Positions 1 through 56,646 of a stretch of 56,646 bases of DNA are shown here, one piece after another. The first letter of the stretch is position 1. The number at the start of each line of letters is the position of its first letter. The stretch is from Dehalococcoidia bacterium (GTDB taxonomy: Bacteria; Chloroflexota; Dehalococcoidia; Lucifugimonadales; UBA3495): the NCBI GenBank assembly GCA_012959605.1, contig DUCU01000128.1, forward strand, positions 417 to 57,062, read 5' to 3'. A program made the position numbers and the translations under genes. Below the pieces are notes generated by a model that did not search any database, was not told the origin of the DNA, and was given only the letters and a program-made list of their open reading frames with translations.

Positions 1-453
1 AATGGCTTCGTCCGCTCCCATGCGTCCCACTGGGCCCGTAGCATACATTGCGCCCAGCACCGTGCCGCCTCGGCCCAATAGGAACTCTGTGGGCTGGATG
101 TAACCGCCTCTGTCTTCTGACCACCATGATCCTAGCATGTCGCCGTCGGCTTTGGTTGCGGCGTAAGCCATAGGAAAAGTCAACTTATTGTTGTCGACGA
201 CTTCCTGGGCCAGTTCTTTGGTGTCAACGCTGACGGCATAGATGGTAACGTCCAGTTCCTCCAGCGCAGATTTGTTCGCTTCCCACTCGGCTAACTGCCG
301 ATTGCAGTAAGGTCACCAATGGCCTCGGTAGAACAGCAACGCTGTGTACCGGGTAGGTGCGTCGTCGGGTAAGGTGATAGTTCCTCCATCCAGCAGCTGG
401 AAGGTGACCTTTGGAAGACGATCCCCTTGTAGTAATTTCTCTCCCATTATCAT
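1..453 (-). CDS. Selenocysteine-containing peroxiredoxin-like protein (partial)
   Basis: AhpC/TSA-fold thiol peroxidase, expected to reduce hydroperoxides in the cytosol. The frame from ATG at 453 is open to the window edge except for one TGA at codon 47 (313-315), inside FYRGHW-TGA-PYCNRQL. Family members have FYRGxWCPYC there, so the TGA replaces the peroxidatic cysteine and gives a UxxC site with Cys50 as resolving partner. Conserved sequence continues after it (for example YAVSVDT, SWWSEDRGGYIQP, FLLGRGG), so this is not a true end. TGA ends other genes here, so the code is not reassigned. A hairpin fitting the bacterial SECIS model follows the codon. The SD-like GAGGA precedes ATG 453, and ATG 447 is an alternative start. 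The C-terminus lies outside the window. Selenocysteine insertion is inferred; the TGA in place of Cys is seen directly. Confidence 0.82.
287..301 (-). other. Candidate bacterial SECIS hairpin
   Basis: Counting from the base after the TGA at 315-313, nucleotides 12-16 (UCGGC) pair with 22-26 (GCCGA) around the loop AGUUA. The loop starts 17 nt downstream and has G at its second position. This matches the published bSECIS model: small stem, G in the first two loop positions, loop 16-37 nt after UGA. The pseudogene copy keeps four of the five pairs. The pairing is seen; the role is inferred. Confidence 0.6.
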
Positions 454-594
454 TCCTCTATCGCTTCAAATTATGAAATATCTAGCACTTCAAATATTTC
501 TCTTCTGCCATGAATTGACGCCCATGCACAATTACCCGAAAACAAAAGTATCAACTCGTAAGGATTAATTCCGCTGGCCAAATTGGCTTAATCG

Positions 595-1170
595 CTAGGC
601 CATATTTTGAGCCACGGCCCCGTGGAACTGATCGCGAATCTCCACCGGAGTGTGGGTAACGCGGGATATATTCTTCACTGGAGCTATTCCAACTTTAGCC
701 AAGATTAGACGTGGCCCATGATTCCCTTCACCGTTGGTCAACGCTCTGGCCAACTGTTCCGCACCTTCCACCCGTTCAGCATGTCGGTATCCGCAGCTCG
801 CGGCGATCTCGGCTAAATCTATCTGACCCGTGATTGAAGGTTGGGCCCCTGTCGATTCATAGCTCTCGTTATCCAAGATGATGTGCAGAAAATTGGGCGG
901 AGCTTCACTGGCAATTAAAGCTAAAGTTCCCATGCTCATCAGCGTGCTTCCATCACCTTCAATGACAACCACTCTCTGGTTGGGGTTGAGCAACGCCAGA
1001 CCCAGACCAAATGAAGACGCTAGGCCCATGGACCCAAGCATGTAAAAATTACCGGGCCGGTCTTGTGTAACAAAGAATTCTCTTGAGATCATTCCGGTGG
1101 TGCTGATTACAAGTTCGTCATCATCAACATGATCAGCAATGATTTTGATCGCGTCGATACGGCTAATCAC
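595..1170 (-). CDS. Sulfopyruvate/phosphonopyruvate decarboxylase-like, beta subunit (TPP-binding)
   Basis: C-terminal, TPP-binding half of a 2-oxoacid decarboxylase (191 aa). FYMLGSMGLASSFGLGLAL and EGDGSTLMSMGTLALIAS, followed about 25 residues on by the asparagine in LDNESYESTGAQPS, form the GDG-N Mg-TPP motif. The sequence resembles ComE and the C-terminal half of phosphonopyruvate decarboxylase (AepY). It overlaps the alpha-subunit gene by ATGA, so the two are translationally coupled. The split arrangement favours the sulfopyruvate type, but no sulfonate or phosphonate genes lie nearby, so the substrate is open. Confidence 0.8.
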   Translation of the reverse strand: MISRIDAIKIIADHVDDDELVISTTGMISREFFVTQDRPGNFYMLGSMGLASSFGLGLALLNPNQRVVVIEGDGSTLMSMGTLALIASEAPPNFLHIILDNESYESTGAQPSITGQIDLAEIAASCGYRHAERVEGAEQLARALTNGEGNHGPRLILAKVGIAPVKNISRVTHTPVEIRDQFHGAVAQNMA

Positions 1171-1670
1171 AGGACAACTCCGGGACGAATTAACAATGCC
1201 CCTGGAACAGATTTTTCATTCATTGTCGCCAAAAGCCGATCGATGCAATCTTCAAACCCCTCTGTCTCCAGAATTTCGAATGGTAATTCGAGGGTTTCAA
1301 GAATCTCTGTGGATTTAGTTCCCATCACCCAGTGTTCCGGAGCGTCGTTTGGTGGTCCGCCGTACCCGCGCCAGCCAACTATCAGCAACACTGGTACATG
1401 GTACATCAAACTGAAGGACGTTAATGGATTCACTACGTTGCCAATTCCGGAGTTTTGCATGATTACAGCCCCGACTTCGCCCTGAAAATATGCGGCGCTG
1501 GCTATCCCCAATGCCACGTCTTCTCGCACCGCCGGAACGTACCTGATCTCAGGATCATCAACCATATGATCGTACGTTTTTTTAAATGTTGAATCCGGAA
1601 CTCCGGAAACGAACGTGATTCCCCTAGACTTAACGAATTCCCAGAATGCACTTGGCTCTATCGCTGTCAT
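1167..1670 (-). CDS. Sulfopyruvate/phosphonopyruvate decarboxylase-like, alpha subunit
   Basis: N-terminal (pyrimidine-binding) half of the same TPP enzyme (167 aa). FVSGVPDSTFK, REDVALGIASAAYFQG (the glutamate is the expected TPP-activating residue), QNSGIGNVVNPLTS and LLIVGWRGYGG are shared with ComD and AepY proteins. The start at 1670 has no clear Shine-Dalgarno sequence, but no better start is visible. First gene of a two-gene operon. An alpha2beta2-type complex with the product of 595-1170 is expected from the family. Confidence 0.8.
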   Translation of the reverse strand: MTAIEPSAFWEFVKSRGITFVSGVPDSTFKKTYDHMVDDPEIRYVPAVREDVALGIASAAYFQGEVGAVIMQNSGIGNVVNPLTSFSLMYHVPVLLIVGWRGYGGPPNDAPEHWVMGTKSTEILETLELPFEILETEGFEDCIDRLLATMNEKSVPGALLIRPGVVL

Positions 1671-1694
1671 TGAAATTTAATCCAGATGCTTAAA

Positions 1695-1898
1695 TTAAGT
1701 GAACAGGTCAAAGATGTTGCCCAGAGCGCCGCTCTCCGCCTTGTATATCTCAGTGTACTTACAGCGAGTGCAGGTCACAGTGGTGAACTTGCGACTCTGT
1801 ATATCAAATATCTTCGATAGGAATCCGCCGGTTGCCCTAAACTCGCTGGTTTCATACTCCGTGTTGGCGCACTTGGCGCAACGGAAATTTGTAGCCAT
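1695..1898 (-). CDS. Zinc-ribbon protein (DUF2082-like)
   Basis: 67-residue protein with two cysteine pairs, FRCAKCAN near the N-terminus and CTRCKY near residue 45, around TGGFLSKIFDIQSRKFTTVT. This fits the short predicted nucleic-acid-binding zinc-ribbon family DUF2082, which has nearly the same spacing and the same SKIFDIQ core. AAGGAG precedes the ATG. The biological role is unknown. It runs the same way as the decarboxylase pair but is separated from it and may be monocistronic. Confidence 0.75.
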   Translation of the reverse strand: MATNFRCAKCANTEYETSEFRATGGFLSKIFDIQSRKFTTVTCTRCKYTEIYKAESGALGNIFDLFT

Positions 1899-2095
1899 TT
1901 CCCTATCTCCTTAGGTTTTTCGGACAATATTCTGCAACGTCTGTTCTAACTGCAGTTTACCAAACTGGTCTTTGATTTTTACACGTCAACTTGCCTCGAC
2001 CTGAGCAGGTCAATACAATCGGTACTGGAACGGAACGCCAGCAAGGCTATTTACGCAACATCAACCTAAAACATCAACTTACCGGGAGGCAGGAC

Positions 2096-2809
2096 ATGGC
2101 AGAGGAATTGGGACGGGTACAACGGCCCCCGGCAAGTCAATATGACGGCAAACGCAAACTTCTGTTAGTGCCTTTAATCTACGGCCCCCAGGCCGACGAT
2201 GCAGAAGGCACTGCCGTTCTCCAGAACTACTGGGAGCAGATGAAGACCCAGGTTGAAGCGCTGCAAGAGGCGTTAGGCGGTCTCCATCACATCTATCACG
2301 AGAGTTTGACTGTTGGCGGTACTGAAGGCCTAGCCCAACTGGGCACTGCCGACCTGCGCAGCCACAGCTTCATATCCGGCAAGACCGAGTCTGGCTCCGT
2401 GCTGGAAGCCACTGAGGATATGGACGTGTTGCTGGAAACATTAGACCTGCAACGCTGCATGATGATTCCCTTGGCCAGCGCCAGCGTAGGATCAAAACTT
2501 CAGGAGTGGCACTCTGAAAGCAACCGGCAGCGCTACGACCATATAGCCGCCAATATCGACAGCACACTTGGGGAAAACGAGACGGGCCTGCTGTTGATCA
2601 GTGAACGCCATCAGGTGCAGTTCCCCAGCGACATTGAGGTCTTCTACGTGTCTCCGCCAGCTCTGGACGAATACCGACGCTGGTTCAACAACTGGATGGA
2701 ACAGCAGCAAGCCGCCGCCGCAAAAGAGTCGTCAGGGGAATCAGAGACCGACAATGGTGCCGCTGATACCGCCAAGAACTCGGACAGCACTGAACCTGAA
2801 TCCGAATAG
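2096..2809 (+). CDS. Hypothetical protein, charged, 237 aa
   Basis: Not recognised. The frame opens at 1991, but GGGAGG lies 7 nt before the ATG at 2096, which is taken as the start. A conserved-looking core (KRKLLLVPLIYGPQ, VLEATEDMDVLLETLDLQ, GLLLISERHQVQFPSDIEVFYVSPPALDEY) alternates predicted helices and strands. The tail after about residue 200 is low-complexity and rich in Ala, Glu and Ser. No signal peptide or membrane segment is visible, so it is probably a soluble cytosolic protein. It stands alone between two minus-strand units. Confidence 0.65.
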   Translation: MAEELGRVQRPPASQYDGKRKLLLVPLIYGPQADDAEGTAVLQNYWEQMKTQVEALQEALGGLHHIYHESLTVGGTEGLAQLGTADLRSHSFISGKTESGSVLEATEDMDVLLETLDLQRCMMIPLASASVGSKLQEWHSESNRQRYDHIAANIDSTLGENETGLLLISERHQVQFPSDIEVFYVSPPALDEYRRWFNNWMEQQQAAAAKESSGESETDNGAADTAKNSDSTEPESE

Positions 2810-3077
2810 TTCAGGTAAACACCCGATTTTTTGACCACGAATTGCTCGTACCGGTGCTACTAACGGGAATCTCGTTTTTGAGCCCGTTCCCGAACATTCT
2901 CCAAAGATGACCGGTAATCTCGGTAGGACCGCGCAGTAGCTCGGATTCCTAATCTTTAAAGACGATTGGTGCGTTATCTGGACAAGCCTGCCCATCCGCA
3001 CCGTCCTTTAGAGTTTACGACTGCAGCCGAAGATCCGATTCCAGTATCCGCAGTCAAATCCGGAATCGACAGCGAGA

Positions 3078-4283
3078 CTAAACCACGGCAACAGCCGTAA
3101 CTTCGATCAATTGCTCCGGACGGCCCAGTATCTGGTGCATTGCCACGCCGGTTGCTGAGGGGAACCGGCCATCGAAATACTTGCGCCTAACCTCGCCCAC
3201 TTTGCGGTAATCCATCATGCCGTTGGGAGCTACCCACTCGATGGTGTTGACGATGCTGTCCATAGAATAGCCCCCTTCGTCCATGATACGGGCGATGTTG
3301 CTGTATGCCTGCTCGCATTGGGCAACGATGTCAAAGCCGCCAACGGTGTTTCCGGTGGCGTGGTCAACTGAAGACTGCCCGGATATCTGAAGTAGCCGCC
3401 CTTTTTTAACTCCAGGGCTGTTAGCAAACCCACCGTAATGTTGACCCCATTCCGGCACTTGAATCTCCTCCCTAGTCCCTCCCTTCACTGCCACTACTTC
3501 AACCTCGACATGCCCGTCGGGACGCAACAAGCGGTTGACCGGAATACTGGTCGACGCCGGCAAGCGACCTCCGAAGAAGCCACGTCGAACATCCCCGGTG
3601 TCTGGGTATTGGATCAAACACCGCGGCGCGATATAATCCAAGGTCTTAACCACGTCTTCTGGGCCCACACCTGCGGCATCCAAGACCTGCCTGATGATGC
3701 CGTAGGTCAACTCCAACTGCCGGGCCGTGTCTTGAGGGTAGATAGTCTGGCCGTCCACAACTTCACTACCCAGAAACCCAGAGGTCCAGACCATATCGTC
3801 TACAACTACCCCAGGCACGTAAGTAAGCTCGCCGTACCGGTCCCAACCTGGGTTGATGGGTTTCTTCTCCCCGCGCATGGCCACCATGCTGACCTCAATA
3901 AAGGCGTCTGGCCGTAGCAGCCGCTCCACGATGATCCCAGTGGCTCCCAGATGGCTGTCGCCTAGGTATTGCTTCCGGATGGCGCCCGTCTGGCGGTACA
4001 GCGGCAGCGCCGTGGCGTCGATATAATCCACCGTCTGCACCACGTTATCAAACGTCATACCAGCCGCATCCAACACCACCGCCAACTTCTCGTAGATAAC
4101 CTTGGTCTGGTCCAACAGGTCGCCCTTGCAGACCACCCGGCCCGACGCTGGGTCGTACTCGCTGGCGGTCTGGCCGGACAGGTACAGGATGCCGGAGTTT
4201 TCGGCGCCCATGCAAAAGGTGTACCGGTTCAGGTCCAACCAGGGGAATTTAGCCGGGTCAACTTCAATGATGTTCTTGCTCAT
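3078..4283 (-). CDS. Three tandem RidA/YjgF domains in one polypeptide
   Basis: 401 aa made of three RidA-like repeats, roughly residues 1-140, 141-270 and 271-401. Each has a first strand (LYLSGQTA, MVWTSGFLGS, LLQISGQSS), a central VLDAAG/MDEGG helix end followed by a VVQTVDY/VVKTLDY/IVNTIEW strand, a Y..VG..R..(Y/F)F segment and a closing EV..VA strand. RidA proteins are homotrimers with active sites between subunits, so this could be a covalent pseudo-trimer. The arginine that binds the imine carboxylate in canonical RidA (PAR-T) is Ala, Ser and Ala here (LGAT, PAST, PSAT), so 2-aminoacrylate deaminase activity is unlikely. GGAGAGG precedes ATG 4283. It lies just upstream, in transcription terms downstream, of the CoA-transferase genes. 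Confidence 0.85.
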   Translation of the reverse strand: MSKNIIEVDPAKFPWLDLNRYTFCMGAENSGILYLSGQTASEYDPASGRVVCKGDLLDQTKVIYEKLAVVLDAAGMTFDNVVQTVDYIDATALPLYRQTGAIRKQYLGDSHLGATGIIVERLLRPDAFIEVSMVAMRGEKKPINPGWDRYGELTYVPGVVVDDMVWTSGFLGSEVVDGQTIYPQDTARQLELTYGIIRQVLDAAGVGPEDVVKTLDYIAPRCLIQYPDTGDVRRGFFGGRLPASTSIPVNRLLRPDGHVEVEVVAVKGGTREEIQVPEWGQHYGGFANSPGVKKGRLLQISGQSSVDHATGNTVGGFDIVAQCEQAYSNIARIMDEGGYSMDSIVNTIEWVAPNGMMDYRKVGEVRRKYFDGRFPSATGVAMHQILGRPEQLIEVTAVAVV

Positions 4284-4323
4284 GTCCTCTCCGGTTGGTT
4301 ACGGGCTGATCCATGCCTGGAAA

Positions 4324-5535
4324 TTAACTGATTACCCCGTTCGCCAACAGACGCTCAAATTCGTCGTCGGGCACCTGTAAAAGTTCTTGGACCACTTTAC
4401 GGTTGTGTTCCCCCAGGAGCGGCGCAGTCATTGGTACGCCTGGCCGGTCGCCATCAACGTTCCACGAAAATGTGCCCATAGGACGTTGGCCTACCTCGCG
4501 GTGGTTAGGTGATTGCACGAAGCCCCGATCGATCATATGCGGGTCGGCCAACACCTGGGCCGAGTCCAAAACCGGGCCGGCAGGAACCCCCGATAGTTGC
4601 AATATTTGGACAACGTCCTCTACCTGAAGACCCATGGTCCATTCTTGTATCAGCGGTTCCAACTCATCTTGATGTTTCAGGCGTGCTTCGGCGTTCGCGA
4701 ATCTGTGGTCGTCCGCCCATCCGGGAATTCCGGCTACCTGGGCCAGGGCCTGAAACTGGGCATCACTTTCAACGGATATAGCCACCCATTTCTCCTGCCC
4801 CTGGCAGCGAAACACATTGTGAGGAACTTTGTACTGGTGGCGGTTGCCCACTCGCTCAGGCTCCGTGCCGTCCAGCGTATACTCCATTACGGCTTCAGGC
4901 AGCAATGTGGCCAATACCTCGGTCATGGCAACCTCAATGTGCTGACCTTCTCCCGTATTGGCCCGGTGGTACAGCGCTTCCAACATAGCCAGAATGCAGT
5001 AGCACCCGCTAAAGGCGTCGGGGAATAGACCTCCCATAATCCGAGGGTGAGATCCTTTATGTCCGGTGACCGACGCCAGCCCACTGAAAAGGTTGATGAC
5101 GCTGTGGAAGCCAACCAAGTCTTTCATGGGGCCCGTTCGGCCAAAGGCTCCCAGCGACAGATATACAACGTCGGGCCGTAGAGGTCGTACATCGTCGTAG
5201 CCCAGGCCCATGCGGTCCATGGTGCCACTGGAGTAGTTCTCCATCACTACATCGCTTACCGCGATGATCTGCTTGGCTAGATCCACACCTTCGGGGTCCC
5301 TAAGGTTTAAGGTGCAGCTCATCTTACTGGTATTCACCAGATTGAATCCGCCGCTGCGATTAACGCCGGGCTCCGCCTCGGCGAAGGGCGGCCAGATCCG
5401 TGTCGTGAGCCTTTGTTCGGTCTCAATCAAGACCACCTCGGCCCCCAGCCACGCCAACATCTGGGCGGTATAGGGCACAGCGATAATCTGGCCGAAGTCA
5501 GCGATTCGAATTCCCTTCAGAGGCAGAGTACTCAT
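4324..5535 (-). CDS. CaiB/BaiF family CoA-transferase (first of pair)
   Basis: Class III CoA-transferase, 403 aa, normal family length. GIRIADFGQIIAVPYTAQML at the N-terminus is the CoA-binding fold, and FPDAFSG holds Asp173 at the position of the catalytic aspartate of formyl-CoA transferase (Asp169). EGQHIEVAMTEV follows as usual. It should transfer CoA between carboxylic acids. The start overlaps the end of the second CoA-transferase gene by ATGA, so translation is coupled. It is the last acyl-CoA gene of the operon before the RidA fusion. Confidence 0.88.
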   Translation of the reverse strand: MSTLPLKGIRIADFGQIIAVPYTAQMLAWLGAEVVLIETEQRLTTRIWPPFAEAEPGVNRSGGFNLVNTSKMSCTLNLRDPEGVDLAKQIIAVSDVVMENYSSGTMDRMGLGYDDVRPLRPDVVYLSLGAFGRTGPMKDLVGFHSVINLFSGLASVTGHKGSHPRIMGGLFPDAFSGCYCILAMLEALYHRANTGEGQHIEVAMTEVLATLLPEAVMEYTLDGTEPERVGNRHQYKVPHNVFRCQGQEKWVAISVESDAQFQALAQVAGIPGWADDHRFANAEARLKHQDELEPLIQEWTMGLQVEDVVQILQLSGVPAGPVLDSAQVLADPHMIDRGFVQSPNHREVGQRPMGTFSWNVDGDRPGVPMTAPLLGEHNRKVVQELLQVPDDEFERLLANGVIS

Positions 5536-6752
5536 GCAGACACCGCCCCCAGTGCCAAAATTTGCTCAGGCGAATAGCCCAACCATTCGTCCAGTACCTC
5601 CGCTGTGTGCTCACCCAGCTTTGGGGCTGGCCGGAATAACTGCCACGGCGTCTTCTCCAGTCGGACGGGATAACCGGGGAGCTTGAATCTCTGGCCTCCA
5701 GTCGCCTCCATGTCAATCATGAAATTGCGCTCGGTCACGTGGGCCGAGTCCACCATCTGTCCTACGGTATAAGCTGGGAAGCAGGGGATTCCTTTATCCT
5801 GGGCCAACTGGGCAATCTCAGCGCCAGTATGTGCCATAGTCCACTCGAGGAGCAGAGGCTCCAGGGCGTCCCAGTTCCTGGCCCGTTCAACACCTGAAGA
5901 GAACACTTCGAGTTCGGCCCAATCCGGGTTGTCGGCCAGTGCCATCAAGTTACGCCAGTGGGCTTCCATCACCGCCATGACTACCACGTAGCCATCCTGG
6001 CAGGGTAGGTAGGCGTTAGGCATGACCCCAAAAACCTTCGGCTTCCGTGGTTTGGCTTCGTCATAAGAAGCATGGGCCAGTTCGTAGGGCATGACGGCGG
6101 CTACCGCCTCTTGCATGCTGAGATCGATCTCGCAGCCAGTGCCTTGGATCGTTCGCGAGAGCAGGGCCGCGACGCTTGCCACCGCGCCTTGAACCCCCGC
6201 CAAATATCCGGCCATGTGGGTGTTGGAACGGAGAGGCGGCTCAAGATGGGGGTCGCCAACCTTGTCGGGTATTCCAGGGGTGGCATAGGCCATTCCGCCA
6301 GCGCTGATGGCAATCAACTCATCGCCCAGATACGAGCTGTTGGGGCCAATTAGGCCGAAGGGCGTGATTGACGTGACAATCAGCTCGGGATGCGCGGCAG
6401 CCAGAAGTTCCCGGCGCAGGCCTAGTCTCTCGACTTCGCCGCTTTCCTGACCCACGACCAGAAAATCCGCTTCGGACGTGAGGTCTAGGAAGGCTGACCG
6501 GTTTTTTGATGATTCGATATCGAGGGTCACGCCGCGTTTGTTGGAGTTCAGGTAGAGAAAAAGTCCGCTCAATTCCGGATCTGGCACTCCGCCAGGATAT
6601 GGGCCATTCCTCCGGTAACGGTCTCCGTTTAGGGGTTCTACCTTTACGACATCAGCTCCCGCATCGCCCAGCAGTCGGGCGCAAAACGAACCGGCCACTT
6701 GGTCAGTGAACTCTACTACCTTCAGGCCTGTTAGTGCGCCTTCGCTAAGCAT
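5532..6752 (-). CDS. CaiB/BaiF family CoA-transferase (second of pair, catalytic Asp absent)
   Basis: 406 aa from ATG 6752; the frame is open further upstream but only by overlapping the MaoC gene. LTGLKVVEFTDQVAGSFCAR and GADVVKVEPLNGD mark the family fold, and GTGCEIDLSMQEAV the next conserved block. At the position of the catalytic Asp (Pro-Asp-Ala-Phe-Ser-Gly in the neighbour) this protein has HMAGYLAG, so glycine replaces aspartate. It may be an inactive partner in a heterodimer with 4324-5535 or have diverged in function. CaiB proteins form interlocked dimers, which makes pairing plausible. Confidence 0.85.
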   Translation of the reverse strand: MLSEGALTGLKVVEFTDQVAGSFCARLLGDAGADVVKVEPLNGDRYRRNGPYPGGVPDPELSGLFLYLNSNKRGVTLDIESSKNRSAFLDLTSEADFLVVGQESGEVERLGLRRELLAAAHPELIVTSITPFGLIGPNSSYLGDELIAISAGGMAYATPGIPDKVGDPHLEPPLRSNTHMAGYLAGVQGAVASVAALLSRTIQGTGCEIDLSMQEAVAAVMPYELAHASYDEAKPRKPKVFGVMPNAYLPCQDGYVVVMAVMEAHWRNLMALADNPDWAELEVFSSGVERARNWDALEPLLLEWTMAHTGAEIAQLAQDKGIPCFPAYTVGQMVDSAHVTERNFMIDMEATGGQRFKLPGYPVRLEKTPWQLFRPAPKLGEHTAEVLDEWLGYSPEQILALGAVSA

Positions 6753-6756
6753 TCGG

Positions 6757-7200
6757 CTATCCACCTGTCTGCAAGGGGAATCGGAGCTGGGCGCTGGCCG
6801 GTTCCACCACTTTCTCGCCTCGTTGGTTCTCGATCCACAGATCGCACTCAACAATGCCACCCTCGTTGGTCGATGAGACTTCAGTAACCACACCATGACA
6901 GGTCAGAGAGTCACCAGGGTAGGCCATAACTCGATTTCGGAATGCCAGCTTGCGCAGGAATGCCCCCGGCCCGGCCCAGTCTTGGACCTGCTGGGCCAGG
7001 AACCCGCCCATCATCTGTCCATCAACGAACGGGGCCTCAAAGCCCAACTCCCTGGCGTAATCAGCGTCGTAGTGCAGCCGGATGAAATCCCAGGTGGCCG
7101 CCCCGTAGGCCATCATTCGCGCGATGCCGATCTCTTTGAGCAGAGGCGTAATCTCGTCGCCAATTTGAATGTCCTGGAAATTTCTGATCTGCGCAGCCAC
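6757..7200 (-). CDS. MaoC-like hydratase, catalytic hot-dog subunit
   Basis: 147 aa from GTG 7200, which directly follows the previous stop and has GAGGGGG upstream; the frame extends further but inside the neighbouring gene. IGDEITPL opens the fold. YGAATWDFIRLHYDADYA carries the Asp...His hydratase signature (D-x4-H). VDGQMMGGF, MAYPGDSL and CDLWIENQRGEKV are typical later blocks. Expected reaction: hydration of an enoyl-CoA or dehydration of a 3-hydroxyacyl-CoA. It probably pairs with the preceding non-catalytic hot-dog protein. Confidence 0.85.
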   Translation of the reverse strand: MAAQIRNFQDIQIGDEITPLLKEIGIARMMAYGAATWDFIRLHYDADYARELGFEAPFVDGQMMGGFLAQQVQDWAGPGAFLRKLAFRNRVMAYPGDSLTCHGVVTEVSSTNEGGIVECDLWIENQRGEKVVEPASAQLRFPLQTGG

Positions 7201-7201
7201 G

Positions 7202-7699
7202 TTATTTTTCCCCCTCGGGGCTTGGCGGCCTATAGAACATGGTCTCGGTGTTCCGCGCCAGCAATTCTTCCCGTTGGTTATAAAACGTCGTCTCAATCAC
7301 CTGGAAGATGATAAGACCTGACCGGGTAGTCCGCTCATACACATCTTTTACCTTCCAGTGGGCCGAAATCACATCATCCGGATGAATGGCCTGGAAGAAC
7401 TCGTACTCATTGCCAGCCCTTAGGCCTTTCAATTCCCGGGTTGGCCCCCGACCAATAAGGTCGCCTAACTCGTCCATGTCGCTATCAACGTATTGCCAGG
7501 TGTCGCAGATCAACGTTGGCGGGGCCATCACGTCCCTAAATCCTTGGGCCTCGGCGAATTCTCGATTAGAATACAATGGGTTGAAATCGCCTATGGCCAA
7601 GGCGTACTGGCGGAGCGAGGACCGGCCAATCTCGTCAGGCGCCTGCAAAATGATCTCTTGCCCTATCGTCTTGTTCAATTTTTCCAGCAAGCTAGGCAC
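7202..7699 (-). CDS. MaoC N-terminal-domain protein (FAS1-like dehydratase family)
   Basis: 165 aa, GTG start at 7699. Single hot-dog domain of the PF13452 type: GRSSLRQYALAIGDFNPLY, APPTLICDTW, LRAGNEYEFFQAIHPDDVI. The histidine of the hydratase motif (GDxNPxH) is Tyr here, as is usual for the non-catalytic half of heterodimeric hydratases such as HadA in HadAB. It stops one base before the GTG of the catalytic MaoC gene, which supports a two-subunit enzyme. Confidence 0.85.
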   Translation of the reverse strand: MPSLLEKLNKTIGQEIILQAPDEIGRSSLRQYALAIGDFNPLYSNREFAEAQGFRDVMAPPTLICDTWQYVDSDMDELGDLIGRGPTRELKGLRAGNEYEFFQAIHPDDVISAHWKVKDVYERTTRSGLIIFQVIETTFYNQREELLARNTETMFYRPPSPEGEK

Positions 7700-7711
7700 G
7701 GGAACTCATCA

Positions 7712-8518
7712 TTACTCGCCTTTGTAAAACGGGGCGCGTTTCTCTCGAAAAGACGCAAGTGACTCGATATGGTCTTGTGTTCCCAGGGTCAGTATTTCAG
7801 CCTGGGCAGCCTCGGCCAAATGGTCATCCAGGGTCTGGTTAAGACCCCGGTACATCAGGCCCTTGACCATCCTGTTGGGTACCGGCGCTTTGGAGGCAAT
7901 CTTCCGCGCCAATTCCATGGTTGTCTGTTCCAATTCGTCGGCGGAAACCAGATGCGCCAGGACGCCGCACTGTTTGGCCTCTTCTGCTTCGAGCCAGTCT
8001 CCGGTGTAAAGCAATTCCAGGGCCTTGCTGATGCCCATGGCCCGGTTGTAGAGCCAGGTGGCTCCGGTGTTGGAAACCAGGCCCATCTGCAAGAATGCAT
8101 TCATGAACCGGGAGTTCTCCGAGCCAATTCTGATATCGCAAGCGAGAACCCAGTCGAACCCGTCGCCGATTGCCAGGCCATTGACCATGCAAATGGTTGG
8201 GATATCCATGTTATGCAGCTTGGAGGTGACCCCCTGGGGCATGGAGCGGATAAACTGGTAGGTTTCAAAGGGGTTCTTGTGGCCCAGCAATTGGTCTCCG
8301 CCTCGGCTCTCATCCTTGATGTCTGCGGAGGCGCAGAACGCCCGCCCGGCTCCGGTAAGAATCATCACTCTGAGACTCTTGTCTGCGATCACGTCATCAA
8401 GCGCGTGGTTCAGTTCGGAGAACATCTCTTCGTTGAGAGCATTCAGGCGGTCTGGCCGATTGAGCGTAAGCCGGGCGATATGCTCGGATTTTTCTAGAAT
8501 TATGGTGTTGTAGACCAC
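7712..8518 (-). CDS. Enoyl-CoA hydratase/isomerase (crotonase) family protein
   Basis: 268 aa, GTG start at 8518 after GAGGAAGATAGG. ARLTLNRPDRLNALNEEM, the oxyanion-hole block AFCASADIKD, and MVNGLAIGDGFDWVLACD are clear crotonase signatures. The two glutamates of enoyl-CoA hydratase (Glu144 and Glu164) align with FMNAFLQMG and NTGATW, which contain no Glu. A simple hydratase reaction is therefore doubtful, and isomerase, hydrolase or lyase chemistry is possible. First gene of the five-gene acyl-CoA operon 8518-4324. Confidence 0.88.
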   Translation of the reverse strand: MVYNTIILEKSEHIARLTLNRPDRLNALNEEMFSELNHALDDVIADKSLRVMILTGAGRAFCASADIKDESRGGDQLLGHKNPFETYQFIRSMPQGVTSKLHNMDIPTICMVNGLAIGDGFDWVLACDIRIGSENSRFMNAFLQMGLVSNTGATWLYNRAMGISKALELLYTGDWLEAEEAKQCGVLAHLVSADELEQTTMELARKIASKAPVPNRMVKGLMYRGLNQTLDDHLAEAAQAEILTLGTQDHIESLASFREKRAPFYKGE

Positions 8519-8655
8519 CCTATCTTCCTCCAGTCACAACTCTCAGTCACATTTTCGCTCCGCGGAAAAGCAGCGTAGTTAGTGATTTTGGTGGCCCAAT
8601 AATAGCCTGTCAAGTTGGCAGGTGCCTAGAACACAATCCCCTGTCCCACGTTTTT

Positions 8656-9326
8656 TCAATGTATCGAGAATGTCAGACAAAAGTTTTCCTCGATGAGGAT
8701 TGAGTATTTTCGGCGATTATAGAATAATTCCCCTTTCTGTTGGCGTGTTTTTAATCGGAAGTCGACCTTCACTCTCACGCCGCTCCTGGGTCCCATAGAC
8801 AAGAAAAGCCCCATTCCTTCTGAGGGAACCCTGAGAAGGAATGGGGCTTGATGCGTGCGAGGTCGAGGCAAGACCGATTCGCTATCGGAAGGTAATTCCA
8901 GCACGGTGATTTGTTTCACCAGGGAATCGTAGTCATCAACGTTGGCAGTTTCCAGGCTGACGTAAGCAGTTCCACCGGAAACCAGGGAGTCGAAGTCATC
9001 TACGCTGGGGAACTCAATGCTGGTGTAAACCTTGGTCACTGAAGCGATGGAGTCATCCATGTCGGGGAATTCCATTCCGACTGATGTCATCACTGATCCA
9101 GAGTTGGGGCTTGCTGGTGAATCGGCTAGGGCGGGTCCAGGAAGGATGGTGGCCAGGGCCATCATGCCACCGACGAAGATATCGGCCAATATTTTGATAT
9201 TGTTGTTGAAGATTCCTTGGATGTGATTGTGATGGTCATTTTTGCCACCTTCTCAAAGTTGTTGTTTTGGTTTAGTGCTGCCCCGTTGCCGTTGCTGTTG
9301 ACCTGGATGTTTGTTGTCGTTGTCAT
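8656..9326 (-). pseudogene. Frameshifted gene for a secreted Asp/Ser-rich repeat protein
   Basis: ATG 9326 follows GAGGTGAGG and reads MTTTTNIQVNSNGNG..FEKVAK, then stops after about 54 codons. Adding one A to the A5 run at 9239-9243 joins it to a frame that reads through IFNNNIKILADIFVGG, a hydrophobic signal-like stretch MMALATILPGPALADSP, and three imperfect repeats of about 21 residues (VGMEFPDMDDSIAS, SIEFPSVDDFDSLVS, SLETANVDDYDSLVK). The match across the shift suggests a one-base deletion or assembly error. A terminator hairpin at 8806-8849 lies inside the nominal 3' end, so the last 60 codons may not be real. Function unknown; probably exported. Confidence 0.5.
8801..8849 (-). terminator. 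Rho-independent terminator (minus strand)
   Basis: Sixteen-base perfect arms, AAGCCCCATTCCTTCT at 8806-8821 and its complement at 8834-8849. On the minus strand the hairpin is followed by TTCTTGTCT. It would end the frameshifted repeat-protein gene. Confidence 0.75.
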
Positions 9327-9421
9327 GGTTGCCTCACCTCGATCTGCTTAACTTGACATCATCGTAGGCCGTGGGCAGAGGGTGCACATGGGGGAGGTTT
9401 CCCATCTTCAAAAACGGGATT

Positions 9422-9475
9422 CCCTAGGGATATAGGGATACCTACCTAGATGGCCCTAGGGATACGCGTAGGGAA
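9422..9475. repeat. TAGGGATA repeat cluster in a gene-free stretch
   Basis: The 9327-9738 interval has no convincing gene. It holds TAGGGATA at 9425, 9433 and 9457, two of them within CCCTAGGGATA (9422 and 9454), plus TAGGGAA at 9469. They lie 100-150 bp upstream of the minus-strand repeat-protein gene and could be protein-binding sites in its promoter region. The regulator is unknown. TATAAT near 9678 might serve the plus-strand peroxiredoxin pseudogene. Confidence 0.4.
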
Positions 9476-9738
9476 GCGGCAATCGAGGCTACCGGGTATT
9501 GGTGAAGGGGTGGTTACAAAATCGGGACAGTAGACATTATTCACCAACATCAGGGGTAAAAGGGGATGCAAATTTGTTGACGGTGGGTCGAGCCGTGGCT
9601 ATGCTGGCAGGAAATCCGATGGCAGATTTCTTTAAGTCGGTCCGCCCGGGCATGCAACTAAAATCAGCGCCAGGCATCATATAATAGCTAGGCAAATCCA
9701 GCGGCCTGCCTCTACTAAAATGAGAGGCAGTACAAGGA

Positions 9739-10210
9739 ATGACCATCGGCGAAAAGCTACAACAGGGAGATCGTCTCCCCAAGATCACCCTCAATCATCT
9801 GGAAGGTGGGACGCTAACCCTGCCAGATGATGCACCCACATGATATACAGTTCTGCTGTTTTTCCGGGGACACTGGTGACCCTACTGCAAACGGCAGTCA
9901 GCCGAATTGGAAGCAAACCGAGCTGAATTAGAAGCTCTGGGCACAACGATTATCGCTGTCAGTGTCGACAACGCGGAACAGGCCGGTGGGATGATTTCAA
10001 GTTCACCATGGCCTACGGCGCCACCAAATAGGACGGCGAATTAATTGGCGCATGGTGGTCTGAAGACCGAGGCGGTTACATACAACCGGCCGAATTTCTA
10101 TTGGGCCGCGGCGGCGTGGTGCTTGGCGCCATGTATGCCTCTGGACCCGTGGGACGTATGGGGCTGATGAGGCGGTACGCCTGATCACCGACCGCGAGAA
10201 CCGACGCTGA
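9739..10210 (+). pseudogene. Decayed second copy of the selenocysteine peroxiredoxin
   Basis: It aligns codon for codon with 453-1: ATG after AAGGA, then MTIGEKLQQGDRLPKI, LEGGTLTLPDDAPT and FFRGHW-TGA-PYCKRQ. The TGA at 9877-9879 is codon 47, exactly as in the other copy, and the downstream CGGC-AGUCA-GCCG hairpin (9892-9904) persists. Inactivating changes include TGA at codon 35 (CGA or CGG to TGA; Arg in the other copy), a deletion and frame change near 9984, TAG at 10027 and a frameshift near 10160. The original end was probably ITDRENRR then TGA at 10208. Being broken, it is a fossil that supports the selenocysteine reading of the first copy. Confidence 0.8.
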
Positions 10211-10275
10211 GAGGCCGAGGGCGAGGCCCACTAACCTCAGCAATCACTCTTAATAAAAAACATTGGAGGAGAGCC

Positions 10276-11088
10276 ATGAGTAACCAACAGGTGGTAGACC
10301 TGATGGAGCACGTCTGGAGTTCCATAGAATCTTTGTGCTCTTCCTTTGATGAAGTCCAATGGAAAACCCCCACAGATTGTCCTGGTTGGTCAGTCCAAGA
10401 CCAGATATCCCATCTGGTCGGCGCTGAGTCAGACATTCTAGGAAATCCCCGCCCCGACCACACACCGCAAAATACCCCCCACGTCAAAAATGATGTCGGC
10501 GAGTCAAACGAAGTCGTTGTCGACTTTCGTCGCTCGTGGACCGGCCTTGAGGTTTTGGAAGAGTTCCGGGTCTTGACCGAATTACGGATGGAATTCTTAA
10601 AAGGCCTGACGGATGAGGGTTTTGCAGCGGAGACCCAAACTCCGTTAGGACCGGGCACCATCACTGATCACGTCCGCATTCGAATCATGGACGCCTGGGT
10701 TCACGAGCAAGATATCCGACGGGCACTGAACATCCCGGGTGGACTGGACGGGCCTGTGGCTGCGCACTCAGTGGGCCGGTTCACGAACGCTATGCCATTT
10801 GTGGTCGCCAGGAAAGCCCAAGCCCCGGACGGCTCCACTGTGGTATTCAACGTCACCGGTCCTGCCGGCCGGGTGGTCTCAGTAGTGACGGACGGACGCC
10901 GTGGCAGTGAAATAGATTCGGAACCGGAGTCTCCCACAGTCAGAATCACATGTGACGTAGAAACCTTTGCCTGCTTGGCGTGTGGACGCGGGGACCCTTC
11001 AGAAGCGCTGTCTTCCGGCAAAATTACCCTCTCCGGCAACACAGACCTGGGCGAAAACATCGTTCATCAGATGAATATCATGATCTGA
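10276..11088 (+). CDS. Maleylpyruvate isomerase-family mycothiol-dependent enzyme
   Basis: 270 aa with TTGGAGGAGAG before the ATG. The N-terminal DinB-like four-helix domain (about 1-160) includes CPGWSVQDQISHLVG and IMDAWVHEQDIRRAL, whose histidines match the metal-ligand positions of the family. The C-terminal SCP2-like domain covers about 170-265. Known members use mycothiol, an actinobacterial thiol, for isomerisation or other thiol-dependent steps; which thiol this organism has cannot be told from the window. It lies directly downstream of the peroxiredoxin pseudogene in the same direction. Confidence 0.8.
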   Translation: MSNQQVVDLMEHVWSSIESLCSSFDEVQWKTPTDCPGWSVQDQISHLVGAESDILGNPRPDHTPQNTPHVKNDVGESNEVVVDFRRSWTGLEVLEEFRVLTELRMEFLKGLTDEGFAAETQTPLGPGTITDHVRIRIMDAWVHEQDIRRALNIPGGLDGPVAAHSVGRFTNAMPFVVARKAQAPDGSTVVFNVTGPAGRVVSVVTDGRRGSEIDSEPESPTVRITCDVETFACLACGRGDPSEALSSGKITLSGNTDLGENIVHQMNIMI

Positions 11089-11225
11089 TCGCGATCCGGT
11101 CGCCATTTCTTGGCTTGGCCAGCATTTGTAACGGTAATCCGCTATAATGCGGCGATTAGCAATCCGAAATGCCAACATGTTTTCATACTTCCTACTTCAT
11201 CCTCCATGCAGGCTGGTTTCTATAA

Positions 11226-12611
11226 TTGGCTCTCCTAGATAGACCAAAATTAGGCTTCTCAGCAACCAAGTTGCCCTTTGGCCTCCATTACAGCTGGATT
11301 GTCATCGGAATCTTGGCCACTGTTCAGATATTTGCTAGCTCCATCAGCATGGCTGCCGGCATCATGGTCCCGCCGCTCAACGATGCCAACGGCGAGTTTG
11401 GCTGGAGCCTGGGCACCATTGGCGTAGTCATTGCTAGCTATTATTTCTTCGGCGCAATCTATGCCCCTATAACCGGCTGGCTGGGCGACCGCTACGGCTC
11501 CCGCTGGATGCTATTTGCCGCCGCCATCATGTACCTGATCAGCATGTTTCTGCTGAGCCAGGTAACTGAGGTCTGGCACTTCTTCGTTTTCTTTGGACTA
11601 TTTCTTTCGCTGACTCAATCCCTGGCTATGGTTCCATTGATGGCAGCGGTGAGTGGCTGGTTCCGTCGCCGCTTGGGACTTGGTATCGGCCTGCTCTGGG
11701 GCGCGGGCGGGATAGGAACCGGGATCATGGCCCCACTCATGGGCGGCCTAATAGAGGGTTTTGGCTGGCAGGGTACTTTCATTTTGATTGGCGCGGTGGG
11801 TGGCGGAATCATGCTCTGTATGGTCCCATTCATGCGCAGCAAACCCGCCGACTTAGGGATACAACCCTACGGGACCAGGGACACCGATCCGCCCGCAGTG
11901 CTGAGGGACAAAACGGTAGAAAGGCTGCGGCAAAAGGTGTTCAACCAGCACACACGGCGCACCAAGCCCTTCTGGAACTTGCCATTGATTCACGGTCTGG
12001 GTTGCGCCGGGCACGGCGTGGTCTTGATTTACGTAATTCCCCTGGCCTTTGAACGTGGAGTGTTCTCGTCTTTGGCGTCTGCCGGGATCATTGTCAGCAT
12101 AATTTCCATGATTAGCGTGATCAGCCGGTTTGTGACTCCAATCCTGGCTGAGCGATATGGCACCCGAAGAATGATGGCGATGAGCCTGTCCATTCAGGCG
12201 TTCACGGTATTGATACTGTTCTGGGCCAACGACCCTTGGGTCTTCTACTTGTTCGCCACAGTCTTTGGACTTGGATTCGGAGGCGAGTGGACCGGCTATC
12301 TGGTCATCAACCGCCAGTATTATGGCGACGGTCCAATGGGGACGATCTACGGCTGGCAGACTACGGGAGCGCTGATGGGACACGCTGTGGCCACTGGTCT
12401 GGCGGGGTTGGTCATCTACGCCACAGGGTCTTTCAACATCATCCTAGTTCTGTCCGTTGGCTTCAGCACAGTGGGGGTTGTGGTCATAGCTCTGCTAGAT
12501 GACACCACCAACGTGCTAATTCCGGACTGGGAAGACGATGTGCCCATTGCGGAGTCCGCGCAGAATCTTCGGATGAAGCGGGCTCCGGGAGCTGCTGGGG
12601 CTGACGACTAG
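11226..12611 (+). CDS. MFS transporter (paralogue of 41896-43215)
   Basis: 461 aa, 12 predicted membrane helices in two halves joined by a charged loop near residue 205-245. GLHYSWIVIGILA opens TM1, and GWLGDRYGSRWM is the loop 2-3 motif (G-x3-D-R-x-G) of the major facilitator superfamily. A TTG at 11226 is the likely start because the N-terminal helix needs it, but no Shine-Dalgarno is seen. It shares LVINRQYYGDGPMG and other blocks with the carrier at 41896. Substrate unknown; monocarboxylate/organic-anion carriers are the nearest type by overall look. Confidence 0.85.
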   Translation: MALLDRPKLGFSATKLPFGLHYSWIVIGILATVQIFASSISMAAGIMVPPLNDANGEFGWSLGTIGVVIASYYFFGAIYAPITGWLGDRYGSRWMLFAAAIMYLISMFLLSQVTEVWHFFVFFGLFLSLTQSLAMVPLMAAVSGWFRRRLGLGIGLLWGAGGIGTGIMAPLMGGLIEGFGWQGTFILIGAVGGGIMLCMVPFMRSKPADLGIQPYGTRDTDPPAVLRDKTVERLRQKVFNQHTRRTKPFWNLPLIHGLGCAGHGVVLIYVIPLAFERGVFSSLASAGIIVSIISMISVISRFVTPILAERYGTRRMMAMSLSIQAFTVLILFWANDPWVFYLFATVFGLGFGGEWTGYLVINRQYYGDGPMGTIYGWQTTGALMGHAVATGLAGLVIYATGSFNIILVLSVGFSTVGVVVIALLDDTTNVLIPDWEDDVPIAESAQNLRMKRAPGAAGADD

Positions 12612-12652
12612 GCTTTGTTGGTCTGAATTGGTTGATGGGCGGCGTGGCCCTC

Positions 12653-12687
12653 ATCCCAGCCTTCTCCCAGGGGCAGAAGGGATTTTT
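12653..12687 (+). terminator. Probable terminator of the MFS gene
   Basis: CCTTCT (12660-12665) pairs with AGAAGG (12675-12680), extended outward by ATCCC/GGAT with a bulge, and is followed by ATTTTTGG. It sits 40 nt after the MFS stop. Confidence 0.5.
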
Positions 12688-12739
12688 GGTCTGGGGTATC
12701 TAGGCAGGCTTTCTACTTTCTTCGAGTAACACTGGTAAT

Positions 12740-12815
12740 TGTCACCCTGAGCTTGCCGGAGGGTCTGCAAAGCTGAAGTTGGCAGATCCTTCGTCGCTTC
12801 TCTCCTCAGGATGAC
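12740..12815. repeat. REP/MITE-like palindromic repeat
   Basis: A 76-bp unit bounded by TGTCACCCTGAG and its near-complement CTCAGGATGACA, with GGAGGGTCTG and CAGATCCTTCG inside. Units of this TGTCACCCTGAG...CTCAGGATGACA form are familiar dispersed intergenic repeats in several bacterial genomes. It lies between two convergent genes and has no coding potential. Confidence 0.7.
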
Positions 12816-12858
12816 AGGTTGGGCGTCAGGTCTTTAAGGCGGATGGGCTTCCTCAGCC

Positions 12859-14310
12859 TTACTCTTGGTTCAAGAAATCTAGGACGAACTGGCTCATGGG
12901 TTCCTTGTCGTAGCGAGTATTCATAATGACCACGTTGCGGTTTCGGTCGCCTTGAAAGAATCGTTCATAGAGTATCTGCCTTGAGCCAAAGGCCGAGCAG
13001 CAGGTGTCCCAGGCCAGCCTGAATAGCCGTACACGGTCTTTAGCCGAAGAGAAGTCTGTCTCTAAGTACCGGTCTATATCATCGACTAGTGGTCCGCTAA
13101 AATCCTCTTCAGTGGGCAGGGCCATCAGGCTGCTAGAACCCAACAGGTGCAGTATCTCGCCCATGCGCGGGTACATGTTGATGAACTGTTGCCGGGCCAC
13201 CATCAACTTAACGTCGACCGGACACATCACACCCCACTCGTCCAATTCAGCATCTACTTCCGCGGACCGCAGCAAGGCCTTGGTAATCTCCAGGTTTTCG
13301 ATGATCTCAGCCATCATTGCGTGGACCTGGGGCAATTCTGACGAGCCTAGGGTCTGCACCATCAGGTTGGCCAGCCCCAAGATGAACTCACACTTCACCA
13401 CATTCTTGGTCACCACTTGATGACCGGAGTGCAGGTATTGGTGCGTGGCCAGCGACATGTTATTGCACATGTCCACATCGCCGTAAAGGAACACCCTCTC
13501 CCAGGGGACGAGTACATTGTCGAAGAAAGCCAGGGCGTCCATCTCCTCAAAACGCGATCCCAGAGGATGGTCGAAGCTGGAACGCTGTAGGTCAAACGAC
13601 TCCCGACACTGGAACTTCAGGCCAGGTGCGTCGCATGGCAGGGCAAAGGCAAACGAAGTCCGGCCAGGCGCTCCGGTGGGCAGTCGGTGGGAACGTGCCG
13701 GGTAGACAGCAATCTCGTCAGAGATGGGCAGCGTGGCCAACACCCTGGCGCCGTGAACAATGATCCCTTCATCGGTCTCTTTGACCACCGACAGGGCCAC
13801 ATCCAATGAATCATCCAGGGCTGTGGCTGCACCGGAGCGGTTGCGCTGAATATTGACCAAGGTGTGGGTCAACACCAGGTCTTTCTCTCGGACCATCTCG
13901 TAGTAGTCCTGGATATTCTTCTCAAACTCCGGGCGGTTCTGGCCAAAGTATTTACCGGCACCAGCCATGGCCATTAGGCTCACATTCAAGAAATCCGGAG
14001 TCCGACCCATCATTCCACATGTAATCTTGGCCCAGTTACGCATCATCTCGCGGCGACGGTCCAAGTCCTCATGGGTTCTGGGAGTCAAAAATGACAGACC
14101 TACCTGATCACCGGTGGTCGGCGACTCATAGGTCATATCTTTGCCAACTTCGGGGTCGTGTTGCAGGTCATACAGTCGGGCCAGGGTCTTGATCCCGCCC
14201 ATCAGCCCTGGCTGGGTGGTGGGGTCTTTTACCTGTTTGCCAGACATATATAGAGTGGGTGGCCGTTCCTTAAGTCCATCGATGTACTGCTTACCTGTTC
14301 TGGCTGGCAT
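12859..14310 (-). CDS. 4-hydroxyphenylacetate 3-monooxygenase (HpaB)-type flavin oxygenase
   Basis: 483 aa, normal HpaB length, acyl-CoA-dehydrogenase-like fold. RTGKQYIDGLKERPPTLYMS is the usual N-terminus, and NIQRNRSGAATALDDSLDV, HGARVLATLPISDEI and FFDNVLVPWERVFLYGDVDM are conserved family blocks near the substrate and flavin sites. These enzymes use FADH2 from a separate reductase to hydroxylate phenols or related aromatics; no reductase gene (HpaC) lies in the window. AGGAG precedes the ATG. Divergent from the deacetylase pair, with three 18-bp repeats just upstream. Confidence 0.87.
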   Translation of the reverse strand: MPARTGKQYIDGLKERPPTLYMSGKQVKDPTTQPGLMGGIKTLARLYDLQHDPEVGKDMTYESPTTGDQVGLSFLTPRTHEDLDRRREMMRNWAKITCGMMGRTPDFLNVSLMAMAGAGKYFGQNRPEFEKNIQDYYEMVREKDLVLTHTLVNIQRNRSGAATALDDSLDVALSVVKETDEGIIVHGARVLATLPISDEIAVYPARSHRLPTGAPGRTSFAFALPCDAPGLKFQCRESFDLQRSSFDHPLGSRFEEMDALAFFDNVLVPWERVFLYGDVDMCNNMSLATHQYLHSGHQVVTKNVVKCEFILGLANLMVQTLGSSELPQVHAMMAEIIENLEITKALLRSAEVDAELDEWGVMCPVDVKLMVARQQFINMYPRMGEILHLLGSSSLMALPTEEDFSGPLVDDIDRYLETDFSSAKDRVRLFRLAWDTCCSAFGSRQILYERFFQGDRNRNVVIMNTRYDKEPMSQFVLDFLNQE

Positions 14311-14324
14311 CAGATTTTCTCCTG

Positions 14325-14378
14325 ATAGTTTAGACCCGCCTAGCGGTTTACACTCGGCTGACGGTTTACACCCGTTTG
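14325..14378. repeat. Three tandem 18-bp repeats upstream of the HpaB-type gene
   Basis: GTTTAGACCCG at 14328, GTTTACACTCG at 14346 and GTTTACACCCG at 14364 are spaced exactly 18 bp. They begin 18 bp upstream of the minus-strand ATG at 14310, where an operator for an aromatic-responsive regulator could lie. The regulator is not in the window. Confidence 0.5.
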
Positions 14379-14597
14379 AATTCCTAGATTTTGTTTGCCG
14401 ACATTTTGCGTCAATATCCCCGGATTTGCTAGAGCCAGTGGTTTCCAGCCCGAGCGTCTAATATCCGACCATTGTTAAAGAGCGCCGCCAGGCCGATTGA
14501 CAGTAATAGGGGTTTCCCCTAGTCTGGGCACACAATCCGGCCAGTCCGCGCACATTGATGTGGCTTGCAGTCGGTTTTTTTCAGGAGGCTTTCAAAC

Positions 14598-15506
14598 ATG
14601 TCCCTTCCTCCGCATCGAGTTGATTACAGCCCGATCATTGAACGCCCACCCATCAAATGGCCCAATGGCGAAAGGGTGGCTCTGTGGATTGCTCCCAACG
14701 TGGAGCACTACGAATACATGCCCATCAAGCACGGCCCCCGCGATCCATGGCCGCGCACCCCGTACCCAGACGTGCAACAGTACTCCTACCGTGACTACGG
14801 CAACCGAGTAGGGTTCTGGCGGATGTTGGAGGTTCTAGACCAGTACAAGATACGTAGCTGCGTGTCGCTGAACCTAGCCGTGCTAGAACACTTCCCGGAG
14901 ATTCGCGACGCTATGGTGGAACGCGACTGGGATTACATGACTCACGGCATCTATAACACGCGTTACCTCTATGCCTACACAGAAGCAGAAGAGCGGGAGT
15001 TCTACCGGGACAACATCGAGACAGTTCTGAAACATACCGGCAAAAAACTTAATGGGATGCTCGGGCCTGCCATTTCCGGCACGGTTCGCACCCCTGACTT
15101 GATGGCCGAATCCGGTCTGACCTATCACACAGACTGGATGCACGATGACCAGCCAGTGCCAATCAATGTGGAGTCGGGCAAGTTAATCTCAGTCCCGTAT
15201 TCCATTGAACTGAACGACTCGCCGCTGTTCCGGGTGAACTACGAAGCGGATTACTTTGCGGAAATCTGCAAGCGACAGTTCGACCAACTGTATAAAGAGG
15301 GTGCAGAGAGCGGCCGGGTGATGTGTATTGCCTTGCATCCGTTCCTGATTGGCCAGCCCAACCGCATCAAGTACCTGGACGACATCCTCAGCCACATAAC
15401 CGGTCACGATGACGTCTGGATGACCACGGCTGACGATATCACCGAGTATTACATTAAGAACTACTATGACCAGTCAGTAGAAAACGCCCAAAAGTACAAG
15501 GTCTAA
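14598..15506 (+). CDS. Polysaccharide-deacetylase-fold protein (PuuE-like), copy 1
   Basis: 302 aa from ATG 14598 with CAGGAGG upstream. NodB-like barrel of the atypical allantoinase-PuuE type: WPNGERVALWIAPNVEHYEY near the start, YRDYGNRVGFWRML, YMTHGIYNTRYL with the barrel histidine, and IALHPFLIGQPNRIKYL near the end. The usual TFDD metal motif is absent, as in the cofactor-independent PuuE branch. Likely a C-N hydrolase on a cyclic or amide substrate rather than a sugar deacetylase. Paralogue of the next gene; together they form an operon. Confidence 0.8.
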   Translation: MSLPPHRVDYSPIIERPPIKWPNGERVALWIAPNVEHYEYMPIKHGPRDPWPRTPYPDVQQYSYRDYGNRVGFWRMLEVLDQYKIRSCVSLNLAVLEHFPEIRDAMVERDWDYMTHGIYNTRYLYAYTEAEEREFYRDNIETVLKHTGKKLNGMLGPAISGTVRTPDLMAESGLTYHTDWMHDDQPVPINVESGKLISVPYSIELNDSPLFRVNYEADYFAEICKRQFDQLYKEGAESGRVMCIALHPFLIGQPNRIKYLDDILSHITGHDDVWMTTADDITEYYIKNYYDQSVENAQKYKV

Positions 15507-15595
15507 CGATTCAAGGACCACCCCACTGAAGGACTCACCTTAGAATCAATATGGAGAATAACCTTTAGCCAATTCGGTCTTAGGAGACTTGCCAA

Positions 15596-16498
15596 ATGGC
15601 ATCTGAACGACGAGAAGGGATGGACCATCCGCACCACGCTTGGTCCCCCATAACCACCCGAGGCAAACTTAGCTGGCCCAATAACGCCAAGATTGCCCTC
15701 TGCGTGATAATCACCCTGGAACATACTGAATGGGAGCAACTGGAAGGCAGCTACAGCGCTGACCAAGCCGGGGGACTGGGCGTGAGACCGTTCCCAGACT
15801 ACCCTCGCTTCTCCCACCGGGAGTACGGCCACCGCGTTGGCATCTTCCGAGTGTTGGACACCCTGGAGCGCCTGGGCATCAAGGCCACGGTCGCCATGGA
15901 CACTCAGACGGCTGAGGGCTACCCCTTCTTGGTGAAACACTGCCAAGACCGGGGCTGCGAGATTATCGCTCACGGCGTCTCTGGCTCCCAGATGATCACC
16001 GGCAACATGTCCGTAGAGGAAGAAACGGTGTTCATCCGTTCCTCAAGGGACAAGATGCAGGCGGCCACCGGCAATGTTCCCAGAGGATGGCACGGGACCG
16101 ACTATGGTGAGTCGAACCGGACTCCGGACCTGCTGCGGCAGGCTGGCTTTGACTACGTAACCGACTGGGTAAATGACGAGCAACCCTACCCCATGCGGGA
16201 CGGACTAACTGCCCTTCCAACTATGCTGGAGATGGATGACCTGTTTACCTTGTCGCAGCGCCGTGTGACCATTGACCGGTTCGCCCAATCAGTAACCGAT
16301 GCATTTGACACGATGTACCGGGAATCCGATACCTCTGGGCGTCTGCTCACAATGAACCTGCACCCGTGGTTGATCGGCCAGCCCTTTCGCATCGGTTACC
16401 TTGAAGAGGCCCTCGGACACATAATGGGTCACGACGGCGTCTGGGCAGCGACTGGTTCAGAGATTGTGGACTGGTTCAACAACAATCCGCCGGCGTAG
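15596..16498 (+). CDS. Polysaccharide-deacetylase-fold protein (PuuE-like), copy 2
   Basis: 300 aa with AGGAG before ATG 15596. It shares the layout of its upstream neighbour: LSWPNNAKIALCVIITLEHTEW, HREYGHRVGIFRVLDTLERL, EIIAHGVSGSQM, GWHGTDYGESNRTPDLLRQ and MNLHPWLIGQPFRIGYLEEA. The two proteins differ enough (visible only in blocks) to suggest separate substrates or a hetero-oligomer. Neither has a signal peptide, so both act in the cytosol. Confidence 0.8.
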   Translation: MASERREGMDHPHHAWSPITTRGKLSWPNNAKIALCVIITLEHTEWEQLEGSYSADQAGGLGVRPFPDYPRFSHREYGHRVGIFRVLDTLERLGIKATVAMDTQTAEGYPFLVKHCQDRGCEIIAHGVSGSQMITGNMSVEEETVFIRSSRDKMQAATGNVPRGWHGTDYGESNRTPDLLRQAGFDYVTDWVNDEQPYPMRDGLTALPTMLEMDDLFTLSQRRVTIDRFAQSVTDAFDTMYRESDTSGRLLTMNLHPWLIGQPFRIGYLEEALGHIMGHDGVWAATGSEIVDWFNNNPPA

Positions 16499-16528
16499 CG
16501 GTCAATCACATTCCATGACTAAAAACCA

Positions 16529-16898
16529 ATGGCAAATGTTTATTTAGATAGGCTATCGGCGTTCCTGACAAAAATTCCAGGTGTACCCGGCGACGTCCAC
16601 CTAGAGTGCAAACATCTCTTTGGTGGCGCTGCTGCTCTTTGCAGAAGGTCGCATCTGTATGTCACTAACTCCTATGGGATTGGCGCTGAGACTCCCGCCC
16701 GAAACAAAAGAACGTCTGTTGGCGGTTAGTCAGGCAGAACCGTTAAGATATTTCCCTAATAGTCCGATTAAAAAGGATTACGCACTGTTTCCTGGCGGGG
16801 CAGTCGAAAGTGATGAAACATTCGACTAGTTGACATTAGAAAGCATCCAATATGCCCTAAGTTTGCCAAAACCTAAATCAAAGCTGCAAGCGCGTTAA
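16529..16898 (+). pseudogene. TfoX/Sxy N-terminal-domain protein, broken
   Basis: The first frame reads LSAFLTKIPGVPGDVHLECKHLFGGAAAL, then a frameshift near 16637 moves homology to LFAEGRICMSLTPMGLALRLPPETKERLL and RYFPNSPIKKDYALFPGGAVESDE. A TAG at 16827 interrupts it before LTLESIQYALSLPKPK, which ends at TAA 16896. The order and spacing match the small TfoX N-terminal domain family (about 110 aa). At least one frameshift and one stop make it non-functional. Confidence 0.7.
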
Positions 16899-16983
16899 AA
16901 CTATCCAGATACATCATTTCAAAAGGCCTTGGCTATGCTGTGTTGGTGAGCCCGCACTCACGCGTAGCCATAGCTAAAATCTC

Positions 16984-17012
16984 TTGACACCAAAATCTAG
17001 TTGTGATATTTT
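16984..17012 (+). promoter_or_regulatory. Promoter of the alternative complex III cluster
   Basis: TTGACA (16984-16989), a 17-bp spacer and TATTTT (17007-17012) form a near-consensus sigma-70-type promoter. Transcription would begin near 17020, giving a leader of about 85 nt before the first gene at 17106. Confidence 0.65.
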
Positions 17013-17105
17013 TCACCTGACCTCTAAGTAGGGGTATTTTTACGCGCGGCTCCCTTCGTGGGAATGCCTGTAAGAATGGCGATATAAGACAACCAACGAG
17101 AATCC

Positions 17106-17402
17106 ATGTTCGACGACCCTAAAGCATTAAATAGCACCGATTGGCAAAACATCCACATGTTCTTGCAATGGTTCTGGATTTATCTCCCTATTGTCCTGAC
17201 ATTTGGCGTCACCTTGCTAACAGCCCACGCTCTGATTCCCTCGTTAATCATCACTGGCCACCTCCCGGAGTCGGCTCACAAGGTCCGTGTCCCGATGACA
17301 GGGTTCGCCGCTCTTGTCTTTGCGGCCGGTGTGGTTATCTTGATTCTTGCCATCAACGCTCAGTTAGATGTTCAGAACATTTGGCCCAGGGTTTTTGTCT
17401 AA
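17106..17402 (+). CDS. Small membrane protein at head of the complex III operon
   Basis: 98 aa with two clear membrane helices, FLQWFWIYLPIVLTFGVTLL (about 18-45) and TGFAALVFAAGVVILILA (about 66-84). No family recognised. Its place immediately after the promoter and before the pentaheme cytochrome suggests an accessory subunit of alternative complex III, comparable in position, not sequence, to the small extra subunits found in some of these complexes. Function is inferred only from context. Confidence 0.6.
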   Translation: MFDDPKALNSTDWQNIHMFLQWFWIYLPIVLTFGVTLLTAHALIPSLIITGHLPESAHKVRVPMTGFAALVFAAGVVILILAINAQLDVQNIWPRVFV

Positions 17403-17482
17403 CCCACTCCTTAACAGCGAATTACTCATACCCAATGACTACCAATACTCCAAAGAAAACAATGAACGAAACAACTAACTAG

Positions 17483-18109
17483 ATGATGCCAAGTCGGAAA
17501 ATGCTACCGCTAATGGTTGCCGGTGGTGTTGTAACTGTAATCATGGGATTTGTCCTGGTTGTTCTTCTCATCTCCTGGTTCTCCAACCCGCCGTTTGGGC
17601 TGGGCAATGCCCCGCCCCAGCCGATAGCTTTCCCGCACACCGTTCACGTGGCCGAGAACAACATCCAGTGCGAGTTCTGCCACCGGAACGTGACCAAGGG
17701 CGAGGCTGCCACGGTGCCTGCTGTTGAAACCTGTCTCTTCTGTCATAAAGACATTGATGGTGGCAACGTCACCGCTCAGGCAGAGATTGAAAAAGTACGT
17801 ACTGCCTTTGAAACCGATACGCCTATTAACTGGGAACGGGTTCACCGTCTCCCGGATCACGTCCGCTTCATCCATGAAGCACATATCAGGTACTTCACCG
17901 ACGACGATATTCCGATTAAATACGGAATCAACGGCGAAGTATTAGCCGATACTCCAGATGTCGCCCTGACTTGCACTATCTGTCACGGCGATGTAGGCAA
18001 TAAAACAGTAGTTAAACCCAAAACCGGCCAGTCTCTAAAGATGGGAACCTGTTTGGATTGTCACAAGGACAACAACGTTCCTACAGACTGTACGGTCTGT
18101 CATAAGTAA
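17483..18109 (+). CDS. actA: Pentaheme cytochrome c subunit of alternative complex III
   Basis: 208 aa: an N-terminal membrane anchor (about 10-32), then five CxxCH heme sites at residues 63, 84, 164, 190 and 203. This is the expected count for ActA, which takes electrons from the complex on the outer face of the membrane and passes them to other cytochromes. PHTVHV and RFIHEAHIRYF supply histidines for distal ligation. It has no good Shine-Dalgarno; ATG 17486 is an alternative. It precedes the ActB genes in the usual order. Confidence 0.87.
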   Translation: MMPSRKMLPLMVAGGVVTVIMGFVLVVLLISWFSNPPFGLGNAPPQPIAFPHTVHVAENNIQCEFCHRNVTKGEAATVPAVETCLFCHKDIDGGNVTAQAEIEKVRTAFETDTPINWERVHRLPDHVRFIHEAHIRYFTDDDIPIKYGINGEVLADTPDVALTCTICHGDVGNKTVVKPKTGQSLKMGTCLDCHKDNNVPTDCTVCHK

Positions 18110-18132
18110 TGGATTGCAAGGTCAGTAGGTAG

Positions 18133-20445
18133 ATGAAACTAACCCGGCGAAATTTTCTAGCTTGGGCCGGCCTAGGCGCGGTGGGAGCCGTTGCCTGTGA
18201 GGGCTTTGGCATCAGACACGGCGAACTGGATATCCAGAGCTCTGTGCGGTTGCCAGAGGACCTAGTCCGGGGAAACGATAACTGGTACGCCAGCCTCTGT
18301 CGGACCTGTCCCTCTTGCGAGGGTATCGTCATTCGGGTCATGGAAGGCCGCGCCAAGATGATTCAAGGCAACCCCTTCTATCCGACCAACCAGGGCAAGA
18401 TTCACGCCAGATGCGAATCAGGCCTACAAGCCCTTTATCACCCTGATCGTATTTCTTCGCCCATGCGCCGCACCGGCCCTCGCGCATCTGCGGAGTTCTC
18501 GGCCATCTCCTGGCAACCAAACGCCATGGACGCCCTGCGCACCGCGTTACAAGAGCGCGGACGGTCGTCGGTGATGATAACTGAACCGCTCCGTGGGCAC
18601 ATGGCCCTCTTGGTAGACCGGTTCAGTACCGCCATCGGCGCCGAACACTTGGGCTTTGAAGCCATCGACAACAACACCTACCGAGCAGCAGTGAAGAACG
18701 TCTTCGGACAGGACTCAATGCCCGACTTTGACCTGGACAACGCCGCCTTTATTCTGTCCTTCGGCGCGGACTTTCTCTCCACCTGGGTCTCACCCACCCG
18801 TTACCTACGGGGCTACGGTGAGTTCCGGCAGGGTGACAACCGTGACCGGGGCATGTTCTATCAGATAGATTCTCGGTTTTCCATGACCGCCGCCGCCGCT
18901 GACAAATGGCTGCCCGTGCGACCCGGTTGGGAAGGTCACTTGGCCATGAGCTTGGCTCAGGTGATTATTGAAGAGAACCTCGCTGCCCCTGGAGTGAACG
19001 TTGGCTCCCTGACCGGCGGCGACGCTCAAGCATTGAACAACTTTCGGCCCGAGACAATTGCTCCCATGGCCGGACTGACCGCAGAGATGACTGGCGGCGA
19101 CCCGGTTGAGTTCCTAAAGAACTTGGCCCGCAGTTTTGCTGCCAGCCGACCTAGTATTGCTATCGGCGGCGGTTCAGCCGGCGCTTCCAGCAATGGGCTC
19201 TTCAACCTTGAAGCTATCTACGCGCTGAACTTCCTAGTTGGCAGCGTAGGAGAAGAAGGCGGAGTCAAGTTCAACCCTGGCAGCCCGTGGGACGATGTTC
19301 CCTCCACCAGCAAAGTGGGCGGCCTGGAAGACTGGGCTCGTATCACCGAGCAGATTCGCAGCGGAGAGACCAAATTGTTGCTACTGCACGGCACAGACCC
19401 CATCCACGGTCTGCCGGACTCTCTCCAACTTAGAGATGCCATCATTCAGGCTGACGACCTCATGGTTATCAGTTTCTCGCCCTTCTTGGACGATACCAGT
19501 GCACTAGCCGACCTGATTCTCCCCGACAGAGTTTCTCTGGAAGACTGGGGCGACGACATCACAGAACCGGGTCCCGGCTACCAGATGATTGGATTTCAGC
19601 AGCCAGTGGTTAACCCGCTTGGTGACCTTGATCCACTCAGCTTCCCGGATGTTCTACTGACAGTGGCACAGGAACTCGGCAAAGAGTCTCAGTTGCCTTG
19701 GGCCAACTTCAAGAGCATGCTCCGTGAAGGCTCAGACGCTTTGTTTGAGTTGAACCGTGGCTCCATTGAAGCCTCCTCAGCTGAGGAGTTCTGGAACAAC
19801 TTGCTGAAACGTGGAGGTTGGTGGGATGAACAATCCACCGGACCAAAGTCGGTCCAAGCTCCCGCTGGTCTTCTGAAGACCATCGCAGGCAAGGCTTCTA
19901 GCCCAGATTTCTCTGGAATCGGCATGGACGCCGACTCCTTCTACCTGGTCCCGTTCTCCCATAACACACTGCTAGACGGATACAACGGGCATCTGCCGTG
20001 GCTACAGGCCGCGCCGGATCCGCTGTCCACTGTTACCTGGCAGACTTGGGTGGAATTGAACGACAAGACCGCCGAGCAGTTGGATGTAAAAGAAGGGGAT
20101 ATCCTCCGTATAGAATCTTCCAAAGACTCCATCAGGGCTGTGGTCTACCCCACACCGGCCGCGCCGCCCGACGTCATTAGCGTTCCCTTTGGACAAGGCC
20201 GCCAATATGGCTCGGATTACGCCACTGACCGGCCAGGCAAAGAAAGTTCCAACGTGATGGATATCTTGGAGACCACCCGGGTCAAGGACACCGGCTCACT
20301 AGCCTGGGCTGGAACTAGGGTCAGAGTTTCTAAGACCGGAGAGAGCGTCAGTATCTCCAAACTGGAAGGCGATGTAAGGGCCATTGAGATTGGCCTGACG
20401 CCCGCTGAAGACATCATCAAGACCATTGCCCCAGAGAACGCCTAA
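18133..20445 (+). CDS. actB: Molybdopterin-type subunit of alternative complex III (ActB, N-terminal part)
   Basis: 770 aa. It starts with a Tat signal, LTRRNFLAWAGLGAVGAVA. Cysteines 56, 59, 62 and 94 (C-x2-C-x2-C-x31-C) fit the N-terminal iron-sulfur site of the CISM family. Family blocks such as LLHGTDPIHGLPD and SLEDWGDDITEPG follow, with an ADC-type C-terminal domain near 640-740. In known alternative complex III the ActB polypeptide carries this domain, without a molybdopterin cofactor, fused to an iron-sulfur domain. Here the iron-sulfur part is a separate gene at 20507. Confidence 0.87.
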   Translation: MKLTRRNFLAWAGLGAVGAVACEGFGIRHGELDIQSSVRLPEDLVRGNDNWYASLCRTCPSCEGIVIRVMEGRAKMIQGNPFYPTNQGKIHARCESGLQALYHPDRISSPMRRTGPRASAEFSAISWQPNAMDALRTALQERGRSSVMITEPLRGHMALLVDRFSTAIGAEHLGFEAIDNNTYRAAVKNVFGQDSMPDFDLDNAAFILSFGADFLSTWVSPTRYLRGYGEFRQGDNRDRGMFYQIDSRFSMTAAAADKWLPVRPGWEGHLAMSLAQVIIEENLAAPGVNVGSLTGGDAQALNNFRPETIAPMAGLTAEMTGGDPVEFLKNLARSFAASRPSIAIGGGSAGASSNGLFNLEAIYALNFLVGSVGEEGGVKFNPGSPWDDVPSTSKVGGLEDWARITEQIRSGETKLLLLHGTDPIHGLPDSLQLRDAIIQADDLMVISFSPFLDDTSALADLILPDRVSLEDWGDDITEPGPGYQMIGFQQPVVNPLGDLDPLSFPDVLLTVAQELGKESQLPWANFKSMLREGSDALFELNRGSIEASSAEEFWNNLLKRGGWWDEQSTGPKSVQAPAGLLKTIAGKASSPDFSGIGMDADSFYLVPFSHNTLLDGYNGHLPWLQAAPDPLSTVTWQTWVELNDKTAEQLDVKEGDILRIESSKDSIRAVVYPTPAAPPDVISVPFGQGRQYGSDYATDRPGKESSNVMDILETTRVKDTGSLAWAGTRVRVSKTGESVSISKLEGDVRAIEIGLTPAEDIIKTIAPENA

Positions 20446-20506
20446 CAGCGTCCGCTGGGGTAACGAAAGACCTATACCAAGAAGAGTAGATAGACAAGGT
20501 TGATCG

Positions 20507-21334
20507 ATGGTAACTAAACGAACAGAACATAAATGGGGAATGGTAGTAGATCTGGACCGGTGTACCGGTTGTCAGGCCTGTGTTGTGGCTTGTCAAGCAG
20601 AGAACAACATCCCCATCAACACCAAGGATTATTTCCAACAACGACGGGCCTACGAGTGGATCCGTATTGAACGTTACTGGGAAGGTGAATTTCCCAACGT
20701 TAAAGCAAGATTCATCCCCATCTTGTGTCAGCACTGTGAAAACGCTCCCTGCGAGCCAGTTTGCCCGGTCTTCGCCACCTACCACAATGACGAAGGTCTC
20801 AACGTACAGATCTATAACCGCTGTATCGGTACTCGGTATTGCTCCGTGAACTGCCCCTACAGCGTCCGGATGTTCAACTACTGGCAGCCCAATTGGCCGG
20901 ACCGATTCCGCAACCAATTAAACCCAGATGTAACCGTTCGTACTCGTGGAATCATGGAAAAATGCACCTTCTGCGTGCAGCGCCTCCGCCGCGGCGAGGT
21001 CAACGTAGAACGACGCGGCCTGGAGCCCCTGACCGGTGAACGTATCACTGGTGAAAAGAAGCTCAACTACCGCCAGATGAAAGAAGGCAACTACCTGCCC
21101 GCCTGTGTCCAGTCTTGCCCGACCAATGCCCTGCAATTTTCCGATCAACACGATGAGACCGGTCCGGTAAAAGAGCGCTTTGACGAGGCTAACGAGCAGA
21201 TTGAAACCCGCCACCACGGCGGACACGTTGATGAGAGTCACACCCGGGTTTACCGGTTGTTTGAAGAAGTGGGCACCAAACCCAATGTGATTTACCTGAA
21301 GAAAGTCGATTCATTCCCGTTGGAAAAGGCCTAA
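20507..21334 (+). CDS. Four-cluster iron-sulfur subunit (ActB, C-terminal part as separate protein)
   Basis: 275 aa, ferredoxin-like protein of the PsrB/NrfC/DmsB type. Cysteine groups: CTGCQACVVAC (19-29), CQHCENAPCEPVC (74-86), CIGTRYCSVNC (from 106), and CTFC with CVQSC further on, enough for four cubane-type clusters. GTRYC.VNCPY matches the iron-sulfur domain of ActB. It should carry electrons between the membrane quinol site and the heme subunits. It sits 61 nt after the molybdopterin-type subunit and 4 nt before the NrfD gene. Confidence 0.88.
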   Translation: MVTKRTEHKWGMVVDLDRCTGCQACVVACQAENNIPINTKDYFQQRRAYEWIRIERYWEGEFPNVKARFIPILCQHCENAPCEPVCPVFATYHNDEGLNVQIYNRCIGTRYCSVNCPYSVRMFNYWQPNWPDRFRNQLNPDVTVRTRGIMEKCTFCVQRLRRGEVNVERRGLEPLTGERITGEKKLNYRQMKEGNYLPACVQSCPTNALQFSDQHDETGPVKERFDEANEQIETRHHGGHVDESHTRVYRLFEEVGTKPNVIYLKKVDSFPLEKA

Positions 21335-21338
21335 ATAA

Positions 21339-22769
21339 ATGGCGGCAACCGAAGCTAAAGGTCATGGCCAGCACGCAGGCATGTGGATTTATCCAGATGC
21401 CGCGACGTTAAGCCAAGACATATCTGAAAAATCTAAAGCCACCTCCAGTGCATTTAAAACGGCCTTGGTGGTGACTGGAATCCTGTTCGTGCTGGCCGTC
21501 ATCGGCTTTATTGCCCGAGCAGCCGATGACGGATTTGATGAGATTGGCCCCTGGGGCTACTACAACGCTGTCTTCTCCATGATTTTCATGGTTACCAGCG
21601 GCGCCCCTCTGGCTGCCTGCGCCTTCCGCTTCACCAAGAGCCACTGGCGTCGACCCCTATCAAGGGTCGCTGAACTGTTCTCCATCGTAGGCATACTTAA
21701 TCTGATTATGTTCATCCCCATGATGATTTTCCTACCGTCTCTGGACAATCCGGCCGGCGTGGTTGAAGGTCAAATGGAACTCCGCAGGACCATCTGGTTC
21801 GAAGGCCCAATTGGGGCTCCTCTAGCCTGGGATTTGCTCGGAGTAGCATTCCTAGTAATTACAGCAATCGCGATTCTCTGGACCTCAGCCATGGCAGACA
21901 TGGCCGAAGCACGGAACACCGCCACTGGTTTCAAGGGCTGGCTCTACCGGAGATTGTCCGGTGGCTGGTATGGCACCAAACGACAATGGAACGTACAGAA
22001 GGCTGGCTTGGCATTGCTCGGCGCTTTCTACTTCATGACTGTTGTCTTCATGCACTTCGTATTCAGCTCCGATTACGCTCAGAGCTTGATTCCTGGATGG
22101 AAAGACTCCATCTTCCCGGTGATTTACACGGTAACCAGCTTCCAGGTTTCCCTGGGTGCTATCCTGGTAGCGCTGTTCATACTACGACGCTGGGGCGGCT
22201 ACGAAGGCTACATCGGCAAGTCGACCTTCTGGTCGGCCAGCAAGGTGTTGCTGGGAATAACCCTGCTCTGGATTTACCACATGTTCGCGTTCTTCATCAC
22301 GTTCTGGTACGGCCGGCTGGAGATTGAGCAGAACATCATCCAATACCTAATTAGCGATACTTACTCGATCGTCTTTATCCTGAACGCATTGTTCAGCTTC
22401 GTACTACCCTTCGCGGTTCTGGTCTGGAACCCCGTACGCCGCACCGACTGGGGTCCAGCTTTGGCTGGCCTGCTGGTGGTGATTGGTGGGCTCCTATTTA
22501 ACATCCGGATCTTCGTGGCGTCAGCCAACGCGGCTCCGGGAGAAAAACTATACGCATTCTTCATGGAGCACGTACCGGCGCCGGTTTATCCCGACATCTG
22601 GGACGTATTCATGGTGGTAGGCGGACTTGGCGCAGCCGTGTTCATCTATCTACTATCAACCAGGATTCTGCCGGTCCTTTCTCTCTGGGAAGTGAAGGAA
22701 GGCACCTTGTACCAGAAATGGGGCAAGCTATTCCGAGGCGAATATCAAATCTTAGGTAAGCCTGAATAA
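21339..22769 (+). CDS. actC: NrfD/PsrC-type quinol-binding membrane subunit
   Basis: 476 aa, about ten hydrophobic segments, polysulfide-reductase NrfD family. PLAACAFRFTKSHWRRPLSR is a conserved loop of the ActC group, and SSDYAQSLIPGWKDSIFPVIYT is another. It should hold the quinol site and perhaps a proton path. The C-terminus (PVLSLWEVKEG) resembles that of the next NrfD gene. It follows the iron-sulfur gene by 4 nt, as actC follows actB in known operons. Confidence 0.88.
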   Translation: MAATEAKGHGQHAGMWIYPDAATLSQDISEKSKATSSAFKTALVVTGILFVLAVIGFIARAADDGFDEIGPWGYYNAVFSMIFMVTSGAPLAACAFRFTKSHWRRPLSRVAELFSIVGILNLIMFIPMMIFLPSLDNPAGVVEGQMELRRTIWFEGPIGAPLAWDLLGVAFLVITAIAILWTSAMADMAEARNTATGFKGWLYRRLSGGWYGTKRQWNVQKAGLALLGAFYFMTVVFMHFVFSSDYAQSLIPGWKDSIFPVIYTVTSFQVSLGAILVALFILRRWGGYEGYIGKSTFWSASKVLLGITLLWIYHMFAFFITFWYGRLEIEQNIIQYLISDTYSIVFILNALFSFVLPFAVLVWNPVRRTDWGPALAGLLVVIGGLLFNIRIFVASANAAPGEKLYAFFMEHVPAPVYPDIWDVFMVVGGLGAAVFIYLLSTRILPVLSLWEVKEGTLYQKWGKLFRGEYQILGKPE

Positions 22770-22871
22770 ACAGATCACAATTTAGACATAACTCATGGAT
22801 GCCAAAGCCCGGCATCCAACCGGACACGATGTGCTCGGACACTACACAGGTAAACCGTTCAACGGAGCATC

Positions 22872-24263
22872 ATGCAGGAAGGCAAACCACTAAGTTCTAA
22901 ACAAATTAACCGGGAATTGCTCTTAACAATTCTCAATTCGCCGAAGTGGTTCTTTACGACGATTTCGCTGCTTGGCATGATCGTGCTCTTCGCCATGGGT
23001 GCCGCTGGAATCATGATCAACCAGGGCTTTGGCGTCACCGGTTTGAACCGCCCAGTGATGTGGGGATTCTTCATCACCAACTTCGTTTTCTGGATCGGTA
23101 TCAGCCATGCCGGTGTGATGCTCTCGGCCATCCTGCGTCTTTCCAAGGCAGAGTGGCGGCGTCCGGCTACCAGAGCTGCAGAGATTCTCACAGTCTTCTC
23201 TCTGATGACGGCCATGACAATGCCTTTGATTCACACCGGTCGACCGTGGCGTACGGTCTACTGGATTTACACCCTGCCCTTTGTGCCTTATGACTATGCT
23301 CGCGGCATCTGGCCCAACATCCGGACTCCCTTAGTCTGGGATCCCAGTGCTGTTTACACGTACCTAACATCGAGCATCCTCTTCGTATTGGTTGCTCTGA
23401 TTCCTGACTTCGCAGTCCTGCGTGACCGTACCACTGGTATCAGTCACCGCATCTACGGCATGCTGGCCATGGGCTGGCAGGGTAACCCCAGACAATGGAA
23501 ACTACAGGTTATCGCCGGCGTACTGCTCTCAGCACTGATTCTGCCGGTCTTCGTCTCCGTACACAGCATCGTGTCCTGGGACTTCGGAATGGCGGTCTCG
23601 GTTAAGTCTTGGCACTCAACGATTTTTGCCCCTTACTTCGTTGTTGGCGCGGTTCATTCCGGAGTTTCTGCGGTTGCTTTCGTACTGATTCTTTTGCGCT
23701 ACGTTTACGGATGGCAGAACTATATCCGTCACGAGCACATTGACGCACTTGCCCGTCTCCTTGTAGTGGTGGCCACTGGTTGGTTCTACTTCTTGGTAAT
23801 GGAAATCGTGTTCGGCTTCTACGGTCGGGAGGCAGACGAGATCGCGGTTAGGAACTTCCAGTTCATGGTTACTCCATGGAATATCTGGATGATGATATTC
23901 GTTGGAGTAACTTACTTCCTACCGGTGGGTATCTGGCTGAGCCGCTCTGCTCGCAGAAACCTCTGGATCATGTCATTAGCTTGTATCTCGGTGAACATCG
24001 GTATGTGGCTGGAGCGTTTCCTGATTATCGTACCTGGCTTGGCCCGCAAACAATTGCTGACCTTTGACTGGTACACCTACCGCCCCAGTCCAATCGAGTG
24101 GATTATCGTCGGCGGCACGTTCGCCATGGTGACCATGCTCATGCTGATAGTCGCCAGGGTTGCACCGCTAATACCGCTCTACGACATTAAAGAGGGCGAA
24201 ATACTAAGAACGGAAATAAAGATCGGCCGGGTTACGGTTCCAGCCGTCTACAGAGAAGACTAG
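22872..24263 (+). CDS. actF: Second NrfD/PsrC-type membrane subunit
   Basis: 463 aa with about ten membrane segments and the same family core as 21339-22769: ISHAGVMLSAILRLSKAEWR, HSIVSWDFGMAVSVKSWHST and PLYDIKEGE at the end. Alternative complex III has two such proteins (ActC and ActF); here both are adjacent, ahead of actD and actE rather than flanking them. The actF label rests on this pairing. If the order differs from the reference, the names of the two NrfD genes could be swapped. Confidence 0.8.
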   Translation: MQEGKPLSSKQINRELLLTILNSPKWFFTTISLLGMIVLFAMGAAGIMINQGFGVTGLNRPVMWGFFITNFVFWIGISHAGVMLSAILRLSKAEWRRPATRAAEILTVFSLMTAMTMPLIHTGRPWRTVYWIYTLPFVPYDYARGIWPNIRTPLVWDPSAVYTYLTSSILFVLVALIPDFAVLRDRTTGISHRIYGMLAMGWQGNPRQWKLQVIAGVLLSALILPVFVSVHSIVSWDFGMAVSVKSWHSTIFAPYFVVGAVHSGVSAVAFVLILLRYVYGWQNYIRHEHIDALARLLVVVATGWFYFLVMEIVFGFYGREADEIAVRNFQFMVTPWNIWMMIFVGVTYFLPVGIWLSRSARRNLWIMSLACISVNIGMWLERFLIIVPGLARKQLLTFDWYTYRPSPIEWIIVGGTFAMVTMLMLIVARVAPLIPLYDIKEGEILRTEIKIGRVTVPAVYRED

Positions 24264-24318
24264 GTCCTTGGCAAACAATGGCACCACTGTTAAATAGTAG
24301 GCATCTCGAGGAAACAGA

Positions 24319-24843
24319 ATGGCTAAATTACCGATTTTAGGGTTGTTCGAAAGCGCCGATCACGCCGCCGATGCGGGTGACGCTCTAAAGGCTGCTGGCG
24401 TTCCAATGACCGACTACGATTTTCTAACGGACGCTCCATACCCTGAGGGTGCATTCGGCGAGCGCGAAGAGAACCACCGTCTCTACATATTCCCCTTTGT
24501 TGGTGCCTTGGTCGGCCTGACAGTGGGAATCATGCTCACTGCCATGACTCAGATGGCCTACCCATTGGCACAGGGCGGTAAACCGATTCTGTCCATGCCT
24601 CCCATGGCTGTGGTGACCTACGAGAGCACAATGCTCACGGCGATCGTTTTCACAATCATCGGTATCTTGTTTGAATCCAGGCTACCCGCGTTCAAACAGG
24701 GCTTGTACGACACCCGTATCACTGAAGGTTACATCGGTGTCTTGGTCAATGTGGACGAAGATCAGCTAACCCCGACTCAGACTCTGCTCACCCAGGCCGG
24801 AGCTATTGACGTAGTTCGCAAAGACGGAGGCTCGGGGGCTTAA
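24319..24843 (+). CDS. actD: ActD subunit (DUF3341)
   Basis: 174 aa: a soluble N-terminal part (PILGLFESADHAADAGDALK), two membrane helices (about 55-80 and 103-122), and a C-terminal part ending VNVDEDQLTPTQTLLTQAGA. Length and layout match DUF3341/ActD, the small two-helix subunit of alternative complex III. GAGGAAA precedes the ATG. It overlaps the start of actE (TAATG), implying coupled translation. Confidence 0.87.
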   Translation: MAKLPILGLFESADHAADAGDALKAAGVPMTDYDFLTDAPYPEGAFGEREENHRLYIFPFVGALVGLTVGIMLTAMTQMAYPLAQGGKPILSMPPMAVVTYESTMLTAIVFTIIGILFESRLPAFKQGLYDTRITEGYIGVLVNVDEDQLTPTQTLLTQAGAIDVVRKDGGSGA

Positions 24844-25403
24844 TGATTAACCGGGTCATTTCACATTCCATTTCGCCTAGCGCCGATCAGGTTCAGACCG
24901 ATCAGCCCAAGGCGGGGCGTAGTAAGCGTAGATTCAAAGGCTGGTTCATTGGAATAGCCATGCTATTTGGTATCTTGGTCGTTGGCTGCAGCCAAGGAAC
25001 ATATCCTGTGGATATTTTCTACGAGCAGCACTACCAACAATCGTTCAAATCCCATGAGCCGCCCCGTTTGCTTGGTGTGGCTGATGCAGTCTCATTCTAC
25101 CCGCCCCCAGCTTCAACTGTGACCAACACTGGCGCTGACCTCTACCTGGTCAACTGCCAGATGTGCCACGGCGCCGATGCCAAGGGGACAGGACCAGTCC
25201 TCGCCAAGATTACCGAGATGTACGGATACAAACCGATTGTGGACACGAACATCACCACCCGGCCTGTGGCGTTCATCGCTTCCAGGCTGGAAGCCGAGAG
25301 CAGGCCCCTTGGCCCAACCTCGGTCATGCCGCCCTTTGGCAAGCTATTGAACGAGACGGAACGCTCCGCCATCGCTGAATACGTCGGTTCGCTCCCAAAA
25401 TAA
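24843..25403 (+). CDS. actE: Monoheme cytochrome c lipoprotein subunit
   Basis: 186 aa. After a 35-residue cytosolic head, GWFIGIAMLFGILVVGC ends in a lipobox-like VVGC, so the protein is probably lipid-anchored outside the membrane. One heme site, NCQMCHGADAKGTGP, and a likely methionine ligand in TSVMPPFGKLL. This is the ActE pattern, an electron-exit cytochrome. It shares its first base with the end of actD. Confidence 0.85.
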   Translation: MINRVISHSISPSADQVQTDQPKAGRSKRRFKGWFIGIAMLFGILVVGCSQGTYPVDIFYEQHYQQSFKSHEPPRLLGVADAVSFYPPPASTVTNTGADLYLVNCQMCHGADAKGTGPVLAKITEMYGYKPIVDTNITTRPVAFIASRLEAESRPLGPTSVMPPFGKLLNETERSAIAEYVGSLPK

Positions 25404-25462
25404 CCTCACCTGAGCAACAACCCGGAACGTATTGGGGCTGCGTTTTCGGTTTCGGTTGATAT

Positions 25463-26164
25463 ATGAGACCTTTGACTCTAAGCCCCTACACCTCTTCTGC
25501 GACCAGGTTCACCCCCAGGGCTATCTTGCTATTGCTGGTCGTCTTCGCCCTCTTCTTCGCTCTGGGTATTACCCAAAGTGGTACTCTGCACGCCCAAACC
25601 CCAGAGCCCGTTTCCCCCGAAGGGTCATACAGCGAAAGTCAGGCCCAGGGCATTGATCGTATGATTATGTGTCCGGTCTGCCCCGCCGAGACCATTGACC
25701 AAGCTCAGGTTGAAATCTCATTTCAGATGCGCCAGATTGTTCGGGATATGCTGTCTCTAGGTCGTGACCGCGACGAGATACTGGATTTCTTTGTTGAGCG
25801 TTATGGCAAAGATATCCTGGCCGCACCACCCAAATCAGGAGCCAACCTGGTTGCCTGGCTAATGCCGGTTGCAGCAGTTAGCGTCGGACTGATAGCCGTG
25901 TACTTAATCCTCCGTTCCATGACTAGACGAGGGACTGCCCCTGTCATTGCCCAGCCGGTTACAGACTCCGGTCTGATACCCTATCTGCAGTTGGTTGACC
26001 GCCACTTGGACATGACTAGAAGCGCTTCTCAGACAGGCAGTACATCCAATCCAAACAGCTCTGGCGTAGAACCACTTGGAGAATCACCCGGGGAAAAACC
26101 TGAAGATTCAACCGCTACAGACGAACCCGAAGCTAATGTTGATCAGGGAAAACAAGGTAAGTAG
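25463..26164 (+). CDS. ccmH: Cytochrome c maturation protein CcmH/CycL
   Basis: 233 aa: N-terminal signal helix, then MIMCPVCPAETIDQAQVEIS, whose CPVC is the apocytochrome-reducing pair of CcmH, and the three-helix bundle RQIVRDMLSLGRDRDEILDFFVERYGKDIL. A second membrane helix follows (about 133-152), and a disordered, acidic tail makes up the last 60 residues. It acts on the outer face of the membrane with CcmF to attach heme. It ends with TAG directly abutting the ATG of ccmF. Confidence 0.85.
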   Translation: MRPLTLSPYTSSATRFTPRAILLLLVVFALFFALGITQSGTLHAQTPEPVSPEGSYSESQAQGIDRMIMCPVCPAETIDQAQVEISFQMRQIVRDMLSLGRDRDEILDFFVERYGKDILAAPPKSGANLVAWLMPVAAVSVGLIAVYLILRSMTRRGTAPVIAQPVTDSGLIPYLQLVDRHLDMTRSASQTGSTSNPNSSGVEPLGESPGEKPEDSTATDEPEANVDQGKQGK

Positions 26165-28162
26165 ATGGCTGAACTAGGCGCAATTAGCCTTTGGATAGCT
26201 TTGGCACTGGCGGCTTACTCCACTGTAGGCTCAGTGGCCGGTAAGCTGCGCCTGTCACCAGCCCTTGTGGAAAGCGCTCAATCGGCCGTGTACGCCGCTG
26301 CTCTGGCGTTGCTCGTTGCCACCTTGAGCCTGGTCATTGCTTTTATCAGCCGCGACTTTGAGATTTCCTACGTGGCGGCCCACAGTGACCTGGCGATGGC
26401 CGACCGGTTCACCTGGGTGGCCTTCTATGCCGGAAACGAGGGTTCGCTGCTCTACATCGGAACTGTCTTGGCAATCATGTCTAGCATCGCGGTTTGGCGG
26501 TCGCCAGAAAAGTTCAAAGACGCCATGCCCTACACAACCGCAGTTTTGATGCTGACTTTGACCTTCTTCCTGGCCGTGACCGCAGTGATGGCCAATCCCT
26601 TCGACAAGCTCCCCTTCGTGCCCCTGGACGGAGAGGGCATCAACCCGTTGCTGACCCACTTTGGCATGTTCTTCCATCCGCCGGCGTTGATGGCCGGGTT
26701 GATCGGCATCACCCTCCCATTTGCCTTTGCCTTGGGTTCATTGCTGGCCGGGAAGACCGGGGACGAATGGGTGGATGCCGGCCGCGTCTGGGGCATCATC
26801 TCTTGGGTACTATTGGCCGCGGGACTGCTGCTGGGTTCGTGGTGGGCTTACACCATCTTGGGCTGGGGCGGATTCTGGTTCTGGGACCCCGTTGAAAACG
26901 CAGCATTTATGCCCTGGCTTGGCATCACCGCTTTCATTCATTCAATCATGGTGCAAAAACGCCGGGGCATGTTCCGCATGTGGAACATAGTCCTGGTCAA
27001 CGTGGCTTTTGGCCTGGCCCTCTACGGCATGTTCATGAACCGTGGCGGCTCGGTGCCATCAGTCCACTCCTTTGGGTCGTCCTCGTTGGGCTGGATATTC
27101 CTTATTTTCTTGGCCGTTGGCGTGGTGGTGCCATTCGCCATTTTCATCTGGCGGTACCCGCTGTTGAAGAGCGCCCGAAACCTGGACTCCATGCTCTCTA
27201 GAGAGGCAGCGTTCTTGGTGAACAATATGCTTCTCCTGGCGATAGCGTTCGTCACACTGTGGGGCACGGTCTATCCGCTGTTATCGCGGCTGACCAACGA
27301 CGAAGAAATCACGATTGCCCGACCGTTCTACGACCAAGTAAACGGGCCGCTGATGCTGGCTCTGGTCTTCCTTATGGGCGTGGGCCCGCTGATACCGTGG
27401 CGCAAAGCCGGGATGGCCAGCGTCCGAAAAACACTGCTGCCACCCATCATTGGCGGCCTGGCCACCGTGGGTATTTTGGCCGCACTAGGACTGCACAAGG
27501 AATACGCCCTAATTGGTTTCGGGCTGGCGACTTTCGTGACTACCGGAATCCTGATGGAATGGTTCCGAGGGATGCGTTCCCGTCATCGCAGCTCAGGCGA
27601 GAATTATGCCACGGCGTTCCTACAGCTGATCATGGCCAACCGGCCCCGCTACGGCGGTTACATCGTCCACCTGTCGGTGGTGATGGTGACATTGGGTATC
27701 GTTGGCACATCGTTCTTCAGTACGCAAGTAGACGTGGTCCTGAGCCCCGGTGAATCGGTGGCGGTCGAAAACTATGAACTGGTCTACTTGGGCAGCGTAG
27801 AAACGCCCAAAGGCAACCGCACCGAGTTTACCTCCACCGTCCAGATATTCCGCGACGGTGACCTGCTGGAGACGGTGCGTCCCAAACGTGATTTCTATCC
27901 CAGCTTCAATATGGCTGCCACCAACGCGGCCATCCGGTCAACTCCCGTCGAAGACCTGTACATTGTGCCCAGCGAAAACTTACCGGATGGCAGCGTGGGA
28001 TTCCGCATCTTGATCAACCCGCTTATCTGGTGGATGTGGGTGGCCGGGCCGGTGATGTTGGTCGGCACAGTGGTGGCACTGTGGCCGACGCGAGTCCGTG
28101 CGCCCGCCCCAGTGCCAAACCTTCGCCGGTTCACGCCTGGAACCCGGCCGACGACTGCCTAG
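26165..28162 (+). CDS. ccmF: Cytochrome c heme lyase CcmF
   Basis: 665 aa, about 14 membrane helices, normal CcmF length. WGGFWFWDPVENAAFMPW is the tryptophan-rich WWD heme-handling motif. THFGMFFHPPALMAG and SVPSVHSFGSS carry conserved histidines near heme b, and FVPLDGEGINPLL precedes them. It ligates heme to apocytochromes such as ActA and ActE encoded upstream. Start codon adjoins the ccmH stop, with AAGGTAAG as ribosome site. Confidence 0.92.
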   Translation: MAELGAISLWIALALAAYSTVGSVAGKLRLSPALVESAQSAVYAAALALLVATLSLVIAFISRDFEISYVAAHSDLAMADRFTWVAFYAGNEGSLLYIGTVLAIMSSIAVWRSPEKFKDAMPYTTAVLMLTLTFFLAVTAVMANPFDKLPFVPLDGEGINPLLTHFGMFFHPPALMAGLIGITLPFAFALGSLLAGKTGDEWVDAGRVWGIISWVLLAAGLLLGSWWAYTILGWGGFWFWDPVENAAFMPWLGITAFIHSIMVQKRRGMFRMWNIVLVNVAFGLALYGMFMNRGGSVPSVHSFGSSSLGWIFLIFLAVGVVVPFAIFIWRYPLLKSARNLDSMLSREAAFLVNNMLLLAIAFVTLWGTVYPLLSRLTNDEEITIARPFYDQVNGPLMLALVFLMGVGPLIPWRKAGMASVRKTLLPPIIGGLATVGILAALGLHKEYALIGFGLATFVTTGILMEWFRGMRSRHRSSGENYATAFLQLIMANRPRYGGYIVHLSVVMVTLGIVGTSFFSTQVDVVLSPGESVAVENYELVYLGSVETPKGNRTEFTSTVQIFRDGDLLETVRPKRDFYPSFNMAATNAAIRSTPVEDLYIVPSENLPDGSVGFRILINPLIWWMWVAGPVMLVGTVVALWPTRVRAPAPVPNLRRFTPGTRPTTA

Positions 28163-28192
28163 TGGGTTTGCCTTTCCTGGTAAACTGAGTTC

Positions 28193-28639
28193 ATGGACGC
28201 GGAAACATTTATATCCATATCTTTTGGCGCAATACTGGCCATCTTCAGCTTTGCCATGGTCGGGTACGCGTTTCTGCGTGACCGTGAGCCAATTGCTGCC
28301 GACAGTTCAGTCCCGATTGACTCCGACGACCAAGCCCTAGACGATATCTTCGACGCCATCAACACCTTGGACCTGGAGTTCCAACTGGCTCGGCTACCCG
28401 AATCACAGTTCCAGGAGCAATTCCAAGCGTATCGATTGCAGGCTGCCACAGTCCTGAGAGACCAGCTTAAGATCGGCCGCGGTGATCCAGCCTGGGTGCT
28501 GGAACAGGAGATACTGCTAGCCAGGGGCGAACGAGAGAACGCCGATGGCCGAGTTGTTGCCTGCCCGGACTGCAGTGCCGCAGTGCTGGCGAGCGCATCT
28601 GATTGCCCCAATTGCGGCGCAGCTATGATGTCCCCGTAG
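28193..28639 (+). CDS. CcmI-like membrane protein with zinc ribbon
   Basis: 148 aa: one N-terminal membrane helix (about 7-28), a cytosolic helical part with LDLEFQLARLPESQFQEQFQ, which resembles the CcmI segment that follows its membrane anchor, and a C-terminal zinc ribbon (CPDC...CPNC). Its place between ccmF and the next CcmI-like gene supports a role in apocytochrome handling. Exact function not known. Confidence 0.65.
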   Translation: MDAETFISISFGAILAIFSFAMVGYAFLRDREPIAADSSVPIDSDDQALDDIFDAINTLDLEFQLARLPESQFQEQFQAYRLQAATVLRDQLKIGRGDPAWVLEQEILLARGERENADGRVVACPDCSAAVLASASDCPNCGAAMMSP

Positions 28640-29868
28640 TGAGGTCCAAACTAGTTCTATTAATGGTCCTGGCTGTCGCGTTGTCTCTCTTTCCCTTTGT
28701 CGGCCCGGCTATCTTGGCTCAAGAGACGACAACTGTCAGAGGTCAGGTGGTCAACGGCACAGCAGGCGCCGAGATACCGGATGACCTCAGTGTATTGATG
28801 CTGATAAGCGGAGCAGACGGCCGTCTCGCCGGCACCGGACAGGCCAGCCCCGGGCCCGACGGCAGTTTCGTGTTCGACGACGTCCAGGTTGAAGACGGCA
28901 GCACCTACACTGTCAGTGTGGACCACATGGGTGTCTTTTACGGCACCTCACTCACCCACGACAACCTTGATGAAGGCCTAATGCTCACCGTCTACGAGAC
29001 CACTCTCGACGCCTCAATAATCCAGGTGGAACGGCACGTGATGGTCATTGCCGCGGTGGACAAAAATGACCAGCTGGTCAGCGCCATCGAGTTTGTCCGC
29101 GTCATGAACCCGTCAGATCGGACGTTGCTGCCGGACCTTACGAACCTAGATCAAATCAGCTTTTTGCGATTTGCTCTGCCACCAAACCCTGCCGAGTTAA
29201 ACGTTCAGTCAGACCTGCCCGGTGGTGACATCGTGTCCATCGGCACCGGGTTTGCTCTAACATCGGCTGTGGTGCCCGGCGCCCACAGCATCGACTTCTC
29301 CTACGTGTTCCCGTTTGAGGAAGATACCGTCTCCTACCGGCAGAGCCTGGTTCAGGGCGCCGGTATCTTCCAGGTTCTAGTCCCGGAGACCTTTCCGAAC
29401 ATGGCTGTCTCCAATCTCACCAGTGTTGCCCCGGTGAATATCCAAGACACATCCTACCGGGCCTACGAGGTCAGGGATATGCCACCGGGGCAGGGATTGC
29501 AGCTTGAGATCACCGGTCTGCCGCTGCCAGGTGCCTTGACTCGATTCTCCAACACGATCACTGGGGGCCGGTTCTGGCAAATCGCTATACCCAGCGCCCT
29601 GGGTGTGACACTAGCCTTTATGCTCCTGTGGGGCCTCATACGGGGCTATCGCCCCGATTCGGGCCCCAATGGCCAGTCAACGGCCTCTGCGGCTGTGGAT
29701 CCGGCTGAGAGGGCCGCAGTAGTGGGCGCCGTAGCGTCCTTGGATCTCCAATACCAGGAGGGACACGTTCCAGAGTCGGATTACCGCACCCAACGCCAGG
29801 AGCTACTCAACCGAGTCCTCAGTTCCGGCGGCGACTCAGCAGCCTCCAGCGGAGACAATCTGAAATGA
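28639..29868 (+). CDS. Secreted/membrane beta-domain protein with CcmI-like tail
   Basis: 409 aa from GTG 28639, which overlaps the previous TAG (TAGTG). Signal peptide about 1-30 ending AILAQ. Residues 33-90 look like a carboxypeptidase-regulatory/CNA-B-type beta domain (VRGQVVNGTAG, GSFVFDDV), then a long beta-rich outer region, a membrane helix (about 315-335), and a cytosolic tail with VASLDLQYQEGHVPESDYRT. The tail repeats the motif in 28193-28639, so the two may be partners in cytochrome assembly. Role inferred from neighbours. Confidence 0.65.
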   Translation: MRSKLVLLMVLAVALSLFPFVGPAILAQETTTVRGQVVNGTAGAEIPDDLSVLMLISGADGRLAGTGQASPGPDGSFVFDDVQVEDGSTYTVSVDHMGVFYGTSLTHDNLDEGLMLTVYETTLDASIIQVERHVMVIAAVDKNDQLVSAIEFVRVMNPSDRTLLPDLTNLDQISFLRFALPPNPAELNVQSDLPGGDIVSIGTGFALTSAVVPGAHSIDFSYVFPFEEDTVSYRQSLVQGAGIFQVLVPETFPNMAVSNLTSVAPVNIQDTSYRAYEVRDMPPGQGLQLEITGLPLPGALTRFSNTITGGRFWQIAIPSALGVTLAFMLLWGLIRGYRPDSGPNGQSTASAAVDPAERAAVVGAVASLDLQYQEGHVPESDYRTQRQELLNRVLSSGGDSAASSGDNLK

Positions 29869-30422
29869 GCAAACGCACCTGGGTCATGTTGGGCGGCGGC
29901 GTACCGCTCATCGGTTTGCTTGCGCTGCTTGCTTGGGCCTCTATCAGCACCGGCGGCAACCCTGGCGGCATGGCGACCAACAGCGACCTTGTCGAGTACG
30001 AAATCGATGCCGAGACTGCCCGGAATTTCAACCAGGACCTGATTGGCGGCGGTTCTTTGAAGCTTTCAGACTACCAAGGACAGGTTGTGATGGTGGATTT
30101 CTGGGCGTCTTGGTGCCAGCCCTGCCGTGTGGAAGCCCCAATTCTAGCTAAGGTCTATCAGGAGTTCCTAGACCGGCCGGTGGAGTTCATCGGAGTGTCG
30201 GTCTGGGACAATATCGGCGACGCTGAGGTTTTCCTCCAGCAGGAAGGGCATACCTACCCCAACGGATTCGACCGTGAAGGTGTCATCGCCATCGATTACG
30301 GTGTCCGGGGCATACCGGAGAAATATTTCATTGACCGTGACGGCATCCTGGTCAAGAAATTGTCCGGCCCTTTGACTGAGACAACTCTCCGCGCCACGTT
30401 GAACGAGCTATTAGCCAGATGA
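29865..30422 (+). CDS. TlpA/ResA/CcmG-type thioredoxin
   Basis: 185 aa: N-terminal membrane anchor (about 7-26), then a thioredoxin fold with WASWCQPCRVEAP (Cys84, Cys87), a ResA-type active site, and GVRGIPEKYFIDRDG with the cis-proline. It should keep apocytochrome cysteines reduced for heme attachment on the outer face. It overlaps the preceding gene by ATGA and closes the cytochrome maturation block. Confidence 0.88.
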   Translation: MSKRTWVMLGGGVPLIGLLALLAWASISTGGNPGGMATNSDLVEYEIDAETARNFNQDLIGGGSLKLSDYQGQVVMVDFWASWCQPCRVEAPILAKVYQEFLDRPVEFIGVSVWDNIGDAEVFLQQEGHTYPNGFDREGVIAIDYGVRGIPEKYFIDRDGILVKKLSGPLTETTLRATLNELLAR

Positions 30423-30447
30423 AGAACCGCACAAAAAGGGGCGGGCT

Positions 30448-31452
30448 ATGAGCACTTCTCAGGTAGCAGTGGCCATGGACTGGGGAGGCACCTGGATCAG
30501 GACGGCAGTCATCAACAGGCAGGGCGATATCCTCTGGCAGGCCAGGGAGCCCAACCCGCAGAACGGCACCAAAGAACAGTACCTGGCCCACGCTGAACGG
30601 TTGCTGGCAACGGCCATCGAACACGCCGGCGGCCCGGTAGCCGGCATCGGCGCGGCGGTGGCGGGCCCGGTGGAACCAACTACTGGCACTTTCTATCAGC
30701 CGCCAAACCTAAAAGTTCTGGACGGTGTTTCCTTCAACGCCCTCTGGGAGGACAAGTTCTCTCTTCCAGTCTGGGCGGGTAACGACGCTAACCTGGCAGC
30801 AATGGGCGAGTTCTACTTTGGCGCTGGCAAGCAATCGGAAGAACAAGGCCAGCCTGTAAAAAGCTTGTTTTATGCCACTGTCAGCACTGGGGTTGGCGGC
30901 GGCGCGGTGGATAACGGGAGATTGTTCCTGGGCGCCAACGGTCTGACTGCCGAAATCGGACATACGATAGTGAACCCGTCAGGAGATGCTCTTAGCTGCG
31001 AATGCGGCTCTCGGGGTTGTTTGGAAACAGCGGCTTCAGGCACCAGCATTGCCCGCATCGCCAAGCTACGATTGGACGCCGGTGAGTTTCCGGACTCTGT
31101 GCTGGCTGGACTAGAACCGGATAATGTCGATTCCGAAGCGGTGTTCGACGCCGCTCAGCGGCATGACCCGCTGGCGGTGTCGATATTGGACGGCGTGGTG
31201 TCCGCCTTGGCCATCGGCCTGACCAACGTGGTCCACCTTTTCAACCCGGATATGATTGTGCTGGGCGGCGGGGTAACCGTTGGTCTGGTGAAGTTGAATC
31301 TACTCACCGCCATCAAAAAACAAATACTGGGCCGGGCGATGAGCGAACTACACAAAGAATTCCAGCTCACATCGGCAGCATTGGGCGACTCGGTGGGTCT
31401 GGTGGGGGCCGCCGCCTTAGTCTGGCAGCGGTTGGACAAAGCGCAGGAGTAG
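30448..31452 (+). CDS. ROK-family sugar kinase (glucokinase-like)
   Basis: 334 aa. AMDWGGTWIRTAV is the phosphate-binding loop, NDANLAAMGEF and TVSTGVGGGAV follow, and EIGHTIV with CECGSRGCLETAASG forms the ROK zinc site. No HTH domain, so a kinase rather than a repressor. The usual substrate is glucose or N-acetylmannosamine, and which applies is not visible. GGGGCGG precedes ATG 30448. It is 25 nt after the thioredoxin gene and may share its transcript without a shared function. Confidence 0.87.
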   Translation: MSTSQVAVAMDWGGTWIRTAVINRQGDILWQAREPNPQNGTKEQYLAHAERLLATAIEHAGGPVAGIGAAVAGPVEPTTGTFYQPPNLKVLDGVSFNALWEDKFSLPVWAGNDANLAAMGEFYFGAGKQSEEQGQPVKSLFYATVSTGVGGGAVDNGRLFLGANGLTAEIGHTIVNPSGDALSCECGSRGCLETAASGTSIARIAKLRLDAGEFPDSVLAGLEPDNVDSEAVFDAAQRHDPLAVSILDGVVSALAIGLTNVVHLFNPDMIVLGGGVTVGLVKLNLLTAIKKQILGRAMSELHKEFQLTSAALGDSVGLVGAAALVWQRLDKAQE

Positions 31453-31535
31453 ATTCCGACGGCGGGTCATATTGTGCCACCGGAGTTTCTTACCCGGAGT
31501 TGGTTTCGGGTGCGTGAACTGGCTAACGAAAGCTA

Positions 31536-31556
31536 GGGCGGGTTTTTAACCCGCCC
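31536..31556. terminator. Hairpin after the ROK kinase gene
   Basis: GGGCGGGTT pairs with AACCCGCCC around TTT (9-bp perfect stem). No clean U-tract follows on either strand. It separates the plus-strand kinase from the convergent SDR gene. Confidence 0.45.
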
Positions 31557-31633
31557 CTCCACGGCGACCGCGTTTTGTTTGTGGCAATATATGGCTCGCG
31601 AATGGCAACGCCGCTAATACGCCAACCATGCCG

Positions 31634-31656
31634 CCCCATGAAAACCCCACTGCGTG
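31634..31656 (-). terminator. Terminator of the SDR gene (minus strand)
   Basis: On the minus strand CCCAC-GCA-GTGGG is followed by GTTTTCATGGG. The same tail GGGTTTTCATGGG follows the hairpin after the CMD gene near 33565, so both units share a terminator-like module. Confidence 0.45.
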
Positions 31657-31658
31657 GG

Positions 31659-32429
31659 TTAATTTATGTAGCGGCCGCCCATTACGTTTATGCTGTCTCC
31701 GGTGATGTAGCCAGACTCGTCTGACGCGAAGAACAGGCAGGCATTCGCAATATCTTGCACGGTTGCTTGGCGGCCCATGGGAATATCTTTCAGGTGTTCG
31801 TTGGAGCCACGCTCCACACCGGCCTGGAACTCCGGGTACCACTCGGGGTTGCCTCGGGAGGTATCCGTGGAGCCTGGGTTAACCATGTTGGCGCGTATGT
31901 TGTAGGGGGCCATCTCTGCGGCCACAGCGCGCAACAAGCCCACCACACCGGTCTTGGCGGTGGTGACAATTGATGTGCCGGGACGCCCGGTAATGGCCGA
32001 CTGTCCGCCTAGGGCGATGATGCTGCCGGTCTTGCGTTCCATCATGCCAGGCAGCACGGCCTTGATCAGATAGAAGGCAGCGTGCATGTTCACGCCCAAG
32101 GTATGGTGCCATTCCTCGTCAGTCACTTCCAGGATGGGTTTATGGGGGCGGATGGCCACGTTATTGACCAAGATATCTATCTTGCCCAGCTCTTTAATTC
32201 CTTCAGCCACCATTTTTTTGACACTGTCAGAGTCGGAGACGTCGGCAATCACAGTGTGGACCTTTACTCCCAGCTCGCGGCACTTTGCGGCTACGTCGTC
32301 CAGTTCAGCCTGGCTGGTGCGCGTGTTCAGGACCAAGTCAGCCCCTTCCCGGGCAAATGTTATAGCGACCTCTCGGCCAATGTTCCGGCTGGCTCCGGTG
32401 ATCAGGGCGGTCGTTCCTTCCAGTCGCAT
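31659..32429 (-). CDS. SDR-family protein lacking the catalytic tyrosine
   Basis: 256 aa Rossmann protein. TALITGASRNIGREVA is the NAD(P)-binding TGxxxGxG motif and NNVAIRPHKP the NNAG-type motif. Ser144 is in GGQSAITG, but the YxxxK motif reads V155-T-T-A-K159, so valine replaces the catalytic tyrosine. Ordinary alcohol dehydrogenase chemistry is then unlikely, although NAD(P) binding should remain. AGGTGG precedes ATG 32429. Confidence 0.85.
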   Translation of the reverse strand: MRLEGTTALITGASRNIGREVAITFAREGADLVLNTRTSQAELDDVAAKCRELGVKVHTVIADVSDSDSVKKMVAEGIKELGKIDILVNNVAIRPHKPILEVTDEEWHHTLGVNMHAAFYLIKAVLPGMMERKTGSIIALGGQSAITGRPGTSIVTTAKTGVVGLLRAVAAEMAPYNIRANMVNPGSTDTSRGNPEWYPEFQAGVERGSNEHLKDIPMGRQATVQDIANACLFFASDESGYITGDSINVMGGRYIN

Positions 32430-32663
32430 GGCTAATCCACCTTGTTTGTAATTTATTGTCTTTATTTTTTAACGCCAAACGCTTGGTTCCGGAGAACTTC
32501 GGCCCAGCGCGCTAGATTTTACCACCTTGGTCGCGCCAGCACCGACAGTCTCCCGCTTGACCAGGCTGAAACGCGGTGTAAAATTGGCCTGACAGATTAA
32601 TGGCTGCCCAAGCACCGGTTGCCTAAAGTGTGCATTTGCAGCCCAAAACGAGGTAAGACAAAC

Positions 32664-33446
32664 ATGAAATGGTGCAGATTTTCCACCGGCGGGGACATAT
32701 CATTTGGCATCATCGAGGGCGACACCGTAACTCAGGTTGATGGTAGCCCATTTGATAGCTACACAAAGACTTCAACGACCCACAAGCTGGACGCGGTGAA
32801 ACTAGAGGTTCCGGTCATCCCGCCGACCTTTTATGCCGCTGGTATCAACTACCCGGAGCATGTGACCTGGGCCGCCCAGATGCGCGGTGAAGAACCAGTT
32901 CTGCCGAAACAGGCCGATGTTGGCTACCGGGCCATCAACGCCTTGGTTGAAGACGGCCACGACATAATCGTGCCCAAAGACGCCACTGAGATGCTCCAGT
33001 ATGAGGGCGAGTTGGTGGTGGTCATTGGCAAGACCTGCCGCAATGTCACTGAGGAACAGGCGCTGGACTACGTGTTTGGCTACTCCATCGGCAACGATGT
33101 CAGTGAGCGCACCTGGCAGCGCGGCGACCGAACGATGTGGCGGGCCAAGAACACTGACACCTTCAAGCCTATGGGCCCCTGGATCGTCACCGACCTTAAC
33201 CCAGACGACTTCCATGTGATCATCAAGGTCAACGAGAAGATTGTGGGCGAGTATGACGTTGCCACTGCCATCTTCGGCGTCCGCACTTTCATCAGCAAGA
33301 TGAGCGAGTACCTGACTCTGGTACCAGGCGACATCCTATGGATGGGCACCGACGGCGCAACGGAGAATATGGTGGACGGCGACATTTGCTCCATCTCCAT
33401 CAACGACATTGGAACCCTAACAAACAAAGTAAACTGGCAGAAATAG
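32664..33446 (+). CDS. Fumarylacetoacetate hydrolase (FAH) family protein
   Basis: 260 aa from ATG 32664 with GAGGTAAG upstream (the frame opens at 32619). VPPTFYAAGINYPEH-type N-terminal block, then LQYEGELVVVIGK and GYSIGNDVSERTWQ with the acidic metal ligands, and FKPMGPWIVTDLNP and ILWMGTDGATENM near the end. Typical of hydratases, hydrolases and decarboxylases acting on 2-oxo acids in aromatic breakdown. Substrate unknown. Confidence 0.88.
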   Translation: MKWCRFSTGGDISFGIIEGDTVTQVDGSPFDSYTKTSTTHKLDAVKLEVPVIPPTFYAAGINYPEHVTWAAQMRGEEPVLPKQADVGYRAINALVEDGHDIIVPKDATEMLQYEGELVVVIGKTCRNVTEEQALDYVFGYSIGNDVSERTWQRGDRTMWRAKNTDTFKPMGPWIVTDLNPDDFHVIIKVNEKIVGEYDVATAIFGVRTFISKMSEYLTLVPGDILWMGTDGATENMVDGDICSISINDIGTLTNKVNWQK

Positions 33447-33589
33447 CGGCGCAGCCGCGTTTCCGGGGGTCGGACTTAAGAGAACGCCTTTGCAAAAACA
33501 AAAGCGCTCTCTTTTTATTTTTTATGCATAGGGATTATCGACCTGATACATCAGCCTATAATCCCATGAAAACCCAGCTATGCTGGCGG

Positions 33590-33967
33590 TTAGGCGTTTA
33601 GGCCGATTCCGGTCTCGGCAGACCAGGCCTGGAGACCGCGGCGGTAGGCCAGGGCGCCCATGGGCATGATTACGCACTGCATGGCCTCAAGCACTTCCAT
33701 GGGGGTGGCTCCCTCTTGGATGGCCACGTGGATGTGGGCTTGGATTTGGTCAACGTCGGCTTTCAGAGCTGCTTCAACCGCCACCTGCAGTAGTTCCTTG
33801 GTCTTGCGGTCCAACAAACGCTGTCCCGTATAGGTGGCGTCGATGAACTGGTTGTAGGAAGTGACCCAATCAATGTCCACTTCAGCCATAATCCGGTGCA
33901 TCTCCAGGGAATAGCCTCGATTCTCTGAGATCCTCTTTAGCATTTCCTCTTTGGTTTCTTCAGCCAT
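33590..33967 (-). CDS. Carboxymuconolactone decarboxylase (CMD)-family protein
   Basis: 125 aa single CMD domain: DRKTKELLQVAVEAALKAD, AHIHVAIQEGATPMEVLEA. The AhpD-type CxxC that normally precedes the helix is absent (reads ADVDQIQAHIH), so it is not a thiol peroxidase and belongs to the decarboxylase-like branch. GAGGAG precedes the ATG. Stands alone. Confidence 0.85.
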   Translation of the reverse strand: MAEETKEEMLKRISENRGYSLEMHRIMAEVDIDWVTSYNQFIDATYTGQRLLDRKTKELLQVAVEAALKADVDQIQAHIHVAIQEGATPMEVLEAMQCVIMPMGALAYRRGLQAWSAETGIGLNA

Positions 33968-34089
33968 GGTTATTACTCCTCACTTGGTTTTGATTTGATT
34001 AAGTTTAAATTGGCAACTTATGTCTAATGACGAATGGGCGAATTGTAATCGCTGTCGGGCCGCTCCACCAGCATTGTTAGAAAGGTTGC

Positions 34090-34803
34090 GTGGTCAGTAA
34101 TTTGGTCATGTTACAATCTGCCGAAGCCGCTGAAACACGCCAAATCCGGCCATCAGGAGGTGCCGCCACGCAGTCGAATCTTGGACCAGAATATTTCCAG
34201 CGAGAGGATGAAGAGGACGACGGAGTCTTCTACCAGTCCCCGCGCTTGGTTGTGCATATAGACCAGGGAGCCATCGCCGCAATCAGCAACCTATTCAAAC
34301 AACAGGTACCAGAGAACTCAGAGATACTGGACCTGATGAGCAGCTGGCGCACCCACTGGCCCGCCGACCATCCCAAAGCCAAAATGGTCGGATTAGGCTT
34401 GAATCAAGTCGAATTAATGGAAAATCCAGACCTGGATGAATTTGTTGTTCACGACGTGAACAGAAATCCTGAGCTGCCCTTTGAAGACGATTCCTTCGAT
34501 GCAGTGCTAATCACCGTCTCGGCTCAGTACCTGACTAAACCCATTGAGACCTTTGCCCAGGTGAACCGAATTCTGCGGCCGGGCGGGGTCTTCATTGTCA
34601 GTTTTTCTAACCGGATGTTTGCCACCAAGGCAGTACTAATCTGGCGCAACTCTACCGACCGAGGTCGGGTTGATCTGGTGGGCACCTACATGGAGTCTGC
34701 ACAGAATTTTGAGGACATCCAGGCCACTTTCCTCAATGCCCAGACCAGCCCGCCCGACGACCCAATGTTCGCCGTCTATAGTCGTAAAGCTAAGACTGAA
34801 TAG
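34090..34803 (+). CDS. Class I SAM-dependent methyltransferase
   Basis: 237 aa from GTG 34090 (AAAGG upstream); ATG 34108 is an equally possible start. EILDLMSSWRTH is the post-strand 1 motif, VVHDVNRNPELPFEDDSFDAVLITVSAQYL contains the motif II/III region, and VNRILRPGGVFIVSFSN the strand 5 motif of methyltransferase type 11. Acceptor unknown. A perfect hairpin follows the stop. Confidence 0.82.
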   Translation: MVSNLVMLQSAEAAETRQIRPSGGAATQSNLGPEYFQREDEEDDGVFYQSPRLVVHIDQGAIAAISNLFKQQVPENSEILDLMSSWRTHWPADHPKAKMVGLGLNQVELMENPDLDEFVVHDVNRNPELPFEDDSFDAVLITVSAQYLTKPIETFAQVNRILRPGGVFIVSFSNRMFATKAVLIWRNSTDRGRVDLVGTYMESAQNFEDIQATFLNAQTSPPDDPMFAVYSRKAKTE

Positions 34804-34822
34804 CTAGGCAGGCGATAAAAAT

Positions 34823-34847
34823 ACCTTCCCCCGCTGCGGGGGAAGGT
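34823..34847. terminator. Hairpin between methyltransferase and MFS genes
   Basis: ACCTTCCCCCG and CGGGGGAAGGT form an 11-bp perfect stem with loop CTG, 20 nt after the methyltransferase stop. Convergent genes on both sides; it could stop both transcripts. Confidence 0.55.
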
Positions 34848-34897
34848 TAGATCCAACGGAGTCGAGACTCTCGACCATGTCGGAGATGCGGGCGTTT

Positions 34898-36250
34898 CTA
34901 GCTGCTGGTAGGTGCCGTCAGAGGCTCCGTAGCGACGCTGGTCACGGGCAACGGGCCTGGCGGTTTGGCAGCCAGCACCATCACGGCGGCGATGCTAACT
35001 ATGATTCCAAACACGGTGAATGGTGCTCGGTAGTCACCCGTGGCGTCATACATGAACCCCGCCACTATGGGTCCCATTGCCTGTCCGCCGATTTGAGCAG
35101 GCAATGTCAGGCCTCGAATGCTGCCAAGGTGTAGTCGTCCGTAATAATCGGCCCAGGTGAGCCGCAGCAGCAGGTGCATCCCACCCACGCCTACGCCCAG
35201 CAGCAACCCCACGGGCAACCCAACTGATAGAGAGCTGCTGTACCCCGTGCCGATGGCGCCCACGGCAGTGATTGCGCCCGCCGCTGCCAACAAGGCCCGC
35301 AGCGGCAATCGCCGGGCCCAAAACGACCAGAATAAACTGCCAGGCACCTGTCCAAAGGCAAAGACGCTGGCCGTGATTGCCGCCAGCCTGATATCCACGC
35401 CCTGGCCGATGTAATGGGGCACCTGATGCAGGCTAACCCCGGCCTGGACGATGAAGCCAAACACCGAGAACAAAGCCAAAATCCAAAACGCCCGAGTGTG
35501 CAACGCCTGCCGCACGGTGTAGTTGTGTTCAACATTAGCGGATGGGGCCGCCACTTCCACTACAGTTTCTGCCCCTAACGGAGCAGACTCACGGCTTGGT
35601 TGCTGGCTCTTCTCAGGGTCGGGTTCCAGGCCCATATCTTCAGGGCGACGGGCCATCAGCAACAACACGGGAATTATGCCAGTACTGATGGTGAATATCC
35701 CCAGGGCCAACCAGGCCGTCCGCCAACCCCAGCCGTTGATCATCACCTGGACAACCACCGGGAAGATTGTCAGCCCAATAGATTGAATGATGCCCATGTA
35801 GGCCAGTGCTGAGGGTCGGCGTCTAATGAACCAGTTACTCACGGCTGTGGATGTGCCCAATTCCAACGGACTGGAGAACACCGCCCGCCCTGGCACGTAC
35901 ATTGCGTAGAAGGACCAAACGGGAGAGGTCATGGAAAGGCCAATTGCACAGATACCCACCACCGACGCAGAGCCTGCAAGCATTATTCCGGAGCCGTAGC
36001 GGTCTACCAGCCGGCCCGCATAGGGTGAGACCAATAATCCAAACAGGGCGCCCAGACTCACGGCACCAGAGAACTGGCCTCGTGACCAACCAAACTCTTC
36101 GGTCATGGGCACCACGAACACCGAGAGGGTAGCCACGGCCATCACTGGTCGTGAGCCGAAGCTCGGAACAGATGCGACGGCCAATACCACCCATCCGTAG
36201 TAGAAGGGCAGCCGCTGGGCTAACCGAGCGCGCAGTCCGGCAAAGCTCAC
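34898..36250 (-). CDS. MFS transporter (MCT-like)
   Basis: 450 aa, 12 predicted membrane helices, GTG start at 36250 after GGAG. FYYGWVVLAVASVPSFGSRP in TM1 and YAGRLVDRYGSGIM in loop 2-3 mark the OFA/MCT-like branch of the major facilitator superfamily. The central loop (about 195-235) is hydrophilic. It probably imports organic acids. Substrate not determinable. Confidence 0.85.
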   Translation of the reverse strand: MSFAGLRARLAQRLPFYYGWVVLAVASVPSFGSRPVMAVATLSVFVVPMTEEFGWSRGQFSGAVSLGALFGLLVSPYAGRLVDRYGSGIMLAGSASVVGICAIGLSMTSPVWSFYAMYVPGRAVFSSPLELGTSTAVSNWFIRRRPSALAYMGIIQSIGLTIFPVVVQVMINGWGWRTAWLALGIFTISTGIIPVLLLMARRPEDMGLEPDPEKSQQPSRESAPLGAETVVEVAAPSANVEHNYTVRQALHTRAFWILALFSVFGFIVQAGVSLHQVPHYIGQGVDIRLAAITASVFAFGQVPGSLFWSFWARRLPLRALLAAAGAITAVGAIGTGYSSSLSVGLPVGLLLGVGVGGMHLLLRLTWADYYGRLHLGSIRGLTLPAQIGGQAMGPIVAGFMYDATGDYRAPFTVFGIIVSIAAVMVLAAKPPGPLPVTSVATEPLTAPTSS

Positions 36251-36343
36251 TGCGCGCTCCGGTTGCGTTGAGGTCGGCGTATTTCCGTTTCTATTTCTCT
36301 CTCAGATGAGTGGATAGAAAAAACAACCATTGATGCAACTGAC

Positions 36344-36922
36344 TTAGGGCTGGGGATGGGGCTCGCCCAGAATGTGCATCAGCCGGTTGGCCCAGGCAAA
36401 TATCGACGTGGACAAAGTTAGGTCAAATATTTCATCCAATCCAAGTCCGTTTTCAACCATACGCTCAACATCGGCCTTATCAGCCTCTGGTGGAGATTGC
36501 GACAACTTGGTGGAAAAATTGAGCATCGATTTTTGACGGTCGTCTAGATTGGCGTCTTTACGGTCGGCAAAGATGAGGTCCATCACCGACTCGTCCTTGG
36601 TCAGTTGGTTATACCGATTGGCGTGAACCGCCGCGCAGTAGATGCACTCGTTAACCACGGAGGCCGCCACAGCGCCGAACTCGGTTTCAGCTCGGGACAG
36701 GCCGCCGTGATGAAACATGATGCCGTTGAACAAAGGAGTGCGCTGTTGCAAAGTCTCCGGGTCCAGGGCCAGCACCAGCGTGTAATTGCCGATCTTGGTA
36801 TCGGAGACCGTCACCCTCATAGCTTCTAATTGCTCAGGGGTGGCTTCCGCCAGCACCGCTGGTTTTACTCGGGGCTCCCAAAAAGGAACTACCGTTGTGA
36901 ATTCTTTGAGTATCTCGCTCAT
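36344..36922 (-). CDS. AhpD-like alkylhydroperoxidase-domain protein
   Basis: 192 aa CMD-fold protein with CIYCAAVHANRY, the AhpD CxxC...H proton-relay motif, so peroxidase activity is possible. NECIYC is preceded by RAETEFGAVAASVV. GGAGG precedes the ATG, which overlaps the stop of the CMD gene 36919-37416. Such pairs match the Avi_7169/Avi_7170 families, in which one member keeps the cysteines. Confidence 0.83.
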   Translation of the reverse strand: MSEILKEFTTVVPFWEPRVKPAVLAEATPEQLEAMRVTVSDTKIGNYTLVLALDPETLQQRTPLFNGIMFHHGGLSRAETEFGAVAASVVNECIYCAAVHANRYNQLTKDESVMDLIFADRKDANLDDRQKSMLNFSTKLSQSPPEADKADVERMVENGLGLDEIFDLTLSTSIFAWANRLMHILGEPHPQP

Positions 36923-37416
36923 GCTACCTCCGCCATCAACCTGAGACTATGGACCACTCTTATTTGGTAACTGAGAAAAGCAATCAGCTGCGATAGCCTG
37001 ACAATGTCCGGGTCATTCATCCCAACAGATTGCAGGGCCAGAACGTCGCCCGCTGCTGCTTCTTTTGGCTTGGTGGTGATTAGATCTGTGTGCCGGATAA
37101 TTGCCTTGAGCCTGGCATCGCTGCCGCCGTCAAAACTCGTATCCGCAAGAGATTGGCTGCCGTCACCAAACAAGCTCTCGTAGTGGGTTACCAGGGCTGA
37201 ATCGTTGTTCAGTTTGGCCATCCGGCAGGCCAGCCCGGCGCGTTCCGCGTGAGACAGCCCGCCAGGGCTCTTGGGCCTGAGCGATGCTTCGTGGGAATTC
37301 TCGGTGAGTTCCATAAGGTCGGCGCGGGCAGAAAATACGCTGGCCAAAGCGCTATCAGCGGTAATGCCCGACGCCTTGGCGACTACAGTCTGAAATATGT
37401 CCAATATATCCTCCAT
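36919..37416 (-). CDS. CMD-domain protein (Avi_7170-like partner)
   Basis: 165 aa, CMD-like helical protein without CxxC: GGLSHAERAGLACRMAKLN, QSVGMNDPDIVRLSQLIAFLSYQIRVVHSL. It is translationally coupled (ATGA) with the AhpD-like gene after it. The pair resembles the adjacent Avi_7170 and Avi_7169-type genes and probably forms a two-component redox or decarboxylase-like unit. Specific function unknown. Confidence 0.7.
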   Translation of the reverse strand: MEDILDIFQTVVAKASGITADSALASVFSARADLMELTENSHEASLRPKSPGGLSHAERAGLACRMAKLNNDSALVTHYESLFGDGSQSLADTSFDGGSDARLKAIIRHTDLITTKPKEAAAGDVLALQSVGMNDPDIVRLSQLIAFLSYQIRVVHSLRLMAEVA

Positions 37417-37448
37417 GTTTCTTTGCCGGATGAGTTTAAGTGAAAGGA

Positions 37449-39119
37449 TTAAATAGAACCATCGATCACGATGTCCAACACCGCCGGCTTACCCGAGGCT
37501 ATCGCCCTTTGCAATGCCGGGGCAATCTCTGCCGGGTCCGTTATTCGCTCTCCGGCCACCCCCATGCCACCAGCGATGCTGGAGATGTGGAAAGGCGTGG
37601 GGAAGTCGGAATACGGCAGATTCTCACCAGCCGTTTCTTTCATCTGCAAGATATCCCGTTGGTAAAGGTCGAAGTTCACCTTCAGGATGCGGTACATGCC
37701 GTTGTTGCAGATGACAAACACGCAGGGGATGTTGTCATTGGCCGCAGTCCAGAGCCCTTGGACGGTCATCATGGCGCTGCCGTCTCCAATAATGCCGACG
37801 ACCGGTCGGTCTGGGTTGGCGACGGCAGCGCCCATGGTTGCGCCGATGCCGCCGCCGATGGCCTGGCCTCGGAAAGCCCTGATGTCGCCCCGTTTCTTGC
37901 CCTGGAAGTAGTGCCGCATGGTGGCCCGGTTGCTGATGGAATCATCAACCACAATCGCATTCTCAGGCATAGCGGCGGCCAACTCATACATCATGCGCGC
38001 CGGGGACATTGGCTTGCTGTCCCAATCCTCTTTCACTGACTCATCGAAAGCCTTCCGCTTGTCGGCAGCCGCCACCAATACGCCGATCTTGCGGCCGTCA
38101 ATGTCGTTGGCAAGTTCCGGCGTAATCAGGGGTTTCAAGCCGTCAATCAGTTCCTCGATTCCCATACGACAGTGCGAGACGATTCCGACGTCCGTTGGCT
38201 CTGACCTTCCGGCTCGGCCTGGAATCGGGTCAATGTGAATCAACTTGGTGTTCTCACCCAGGATGACATCGCCCCAGTAGAACAGCTCATCTATGGCATC
38301 CATGCCAATGCACAAAACTAGGTCTTTATCTTCCAATAACTCCCGTCCGGCGGGGGTGCGCAGCGTATGGGTACCAAAGAACTGGGGGTGCATGGTTGGG
38401 AATGCCACTTCTGCGCCCCGTGACTGGTAGACCGGGAAGCCCACCAGTTCCGCCAGTTCCACGGCGGCATCGTTGGCGTGGTCCTCAGATACTCGGTCGC
38501 CCACCATCATGATTGGGTTCTTAGCGGCGGCAATCAGGGCCACTGCTTCTTCAATACCCTTGGCGCTGGGCCTGGTTTCATCGTGCATCTTGCTGGAGGG
38601 GACGATGTTCATCTCGGCTTCGCCTTCCAGCGCGTTGGCTGAGAATCCAACGTAGACCGGCCCTCTGGGATGGCTGTTCGCTTCATGGAAGGCCCGCCGC
38701 AGGACGGACGGAATCGAGTCAGCAAGGTCTAGTTCGACAGACCATTTGGTGACTGGACGAACCAGTTCTGCCAGGTCAGTCATGGTCTCATTGACCTTGC
38801 GGGCGTCATAGTTGGCCGACATGACTACCATTGGCGTACCGGTGTTAAGCGCGTCTAGCATCAGGCATATGCCGTTGGCTAGGCCGCTATCCACGTGGAG
38901 CATGACGCAGGCCGCAGTCTCAATTGACCTGGCATAGGACTCACCCATGCCCACGGCAACGCTCTCTTGTAGGGTCAGGTGGTATTCGAGTTCCGGGTAA
39001 TCACCCAGCATGTCCATGATCGGGCCTTCGCTGGTGCCAGGGTTCCCGAAGATGTGTCGCACACCCTCCGCCTTCAGCATCTCCAATACAGCCTGTTTTC
39101 CGGTCATCTTTTGAACCAT
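37449..39119 (-). CDS. Benzoylformate decarboxylase/acetolactate synthase-like TPP enzyme
   Basis: 556 aa, full three-domain TPP enzyme. HIFGNPGTSEGPIMD and LTLQESVAVGMGESYAR hold the N-terminal domain with the TPP-activating glutamate. IIGDGSAMMTVQGLWTAAND followed by VICNNGMYRI is the Mg-TPP GDG-NN motif. It is nearer to benzoylformate decarboxylase-type proteins than to acetolactate synthase. GGAAGG precedes the ATG. Beside the CMD pair and VOC protein it may belong to a ring or 2-oxoacid degradation unit. Confidence 0.83.
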   Translation of the reverse strand: MVQKMTGKQAVLEMLKAEGVRHIFGNPGTSEGPIMDMLGDYPELEYHLTLQESVAVGMGESYARSIETAACVMLHVDSGLANGICLMLDALNTGTPMVVMSANYDARKVNETMTDLAELVRPVTKWSVELDLADSIPSVLRRAFHEANSHPRGPVYVGFSANALEGEAEMNIVPSSKMHDETRPSAKGIEEAVALIAAAKNPIMMVGDRVSEDHANDAAVELAELVGFPVYQSRGAEVAFPTMHPQFFGTHTLRTPAGRELLEDKDLVLCIGMDAIDELFYWGDVILGENTKLIHIDPIPGRAGRSEPTDVGIVSHCRMGIEELIDGLKPLITPELANDIDGRKIGVLVAAADKRKAFDESVKEDWDSKPMSPARMMYELAAAMPENAIVVDDSISNRATMRHYFQGKKRGDIRAFRGQAIGGGIGATMGAAVANPDRPVVGIIGDGSAMMTVQGLWTAANDNIPCVFVICNNGMYRILKVNFDLYQRDILQMKETAGENLPYSDFPTPFHISSIAGGMGVAGERITDPAEIAPALQRAIASGKPAVLDIVIDGSI

Positions 39120-39178
39120 TGAAATAAACCTTCCATCCGTTATCTAGAAATAGATTCGCCGTTATTTTTCCGGGGTTG

Positions 39179-39574
39179 TTACGGGGCCGCCTGCACTAAT
39201 TCGATGATTACGTCGTCGGGACCCTCGATATAGGCCAGCTTGATTCCCTGTGGGGTTACTGTCAAAGGCAGCACCACGCGGATACCCTCAGCCTCAAACC
39301 TGGCCATCTCGGCCTCCAAGTCTTCCACATGGAACCCAAAGTGTTCCAAGCCAAGCCGGTTGAGTTCCGGAACGGCCCGTTCTGAAGATGAATTCGGCGG
39401 TTGGGATGAGATGTTCAGTCGCGTGGGGCCGCCCACCTGCATGCCAATGGTGATGGTGCCGGGCATGACCTCGCGCTCTGAAACAATCTTGGCGTTGAAA
39501 ATCTGCTCGTACCAAGAGGCAGACGCCTTGGGGTCTTTAGCCCTGATATGAACGTGGTTGATGGCGTATTCCAT
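39179..39574 (-). CDS. VOC/glyoxalase-fold protein
   Basis: 131 aa from ATG 39574 with AGAGGAG upstream. NHVHIRAKDPKASASWYEQI opens the first beta-alpha-beta-beta-beta module and EHFGFHVEDLEAEMARFEAE the second, with IEGPDDVIIELVQ closing it. The metal residues His..Glu are present at both ends. Could be a glyoxalase, epimerase or dioxygenase. It follows the TPP enzyme in the opposite direction of NAD synthetase, from which it diverges. Confidence 0.82.
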   Translation of the reverse strand: MEYAINHVHIRAKDPKASASWYEQIFNAKIVSEREVMPGTITIGMQVGGPTRLNISSQPPNSSSERAVPELNRLGLEHFGFHVEDLEAEMARFEAEGIRVVLPLTVTPQGIKLAYIEGPDDVIIELVQAAP

Positions 39575-39713
39575 GATGAATCTCCTCTGGGGCCGTCTTA
39601 CGCTGAGTTGGCCCAAATGCGCTACGTCGAAATATTAGCTTCGGCGGGCAACCCTTGTCCACCACCTGCCCATAGAAAGTGGTGTCTAACCTCTGGTGCA
39701 GGCTCGATTTTGA

Positions 39714-39743
39714 TTGGCATGTCGATTTGGAAGTCTGTATACT
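39714..39743 (+). promoter_or_regulatory. Promoter of nadE
   Basis: TTGGCA (39714-39719), 18-bp spacer, TATACT (39738-39743). Start of transcription near 39750, about 20 nt before ATG 39770 and its GAGGAA site. It shows that the long open frame upstream of 39770 is not translated. Confidence 0.55.
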
Positions 39744-39769
39744 CGCCACAACCCAGCACGAGGAAATAC

Positions 39770-41569
39770 ATGGCACGGACCTTTCGCCTGGCCCTGGCTC
39801 AGATCAACCCTACAGTTGGGGACATCCCCGGAAACACCGCCAAGATTCTGGACTACCTGGAACGTGCCCGAGACGCCCAGGCAGACCTCGTTGCCTTCCC
39901 TGAGATGGCCACTACTGGCTACCCCCCGGAAGACCTTCTTTTTAAAAAGTCGTTTCTCACCGATAACGTGGCCGCCATGGAGCAGATTGCGGAAGCGTCA
40001 GAGAGCATCGCAGTGGTTCTGGGCTATGTGAACATTCTCTCTTTGGATCGGCCGCCTGAGGAAACACTGGGAGACGTTGGCCCACAGATAACCAACGCCG
40101 CCGCTCTCTGCCATGACGGCGATGTGGTGGACGTTTACCACAAAATATTCCTGCCCAACTACGGCGTCTTTGACGAGCAACGCTACTTTCAGAAAGGCTC
40201 CGTCTGCCCGGTCTATCGCATCGGCGGTGTGCTGATTGGCGTCAATATCTGCGAGGACATCTGGTACCCAATGGGTCCAACCACCGTGCAGTGCCAGACC
40301 GGCGCCGAGTTAATCGTCAACATCAATGCCTCACCCTTCCACGCCGGCAAACGGGCCATGCGTGAAGAAATGATCGCCCAGCGCGCCTCGGATCACGGCC
40401 TGACCGTCGCCTACGTGAACACTGTCGGTGGCCAAGACGAACTGGTATTCGACGGCGGCAGCATCATCTACGATGCAAATGGTGGCCTGCTAGCTAGAGC
40501 GCCCGCTTTCGAAGAATCTTTGCTGATCACCGACCTGGAATTCCCAGAGGAAATCGCCGAAGAAAAACCCGAGCCGACCGGGTCATTCGCCGCTGCGTTG
40601 CAGGCGGTGGGACAACCCAAAGCCCTGACAGTGTCGAATGCAGACTCTAGCTACAAGTCGGAACTTGAAAGCGAGCAATTGGCCCCGGAGATGAACGGCC
40701 CAGAAGAGGTCTACCGTGCCCTGGTCATGGGCACCGGGGATTATCTCCGCAAGTCTGGCTTCAGCAAGGCTCTGATCGGGTTGTCGGGCGGCATCGACTC
40801 GGCTTTAACCGCCACTGTGGCCGTAGACGCCTTGGGTAAAGACAATGTGGTAGGAATCACCATGCCTTCCCGTTATTCATCCGACGGCAGCGTCAGTGAC
40901 TCCGAAGAGCTGGCGGCAAATCTGGGCATGGAACTGTGGGAAGTGCCCATAGAGCAGGCGCACCAGGCCTTCACCGACATGCTGGAAGACCGTTTCAAGG
41001 ACACCGAAGCCAATGTGGCCGAGGAGAACGTGCAGGCCAGGGTGCGGGGCAACGTGCTGATGACAGTGTCGAACAAGTTTGGCTGGATCGTGCTTACCAC
41101 TGGCAACAAGTCAGAGATGGCCATGGGCTACGCCACTTTGTACGGCGACATGGCTGGCGGCTTCGCGGTGCTAAAAGACGTCCCGAAGACCACGGTCTAC
41201 GAACTCTGCCGCTGGCGCAACGGGCAAGGCCCGGCTTTTGGGACGGCGGATGATGTTATTCCCATTGCCATTATTGATAAGCCTCCTAGCGCTGAGCTTC
41301 GAGAAGACCAGCTAGATGCCGACAGCCTGCCGGAGTACGAAGTGCTTGATCCGGTGGTGGAAGCGTACGTGGAAGACGACCTTAGCTACCAAGAAATGAT
41401 CGCCAAGGGGTTTGACCCGGCAGTCATCCGACAAATCATGTCTGCGGTGGACCGCAACGAGTACAAACGTCGCCAGGCCCCGCCCGGCGTCAAGATCACC
41501 CACCGCGCCTTTGGCAAAGACCGTCGCCTCCCCATAGTCAATCGCTACCGGCAACAGGACGGGACTTAG
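39770..41569 (+). CDS. nadE: Glutamine-hydrolysing NAD+ synthetase
   Basis: 599 aa, two domains. N-terminal nitrilase/glutaminase (about 1-260) with Glu in AFPEMATTGYPPED, Lys in DVYHKIFLPNYGVFDE and Cys in GVNICEDIWYP. C-terminal synthetase (about 300-599) with LIGLSGGIDSALTATV, the ATP pyrophosphate loop, and TTGNKSEMAMGYATLYGD. It converts deamido-NAD+, ATP and glutamine to NAD+. Start ATG 39770 chosen from GAGGAA and the promoter; the frame extends 222 bp further upstream. Confidence 0.95.
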   Translation: MARTFRLALAQINPTVGDIPGNTAKILDYLERARDAQADLVAFPEMATTGYPPEDLLFKKSFLTDNVAAMEQIAEASESIAVVLGYVNILSLDRPPEETLGDVGPQITNAAALCHDGDVVDVYHKIFLPNYGVFDEQRYFQKGSVCPVYRIGGVLIGVNICEDIWYPMGPTTVQCQTGAELIVNINASPFHAGKRAMREEMIAQRASDHGLTVAYVNTVGGQDELVFDGGSIIYDANGGLLARAPAFEESLLITDLEFPEEIAEEKPEPTGSFAAALQAVGQPKALTVSNADSSYKSELESEQLAPEMNGPEEVYRALVMGTGDYLRKSGFSKALIGLSGGIDSALTATVAVDALGKDNVVGITMPSRYSSDGSVSDSEELAANLGMELWEVPIEQAHQAFTDMLEDRFKDTEANVAEENVQARVRGNVLMTVSNKFGWIVLTTGNKSEMAMGYATLYGDMAGGFAVLKDVPKTTVYELCRWRNGQGPAFGTADDVIPIAIIDKPPSAELREDQLDADSLPEYEVLDPVVEAYVEDDLSYQEMIAKGFDPAVIRQIMSAVDRNEYKRRQAPPGVKITHRAFGKDRRLPIVNRYRQQDGT

Positions 41570-41587
41570 GGTTGGCAAGCGCGACGG

Positions 41588-41693
41588 GATCAAGCAGATT
41601 TCCGGTTCGCACCGCCGGTAGGAAGTTCGCCCCCGGGGTGCCCACAGGCCCAAATTCCAAGCCCAGTTCTTGCAGTTTCTGTTCTGCGCCCAT
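41588..41693 (-). pseudogene. Remnant of a RidA-family gene (N-terminus only)
   Basis: Minus-strand ATG 41693 reads MGAEQKLQELGLEFGP, then ANFLPAVRTGNLL, the N-terminal signature of Atu1372-type RidA proteins. Homology stops where the nadE 3' end begins, so about 35 codons survive. No Shine-Dalgarno is seen. The rest of 41694-41895 holds nothing I recognise. Confidence 0.55.
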
Positions 41694-41895
41694 TTGTTAA
41701 CCCGCGTTCCGCCTATATTTATTCGAATTACTAGGCGGTCTCAACTTTCAAGAAATTATACGCGGCATAATCTCCGTCTTGATGTGAAATTTAGGCCCTT
41801 CGGCTGGATAAAGCCAAAATGAGAAGGTTAAATAATGTAATGCCCATCATATCAATTGACATGGGTACACCACAGGCGCAAAATATCATTTGCCA

Positions 41896-43215
41896 ATGAT
41901 TAAACCTAAAAATAAAGGCGCGTTCGGCCTGTCCACTGGTATTCACTACGCGTGGATTATCATGGCCATCGCCGCCGTTATGCATATGGCTGGTGGTTCC
42001 ATCCGGCAAGCTTTCGGGGTCCTTATAGTACCTCTGGAGGATGCCAACAACTGGAATCCGGCAATGGTCACCCTGGCGTACGCCCTAGCCAGCATCACAG
42101 GCGCTCTTTTGGCACCTCTCAGTGGGTACTGCACCGACCGCTACGGCGCAAGAAAGGTCATCCTGGTCGGCATCTTCGCTTTTATCGTCGGCGCTCTGAT
42201 GACTGGCGTGGTCTCTGAGATCTGGCACCTGTGGATTTCCTACGGGATATTCCTCGGCGCCGCCAGTGCGTGTTTCAACGTACCAATCATCACCACCGCA
42301 TCGTACTGGTTCCGCACCCACCTGGGCTATGGCGTGGGCTTCTTGCAGGCATCCCACGGACTTGGTCCGGCCATTATGGCAATCATGATTAGCGTCCTTA
42401 TTAGCGGCTCGTCCTGGAAGATGGCATTTTGGTCCGCTGGCATCCTCGGCGGAATCATGATGTTGGCTCTCATGGTCTTCTTTAGAAACCGACCTGGCGA
42501 CATCAATATCAGGCCCTTTGGCGCATCACCCACCGAAGAAGTAGTGGTATTTAGGGACCGGGTGATGGAAGGCCTGCGGATCAAGGCTTTCCGGAACAGC
42601 ATGCAGTCCACCACCACCTTCTGGAAGTTGGTGGCTATCCACTTCTTGGGCTGCGTCAGCCATTCCATAGTCATCATCTACATCGTGCCCATTGCGGTGT
42701 TGGCCGGCATGGACAACGTGTCGGCCGCCGGCGTGCTCAGCACCCTCGCCTTGGTTAGCGTGTCCACCAGGTTCTTGACGCCTGTAATCTCAGATTACCT
42801 GGGCGCTAGGGGCACCATGGCTACGGCCTTTGTCTGGCAGGGCCTGCCGGTGTTGATGCTCTTCTGGGCGCAAGAGCCGTGGCAGTTCTACATGTTTGCA
42901 GTCATATTTGGCATTGGATACGGCGGCGAAGGTTCAGCCTTCCCAGTCATCAACCGTCAGTATTTTGGTCGTGGGCCAATGGGTTCATCCTTTGGCTGGC
43001 AGGCCTTTGGCGCCGGTTCCGGGATGGCCATGGGCGCTTGGTTGGGCGGAGCGTTGTTTTGGTTGTTTGACTCCTACACCGCCACCATCTTGGTCTCAAC
43101 CTTTGCGAGTGTGGGCGGAGCATTTGTCATCATGTCTATGGAGCCAACTGGCCGCGTGTTGAACCTCAACTGGGAAGAAACGATCCCAACAATTCCTGCC
43201 GCAGCCGACGACTAA
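41896..43215 (+). CDS. MFS transporter (paralogue of 11226-12611)
   Basis: 439 aa from ATG 41896; TTG 41890 in the same frame is possible. 12 membrane helices. GIHYAWIIMAIAAVMHMAGG matches the TM1 of the carrier at 11226, and FPVINRQYFGRGPMGSSFGW and GYCTDRYGARKV recur in both. The shared C-terminal ending (NWEETIPTIP versus DWEDDVPIAE) shows they are close paralogues. Probably an organic-acid carrier. Substrate unknown. Confidence 0.87.
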   Translation: MIKPKNKGAFGLSTGIHYAWIIMAIAAVMHMAGGSIRQAFGVLIVPLEDANNWNPAMVTLAYALASITGALLAPLSGYCTDRYGARKVILVGIFAFIVGALMTGVVSEIWHLWISYGIFLGAASACFNVPIITTASYWFRTHLGYGVGFLQASHGLGPAIMAIMISVLISGSSWKMAFWSAGILGGIMMLALMVFFRNRPGDINIRPFGASPTEEVVVFRDRVMEGLRIKAFRNSMQSTTTFWKLVAIHFLGCVSHSIVIIYIVPIAVLAGMDNVSAAGVLSTLALVSVSTRFLTPVISDYLGARGTMATAFVWQGLPVLMLFWAQEPWQFYMFAVIFGIGYGGEGSAFPVINRQYFGRGPMGSSFGWQAFGAGSGMAMGAWLGGALFWLFDSYTATILVSTFASVGGAFVIMSMEPTGRVLNLNWEETIPTIPAAADD

Positions 43216-43217
43216 CT

Positions 43218-43244
43218 CAGCCCCCAGTTTTGCGCTGGGGGCTG
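43218..43244 (+). terminator. Terminator of the MFS gene
   Basis: CAGCCCCCAG (43218-43227) pairs with CTGGGGGCTG (43235-43244), 3 nt after the stop, followed by TCTCTCT. Strong GC stem. Confidence 0.6.
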
Positions 43245-43465
43245 TCTCTCTACTTATGGTTGGGCCCTCTCCGCAACAGTAACTGTCATCTGCCGGTTTT
43301 TGATTGTTGTTCCCCTTGGAACCGCTACTGTATAGTCCCGTAGCGGCGATGCTCTTTGAGCTGACCGCCCTTTCCCAGTCCTCGTACTTAGGTTGTATCC
43401 AGCAAGATATACCACTAGACCCCTTCCCCAGTCCCGATTCAACGCGGCCGGAGACCGAACACACG

Positions 43466-44947
43466 ATGGCAATTGGCGCGGCGTTCAGCATGATGAGTGC
43501 TTTTTTCATAGGCGGCCTTTACGTGGCCGGAGCACTGGGTGCAATTGCACTCCTACTCATGAAGTTCTTCAACATCTCCAACCCGAACCTCTGGAACATC
43601 ATGGGGAACCGGGCTTGGGAAAGCAGCACCAACTTCATCCTCATCGCCATCCCTCTCTTCATCCTGATGGGCGAGTTGGTTCTCCGTAGCGGCGTGGCAG
43701 AACGAATGTACAACGTCCTCTCCCGGTGGCTCGTCTTCATCCCGGGCGGTCTGATCCACAGCAATATCGCGTCCTGCGCCATCTTTGCCGCTTGCGCCGG
43801 TTCCAGTGTGGCCACCGCAGCCACCATTAGCCGAGTGGCCCTTCCCTCTTTCCGCCAACGGGGTTACAACGAAAGGCTGGTCATCGGCTCACTGGCCGCC
43901 GGTGGGACGTTGGGCATCCTGATACCGCCCAGCATCGGCTTAGTCCTGTACGCGTTGATTGTCGGAGAGTCCGTGGGGAGATTATTCTTAGCCGGGTTCA
44001 TACCGGGAGCGATCCTGGCCATCACATTCATGCTGATGATCGGCATTGCCTCCAAGATTTGGCCGGGTATCGCCCCCAAAGAGCCATCTGTTTCCTGGCG
44101 ACTGCGCTTTGTCGGTTTACTCAGCCTGGTGCCCATCGGAATATTGGTGTTTTCTGTCCTGGGCAGCATTTATTTTGGTTTTGCCACGCCCACGGAGGCT
44201 GCCGCCACCGGGGTGACCGGCGCTCTGGTAATCGCGATTGCCGGGAATTCAGGCATGCTTATTCTCAGCCTGGCCGCGGGAGCGATAAGCAGACTGCCTT
44301 TCCTGCCATCTGGCACCAAGACCAAGTTGAACGACTTTCAATCTGCAAAACCAGTGTTACCTGGACAGGTGAAACGAAACTTCGACGAGATGGTCAACAT
44401 CCTGCGCGAGTCGTTTCTCTCAACGGCAAGAACCTCGGCGATGATCCTACTGATCTTGATGGCGGCTTTTGCGCTGCAGTTCGCCTTTGCATCGGTAAGA
44501 ATTTCGGTGGAGATGGCGGAGTGGATTTCCTCGTTTGAGCTCAGTCAGTTGCAGTTAATCCTGCTGTTGGTGGTGTTCTACTTGGTGCTGGGAACGTTCA
44601 TGGAGAGCTACTCCATGATGCTGACCACTTTGCCTATCCTGATACCAGTTTTGAACGATGCCGGGGTGGACAAGGTGTGGTTCGGAATAATCATGGTTAT
44701 TCTATTGGAGGCTGCTCAAATCAGCCCACCCCAGGGAATGGCCCTGTACGTGCTCCATGGCGCGCGCAAGGACACTGATAAAGAACTATCGGAGTATGAA
44801 GGGGTGCTAGCGCAGACCGGCACCATAAACGATGTATTCATCGGAGTGCTACCTTTCATGGTCTGTATGTTTGTGGTCATTGGCCTGGTGATTGCGTTCC
44901 CAGAGTTGGCAACCTGGCTCCCAGACCAAGCCAAAGGCAACCGCTAA
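43466..44947 (+). CDS. TRAP transporter large permease subunit (DctM-like), orphan
   Basis: 493 aa from ATG 43466; the frame opens at 43304 but the N-terminal extension is not membrane-like. IALLLMKFFN and ILIAIPLFILMGELVL open the helical core. SSVATAATISRVALPSF and LGILIPPSIGLVLYALI are typical DctM blocks, and the later GTFMESYSMMLTTLPILIPV too. There is a hydrophilic insert near 280-315. The small permease (DctQ) and periplasmic receptor (DctP) genes normally beside it are not in the window, so they are elsewhere or this is an unusual unit. Confidence 0.85.
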   Translation: MAIGAAFSMMSAFFIGGLYVAGALGAIALLLMKFFNISNPNLWNIMGNRAWESSTNFILIAIPLFILMGELVLRSGVAERMYNVLSRWLVFIPGGLIHSNIASCAIFAACAGSSVATAATISRVALPSFRQRGYNERLVIGSLAAGGTLGILIPPSIGLVLYALIVGESVGRLFLAGFIPGAILAITFMLMIGIASKIWPGIAPKEPSVSWRLRFVGLLSLVPIGILVFSVLGSIYFGFATPTEAAATGVTGALVIAIAGNSGMLILSLAAGAISRLPFLPSGTKTKLNDFQSAKPVLPGQVKRNFDEMVNILRESFLSTARTSAMILLILMAAFALQFAFASVRISVEMAEWISSFELSQLQLILLLVVFYLVLGTFMESYSMMLTTLPILIPVLNDAGVDKVWFGIIMVILLEAAQISPPQGMALYVLHGARKDTDKELSEYEGVLAQTGTINDVFIGVLPFMVCMFVVIGLVIAFPELATWLPDQAKGNR

Positions 44948-44990
44948 CAGGCCGGCAATGCCGGGTTTCCATATTCAAGCCTAAACGACA

Positions 44991-45030
44991 AATACCCATT
45001 CCGGCTGAGAGTTCAGCCGGAATGGGTATT
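44991..45030. terminator. Perfect 18-bp hairpin between TRAP and RidA genes
   Basis: AATACCCATTCCGGCTGA and its complement, loop GAGT. Convergent genes flank it. It is followed by AAAAAAA on the plus strand, so it lacks a plus-strand U-tract; the minus strand continues TGTCGTTT. It may be a bidirectional terminator or an RNA-stability element. Confidence 0.55.
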
Positions 45031-45057
45031 AAAAAAACCAAAACGCGGCTTGTGCCG

Positions 45058-45444
45058 CTAGGCTAGGCGGACGACAGCTTCTACTTCCACCATGAACTCT
45101 GGGCGCACAAGGCCGGCGACAACCACAGTAGAGCTGGCTGGCGGAGAGATCGGCCAGGTCTCAGAGCGGATCTTGCTGTAGGCCGGGTAGCTGGCGATGT
45201 CCGTTATGAAGCAGGTAATCTTGGCCACATCTTCCATCTTGCCACCGGCGGCGTCGATCACGGCCCGGATGTTGGCCATAACCTGACGTGTTTGGGCTTC
45301 AGCGTCACCCTCGCCGACAACGTCGCCACTGGTGTCCACTGAAACGTGTCCTGAGACGAACAATAAGTCGCCGACAATCATTCCAGGCGACAGGGCAGCA
45401 TTGGGACCGGCGCCTGCTGGGCTCACGGATTTTCTCTCTGGCAT
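45058..45444 (-). CDS. RidA/YjgF-family protein
   Basis: 128 aa single RidA domain: LLFVSGHVSVDTSGDVVGEG, IRAVIDAAGGKMEDVAKITC, FMVEVEAVVRLA. The canonical arginine (PAR-T) is serine here (PPASSTVVV), so imine deaminase activity is uncertain. CTGGAGG precedes the ATG. Presumably a homotrimer. Confidence 0.87.
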   Translation of the reverse strand: MPERKSVSPAGAGPNAALSPGMIVGDLLFVSGHVSVDTSGDVVGEGDAEAQTRQVMANIRAVIDAAGGKMEDVAKITCFITDIASYPAYSKIRSETWPISPPASSTVVVAGLVRPEFMVEVEAVVRLA

Positions 45445-45592
45445 GACTTTACCTCCAGGAATTTATGTATTTTTTAGATTGCATATTTCGCAATCGATAG
45501 TGAACGCGAGAACACATTATACATTTGAACCAGGTGGATTAGGCAGGCAGGAGGACTGCTAGAGAGAAGTTGAGACCGGAAAGAGAAGGGGG

Positions 45593-47845
45593 TTAACGGG
45601 CGGGGATGGGCATGCTAGAGCGGTCACGGGTCACGGAGATACAACCGCGCACACCGTCCAGTTTGGAGAACAGCTTATTCAGCTGGTCTAGGCCCGTGGT
45701 ATGGCAGGTGAGGGCCATGGTCACTGTGCCATCCGCCCATTCTTCTGTGACCACCGATGCGATGTTCACACCCTCGTTGGAGACTACCGCTGTTAGGTCA
45801 CGAAGTAGACCAACGCGGTCATAGGCCTTCATCATGATACGCACCGGGTAGAGTTGTTGCTCCTCGCCCCAGTTTACGCTGACCAAACGCTCTGGTTCGT
45901 CCTCATGTAGAACGCTGGAACAGTCTTGTTTGTGGACGGTCACGCCGCGTGCACGGGTGATGAATCCGATGATTGGGTCACCAGGGATGGGGTTGCAGCA
46001 GCGGCCAATGCGGATCAGCAGGTCGCCGACACCCAAGACTGTGATGCCGGAACTTGGGCTGGACAGGGGCAGGTCGTTACGCCTTTGGGTCAGTGGCTCA
46101 TCTGTCTCGAGTCCAATCTGTGCCAATCGATGGGATAGCAGGCTGTCGGCAATGTTGCCTGAACCCAGGCTGGCCAACAGGTCGTCCATGGAGTCGACCT
46201 TGAACAGGCCCAGAATGGTCTTGTCATCTACCTTCTGGTTCAGTCGACGCATCTCACGCCGCATGAGTTCCTTGCCGCGCTGGATATTGGCGCTGCGTTC
46301 CTGGCGACGGAACCACTGGCGCACGCTCTGTCTGGCACCGGCTGATCGAACGTAACCTTTGTTCGGGTTCAACCAGTCCAGGCTCGGGCCACGGTCCGAC
46401 TTGGAATTGAGCACTTCGACTGTGTCGCCGTTCTCAAGGGCAGTGTCCAGAGAAACCAGTTTGCCGTTCACCTTGGCCCCGATACAGTGGTGCCCCAAAT
46501 CAGTGTGAATCTTGTAGGCAAAGTCCACCGGCGTGGAACCGGACATAAGCTCGACAATCCGACCCTTGGGTGTGTAGACAAACACTTGGTCGTGGAAAAT
46601 GTCTTGTTTGACCGATTCGATGAACTCAGCGGTTCCGGAAACTTCACGCTGCCATTCCAGAAGCTGCCGCAGCCAGGTCATCTTTTCTTCAAAACGTTGG
46701 TCGCCAGAGGTGCCCTCTTTGTAGGCCCAGTGGGCAGCAACACCGTACTCGGCGATCTGGTGCAATTCGTAGGTCTTGATTTGAACTTCCAGGGGAGTGC
46801 CGCCATCACAAATAACGGTGGTGTGCAGCGCCTGGTACATATTCTCTTTGGGGTTGCCTATGTAGTCGTCAAACTGGCCCGGGATAGGATGCCACATCTG
46901 GTGAACCACACCCAGCGACTGGTAGCACTCAGCCGGTTCATTGACCAGCACCCTTAGAGCGAACAGGTCGTAAATGTCGCCAAAGTCCTTGCCTTGGGCC
47001 TGGTACTTCTCCATCTTCCGATACGTGCTGTAGATGCCCTTGGGACGTCCGGTAACATCGGCGGTGATCCCGTAATTTGCCAGTTCCTCACGCAGACCGG
47101 TTGAAACTTTCTCTACGTATTCCTCACGCTCGCCGCGCTTTGAGGCCAGCATTTTGGAGATCTCGCGGTATTTGTCTTCATTGAGGTGGCGGAAGGCCAG
47201 GTCGTCCAACTGCCACTTAATCTCCCAGATACCGAGACGGTGGGCCAGAGGAGCGTAAATATCGAGGGTTTCCTGGGCTATGCGCTTCCGTTTCTCCGGA
47301 GGCAGAGCGCCCAAGGTCTTCATGTTGTGCAATCGGTCGGCCAGTTTTATCAGGACTACCCTGATGTCTTCGGCCATGGAGACCAGCATCTTGCGCAGGC
47401 TTTCTGCGTAAAGATTTTCTGAATCGTCGAGGAAGCTGGACCCGTCGTCCGGTGGCTGGAGTTTGTCGTCCATCCGGGTCAGCTTAGTGACACCGTCAAC
47501 CAATTTGCTGACTTCAGGGCCAAAGCGCTCTGTAATCTCTTCCAAAGTAACGCCGCAGTCTTCAACTACGTCATGGAGGAGTGCGGCAACAATGGTGTGG
47601 GCATCCAAGTGGAGATCAGCGAGGAAGAGGGCGGTTTCCAGGGGATGGACGATGTAGGGGTCGCCGGTTTTACGCTCTTGGCCGGTGTGGCAGGCTTCGG
47701 CGTAATAGTAGGCCTGGGTAACGGTTTCGGCGCTTTCTTCGGGCAGATAAATGCTGACCCTTTCGATAAGAGTTTTGGCCGCCCCTGATACCACCTTATC
47801 TGTAGCTACCACAGTGTATTGATAATAATACACTGTGGTTATCAA
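45593..47845 (-). CDS. rel: Bifunctional (p)ppGpp synthetase/hydrolase (RelA/SpoT homologue)
   Basis: 750 aa if translated from TTG 47845; GTG 47794 (codon 18) is a likely alternative because a 13-bp inverted repeat lies between. N-terminal HD hydrolase domain (HTIVAALLHDVVEDCGVT), synthetase domain (DIYDLFALRVLVN, then ENMYQALHTTVI), TGS domain (VFVYTPKGRIVELMSGSTPV), zinc-finger/helical region with CCNPIPGDPIIGFITRARGV, and C-terminal ACT domain. It makes and degrades the alarmone in response to starvation. Complete and normal length. Confidence 0.93.
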   Translation of the reverse strand: MITTVYYYQYTVVATDKVVSGAAKTLIERVSIYLPEESAETVTQAYYYAEACHTGQERKTGDPYIVHPLETALFLADLHLDAHTIVAALLHDVVEDCGVTLEEITERFGPEVSKLVDGVTKLTRMDDKLQPPDDGSSFLDDSENLYAESLRKMLVSMAEDIRVVLIKLADRLHNMKTLGALPPEKRKRIAQETLDIYAPLAHRLGIWEIKWQLDDLAFRHLNEDKYREISKMLASKRGEREEYVEKVSTGLREELANYGITADVTGRPKGIYSTYRKMEKYQAQGKDFGDIYDLFALRVLVNEPAECYQSLGVVHQMWHPIPGQFDDYIGNPKENMYQALHTTVICDGGTPLEVQIKTYELHQIAEYGVAAHWAYKEGTSGDQRFEEKMTWLRQLLEWQREVSGTAEFIESVKQDIFHDQVFVYTPKGRIVELMSGSTPVDFAYKIHTDLGHHCIGAKVNGKLVSLDTALENGDTVEVLNSKSDRGPSLDWLNPNKGYVRSAGARQSVRQWFRRQERSANIQRGKELMRREMRRLNQKVDDKTILGLFKVDSMDDLLASLGSGNIADSLLSHRLAQIGLETDEPLTQRRNDLPLSSPSSGITVLGVGDLLIRIGRCCNPIPGDPIIGFITRARGVTVHKQDCSSVLHEDEPERLVSVNWGEEQQLYPVRIMMKAYDRVGLLRDLTAVVSNEGVNIASVVTEEWADGTVTMALTCHTTGLDQLNKLFSKLDGVRGCISVTRDRSSMPIPAR
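47808..47839. promoter_or_regulatory. Perfect 13-bp inverted repeat at the start of rel
   Basis: ACCACAGTGTATT (47808-47820) and AATACACTGTGGT (47827-47839) with loop GATAAT. It overlaps the candidate TTG start and lies just upstream of GTG 47794, where an operator or a 5'-leader hairpin would act. No regulator can be named. Confidence 0.5.
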
Positions 47846-47865
47846 AGTCTAGACGTTGTGACTGG

Positions 47866-47890
47866 GGAATAGGCTTCCCCAGTCAGTTTC
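47866..47890 (-). terminator. Hairpin between CMD and rel genes
   Basis: GACTGGGGAA and TTCCCCAGTC form a 10-bp stem about 60 nt past the stop at 47952 on the minus strand. It may end the CMD transcript before rel. No long U-tract. Confidence 0.4.
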
Positions 47891-47951
47891 ACGAGAGAGG
47901 ACAAAAATCCCCCCAACCCCCATTTGCGAAAGGGGCTTTGTTTGGTCGACT

Positions 47952-48512
47952 TTAAATGGGGAGGGGGAGCTCGATTAGGGTGTCTGGCAGGCCTACGTCA
48001 AAGGCGTTGATGTTGAAGGCCAGAGACGAGTAATAGCCCATTATATTGGTTAGTTCGACCAAGCCAAGTGTCCCAAACTGAGCCTGTGCAGCGTCGAATG
48101 TTGCTTGGCTAACTCTGTGAGTGCGGAAGAACTCACGTCCGTAGTCGATCACGGCCGACTCCTTATCAGAGAGGCCTGTCAGTTCTTTCTTGTCGCGGAG
48201 GTCGTCAACCAATTTGTCTGGCACGCCTGATGTGCGGGCAAAACCGGAGTGGGCGTTCCAGATGAACGGGCAGTCCAACTCACGGGCGGTAAGTATCATA
48301 GCTAGTTCTCGTACCGGCGCCTCCAGAGTGATTTCATCGCCTCGGAAATAGGCTCGGAAGTGCTCGCCTCGGGTGGCCAGTTCCGGACTGTTTATCATGA
48401 TGGCCACTGGGCCGATATCTGGCACACTGCCCCGTGACGCTACCAACGTGTCAAATGCGTCCACTTGGTCTTGGGGTACGCTCTCCCTGCTGGCTGTGGG
48501 GATTCTAGACAT
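47952..48512 (-). CDS. CMD-family protein
   Basis: 186 aa with the CMD fold: VRELAMILTARELDCPFIWNAHSG and LGLVELTNIMGYYSSLAFNIN. One cysteine remains where AhpD has CxxC (reads CPFIWNAH), so it is the decarboxylase/peroxidase-like branch with altered active site. GAGAGG precedes the ATG. Similar proteins abound in aromatic-degrading bacteria. Function not assigned. Confidence 0.82.
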   Translation of the reverse strand: MSRIPTASRESVPQDQVDAFDTLVASRGSVPDIGPVAIMINSPELATRGEHFRAYFRGDEITLEAPVRELAMILTARELDCPFIWNAHSGFARTSGVPDKLVDDLRDKKELTGLSDKESAVIDYGREFFRTHRVSQATFDAAQAQFGTLGLVELTNIMGYYSSLAFNINAFDVGLPDTLIELPLPI

Positions 48513-48670
48513 TGACGCCTCTCAAATTTCATATTTATTAGAGTAACGGTCTACACCAAACCCACGGTTAGTCATCACGGGCACCACATGATAACAGCCG
48601 TCTAAATGGTGGATTGTGGCCCGAGTAATCGGCGTGACAGGGTAAACAAAATTGCGGTAACCTTGTCCAT

Positions 48671-50236
48671 ATGTCGACGCATGAACCCAACGCTATTTCG
48701 AGTGACGTCGCAGCAGAGGGAGGGACCGCTCTGACACGTAGTCCCAATTACAAATATTGGGTCTTTGGCGCGTTGGCCATCGGCATTTTCGCGTCGGTGG
48801 TAGACCACGGAAGCGTCAATGTGGCGCTGCCGACTATCGCCAGCCATTTCCAGACCGACCTGCCCACCATCCAGTGGGTGGTCATCATCTACGCCCTGAC
48901 CATCGCCGCGCTGCTGCTACCAATGGGCCGACTCTCCGACTTGGTTGGCCGCAAGAAGATTTACATCTTTGGGATCATGGTTCTGGGCACTGGTGCTGCA
49001 CTTTCAGGACTGTCTACATCACTGGAGATGTTGTTCCCGTCCCGCATCCTTCAGGGAGTGGGAGCGGCTATGACCCAGGGCACCGGCATGGCCATTGTGA
49101 CATCGGTGTTTCCCGCCAACGAGAAAGGCCGGGCCATTGGCATGTTCATGACCATGGTTGGGGTGGGCGCCATCGCTGGCCCAGCAATTGGGGGTATGGC
49201 CGTCGATCTTTTCGACTGGCGCGTTGTGTTCTTCCTGACATTGCCGTTAAACATCATCGGCGCGGTGGCCACTATTTGGGTGATGCGCGGTTGGACCCCG
49301 GCCCAAGAGGCCCGACGAGACAAGTTTGACTGGTTGGGAGCAGCGTTATCTACCGGCGTGTTGGTGGCCTTGCTCCTAGCCATGACCACCGGCAACAAAG
49401 CAGGCTGGACGTCTTTGCCCATCATGGCCGCCTTTGGAGGGGCAATCGGCATGTTGGGTACGTTTATCTGGTGGGAACTGCGGGCCGACGCTCCGATGCT
49501 GGATTTGAGGCTATTCAAAGGCCGGACTTTTTCTCTGGGCGTATCCGCCGCCTTTCTGACATTCTTGGGCTCGTCTGCGGTCCTGTTCATGATGCCGTTC
49601 TACCTGCAAAACGTGCTTGGCTACAGCGCTAAAGCTGCGGGTTTCGTGGTGGTGCCTGGCGCCATCTGTATGGCCATAATGGGCACGGTTAGCGGGGTGC
49701 TCTCCGACCGGTTTGGCTGGCGTCCGTTCACCGTCGGTGGGCTGGCGTCTTCAGCCACGGGATTGTTGATTCTCTCGTTAGTCAAAGAGGACTCGTCGAT
49801 ATGGATGGTGATCCCGGCCATGATACTGATGAACACTGGCATGGGCACTTTCTATTCGCCCAATTCCAGCTCGGTGATGAACGCTGTGGGGATAGCCAAG
49901 TATGGTGTGGTTTCCGGGTTCCTGAACCTGATACGGAACGCCGCCAACGTCACAAGCATCGCCTTTGCTACGATTATCGTGACCGCCACCATGGCATCAA
50001 TGGGACACGAGCCCAATCTGGAAGCAGTGCGCGGCGGTGCGGAGGGAGTTGGCCACGCGTTTACCGTGGGCCTGCGTTACGCGTTCTTAACGATGATGGG
50101 CATAGTGTTGTTGAGCATGGTCTTGTCAGCGTTGCAGCCAAACCAAGTCGTAAAACCAGACGCCGAGCCTGAAGAATCTCTTGACGAGGCTCCTAGAGAG
50201 GATATCGAACTGACTGAGCAAGAGTCAGAAGTCTAA
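48671..50236 (+). CDS. DHA2-family MFS multidrug exporter (EmrB/QacA-like)
   Basis: 521 aa, 14 predicted helices, which is the DHA2 layout. DHGSVNVALPTIASHFQTDL holds motif D1 and MGRLSDLVGRKKIYIFG is the loop 2-3 motif. RILQGVGAAMTQGTGMAIVT is motif B, and AIGMFMTMVGVGAIAGPAIG is motif C, typical of drug/proton antiporters. No obvious Shine-Dalgarno precedes ATG 48671. No EmrA-like partner is present. Confidence 0.88.
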   Translation: MSTHEPNAISSDVAAEGGTALTRSPNYKYWVFGALAIGIFASVVDHGSVNVALPTIASHFQTDLPTIQWVVIIYALTIAALLLPMGRLSDLVGRKKIYIFGIMVLGTGAALSGLSTSLEMLFPSRILQGVGAAMTQGTGMAIVTSVFPANEKGRAIGMFMTMVGVGAIAGPAIGGMAVDLFDWRVVFFLTLPLNIIGAVATIWVMRGWTPAQEARRDKFDWLGAALSTGVLVALLLAMTTGNKAGWTSLPIMAAFGGAIGMLGTFIWWELRADAPMLDLRLFKGRTFSLGVSAAFLTFLGSSAVLFMMPFYLQNVLGYSAKAAGFVVVPGAICMAIMGTVSGVLSDRFGWRPFTVGGLASSATGLLILSLVKEDSSIWMVIPAMILMNTGMGTFYSPNSSSVMNAVGIAKYGVVSGFLNLIRNAANVTSIAFATIIVTATMASMGHEPNLEAVRGGAEGVGHAFTVGLRYAFLTMMGIVLLSMVLSALQPNQVVKPDAEPEESLDEAPREDIELTEQESEV

Positions 50237-50493
50237 ATCGGACTCTCACCCATTTTCCCGGCAAACCGCGGACCCCACAGTGAAAACGCCAAAATCGTCG
50301 AGGCTACCAGGGTGTAGGTAGCGCGGTTCTTCCAGGCGGACCCTCGCCAGCTGCCGTGGGGCGGAGCCAGCCACCAGCCACGGGCCAGCATTGCCACGGT
50401 AAACACCAAAAACGGCCATCGCACCTGCGTTGTAGGTGCGATGGCTAACCCGGCTGACGTTCCACCAAATATGCCGAGCAAGCCAGGGATCAC
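50233..50493 (-). CDS. Possible small membrane protein
   Basis: Weakly supported. From GTG 50493, 86 aa with three hydrophobic stretches (LLGIFGGTSAGLAIA, WPFLVFTVAMLARGWWLA, TYTLVASTILAFSLW) and basic residues between, as in small inner-membrane proteins. It overlaps the exporter's stop by 4 bp, convergently. No Shine-Dalgarno. An inverted repeat (GCCATCGCACCT / AGGTGCGATGGC, 50415-50445) lies inside and could be a hairpin element instead. The rest of 50494-50617 holds nothing I recognise. Confidence 0.3.
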   Translation of the reverse strand: MIPGLLGIFGGTSAGLAIAPTTQVRWPFLVFTVAMLARGWWLAPPHGSWRGSAWKNRATYTLVASTILAFSLWGPRFAGKMGESPI

Positions 50494-50617
50494 TCATAAC
50501 TAGGGCAGTGGTAGAAACCCACTGAGCAGGCTGCCGAATGGCTTTTCCACGTGTAATAGATTCATTTAGTTTTCTGTATGAATTTTCTGTGGCTAAACCC
50601 TTTGGCCACAATCGGAG

Positions 50618-50980
50618 CTAGTCTTCCACCAGCGTGCGGGTTACGTCCACGGTAGCGTACGACCAGGCGATCTTAAATGGCACATTTCCAGTGTTGATTA
50701 ATCGGTGGTGGGTGCCCGGAGTGATGAAGGCAGCATCGTACTGGCGGACGCGGTTTTCCTCTCCGTTGATCATCAGAATGCCATCGCCTTCGATGACGAT
50801 CACCGACTCCTCAGCGTTATGGAAATGGGTGGTGTTGGAGGTTCCTTCTTGGAACGTCGTGATGCCGCTGGAAATCTCGGTTGCACCTACTTCTTTGGTG
50901 ATGCTGCTAGCCACGGAAACCCCTAGGGCCCGCATTAGTTGCTCAACTTCTTCTCGTCTAACAACTCGTGGTTCTGGCAT
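50618..50980 (-). CDS. Cupin-domain protein
   Basis: 120 aa single conserved beta-barrel: THFHNAEESVIVIEGDGILM carries the His-x-His...Glu metal site and DAAFITPGTHHRLINTG the second-motif histidine. The metal site is complete, so an enzyme or binding protein for a small molecule is likely. AGAGGGAG precedes the ATG. Substrate unknown. Confidence 0.85.
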   Translation of the reverse strand: MPEPRVVRREEVEQLMRALGVSVASSITKEVGATEISSGITTFQEGTSNTTHFHNAEESVIVIEGDGILMINGEENRVRQYDAAFITPGTHHRLINTGNVPFKIAWSYATVDVTRTLVED

Positions 50981-51197
50981 TTTTGCTCCCTCTAAAGCCT
51001 CTTAAGGCCCAATGATCGTTAACTGAAATTCACCGATGAATTATGTTCGATTGATGGCAGGATGTCACCAGGCTAAACGGTGATAGGCAATGGGCAGCCC
51101 TTGCGTTGCCTCTGCCGTGCAAAGGCGTTACCATTCGCCTGTCTACAGGCGGCTGCCAGTCTTGATATGCCGCAATTAGTTTTTGGAGATTTAAATT

Positions 51198-51515
51198 ATG
51201 TACGTAGTAATCGTTCCCATCCAGATTGAGCAGGGACACCGAGAAGAGTTCCTTGAAGCCCTGATGGTAGACGCCAAGGGCGCCAACGAAAACGAGCCCG
51301 GCTGCCTGCGATTCGACGCCGTTGAGGACGCCGATGATGATCACCGCATCTGGTTGTACGAAGTTTACAAGGATGAGGACGCATTCAAGGCCCATCTGGC
51401 CGCGCCCCACTTCCAGGTGTTCAAGGCTGCCGCCGACAAGTGGCGGGTTGAGGGCATCCAGGGTTCCGCCCGGGGCAGCAAAAACATTTACCCCACCGAC
51501 GCTGAATGGCGTTAA
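51198..51515 (+). CDS. Antibiotic biosynthesis monooxygenase (ABM)-domain protein
   Basis: 105 aa ferredoxin-like fold: VVIVPIQIEQGHREEFLEAL, NEPGCLRFDAVEDADDDHRI, WLYEVYKDEDAFKAHLAAPH. Matches YgiN/ABM-type monooxygenases, which act on quinols or similar aromatics without cofactors. GGAG precedes the ATG. First of two genes with the RidA gene that follows 55 nt later. Confidence 0.87.
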   Translation: MYVVIVPIQIEQGHREEFLEALMVDAKGANENEPGCLRFDAVEDADDDHRIWLYEVYKDEDAFKAHLAAPHFQVFKAAADKWRVEGIQGSARGSKNIYPTDAEWR

Positions 51516-51570
51516 GTTTAGGCTCCTAGATTCATCGTTTCGTTAGATCAAAGTTTTTAGGAGAACGACC

Positions 51571-51966
51571 ATGACTAAGACCATTCTTCTGAGCGACAAG
51601 GTCTCTTACCCAGCGGGAATAATGACCCAGGGGGTGGAAACGCCGGCAGGCACGATGGTGTTTATTTCCGGACAGGTGGCCAGGGCCTTGGACGGCAGCA
51701 TTGTTGGTGTTGGCGATATCCACGCGCAGACTCGCAAGGTGCTGCAGAACATGGAGGCCGTCCTAGCCGAGTCCAGTGCCACCTTTAATGACGTGGTTAA
51801 GGTAACCGTCTACGTCACCAACCTTGAAGAACACCTAGCCGCAATCCACGAGGTGCGCGGCGAGTTCTTCAAGAGCGATTACCCCGCCAGTACCCTGGTT
51901 GAGGTCAGCCGTTTGATTCACAAGGACATGCTGATCGAGATCGAGGCGATCGCGGTCACGCACTAG
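51571..51966 (+). CDS. RidA/YjgF-family protein
   Basis: 131 aa single RidA domain: GTMVFISGQVARALDGSIVG, FNDVVKVTVYVTNLEEHLAA and MLIEIEAIAVTH. The arginine position is serine (PASTLVEV), as in the other RidA proteins here. AGGAG precedes the ATG. It follows the ABM gene closely and ends at a strong terminator. Confidence 0.88.
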   Translation: MTKTILLSDKVSYPAGIMTQGVETPAGTMVFISGQVARALDGSIVGVGDIHAQTRKVLQNMEAVLAESSATFNDVVKVTVYVTNLEEHLAAIHEVRGEFFKSDYPASTLVEVSRLIHKDMLIEIEAIAVTH

Positions 51967-51987
51967 CCAATAGCATTGACGCAAAGC

Positions 51988-52025
51988 AAAAGGGGCGGCC
52001 CATTAAATGGGCCGCCCCTTTTTGT
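51988..52025 (+). terminator. Rho-independent terminator of the ABM-RidA unit
   Basis: AAAAGGGGCGGCCCAT (51988-52003) and its exact complement (52007-52022), loop TAA, ending in a T5 run. 16-bp perfect stem 22 nt after the RidA stop. Confidence 0.85.
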
Positions 52026-52202
52026 TTGCCAGGTGCCTATCCTAGGGTCCAGAGAAGCTGACCAAGGGGCTGGAGAACAACTTAATCTAATAAATAAAGA
52101 ACTAGAGGGGGGGTAGATAAACCCGCAAAGCGGTGTCCACACTCAGGCGCGAGTGATACAATATCTCAGCCAAGTCTCCTCGCCTCAGCATACCCTCAAA
52201 AT

Positions 52203-52275
52203 GGGCCGTTAGCTCAGTTGGTAGAGCACCGGACTTTTAATCCGGGTGTCGCGGGTTCGACCCCCGCACGGCCCA
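52203..52275 (+). tRNA. tRNA-Lys (anticodon TTT)
   Basis: Acceptor arms GGGCCGT and ACGGCCC pair over 7 bp. D arm GCTC..GAGC, anticodon stem CCGGA/TCCGG with loop CTTTTAA (anticodon TTT), T arm CGGGTTCGACCCCCG. CCA is not encoded. It is intact and is the probable integration site of the element that follows. Confidence 0.95.
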
Positions 52276-52292
52276 CTCGAATTTAGTCACAA

Positions 52293-52324
52293 AAAACGCC
52301 TGGTAGTTTATTACCCGGCGTTTT
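52293..52324. terminator. Hairpin after tRNA-Lys
   Basis: AAAACGCC and GGCGTTTT with inner GGTA/TACC pairs, followed by ATTTGTT. It can terminate the tRNA transcript, and on the minus strand the integrase transcript. Confidence 0.65.
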
Positions 52325-52333
52325 ATTTGTTAT

Positions 52334-52385
52334 TTGACAGCCAAATTGACAGCCACGGGGTCGGCTATCCTGTCAAAAGGCTGTC
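52334..52385. repeat. Possible integrase arm-type sites
   Basis: TTGACAGCC at 52334-52342 and again at 52346-52354, 12 bp apart, with an inverted GGCTGTC at 52379-52385. They lie between the tRNA and the integrase gene, where tyrosine integrases bind arm sites next to the attachment core. Role inferred from position. Confidence 0.4.
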
Positions 52386-53495
52386 CATCCGGTCGGCGGC
52401 GTTTTGCAGAGCTGGCTTCATTACGTGAGAGTACAGGTTCATAGTTAACCCTATTTGGCTGTGTCCTAATACTTCCATTATGTCTCTCGGTTGTACATTC
52501 TCGGCTAGCAATAATGACGCTGCCGTATGCCGTAGGTCATGGAATCGTAGTCGTGGCAACCCTTCTCTTTTTAGTAAAGCTTGGAAATCTCTAGTGAGAT
52601 TGTGCCTGTTTATCGGAGTCCCTGCTCGGGTGGTGAACACCAGATTGAACTCGTTTGGTTCGCCAGGCATCCGCAATCTTTCCACTAACTGGCGATGTTT
52701 ATGTACCTTTATCGCCTCCATCGCCAGTCCTGGTAAAACTAGCGTCCGGCGGCTTTTCGTTGACTTCGGTTCCACCAGACAATAACGGCCTTCGTGCTTT
52801 TGTAGACTGTGCCTGATAGTGATACTGCCACTTGTTAGGTTAATGTCAGACCAGCATAGCCCAAGGATTTCTCCCTGCCTTAACCCGATTGTGATTGCCA
52901 GTGTATACAGTGCTGCAAGCCGGTCACCTTGTATGACTTTTAAGAAGCGTCTGGCTTCTTGGATTTGAAACGGAACTACTTCTTTTTGGAGTGTACTAGG
53001 GGAATCTGCTAACTTGGCAACATTCCTGGAAACATAATCCAATTTCACTGCGATGGTAAGTGAGCGCCGAAGTACTGCATGTATATACTGAACCCGACGA
53101 GGGGATAACCCTCTTGATAGTTTCGTATTAATTAACTTAGTCACGTGCATTGGGGTGAGTTTAGAAAGTCGGACTTTCCCTAGATTTGGTTCTAGATGCA
53201 AACGCACGATTTCTTCATAAGACTCTAAAGTGCTTAGTCTGACTTTGGGCTTGGCCGAATGCTCTAACCAGGCTAACAAATACTGGCCTACGGTCAGTTG
53301 GTCTGACGGCAATGGCAGCCCCTGTTGATGTGAAGTCAGAGCTTTATTGAGTTTCTCTTGAACCTCTTTCCTGGTCTTGGCGTACATAGACTTGCGATTA
53401 CGTTTGCCGTCCAGCCAACCCAGGTCCACAACGCCTGCCCACCGACCATCCGAACGTTTGTAAATACTGCCTTCCCCGGAACCTCTTTTAGCCAT
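52365..53495 (-). CDS. Tyrosine site-specific integrase
   Basis: 376 aa. N-terminal AP2-like arm-binding domain (GSIYKRSDGRWAGVVDLGW), SAM-like core-binding domain (about 65-145), C-terminal catalytic domain with Arg in ITIGLRQGEILGL, Lys in KSTKSRRTLVLP, HDLRHTAASLLL and VLGHSQIGLTMNLYSHV, giving the R-K-H-R-H-Y set. Its 3' end lies 90 bp from tRNA-Lys. It would integrate and excise the element whose other genes follow. GGGAG precedes the ATG. Confidence 0.93.
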   Translation of the reverse strand: MAKRGSGEGSIYKRSDGRWAGVVDLGWLDGKRNRKSMYAKTRKEVQEKLNKALTSHQQGLPLPSDQLTVGQYLLAWLEHSAKPKVRLSTLESYEEIVRLHLEPNLGKVRLSKLTPMHVTKLINTKLSRGLSPRRVQYIHAVLRRSLTIAVKLDYVSRNVAKLADSPSTLQKEVVPFQIQEARRFLKVIQGDRLAALYTLAITIGLRQGEILGLCWSDINLTSGSITIRHSLQKHEGRYCLVEPKSTKSRRTLVLPGLAMEAIKVHKHRQLVERLRMPGEPNEFNLVFTTRAGTPINRHNLTRDFQALLKREGLPRLRFHDLRHTAASLLLAENVQPRDIMEVLGHSQIGLTMNLYSHVMKPALQNAADRMDSLLTG

Positions 53496-53507
53496 CTGGA
53501 TCTCCCT

Positions 53508-54302
53508 TTATCCTTGTTCTGGCATCGGTAACAGTGGCATGAATGTTTCACCGATGCCGCCGTCAATGAAATAGTCAATCCGATGGCCATAGCGTGCTTT
53601 CTGAGCCCGAGCAGACCGCGTTGTCACTGTCTGTGCCTGCTCGAAGGCTTCCCTGTATGCACCGCCATGCCAGACCTGATAGCGGATGATGTTGTCCCCT
53701 ATCTCCCTCAAAACACGATTGTTATCTACCATGCCCTCTGCTTTCGCTTGGGCAGCTAATTTAGCAGCCCACAGCGGTGGTTTCTGTAGCCTGTCTCGAT
53801 ACCGTTGAAGGTAGTCGGCGAGTAGGTGGTCTTCGACGTACTTTCTCAAGTCTGCAGATTTCCATTGACTCTTCCTCTGCTCTAATTCGTCTTGTTGCAG
53901 CATGAGGGACAGCGCTTGCTCGGTCTCTAGCCCGCCCGCCCGAAGGGCCCCAACATCCCATTCGACTTCAGGTAGGTCTGCCAATACTGTCTGTATGGTG
54001 CGCTCTAAACCACCCGATGCAGCGGCATCTGAAGACCAATGGTCTCCACCAATCTCTTTCCCCTCAGTGATCGCAGCTTGAGCAACGTTCTGTTCATGCT
54101 GAGCGTCAACTACGAAATCCAGCTGCCCTTCCTCAAGCAGCACTCTAATCTTCCGGACTGTGTCTTTCGCGTGTGCACCGTCTAGGTTAGTAATTTGATG
54201 GACGCTTTCCCCATTCCCTAACCGCTGAACAATCTGAGTCACATCATCAATCGAAAGACGAATCTTCAGGTCACGTAATCTGGCAGTGGGCGTGCTGTCC
54301 AT
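53508..54302 (-). CDS. Hypothetical protein of the integrative element
   Basis: 264 aa, not recognised. Residues 15-60 (DDVTQIVQRLGNGESVHQIT) look like a helix-turn-helix-like region. The middle is Glu/Gln/Lys-rich and helical (LEQRKSQWKSADLRKYVEDH), the end more mixed. It ends 13 nt before the integrase start, same strand, so the two are probably co-transcribed. It could be an accessory recombination or regulatory protein. No hard evidence. Confidence 0.6.
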   Translation of the reverse strand: MDSTPTARLRDLKIRLSIDDVTQIVQRLGNGESVHQITNLDGAHAKDTVRKIRVLLEEGQLDFVVDAQHEQNVAQAAITEGKEIGGDHWSSDAAASGGLERTIQTVLADLPEVEWDVGALRAGGLETEQALSLMLQQDELEQRKSQWKSADLRKYVEDHLLADYLQRYRDRLQKPPLWAAKLAAQAKAEGMVDNNRVLREIGDNIIRYQVWHGGAYREAFEQAQTVTTRSARAQKARYGHRIDYFIDGGIGETFMPLLPMPEQG

Positions 54303-54416
54303 GTAATCGTCCTATATATTCGTCTAATTGCCGTATTGACCCTTATTTTAGCCTATTTTATGTTTGTAATCGTACTAATAAATCTTACAAATATCCATAG
54401 TAACAGGAGGACACGC

Positions 54417-54608
54417 ATGGAAACAGAGCGACAGCCGAAGCTGCTATACCGAATCACCGAAGCTGCAGGGCTAACCGGTTATTCCAGAAGCTTTATCTAC
54501 TTGGCTATTAACAAGGGCGAGCTAAAGGTAGTGCGAAAGGGTAAAACGGTAAGAGTACTAGCCGATGACCTACACGAATGGATTCGCGAACAAGAAGTTG
54601 AAGAGTGA
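54417..54608 (+). CDS. Excisionase-type helix-turn-helix protein
   Basis: 63 aa from ATG 54417 with AGGAGG upstream. LLYRITEAAGLTGYSRSFIY, LAINKGELKVVRKGKTVRV and DDLHEWI fit the short MerR/excisionase-type HTH (AlpA/Xis-like) family. Divergent from the integrase operon with an AT-rich gap between. Likely controls excision or transcription of the element, and it overlaps the following gene. Confidence 0.85.
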   Translation: METERQPKLLYRITEAAGLTGYSRSFIYLAINKGELKVVRKGKTVRVLADDLHEWIREQEVEE

Positions 54609-56440
54609 GTTACATGCTGACTGCTAGTGACTTGCCACTGTCAGTAGCTCTTCAGTTAGCCGAGCAAGGCTGGTTTGTTCTGCCCGTCTGCTGGCCTGAC
54701 CCTGATGGATTGTGTGCCTGTCCCAGAGGCCACATTCAGAAGAACTCTGGCAAAGCACCATTGACCACTCATGCAGACAAGGACGCTACAACGGATAGGG
54801 CGGTCATAGAAGGGTGGTGGGCAGAATGGCCGAGTGCGAACGTCGGAGTGGCACTTGCTTCTTCAGGCTTGGTGGCCATCGACTGCGACTCTCTCGAGGC
54901 AATCCAAGAAGCCTCCGGACTTGGGCTTGTCCCTACCGTATGTCGGATGAGTCAATGGCCGGCATACATCTACTTGGCTAAAGATGACACGCCTCTGATT
55001 CGACTGGTTCATTGGGGTAAATCTAACAAGATTGACCTGCTCGCCAATGGCTACCTAGTTGTCCATGGCAAGCACCAGAGCGGACGGGAGATCTACCTCG
55101 AAGGGGATGATATCGCCCTTCTACCACCGTGGGTGTCAAACGCACTACACAGCAAAGTGGAGACGACGGTCGAGATACCTGAAGTAGCCAACGATGCGCC
55201 ACCGGTCGTCTTATCGGCCATCGGGGGTGACATCTGGTATGGCCGAGCGGCGGTGGATAGTGAAGACGGGCGCGTGAGGGCGATTGAGCAGGTAAGCGCT
55301 ATCGACCGCTCAGAGACGCTATTCCAGTTGGGAATCAAGCTCTCAAAGGCGAACGCGTCATACCACACCATAGTGGATGCCTTGGCTGAAAGGGACGAGG
55401 CACTGGGCTATGACAAGTACACAGACCGGAAGGATGAACTGGAGTATCACAGGATTGCCGAGAAGGTCGGTCAGTCGAGCTACAACCTAACCTCCGATAT
55501 AAGAGACCACCCACCGGAGGTTAGATTACCTAGCTACAACGCTGGCGACCTTAAACGCCAAGCATTGTCTGACCCAAGTCCGGCTCTCACGATGCTTCCG
55601 TTCTTAGGCCAACTTGAATCATCGCCCTTCATTCTTGGTGCTGCACACTTACTCTCGGCCTATCCGAAAGCAGGAAAGACTGAACTGCTATGTAGGTTAG
55701 TTTCTGAATGGTGCACCCTTGGGTATAAGGTTCGCTACTTCTCAGAAGAATCGATGCGAATCTGGCAAGCTAGATTAAAGTTGGCCAACAGTGAATTTGA
55801 CGATGTGACAATAGTGGATGCCTTAGGAGCTGGTCGGCATCTGATTGTGGCTGATATAGGTCGCAGTGACTCTGATGTCATTGTGATAGATACGATGAAA
55901 CTTCTGATGATGGAAAACGAGAACGATAACGGCCAGATAAACATGGCTCTCACGCCCCTGGTAGCAGCGTGTCGAGCGTCAGACAAGACCCTAGTTATCG
56001 CTCATCACACCAGGAAAGGTGGTGGTTTAGGAGGAGAAGCTGCAGCAGGGGGTTATCAATTCTTTGGTGGCGTGGATGTTGGGTTAGAGCTAGAAAGGGT
56101 AGGCCAACCCACAAACCGAAGAAAGCTACACGGTCAAGGACGTATCTTAGACGTCCCTGAGCTTCTGTACGAAAGGTCAAACGATGGGTCATTCTCATTC
56201 CTGGGTTATTCTGACCAGTTAGCGCCGCAAGCAATAGCTACTCACCTAGACCAGGTACTTACCGAAGACTTCCAAACGACCAATAAATTAAGACTTGTAC
56301 TACCGGCGCCACAGCCATCAACGGATCAAGTGTCCAAGGTGTTGCGCGAGATGGCTGAAGAGAAGTCAGTCGAACGCCTACCTCCACTGTCGAAAGGGAA
56401 TAAGCCCGGGGCGACGTATAAATGGCGACGAGCAACCTAA
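54605..56440 (+). CDS. Primase-polymerase/AAA ATPase replication protein
   Basis: 611 aa from GTG 54605 (ATG 54614 also possible). N-terminal bifunctional primase-polymerase domain (about 8-180): WFVLPVCWPDPDGLCACPRG, APLTTHADKDATT, and GVALASSGLVAIDCDS with the acidic pair. Then a linker and a RepA/DnaB-like ATPase with Walker A AYPKAGKTELLC and Walker B DVIVIDTMKLL, plus IAHHTRKGGGLGG. Such proteins start replication in plasmids and integrative elements. It overlaps the HTH gene by 4 bp. Two copies of a hairpin motif lie within and at its end. Confidence 0.85.
   Translation: MSYMLTASDLPLSVALQLAEQGWFVLPVCWPDPDGLCACPRGHIQKNSGKAPLTTHADKDATTDRAVIEGWWAEWPSANVGVALASSGLVAIDCDSLEAIQEASGLGLVPTVCRMSQWPAYIYLAKDDTPLIRLVHWGKSNKIDLLANGYLVVHGKHQSGREIYLEGDDIALLPPWVSNALHSKVETTVEIPEVANDAPPVVLSAIGGDIWYGRAAVDSEDGRVRAIEQVSAIDRSETLFQLGIKLSKANASYHTIVDALAERDEALGYDKYTDRKDELEYHRIAEKVGQSSYNLTSDIRDHPPEVRLPSYNAGDLKRQALSDPSPALTMLPFLGQLESSPFILGAAHLLSAYPKAGKTELLCRLVSEWCTLGYKVRYFSEESMRIWQARLKLANSEFDDVTIVDALGAGRHLIVADIGRSDSDVIVIDTMKLLMMENENDNGQINMALTPLVAACRASDKTLVIAHHTRKGGGLGGEAAAGGYQFFGGVDVGLELERVGQPTNRRKLHGQGRILDVPELLYERSNDGSFSFLGYSDQLAPQAIATHLDQVLTEDFQTTNKLRLVLPAPQPSTDQVSKVLREMAEEKSVERLPPLSKGNKPGATYKWRRAT
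55484..55524. repeat. Inverted repeat, inside the replication gene
   Basis: AACCTAACCTCCGAT (55484-55498) with CGGAGGTTAG (55515-55524) completing a 10-bp palindromic stem. The same 15-mer recurs at 56434. Confidence 0.6.
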
Positions 56441-56476
56441 CCTCCGATGGCGCTTCCCTAGTATCGGAGGTTAGGT
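56434..56476. repeat. Inverted repeat at the replication gene's end
   Basis: ACCTAACCTCCGAT (56435-56448) pairs over 14 bp with ATCGGAGGTTAGGT (56463-56476), and the gene's TAA stop lies inside it. It could be a terminator-like hairpin or a binding site for the replication protein. The last 170 nt of the window have no gene but a G-rich tract. Confidence 0.6.
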
Positions 56477-56517
56477 CTTTGAGTAAGAGACCGGGGGTAC
56501 CATCGGGTCCCATACCC

Positions 56518-56546
56518 GGGTGGGGTACTGGTGGGGTAGTGGGGGG
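56518..56546 (+). other. G-quadruplex-capable tract
   Basis: Four G-runs, 3, 4, 4 and 6 long (56518-56546), with loops of 1, 7 and 4 nt, can fold as a G-quadruplex. It follows the replication gene in the integrative element. Function unknown. Confidence 0.4.
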
Positions 56547-56646
56547 CTCAGCCGGAACATGACCATTCCACGACAACTATCCCTAGGGGAAGTTATTGGG
56601 CAGAAAAAGGGAAAAGCCCAGCCGAAGCCCCGTCCGGTGTCACCAG

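Follow-up and report, generated by a model that had tools for sequence, protein, structure and literature searches.

A Prx-like UxxC selenoprotein gene with a bSECIS hairpin in SAR202-type Chloroflexota

At the left edge of the window, the whole stretch of 56,646 nucleotides analysed here, a peroxiredoxin-like frame is broken by a TGA codon in its redox motif. The locus poses two questions: is this codon read as selenocysteine (Sec), and which residue of the active site would the Sec replace? The minus-strand frame from 447 to 1 is interrupted by this TGA only (positions 315-313, at FYRGHW-U-PYC), and its translation with TGA as U gives the product MGEKLLQGDRLPKVTFQLLDGGTITLPDDAPTRYTALLFYRGHW-U-PYCNRQL.... 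The gene comprises the following features:

1 to 447, minus strand: N-terminal 149 codons of the Prx-like UxxC selenoprotein gene, assigned from the TGA=U translation, full-length homologues and a PF00578 match of 68 bits
Outside the window, partly within an assembly gap: last ~20 codons of the UxxC gene
454 to 459, minus strand: AGAGGA, probable ribosome-binding site of the ATG at 447, from reading of the sequence
313 to 315, minus strand: TGA assigned to selenocysteine, which as residue 45 opens the motif U-P-Y-C (47 TGA and 3 Cys in 50 distinct homologues)
304 to 306, minus strand: TGC for Cys48, which closes the UxxC motif, is invariant and matches in alignments the peroxidatic residue of true peroxiredoxins

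An earlier, sequence-only reading had proposed that a TGA takes the place of the Cys of FYRGHWCPYC in a frame that is otherwise open and conserved on both flanks. Both points were confirmed: the TGA, at 315-313 of the minus strand, stands where W-C-P-Y-C has its first Cys, and the nearest relative is 90% identical. That reading started the gene at 453, an in-frame ATG two codons upstream of the better-supported ATG at 447-445, which is favoured because the AGAGGA ribosome-binding-like site lies 6 nt 5' of it and because homologues begin there, likewise with the N-terminus M-G-E-K. Sec45 aside, Cys48 is the sole Cys among the 149 visible residues. To the left, the gene continues past the window edge into the assembly gap, a stretch of Ns in the contig; beyond the gap its frame finishes with EEQAG and then TGA, so that UGA probably serves this gene as both its Sec codon and its stop codon.

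The protein was matched in 53 of 118 related genomes, almost always with one internal TGA. In an alignment that included Cys-containing homologues, as the sequence-only reading had advised, the Sec column is TGA in 47 sequences and Cys in 3; the set comprised 50 distinct homologues with an identity of 44% or higher. Cys48 is invariant among them, and the motif, UPYC in the gene under study, also occurs as USYC, UGYC, UPCC and UPPC. A TGC or TGT misread as TGA, which that reading had named as fatal to its Sec proposal, is ruled out because the TGA is kept in 47 distinct homologues. A diverged UxxC paralogue group, 38% identical and also with TGA, is found in other genomes of the order (L155, G104:C12; L157, G056:C2).

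A hairpin lies just past the UGA:

287 to 301, minus strand: bSECIS hairpin UCGGC [AGUUA] GCCGA, its loop starting 16 nt past the UGA, with frozen synonymous codons and a covarying outer pair

Published limits for bSECIS elements are a stem of 4-16 bp, a loop of 3-9 nt, a G in the first two loop positions, a distance of 16-37 nt from the UGA and an MFE of at most -7.5 kcal/mol (PMC13188914). With a 5-bp stem, a 5-nt loop and GU at loop positions 2 and 3, the hairpin at 301-287 agrees with all of these, as the sequence-only reading had said of its loop and distance, and its energy of -7.6 kcal/mol falls marginally inside the limit. Folding of some 60 nt after the TGA, the check proposed at that time, was uninformative, as the fold of 61 nt scores within the ordinary range (z -0.49); the hairpin folded with short flanks gives z -2.9. 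When flanking bases are left out, a strict hairpin scan misses the element on energy, and a scan with flanks was used instead. No SECIS was found over the window by Rfam at the gathering threshold, where only a tRNA matched.

The loop rule alone is weakly specific, being passed by 3% of background codons in the strict scan and by 21% in the relaxed scan. It is comparative evidence that decides whether the hairpin is a bSECIS. Across the 47 Sec sequences, the R-Q-L-A codons that form it, and no other part of the gene, are frozen at synonymous sites (CGG in 45/47, CAG in 47/47, only TTA or TTG in 47/47, and GCC in 44/44 with Ala), whereas Leu and Arg codons outside the hairpin vary freely. Averaged over the hairpin codons, the entropy deficit comes to -1.41 bits; the next best four-codon stretch reaches -0.29, and a value as low was seen for 1 of 100,000 random column sets (1e-5). 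The outer stem pair is T-A in 11 sequences, G-C in 26, C-G in 3 and G-T in 1; these 41 paired cases of 47 compare with 21.0 expected by shuffling, and none of 5000 shuffles reached 41 in a test that ignores the kinship of the sequences. The hairpin is not kept in the Cys homologues. On this comparative evidence, the hairpin is a bSECIS, and selection acts on it as RNA.

The parent genome (G000) is a SAR202-type Chloroflexota MAG of 2.8 Mb in 134 contigs, 92% complete, with SAR202, Dehalococcoidia and Chloroflexi MAGs as its nearest named relatives. The sequence-only reading had called for a search for selA, selB, selC and selD, and all four are present: a tRNA-Sec with anticodon TCA (67 bits), selB (350 bits), selA (563 bits) and selD (375 bits), the last of which itself holds an in-frame TGA. 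As for genomes with a Cys-bearing homologue, G091 (91% complete) has neither selA nor selB over cut-off, and G104 has SelB, tRNA-Sec and a second copy of the gene with TGA. SelA is below cut-off in five TGA-bearing genomes. In four of them SelB passes its cut-off; the remaining one, G010, is 78% complete. The occurrence of TGA in several frames of the parent genome might also be explained by a genome-wide reassignment of the codon, e.g. to Trp or Cys. However, TGA falls at redox-active Cys positions in the examples read, standard stops leave the long ORFs of the window unbroken, homologues end with TGA as well, and tRNA-Sec, SelA, SelB and SelD are all encoded. Genome-wide recoding was rejected on these grounds and carries next to no probability.

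The window also holds a decayed relative of the gene:

9745 to 10166, plus strand: decayed second copy of the UxxC gene, in which the Sec TGA survives along with most of the hairpin

Its decay is marked by a second in-frame TGA (Arg in homologues), a frameshift and a TAG, and it lies directly upstream of an MDMPI_N gene (DinB-like, mycothiol-enzyme-like) at 10276-11088. This copy, together with the fragmentation of the MAG and the position of the intact gene against an N gap, would be in keeping with a pseudogene or assembly error in which the TGA arose by nonsense mutation or stands for a TGC/TGT called wrongly. Such an origin does not sit with 47 distinct homologues, from many independent assemblies, that share the same TGA between conserved flanks, nor with frozen hairpin codons and a full Sec machinery; it was rejected as refuted by the TGA conservation and is exceedingly improbable. 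The intact gene adjoins two thiamine-diphosphate enzyme halves and a Zn-ribbon protein, with a tRNA-Ser on the far side, and no functional link between it and these neighbours is apparent. Inspection of the 642-base gap at 16499-17140 for another TGA gene gave none that was convincing; at 16529-16829, overlapping frames look like a single small gene broken by a frameshift, perhaps TfoX-like on visual inspection.

Reading of UGA 315-313 as selenocysteine is strongly supported by comparative sequence evidence, and confidence in it is high, because the machinery, the conservation of the TGA, the frozen hairpin codons, the covarying outer pair and the Cys homologues without the hairpin all point the same way.

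An AGUU apical loop is found at 5 of the 8 Sec UGAs examined in the parent genome (hairpins L027, L029, L032, L034 and L035), against 16 of 7959 background codons. The motif was picked after it had been seen in the gene under study, so that only the seven other UGAs count as a test, and four of these carry it. It is tempting to speculate that SAR202-type bacteria use a lineage-specific SECIS, with a short stem and an AGUU loop, in selenoprotein genes of many kinds; this proposal is tentative and is offered as somewhat doubtful. If true, it would imply that SelB in these bacteria reads the loop by a fixed rule. Other contigs of the genome, whose selenoproteome was sampled by family search and not exhaustively, hold more TGA-containing redox genes (L030, L031, L029, L032, L034, L035 and L149), with the motifs FTAGUTT (Prx), GGGNUTR (Prx-like), UVPU (a double-Sec Prx-like protein), TWUPVC (TlpA-like), TYCUINC (NHL/thioredoxin) and SYTUPPF (deiodinase-like), as well as SelD.

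The second question concerns the place of the Sec in the active site. The protein matches AhpC-TSA (PF00578) at 68.4 bits against a cut-off of 26, and Redoxin is also matched. Its AlphaFold model, predicted with confidence (pLDDT 92.8), has peroxiredoxins as best structural matches, namely Bcp4 (TMq 0.87) and other Prx. In alignments with PDB 2cx3 and 6q5v and with Prx and Prx-like proteins of the same genome, two of which carry TGA at their own peroxidatic residue, the peroxidatic Cys or Sec (the C of FTGVC, the U of FTAGU and the U of GGGNU) falls on Cys48, and Sec45 falls where the Prx TxxC motif has its Thr or Ser, or on the equivalent residue. The protein combines a peroxiredoxin fold with a thioredoxin-like UxxC site. 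Of the sequence-only interpretation, the Sec reading stands, as machinery, conservation and SECIS agree on it; the placing of Sec at the peroxidatic position is not supported, as the alignment puts that residue at Cys48 and Sec45 on Thr. That interpretation had also predicted a faster peroxidase, which is one possibility and not a consequence, since Sec45 is not at the peroxidatic position.

Sec selenols can react directly with peroxides, and this, with the Prx fold as best structural match and the PF00578 and Redoxin matches, would favour a true peroxiredoxin in which Sec is the peroxidatic residue and the enzyme is faster for it. This is quite unlikely given the alignment of the peroxidatic residue with Cys48 and the lack of the PxxxT/SxxC(U) motif: in R41-GHW-U45-PY-C48, Arg41 stands for the Pro and Sec45 for the Thr, and a Gln-Pro of TlpA/thioredoxin type is aligned at the position of the conserved catalytic Prx Arg, ahead of the last core strands, in an alignment that is only 17-25% identical. 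The invariance of Cys48 and its alignment with the peroxidatic residue would favour instead a peroxidase with Cys48 as its peroxidatic residue and Sec45 only resolving. A Sec at the resolving position in nearly all homologues would be unusual, though, and the protein again lacks the active-site Pro and Thr of Prx, so that this too is an unlikely account.

The explanation that best covers the whole, and that is considered very probable, is a Prx-like UxxC selenoprotein in which UGA is read as Sec via the bSECIS, with Sec45 as nucleophile and Cys48 as resolving residue. By analogy with established SelB biology, SelB would bind the hairpin and bring Sec-tRNA to this UGA and not to UGA stops. The motif and fold suggest that Sec45 would then attack a disulfide or peroxide substrate, that Cys48 would close a Sec45-Cys48 selenylsulfide, and that a thioredoxin-type reductase or thioredoxin-like partner would reset it. 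Peroxide may be a substrate, and a peroxidase role is kept in consideration because the fold is closest to true peroxiredoxins.

New in this analysis are the SAR202-wide conservation of the gene, its decayed second copy and the AGUU loop common to several SECIS hairpins. A literature search returned nothing specific on SAR202 selenoproteins, and the papers searched say little for this group. The findings suggest that several redox proteins of SAR202-type Chloroflexota depend on selenium. They also correct gene calls for a widespread ocean lineage, as standard callers would truncate or drop the gene in some 45 relatives.

When compared with known systems, the gene is, by its sequence features, a new member of the Prx-like thiol:disulfide oxidoreductase selenoprotein family (PF00578, UxxC) known since 2005. 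That family was reported as 'Prx-like' in the Sargasso Sea set in 2005 (PMC1088965), listed as 'Prx-like 1' in the GOS set in 2008 (PMC2398784) and listed as Prx-like thiol:disulfide oxidoreductase thereafter (PMC9312934, PMC13188914); the thiol:disulfide oxidoreductase assignment is computational and listed as predicted (PMC13188914). The likeness to the family (pfam00578, UxxC/UxxU) lies in PF00578, a Sec first in UxxC, a bSECIS right after the UGA and an origin in marine bacteria (PMC1088965, PMC2398784, PMC9312934, PMC13188914), and the GOS 'Prx-like 1' is likened by its published description. The literature keeps Prx (TxxU) and Prx-like (UxxC) proteins apart. PrxU (TxxU) shares the fold and a Sec in the active site, but its Sec is peroxidatic, whereas Sec45 aligns with the Thr and the Prx-site Pro, Thr and probably Arg are absent; the name Sec-peroxidase should not be given to Prx-like proteins of the UxxC type. 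The SelL-related NF040769 proteins and the AhpC-TSA_2 UxxS selenoproteins are similar in that their Prx-like fold carries a site of the CxxC/UxxU type or a UxxS site; at 28.9 bits against a cut-off of 120 the protein is not an NF040769 member, and a match to PF13911 (AhpC-TSA_2) is not listed in its Pfam search. Finally, TlpA, ResA and StoA, which are membrane-anchored or secreted, share a redox motif of the WCPPC/WCPYC type, and StoA (3erw) is the best PDB sequence match (E 2.9e-5), but the predicted fold of the UxxC protein is closest to Prx.

Follow-up and report, generated by a model that had tools for sequence, protein, structure and literature searches.

A recently decayed Prx-like selenoprotein gene at its ancestral site, with an intact copy of another lineage nearby, in a Dehalococcoidia genome

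Introduction

When a genome carries two copies of a selenoprotein gene and one of them is broken, which copy is the original, and how did the other come to stand beside it? This question is raised by the window analysed here, a stretch of 56,646 nucleotides (bases 417-57062 of contig 128) from a Dehalococcoidia bacterium. The genome, G000, is a 2.8 Mb draft in 134 contigs that is 92% complete; among named genomes it is closest to SAR202 and other Chloroflexi (Dehalococcoidia). An earlier note on this DNA described a broken gene, hereafter the fossil, and an intact homologue 9 kb away, and explained the pair by duplication followed by loss of the spare copy. Bacterial selenoprotein genes have been reported as lost in sister genomes while relatives keep them, a conclusion inferred from absence (PMC1794560); the word "pseudogene" is absent from that text. 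In contrast to those losses, a decaying remnant is visible here together with another, working copy.

Results

The region 9739-10234 of the forward strand has the features of a true pseudogene of a Prx-like (AhpC/TSA, UxxC) selenoprotein (Table 1). Homology between the fossil and the intact copy is clear at both levels, with 68% amino-acid identity over the first 81 codons (tblastn, E 3e-34) and 70% identity over 438 nt of DNA (blastn, E 2e-53). The AhpC/TSA domain, PF00578, is recognized in the translated part of the fossil (8.1e-15, 55.3 bits) as well as in the intact copy (7.5e-19, 68.3 bits), against a cut-off of 26 bits. Relative to intact relatives at the same locus, the fossil has six disabling differences: its start codon reads ATC instead of ATG, three stops lie in frame and two deletions break the frame. 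The stop at codon 35 and two frame changes had been recorded in the earlier note and are indeed present; the TAG, the third TGA and the ATC start are additions to them. That note had ended the fossil at 10210, slightly short of the original stop codon, TAA, at 10232-10234. We take codon 3 as the start, since codon 1 reads GTA, GTG or GTC in most relatives, where an AAGGA-like site precedes the ATG of codon 3 by six bases. The TGA at codon 35 was considered as a second Sec codon and rejected, since the Arg of live relatives at this position marks it as a mutation. Just upstream of the ribosome site of the fossil, at 9705-9730, lies a perfect 8-bp inverted repeat (CTGCCTCT...AGAGGCAG). This upstream hairpin is strong in the fossil and not significant in most relatives; weaker GGCC repeats occur at the equivalent place in several relatives, and none precedes the intact copy.

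Table 1. Positions in the window of the two Prx copies, their parts and their neighbours
Feature	Position	Strand	Remarks
Intact Prx-like selenoprotein gene, other lineage	1..453	-	Runs off window; end on same contig
bSECIS-type hairpin TCGGC-AGTTA-GCCGA, intact copy	287..301	-	5 pairs
Sec codon TGA, intact copy	313..315	-	
TPP enzyme C-terminal subunit (phosphonopyruvate/sulfopyruvate decarboxylase-like)	595..1170	-	Adjoins intact copy
TPP enzyme N-terminal subunit, same pair	1167..1670	-	Unlinked to Prx in six relatives
Conserved gene o1991	1991..2809	+	Directly after tRNA-Ser(CGA) in relative G003; far edge of putatively inserted stretch
o7202	7202..7699	-	Upstream neighbour of ancestral Prx site
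Fossil Prx-like selenoprotein gene	9739..10234	+	Codon 1 to original stop
Lost start codon	9745..9747	+	ATC; codon 3, ATG in live relatives, 6 nt after AAGGA
Nonsense TGA, codon 35	9841..9843	+	Arg in live relatives
Former Sec codon TGA, codon 47	9877..9879	+	RGHW-U-PYC
Remains of bSECIS-type hairpin ACGGC-AGTCA-GCCGA, fossil	9891..9905	+	4/5 pairs; core 9892-9904
Frame-breaking deletion site	9985..9998	+	13 nt vs G003, 10 nt vs G010/G007
Nonsense TAG	10029..10031	+	GAG (Glu) in live G011, G007
Second frame-breaking deletion site	10161..10164	+	
Third nonsense codon, TGA	10208..10210	+	Near C-terminus; Arg in live relatives
o10276, mycothiol-dependent maleylpyruvate isomerase-family gene	10276..11088	+	Intact; downstream neighbour of ancestral Prx site

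Both copies carry TGA at codon 47, as the earlier note had stated. In SAR202 homologues this codon is TGA, followed by xxC, and in others, which are more distant, it is TGC or TGT. This pattern identifies the family as one of selenoproteins of the Prx-like UxxC type. The genome also encodes selA, selB, selC and selD. The tRNA-Sec scores 67 bits, over the cut-off, in agreement with ARAGORN, and SelB, SelA and SelD score 350, 563 and 375 bits. The SelD gene (G000 C133:12395-13318; L239) has one in-frame TGA, and SelD is probably itself a selenoprotein. Close copies of the Prx gene occur once per genome, each with one TGA, in about 35-36 genomes of the family besides this one, and a second close copy was found in no other genome of the family. 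Across the order, a match at E 1e-20 is present in 104 of 250 genomes. Nearly all of these matches carry a single TGA, and three of the listed copies have none.

Two described groups resemble this family. Prx-like 1 of the Global Ocean Sampling survey (pfam00578, UxxC; PMC2398784) shares with it the AhpC/TSA domain, the W-U-P-Y-C motif found here and an origin in marine bacteria. A text search of that survey for Chloroflexi gave no match, whereas the present data place the family in SAR202, alongside a full Sec machinery. The assignment to Prx-like 1, rather than to a sister subfamily, is a tentative lead. The SelL-related redox proteins (NF040769) give a weak profile match to residues 12-94, but its 28.9 bits are far under the 120-bit cut-off, and the protein here has one Sec (UxxC).

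A bSECIS-type hairpin follows the Sec codon. In the published model, the loop has 3-9 nt with G in its first two positions and then G or U, the stem has 4-16 bp, the distance from the UGA is 16-37 nt and the MFE is <= -7.5 (PMC13188914). The intact copy conforms to this model, with the loop AGUUA starting 16 nt after the UGA, GU at loop positions 2-3, a stem of 5 bp and a folding energy of -11.4 kcal/mol. In the fossil, the loop, the distance and the 4-bp stem fit, but the MFE, -6.8 kcal/mol in a 42-nt stretch, does not; the fold is weaker than in the live genes and no stronger than that of synonymous recodings (z 0.07). Among 25 live genes, the TGA and the codons CGG (Arg52), CAG (Gln53) and GCC (Ala55) are each found 25 times, while other invariant residues of the same genes are mostly written with two to five codons each. 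Because these codons are fixed where codons elsewhere vary, the hairpin is taken as real and under selection. Codon invariance is far stronger evidence than folding energy against synonymous recoding, which in single genes is a weak test (mean z -1.4). The earlier note counted four of five pairs in the fossil, correctly; the missing one, an A.A mismatch at the outer pair, is not a sign of decay, since the live gene of G011 has the same A.A. Among live genes this pair varies between T-A and G-C. In an Rfam scan of the window only a tRNA-Lys was reported, with the SECIS family unmatched.

The neighbouring genes show which copy stands at the original site. Six members of the genus (G001, G002, G004, G006, G009 and G011) have their single Prx immediately upstream of the o10276 homologue, an arrangement that recurs in other genera (G041, G048 and G049). 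In G011, G003 and G041 the Prx comes after homologues of o1991, o3078 and o7202, and the fossil holds exactly this position. Since its neighbours are those that flank the only live Prx in relatives, the fossil, and not the intact copy, occupies the ancestral site. The earlier note had raised the possibility that one paralogue is missing in close relatives, and this is so: the other family genomes with a close copy have exactly one, and the nearest sister, G008, has both site neighbours with about 220 bases between them (L229 6467-6690) and no Prx. A search for a Prx remnant between these neighbours in G008 gave no match; its contig ends before the tRNA-Ser site. G010 likewise has no Prx at the ancestral site, its own being elsewhere, next to an MBL-fold gene. 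The Prx thus has an unstable position in the genus, whereas its count of working copies remains one. The MBL-fold hydrolase gene (G010 C7:22746-24347; L144-L149) is confined to the six genus members in which it adjoins the Prx, a distribution as if both had moved together.

The intact copy is located 9 kb away, as first reported, at 453-1 of the reverse strand. Its end lies outside the window, behind a run of 24 N on the same contig (L003 393-416) that falls inside the end of the gene. The copy adjoins tRNA-Ser(CGA) at contig 145-234. In G003, tRNA-Ser directly precedes o1991, an adjacency seen in this one relative; here the Prx and the decarboxylase genes stand between them, the tRNA-Ser side being joined to the window across the 24-N gap. 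Two decarboxylase genes and a short stretch common to G008 fill the space between the intact copy and o1991. Neither an integrase nor an att repeat was found at this site, and a search for long repeats, inverted or direct, gave nothing informative either between the two copies or around the tRNA-Ser. The GC content is 0.47-0.52 in the stretch of the intact copy and 0.54-0.59 further in; it is also lower around the fossil, at 0.50-0.53, so base composition is not decisive on transfer.

To place the two copies, their descent was compared with that of the genomes. In the SelB tree and in a six-gene neighbour tree, G000 groups with G008 (support 100/100 in the latter), inside a clade with G009, G001, G006, G004 and G002. 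The intact Prx falls inside the clade of these five relatives (99-100%), and the fossil falls outside it. A tree with the fossil and the intact copy as sisters is rejected (AU p=0.004, lnL 27 lower), as is one that nests the fossil with the five relatives and sets the intact copy apart (AU p=0.004). A tree in which the fossil branches as sister to the entire intact-copy clade is not rejected (AU p=0.37). The Prx alignment is short, with 513 columns, and does not fix the exact branching place of the fossil. At third positions the two copies have diverged by 0.53; for the intact copy against the five relatives the figure is 0.36-0.48, and for vertically inherited genes 0.37-0.56. These tests, the placement of the intact copy and the divergence agree that the split between the two copies most likely predates that between the intact copy and those of the five relatives. 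Because its divergence equals that of vertical genes, a recent transfer of the intact copy is unlikely; an old paralogue fits as well.

The decay can be dated by the pattern of substitutions, the approach proposed in the earlier note. Changes specific to the fossil amount to 9.5, 9.3 and 41% at codon positions 1, 2 and 3, the same skew as in live genes. This third-position bias indicates that the fossil worked until recently, remaining functional for most of its separate history, and that its decay is young. The neutral share of its branch is estimated by resampling at 0 to about 9%; this is a rough approximation, and three nonsense changes are somewhat many for such a short time.

Discussion

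The gene at the ancestral site probably decayed after the lineage had gained a second, older-diverged version at tRNA-Ser(CGA). According to this proposal, one Prx-like selenoprotein gene would have stood between the o7202 homologue and the maleylpyruvate isomerase-like gene, with Sec inserted at its TGA by SelB and tRNA-Sec and a hairpin loop starting 16 nt after that codon. A second, older-diverged version would also have been present in the lineage, next to tRNA-Ser(CGA) and accompanied by a two-subunit TPP decarboxylase. As either copy could serve in place of the other, the one at the original site would have been freed from selection; its start codon would have been lost, and three stops and two deletions that break the frame would have accumulated in it. 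The TGA and the hairpin may survive in it only because the decay is young. We infer from this arrangement that the intact copy was inserted, that its arrival came before the decay and that redundancy was the cause. The intact copy may have come by transfer or may be an old paralogue.

An old duplication with differential loss is possible, if short of probable. Two Prx loci would have existed in the genus ancestor, most lineages would have kept one, and G000 would have kept both until the original-site copy decayed, with no transfer between cells needed. This alternative is a variant of the proposal above and differs only in the origin of the second copy. It agrees with the vertical-like divergence of the intact copy from its relatives, with the placement of this copy in the clade that the species tree predicts, and with the restriction of the MBL-fold gene to six genomes with an adjoining Prx, which suggests another Prx site in the genus. 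However, two close copies occur in no other genome of the family, and in the five nearest relatives it is the intact-copy lineage that occupies the o10276 site, which requires a further rearrangement or replacement to be assumed.

A recent duplication within the genome, followed by loss of the spare, is the account that the earlier note had favoured, and the two homologues, 9 kb from each other and alike in their TGA codon, speak for it. It is rejected as very unlikely: the copies are only 70% identical at the DNA level, their sister relation is rejected, and the ancestral site of the relatives' only copy is held by the fossil and not by a spare. Damage of a live gene by assembly or base-call errors could be imagined in a draft of this completeness and contig number, but that note already doubted sequencing error, and the idea is highly improbable with three nonsense codons, two deletions and the loss of the start concentrated in one 500-nt gene, a neighbour (10276-11088) that is open over 270 codons, a best match of the fossil to any live copy found of only 76% nt, and no N in the window. 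Finally, a remnant that still works, for example as an RNA hairpin binding SelB or through a short read-through product, would explain the kept TGA and four hairpin pairs, but it is scarcely credible given that a pseudogene this young would be expected to retain them anyway, that the fold is above the energy limit of the bSECIS model (PMC13188914) and that the usual start codon is gone.

Selenoprotein loss, displacement and pseudogenes are known kinds of event, and the value of this locus is a visible intermediate of turnover, with a dead copy at the old site, a working copy nearby and a sister genome in which the old site is empty. Loss of a selenoprotein gene at one site need not mean loss of selenium use. 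The fossil also offers a natural test of how long a TGA and its hairpin outlive selection. It is conceivable, though we consider it unlikely, that the Prx-like selenoprotein gene is repeatedly displaced in the genus by its own incoming or relocated versions at different sites, each genome returning to one working copy and second Sec copies not being tolerated for long. Elsewhere in the same order, a Prx copy in G204 (C77:4830-5267) has an in-frame TAG in addition to its TGA and is possibly a second decaying copy. In G146 (C43:47916-48878) two family copies are adjacent; one has a TGA and the other no stop at all, so that they may form a tandem Sec/Cys pair.
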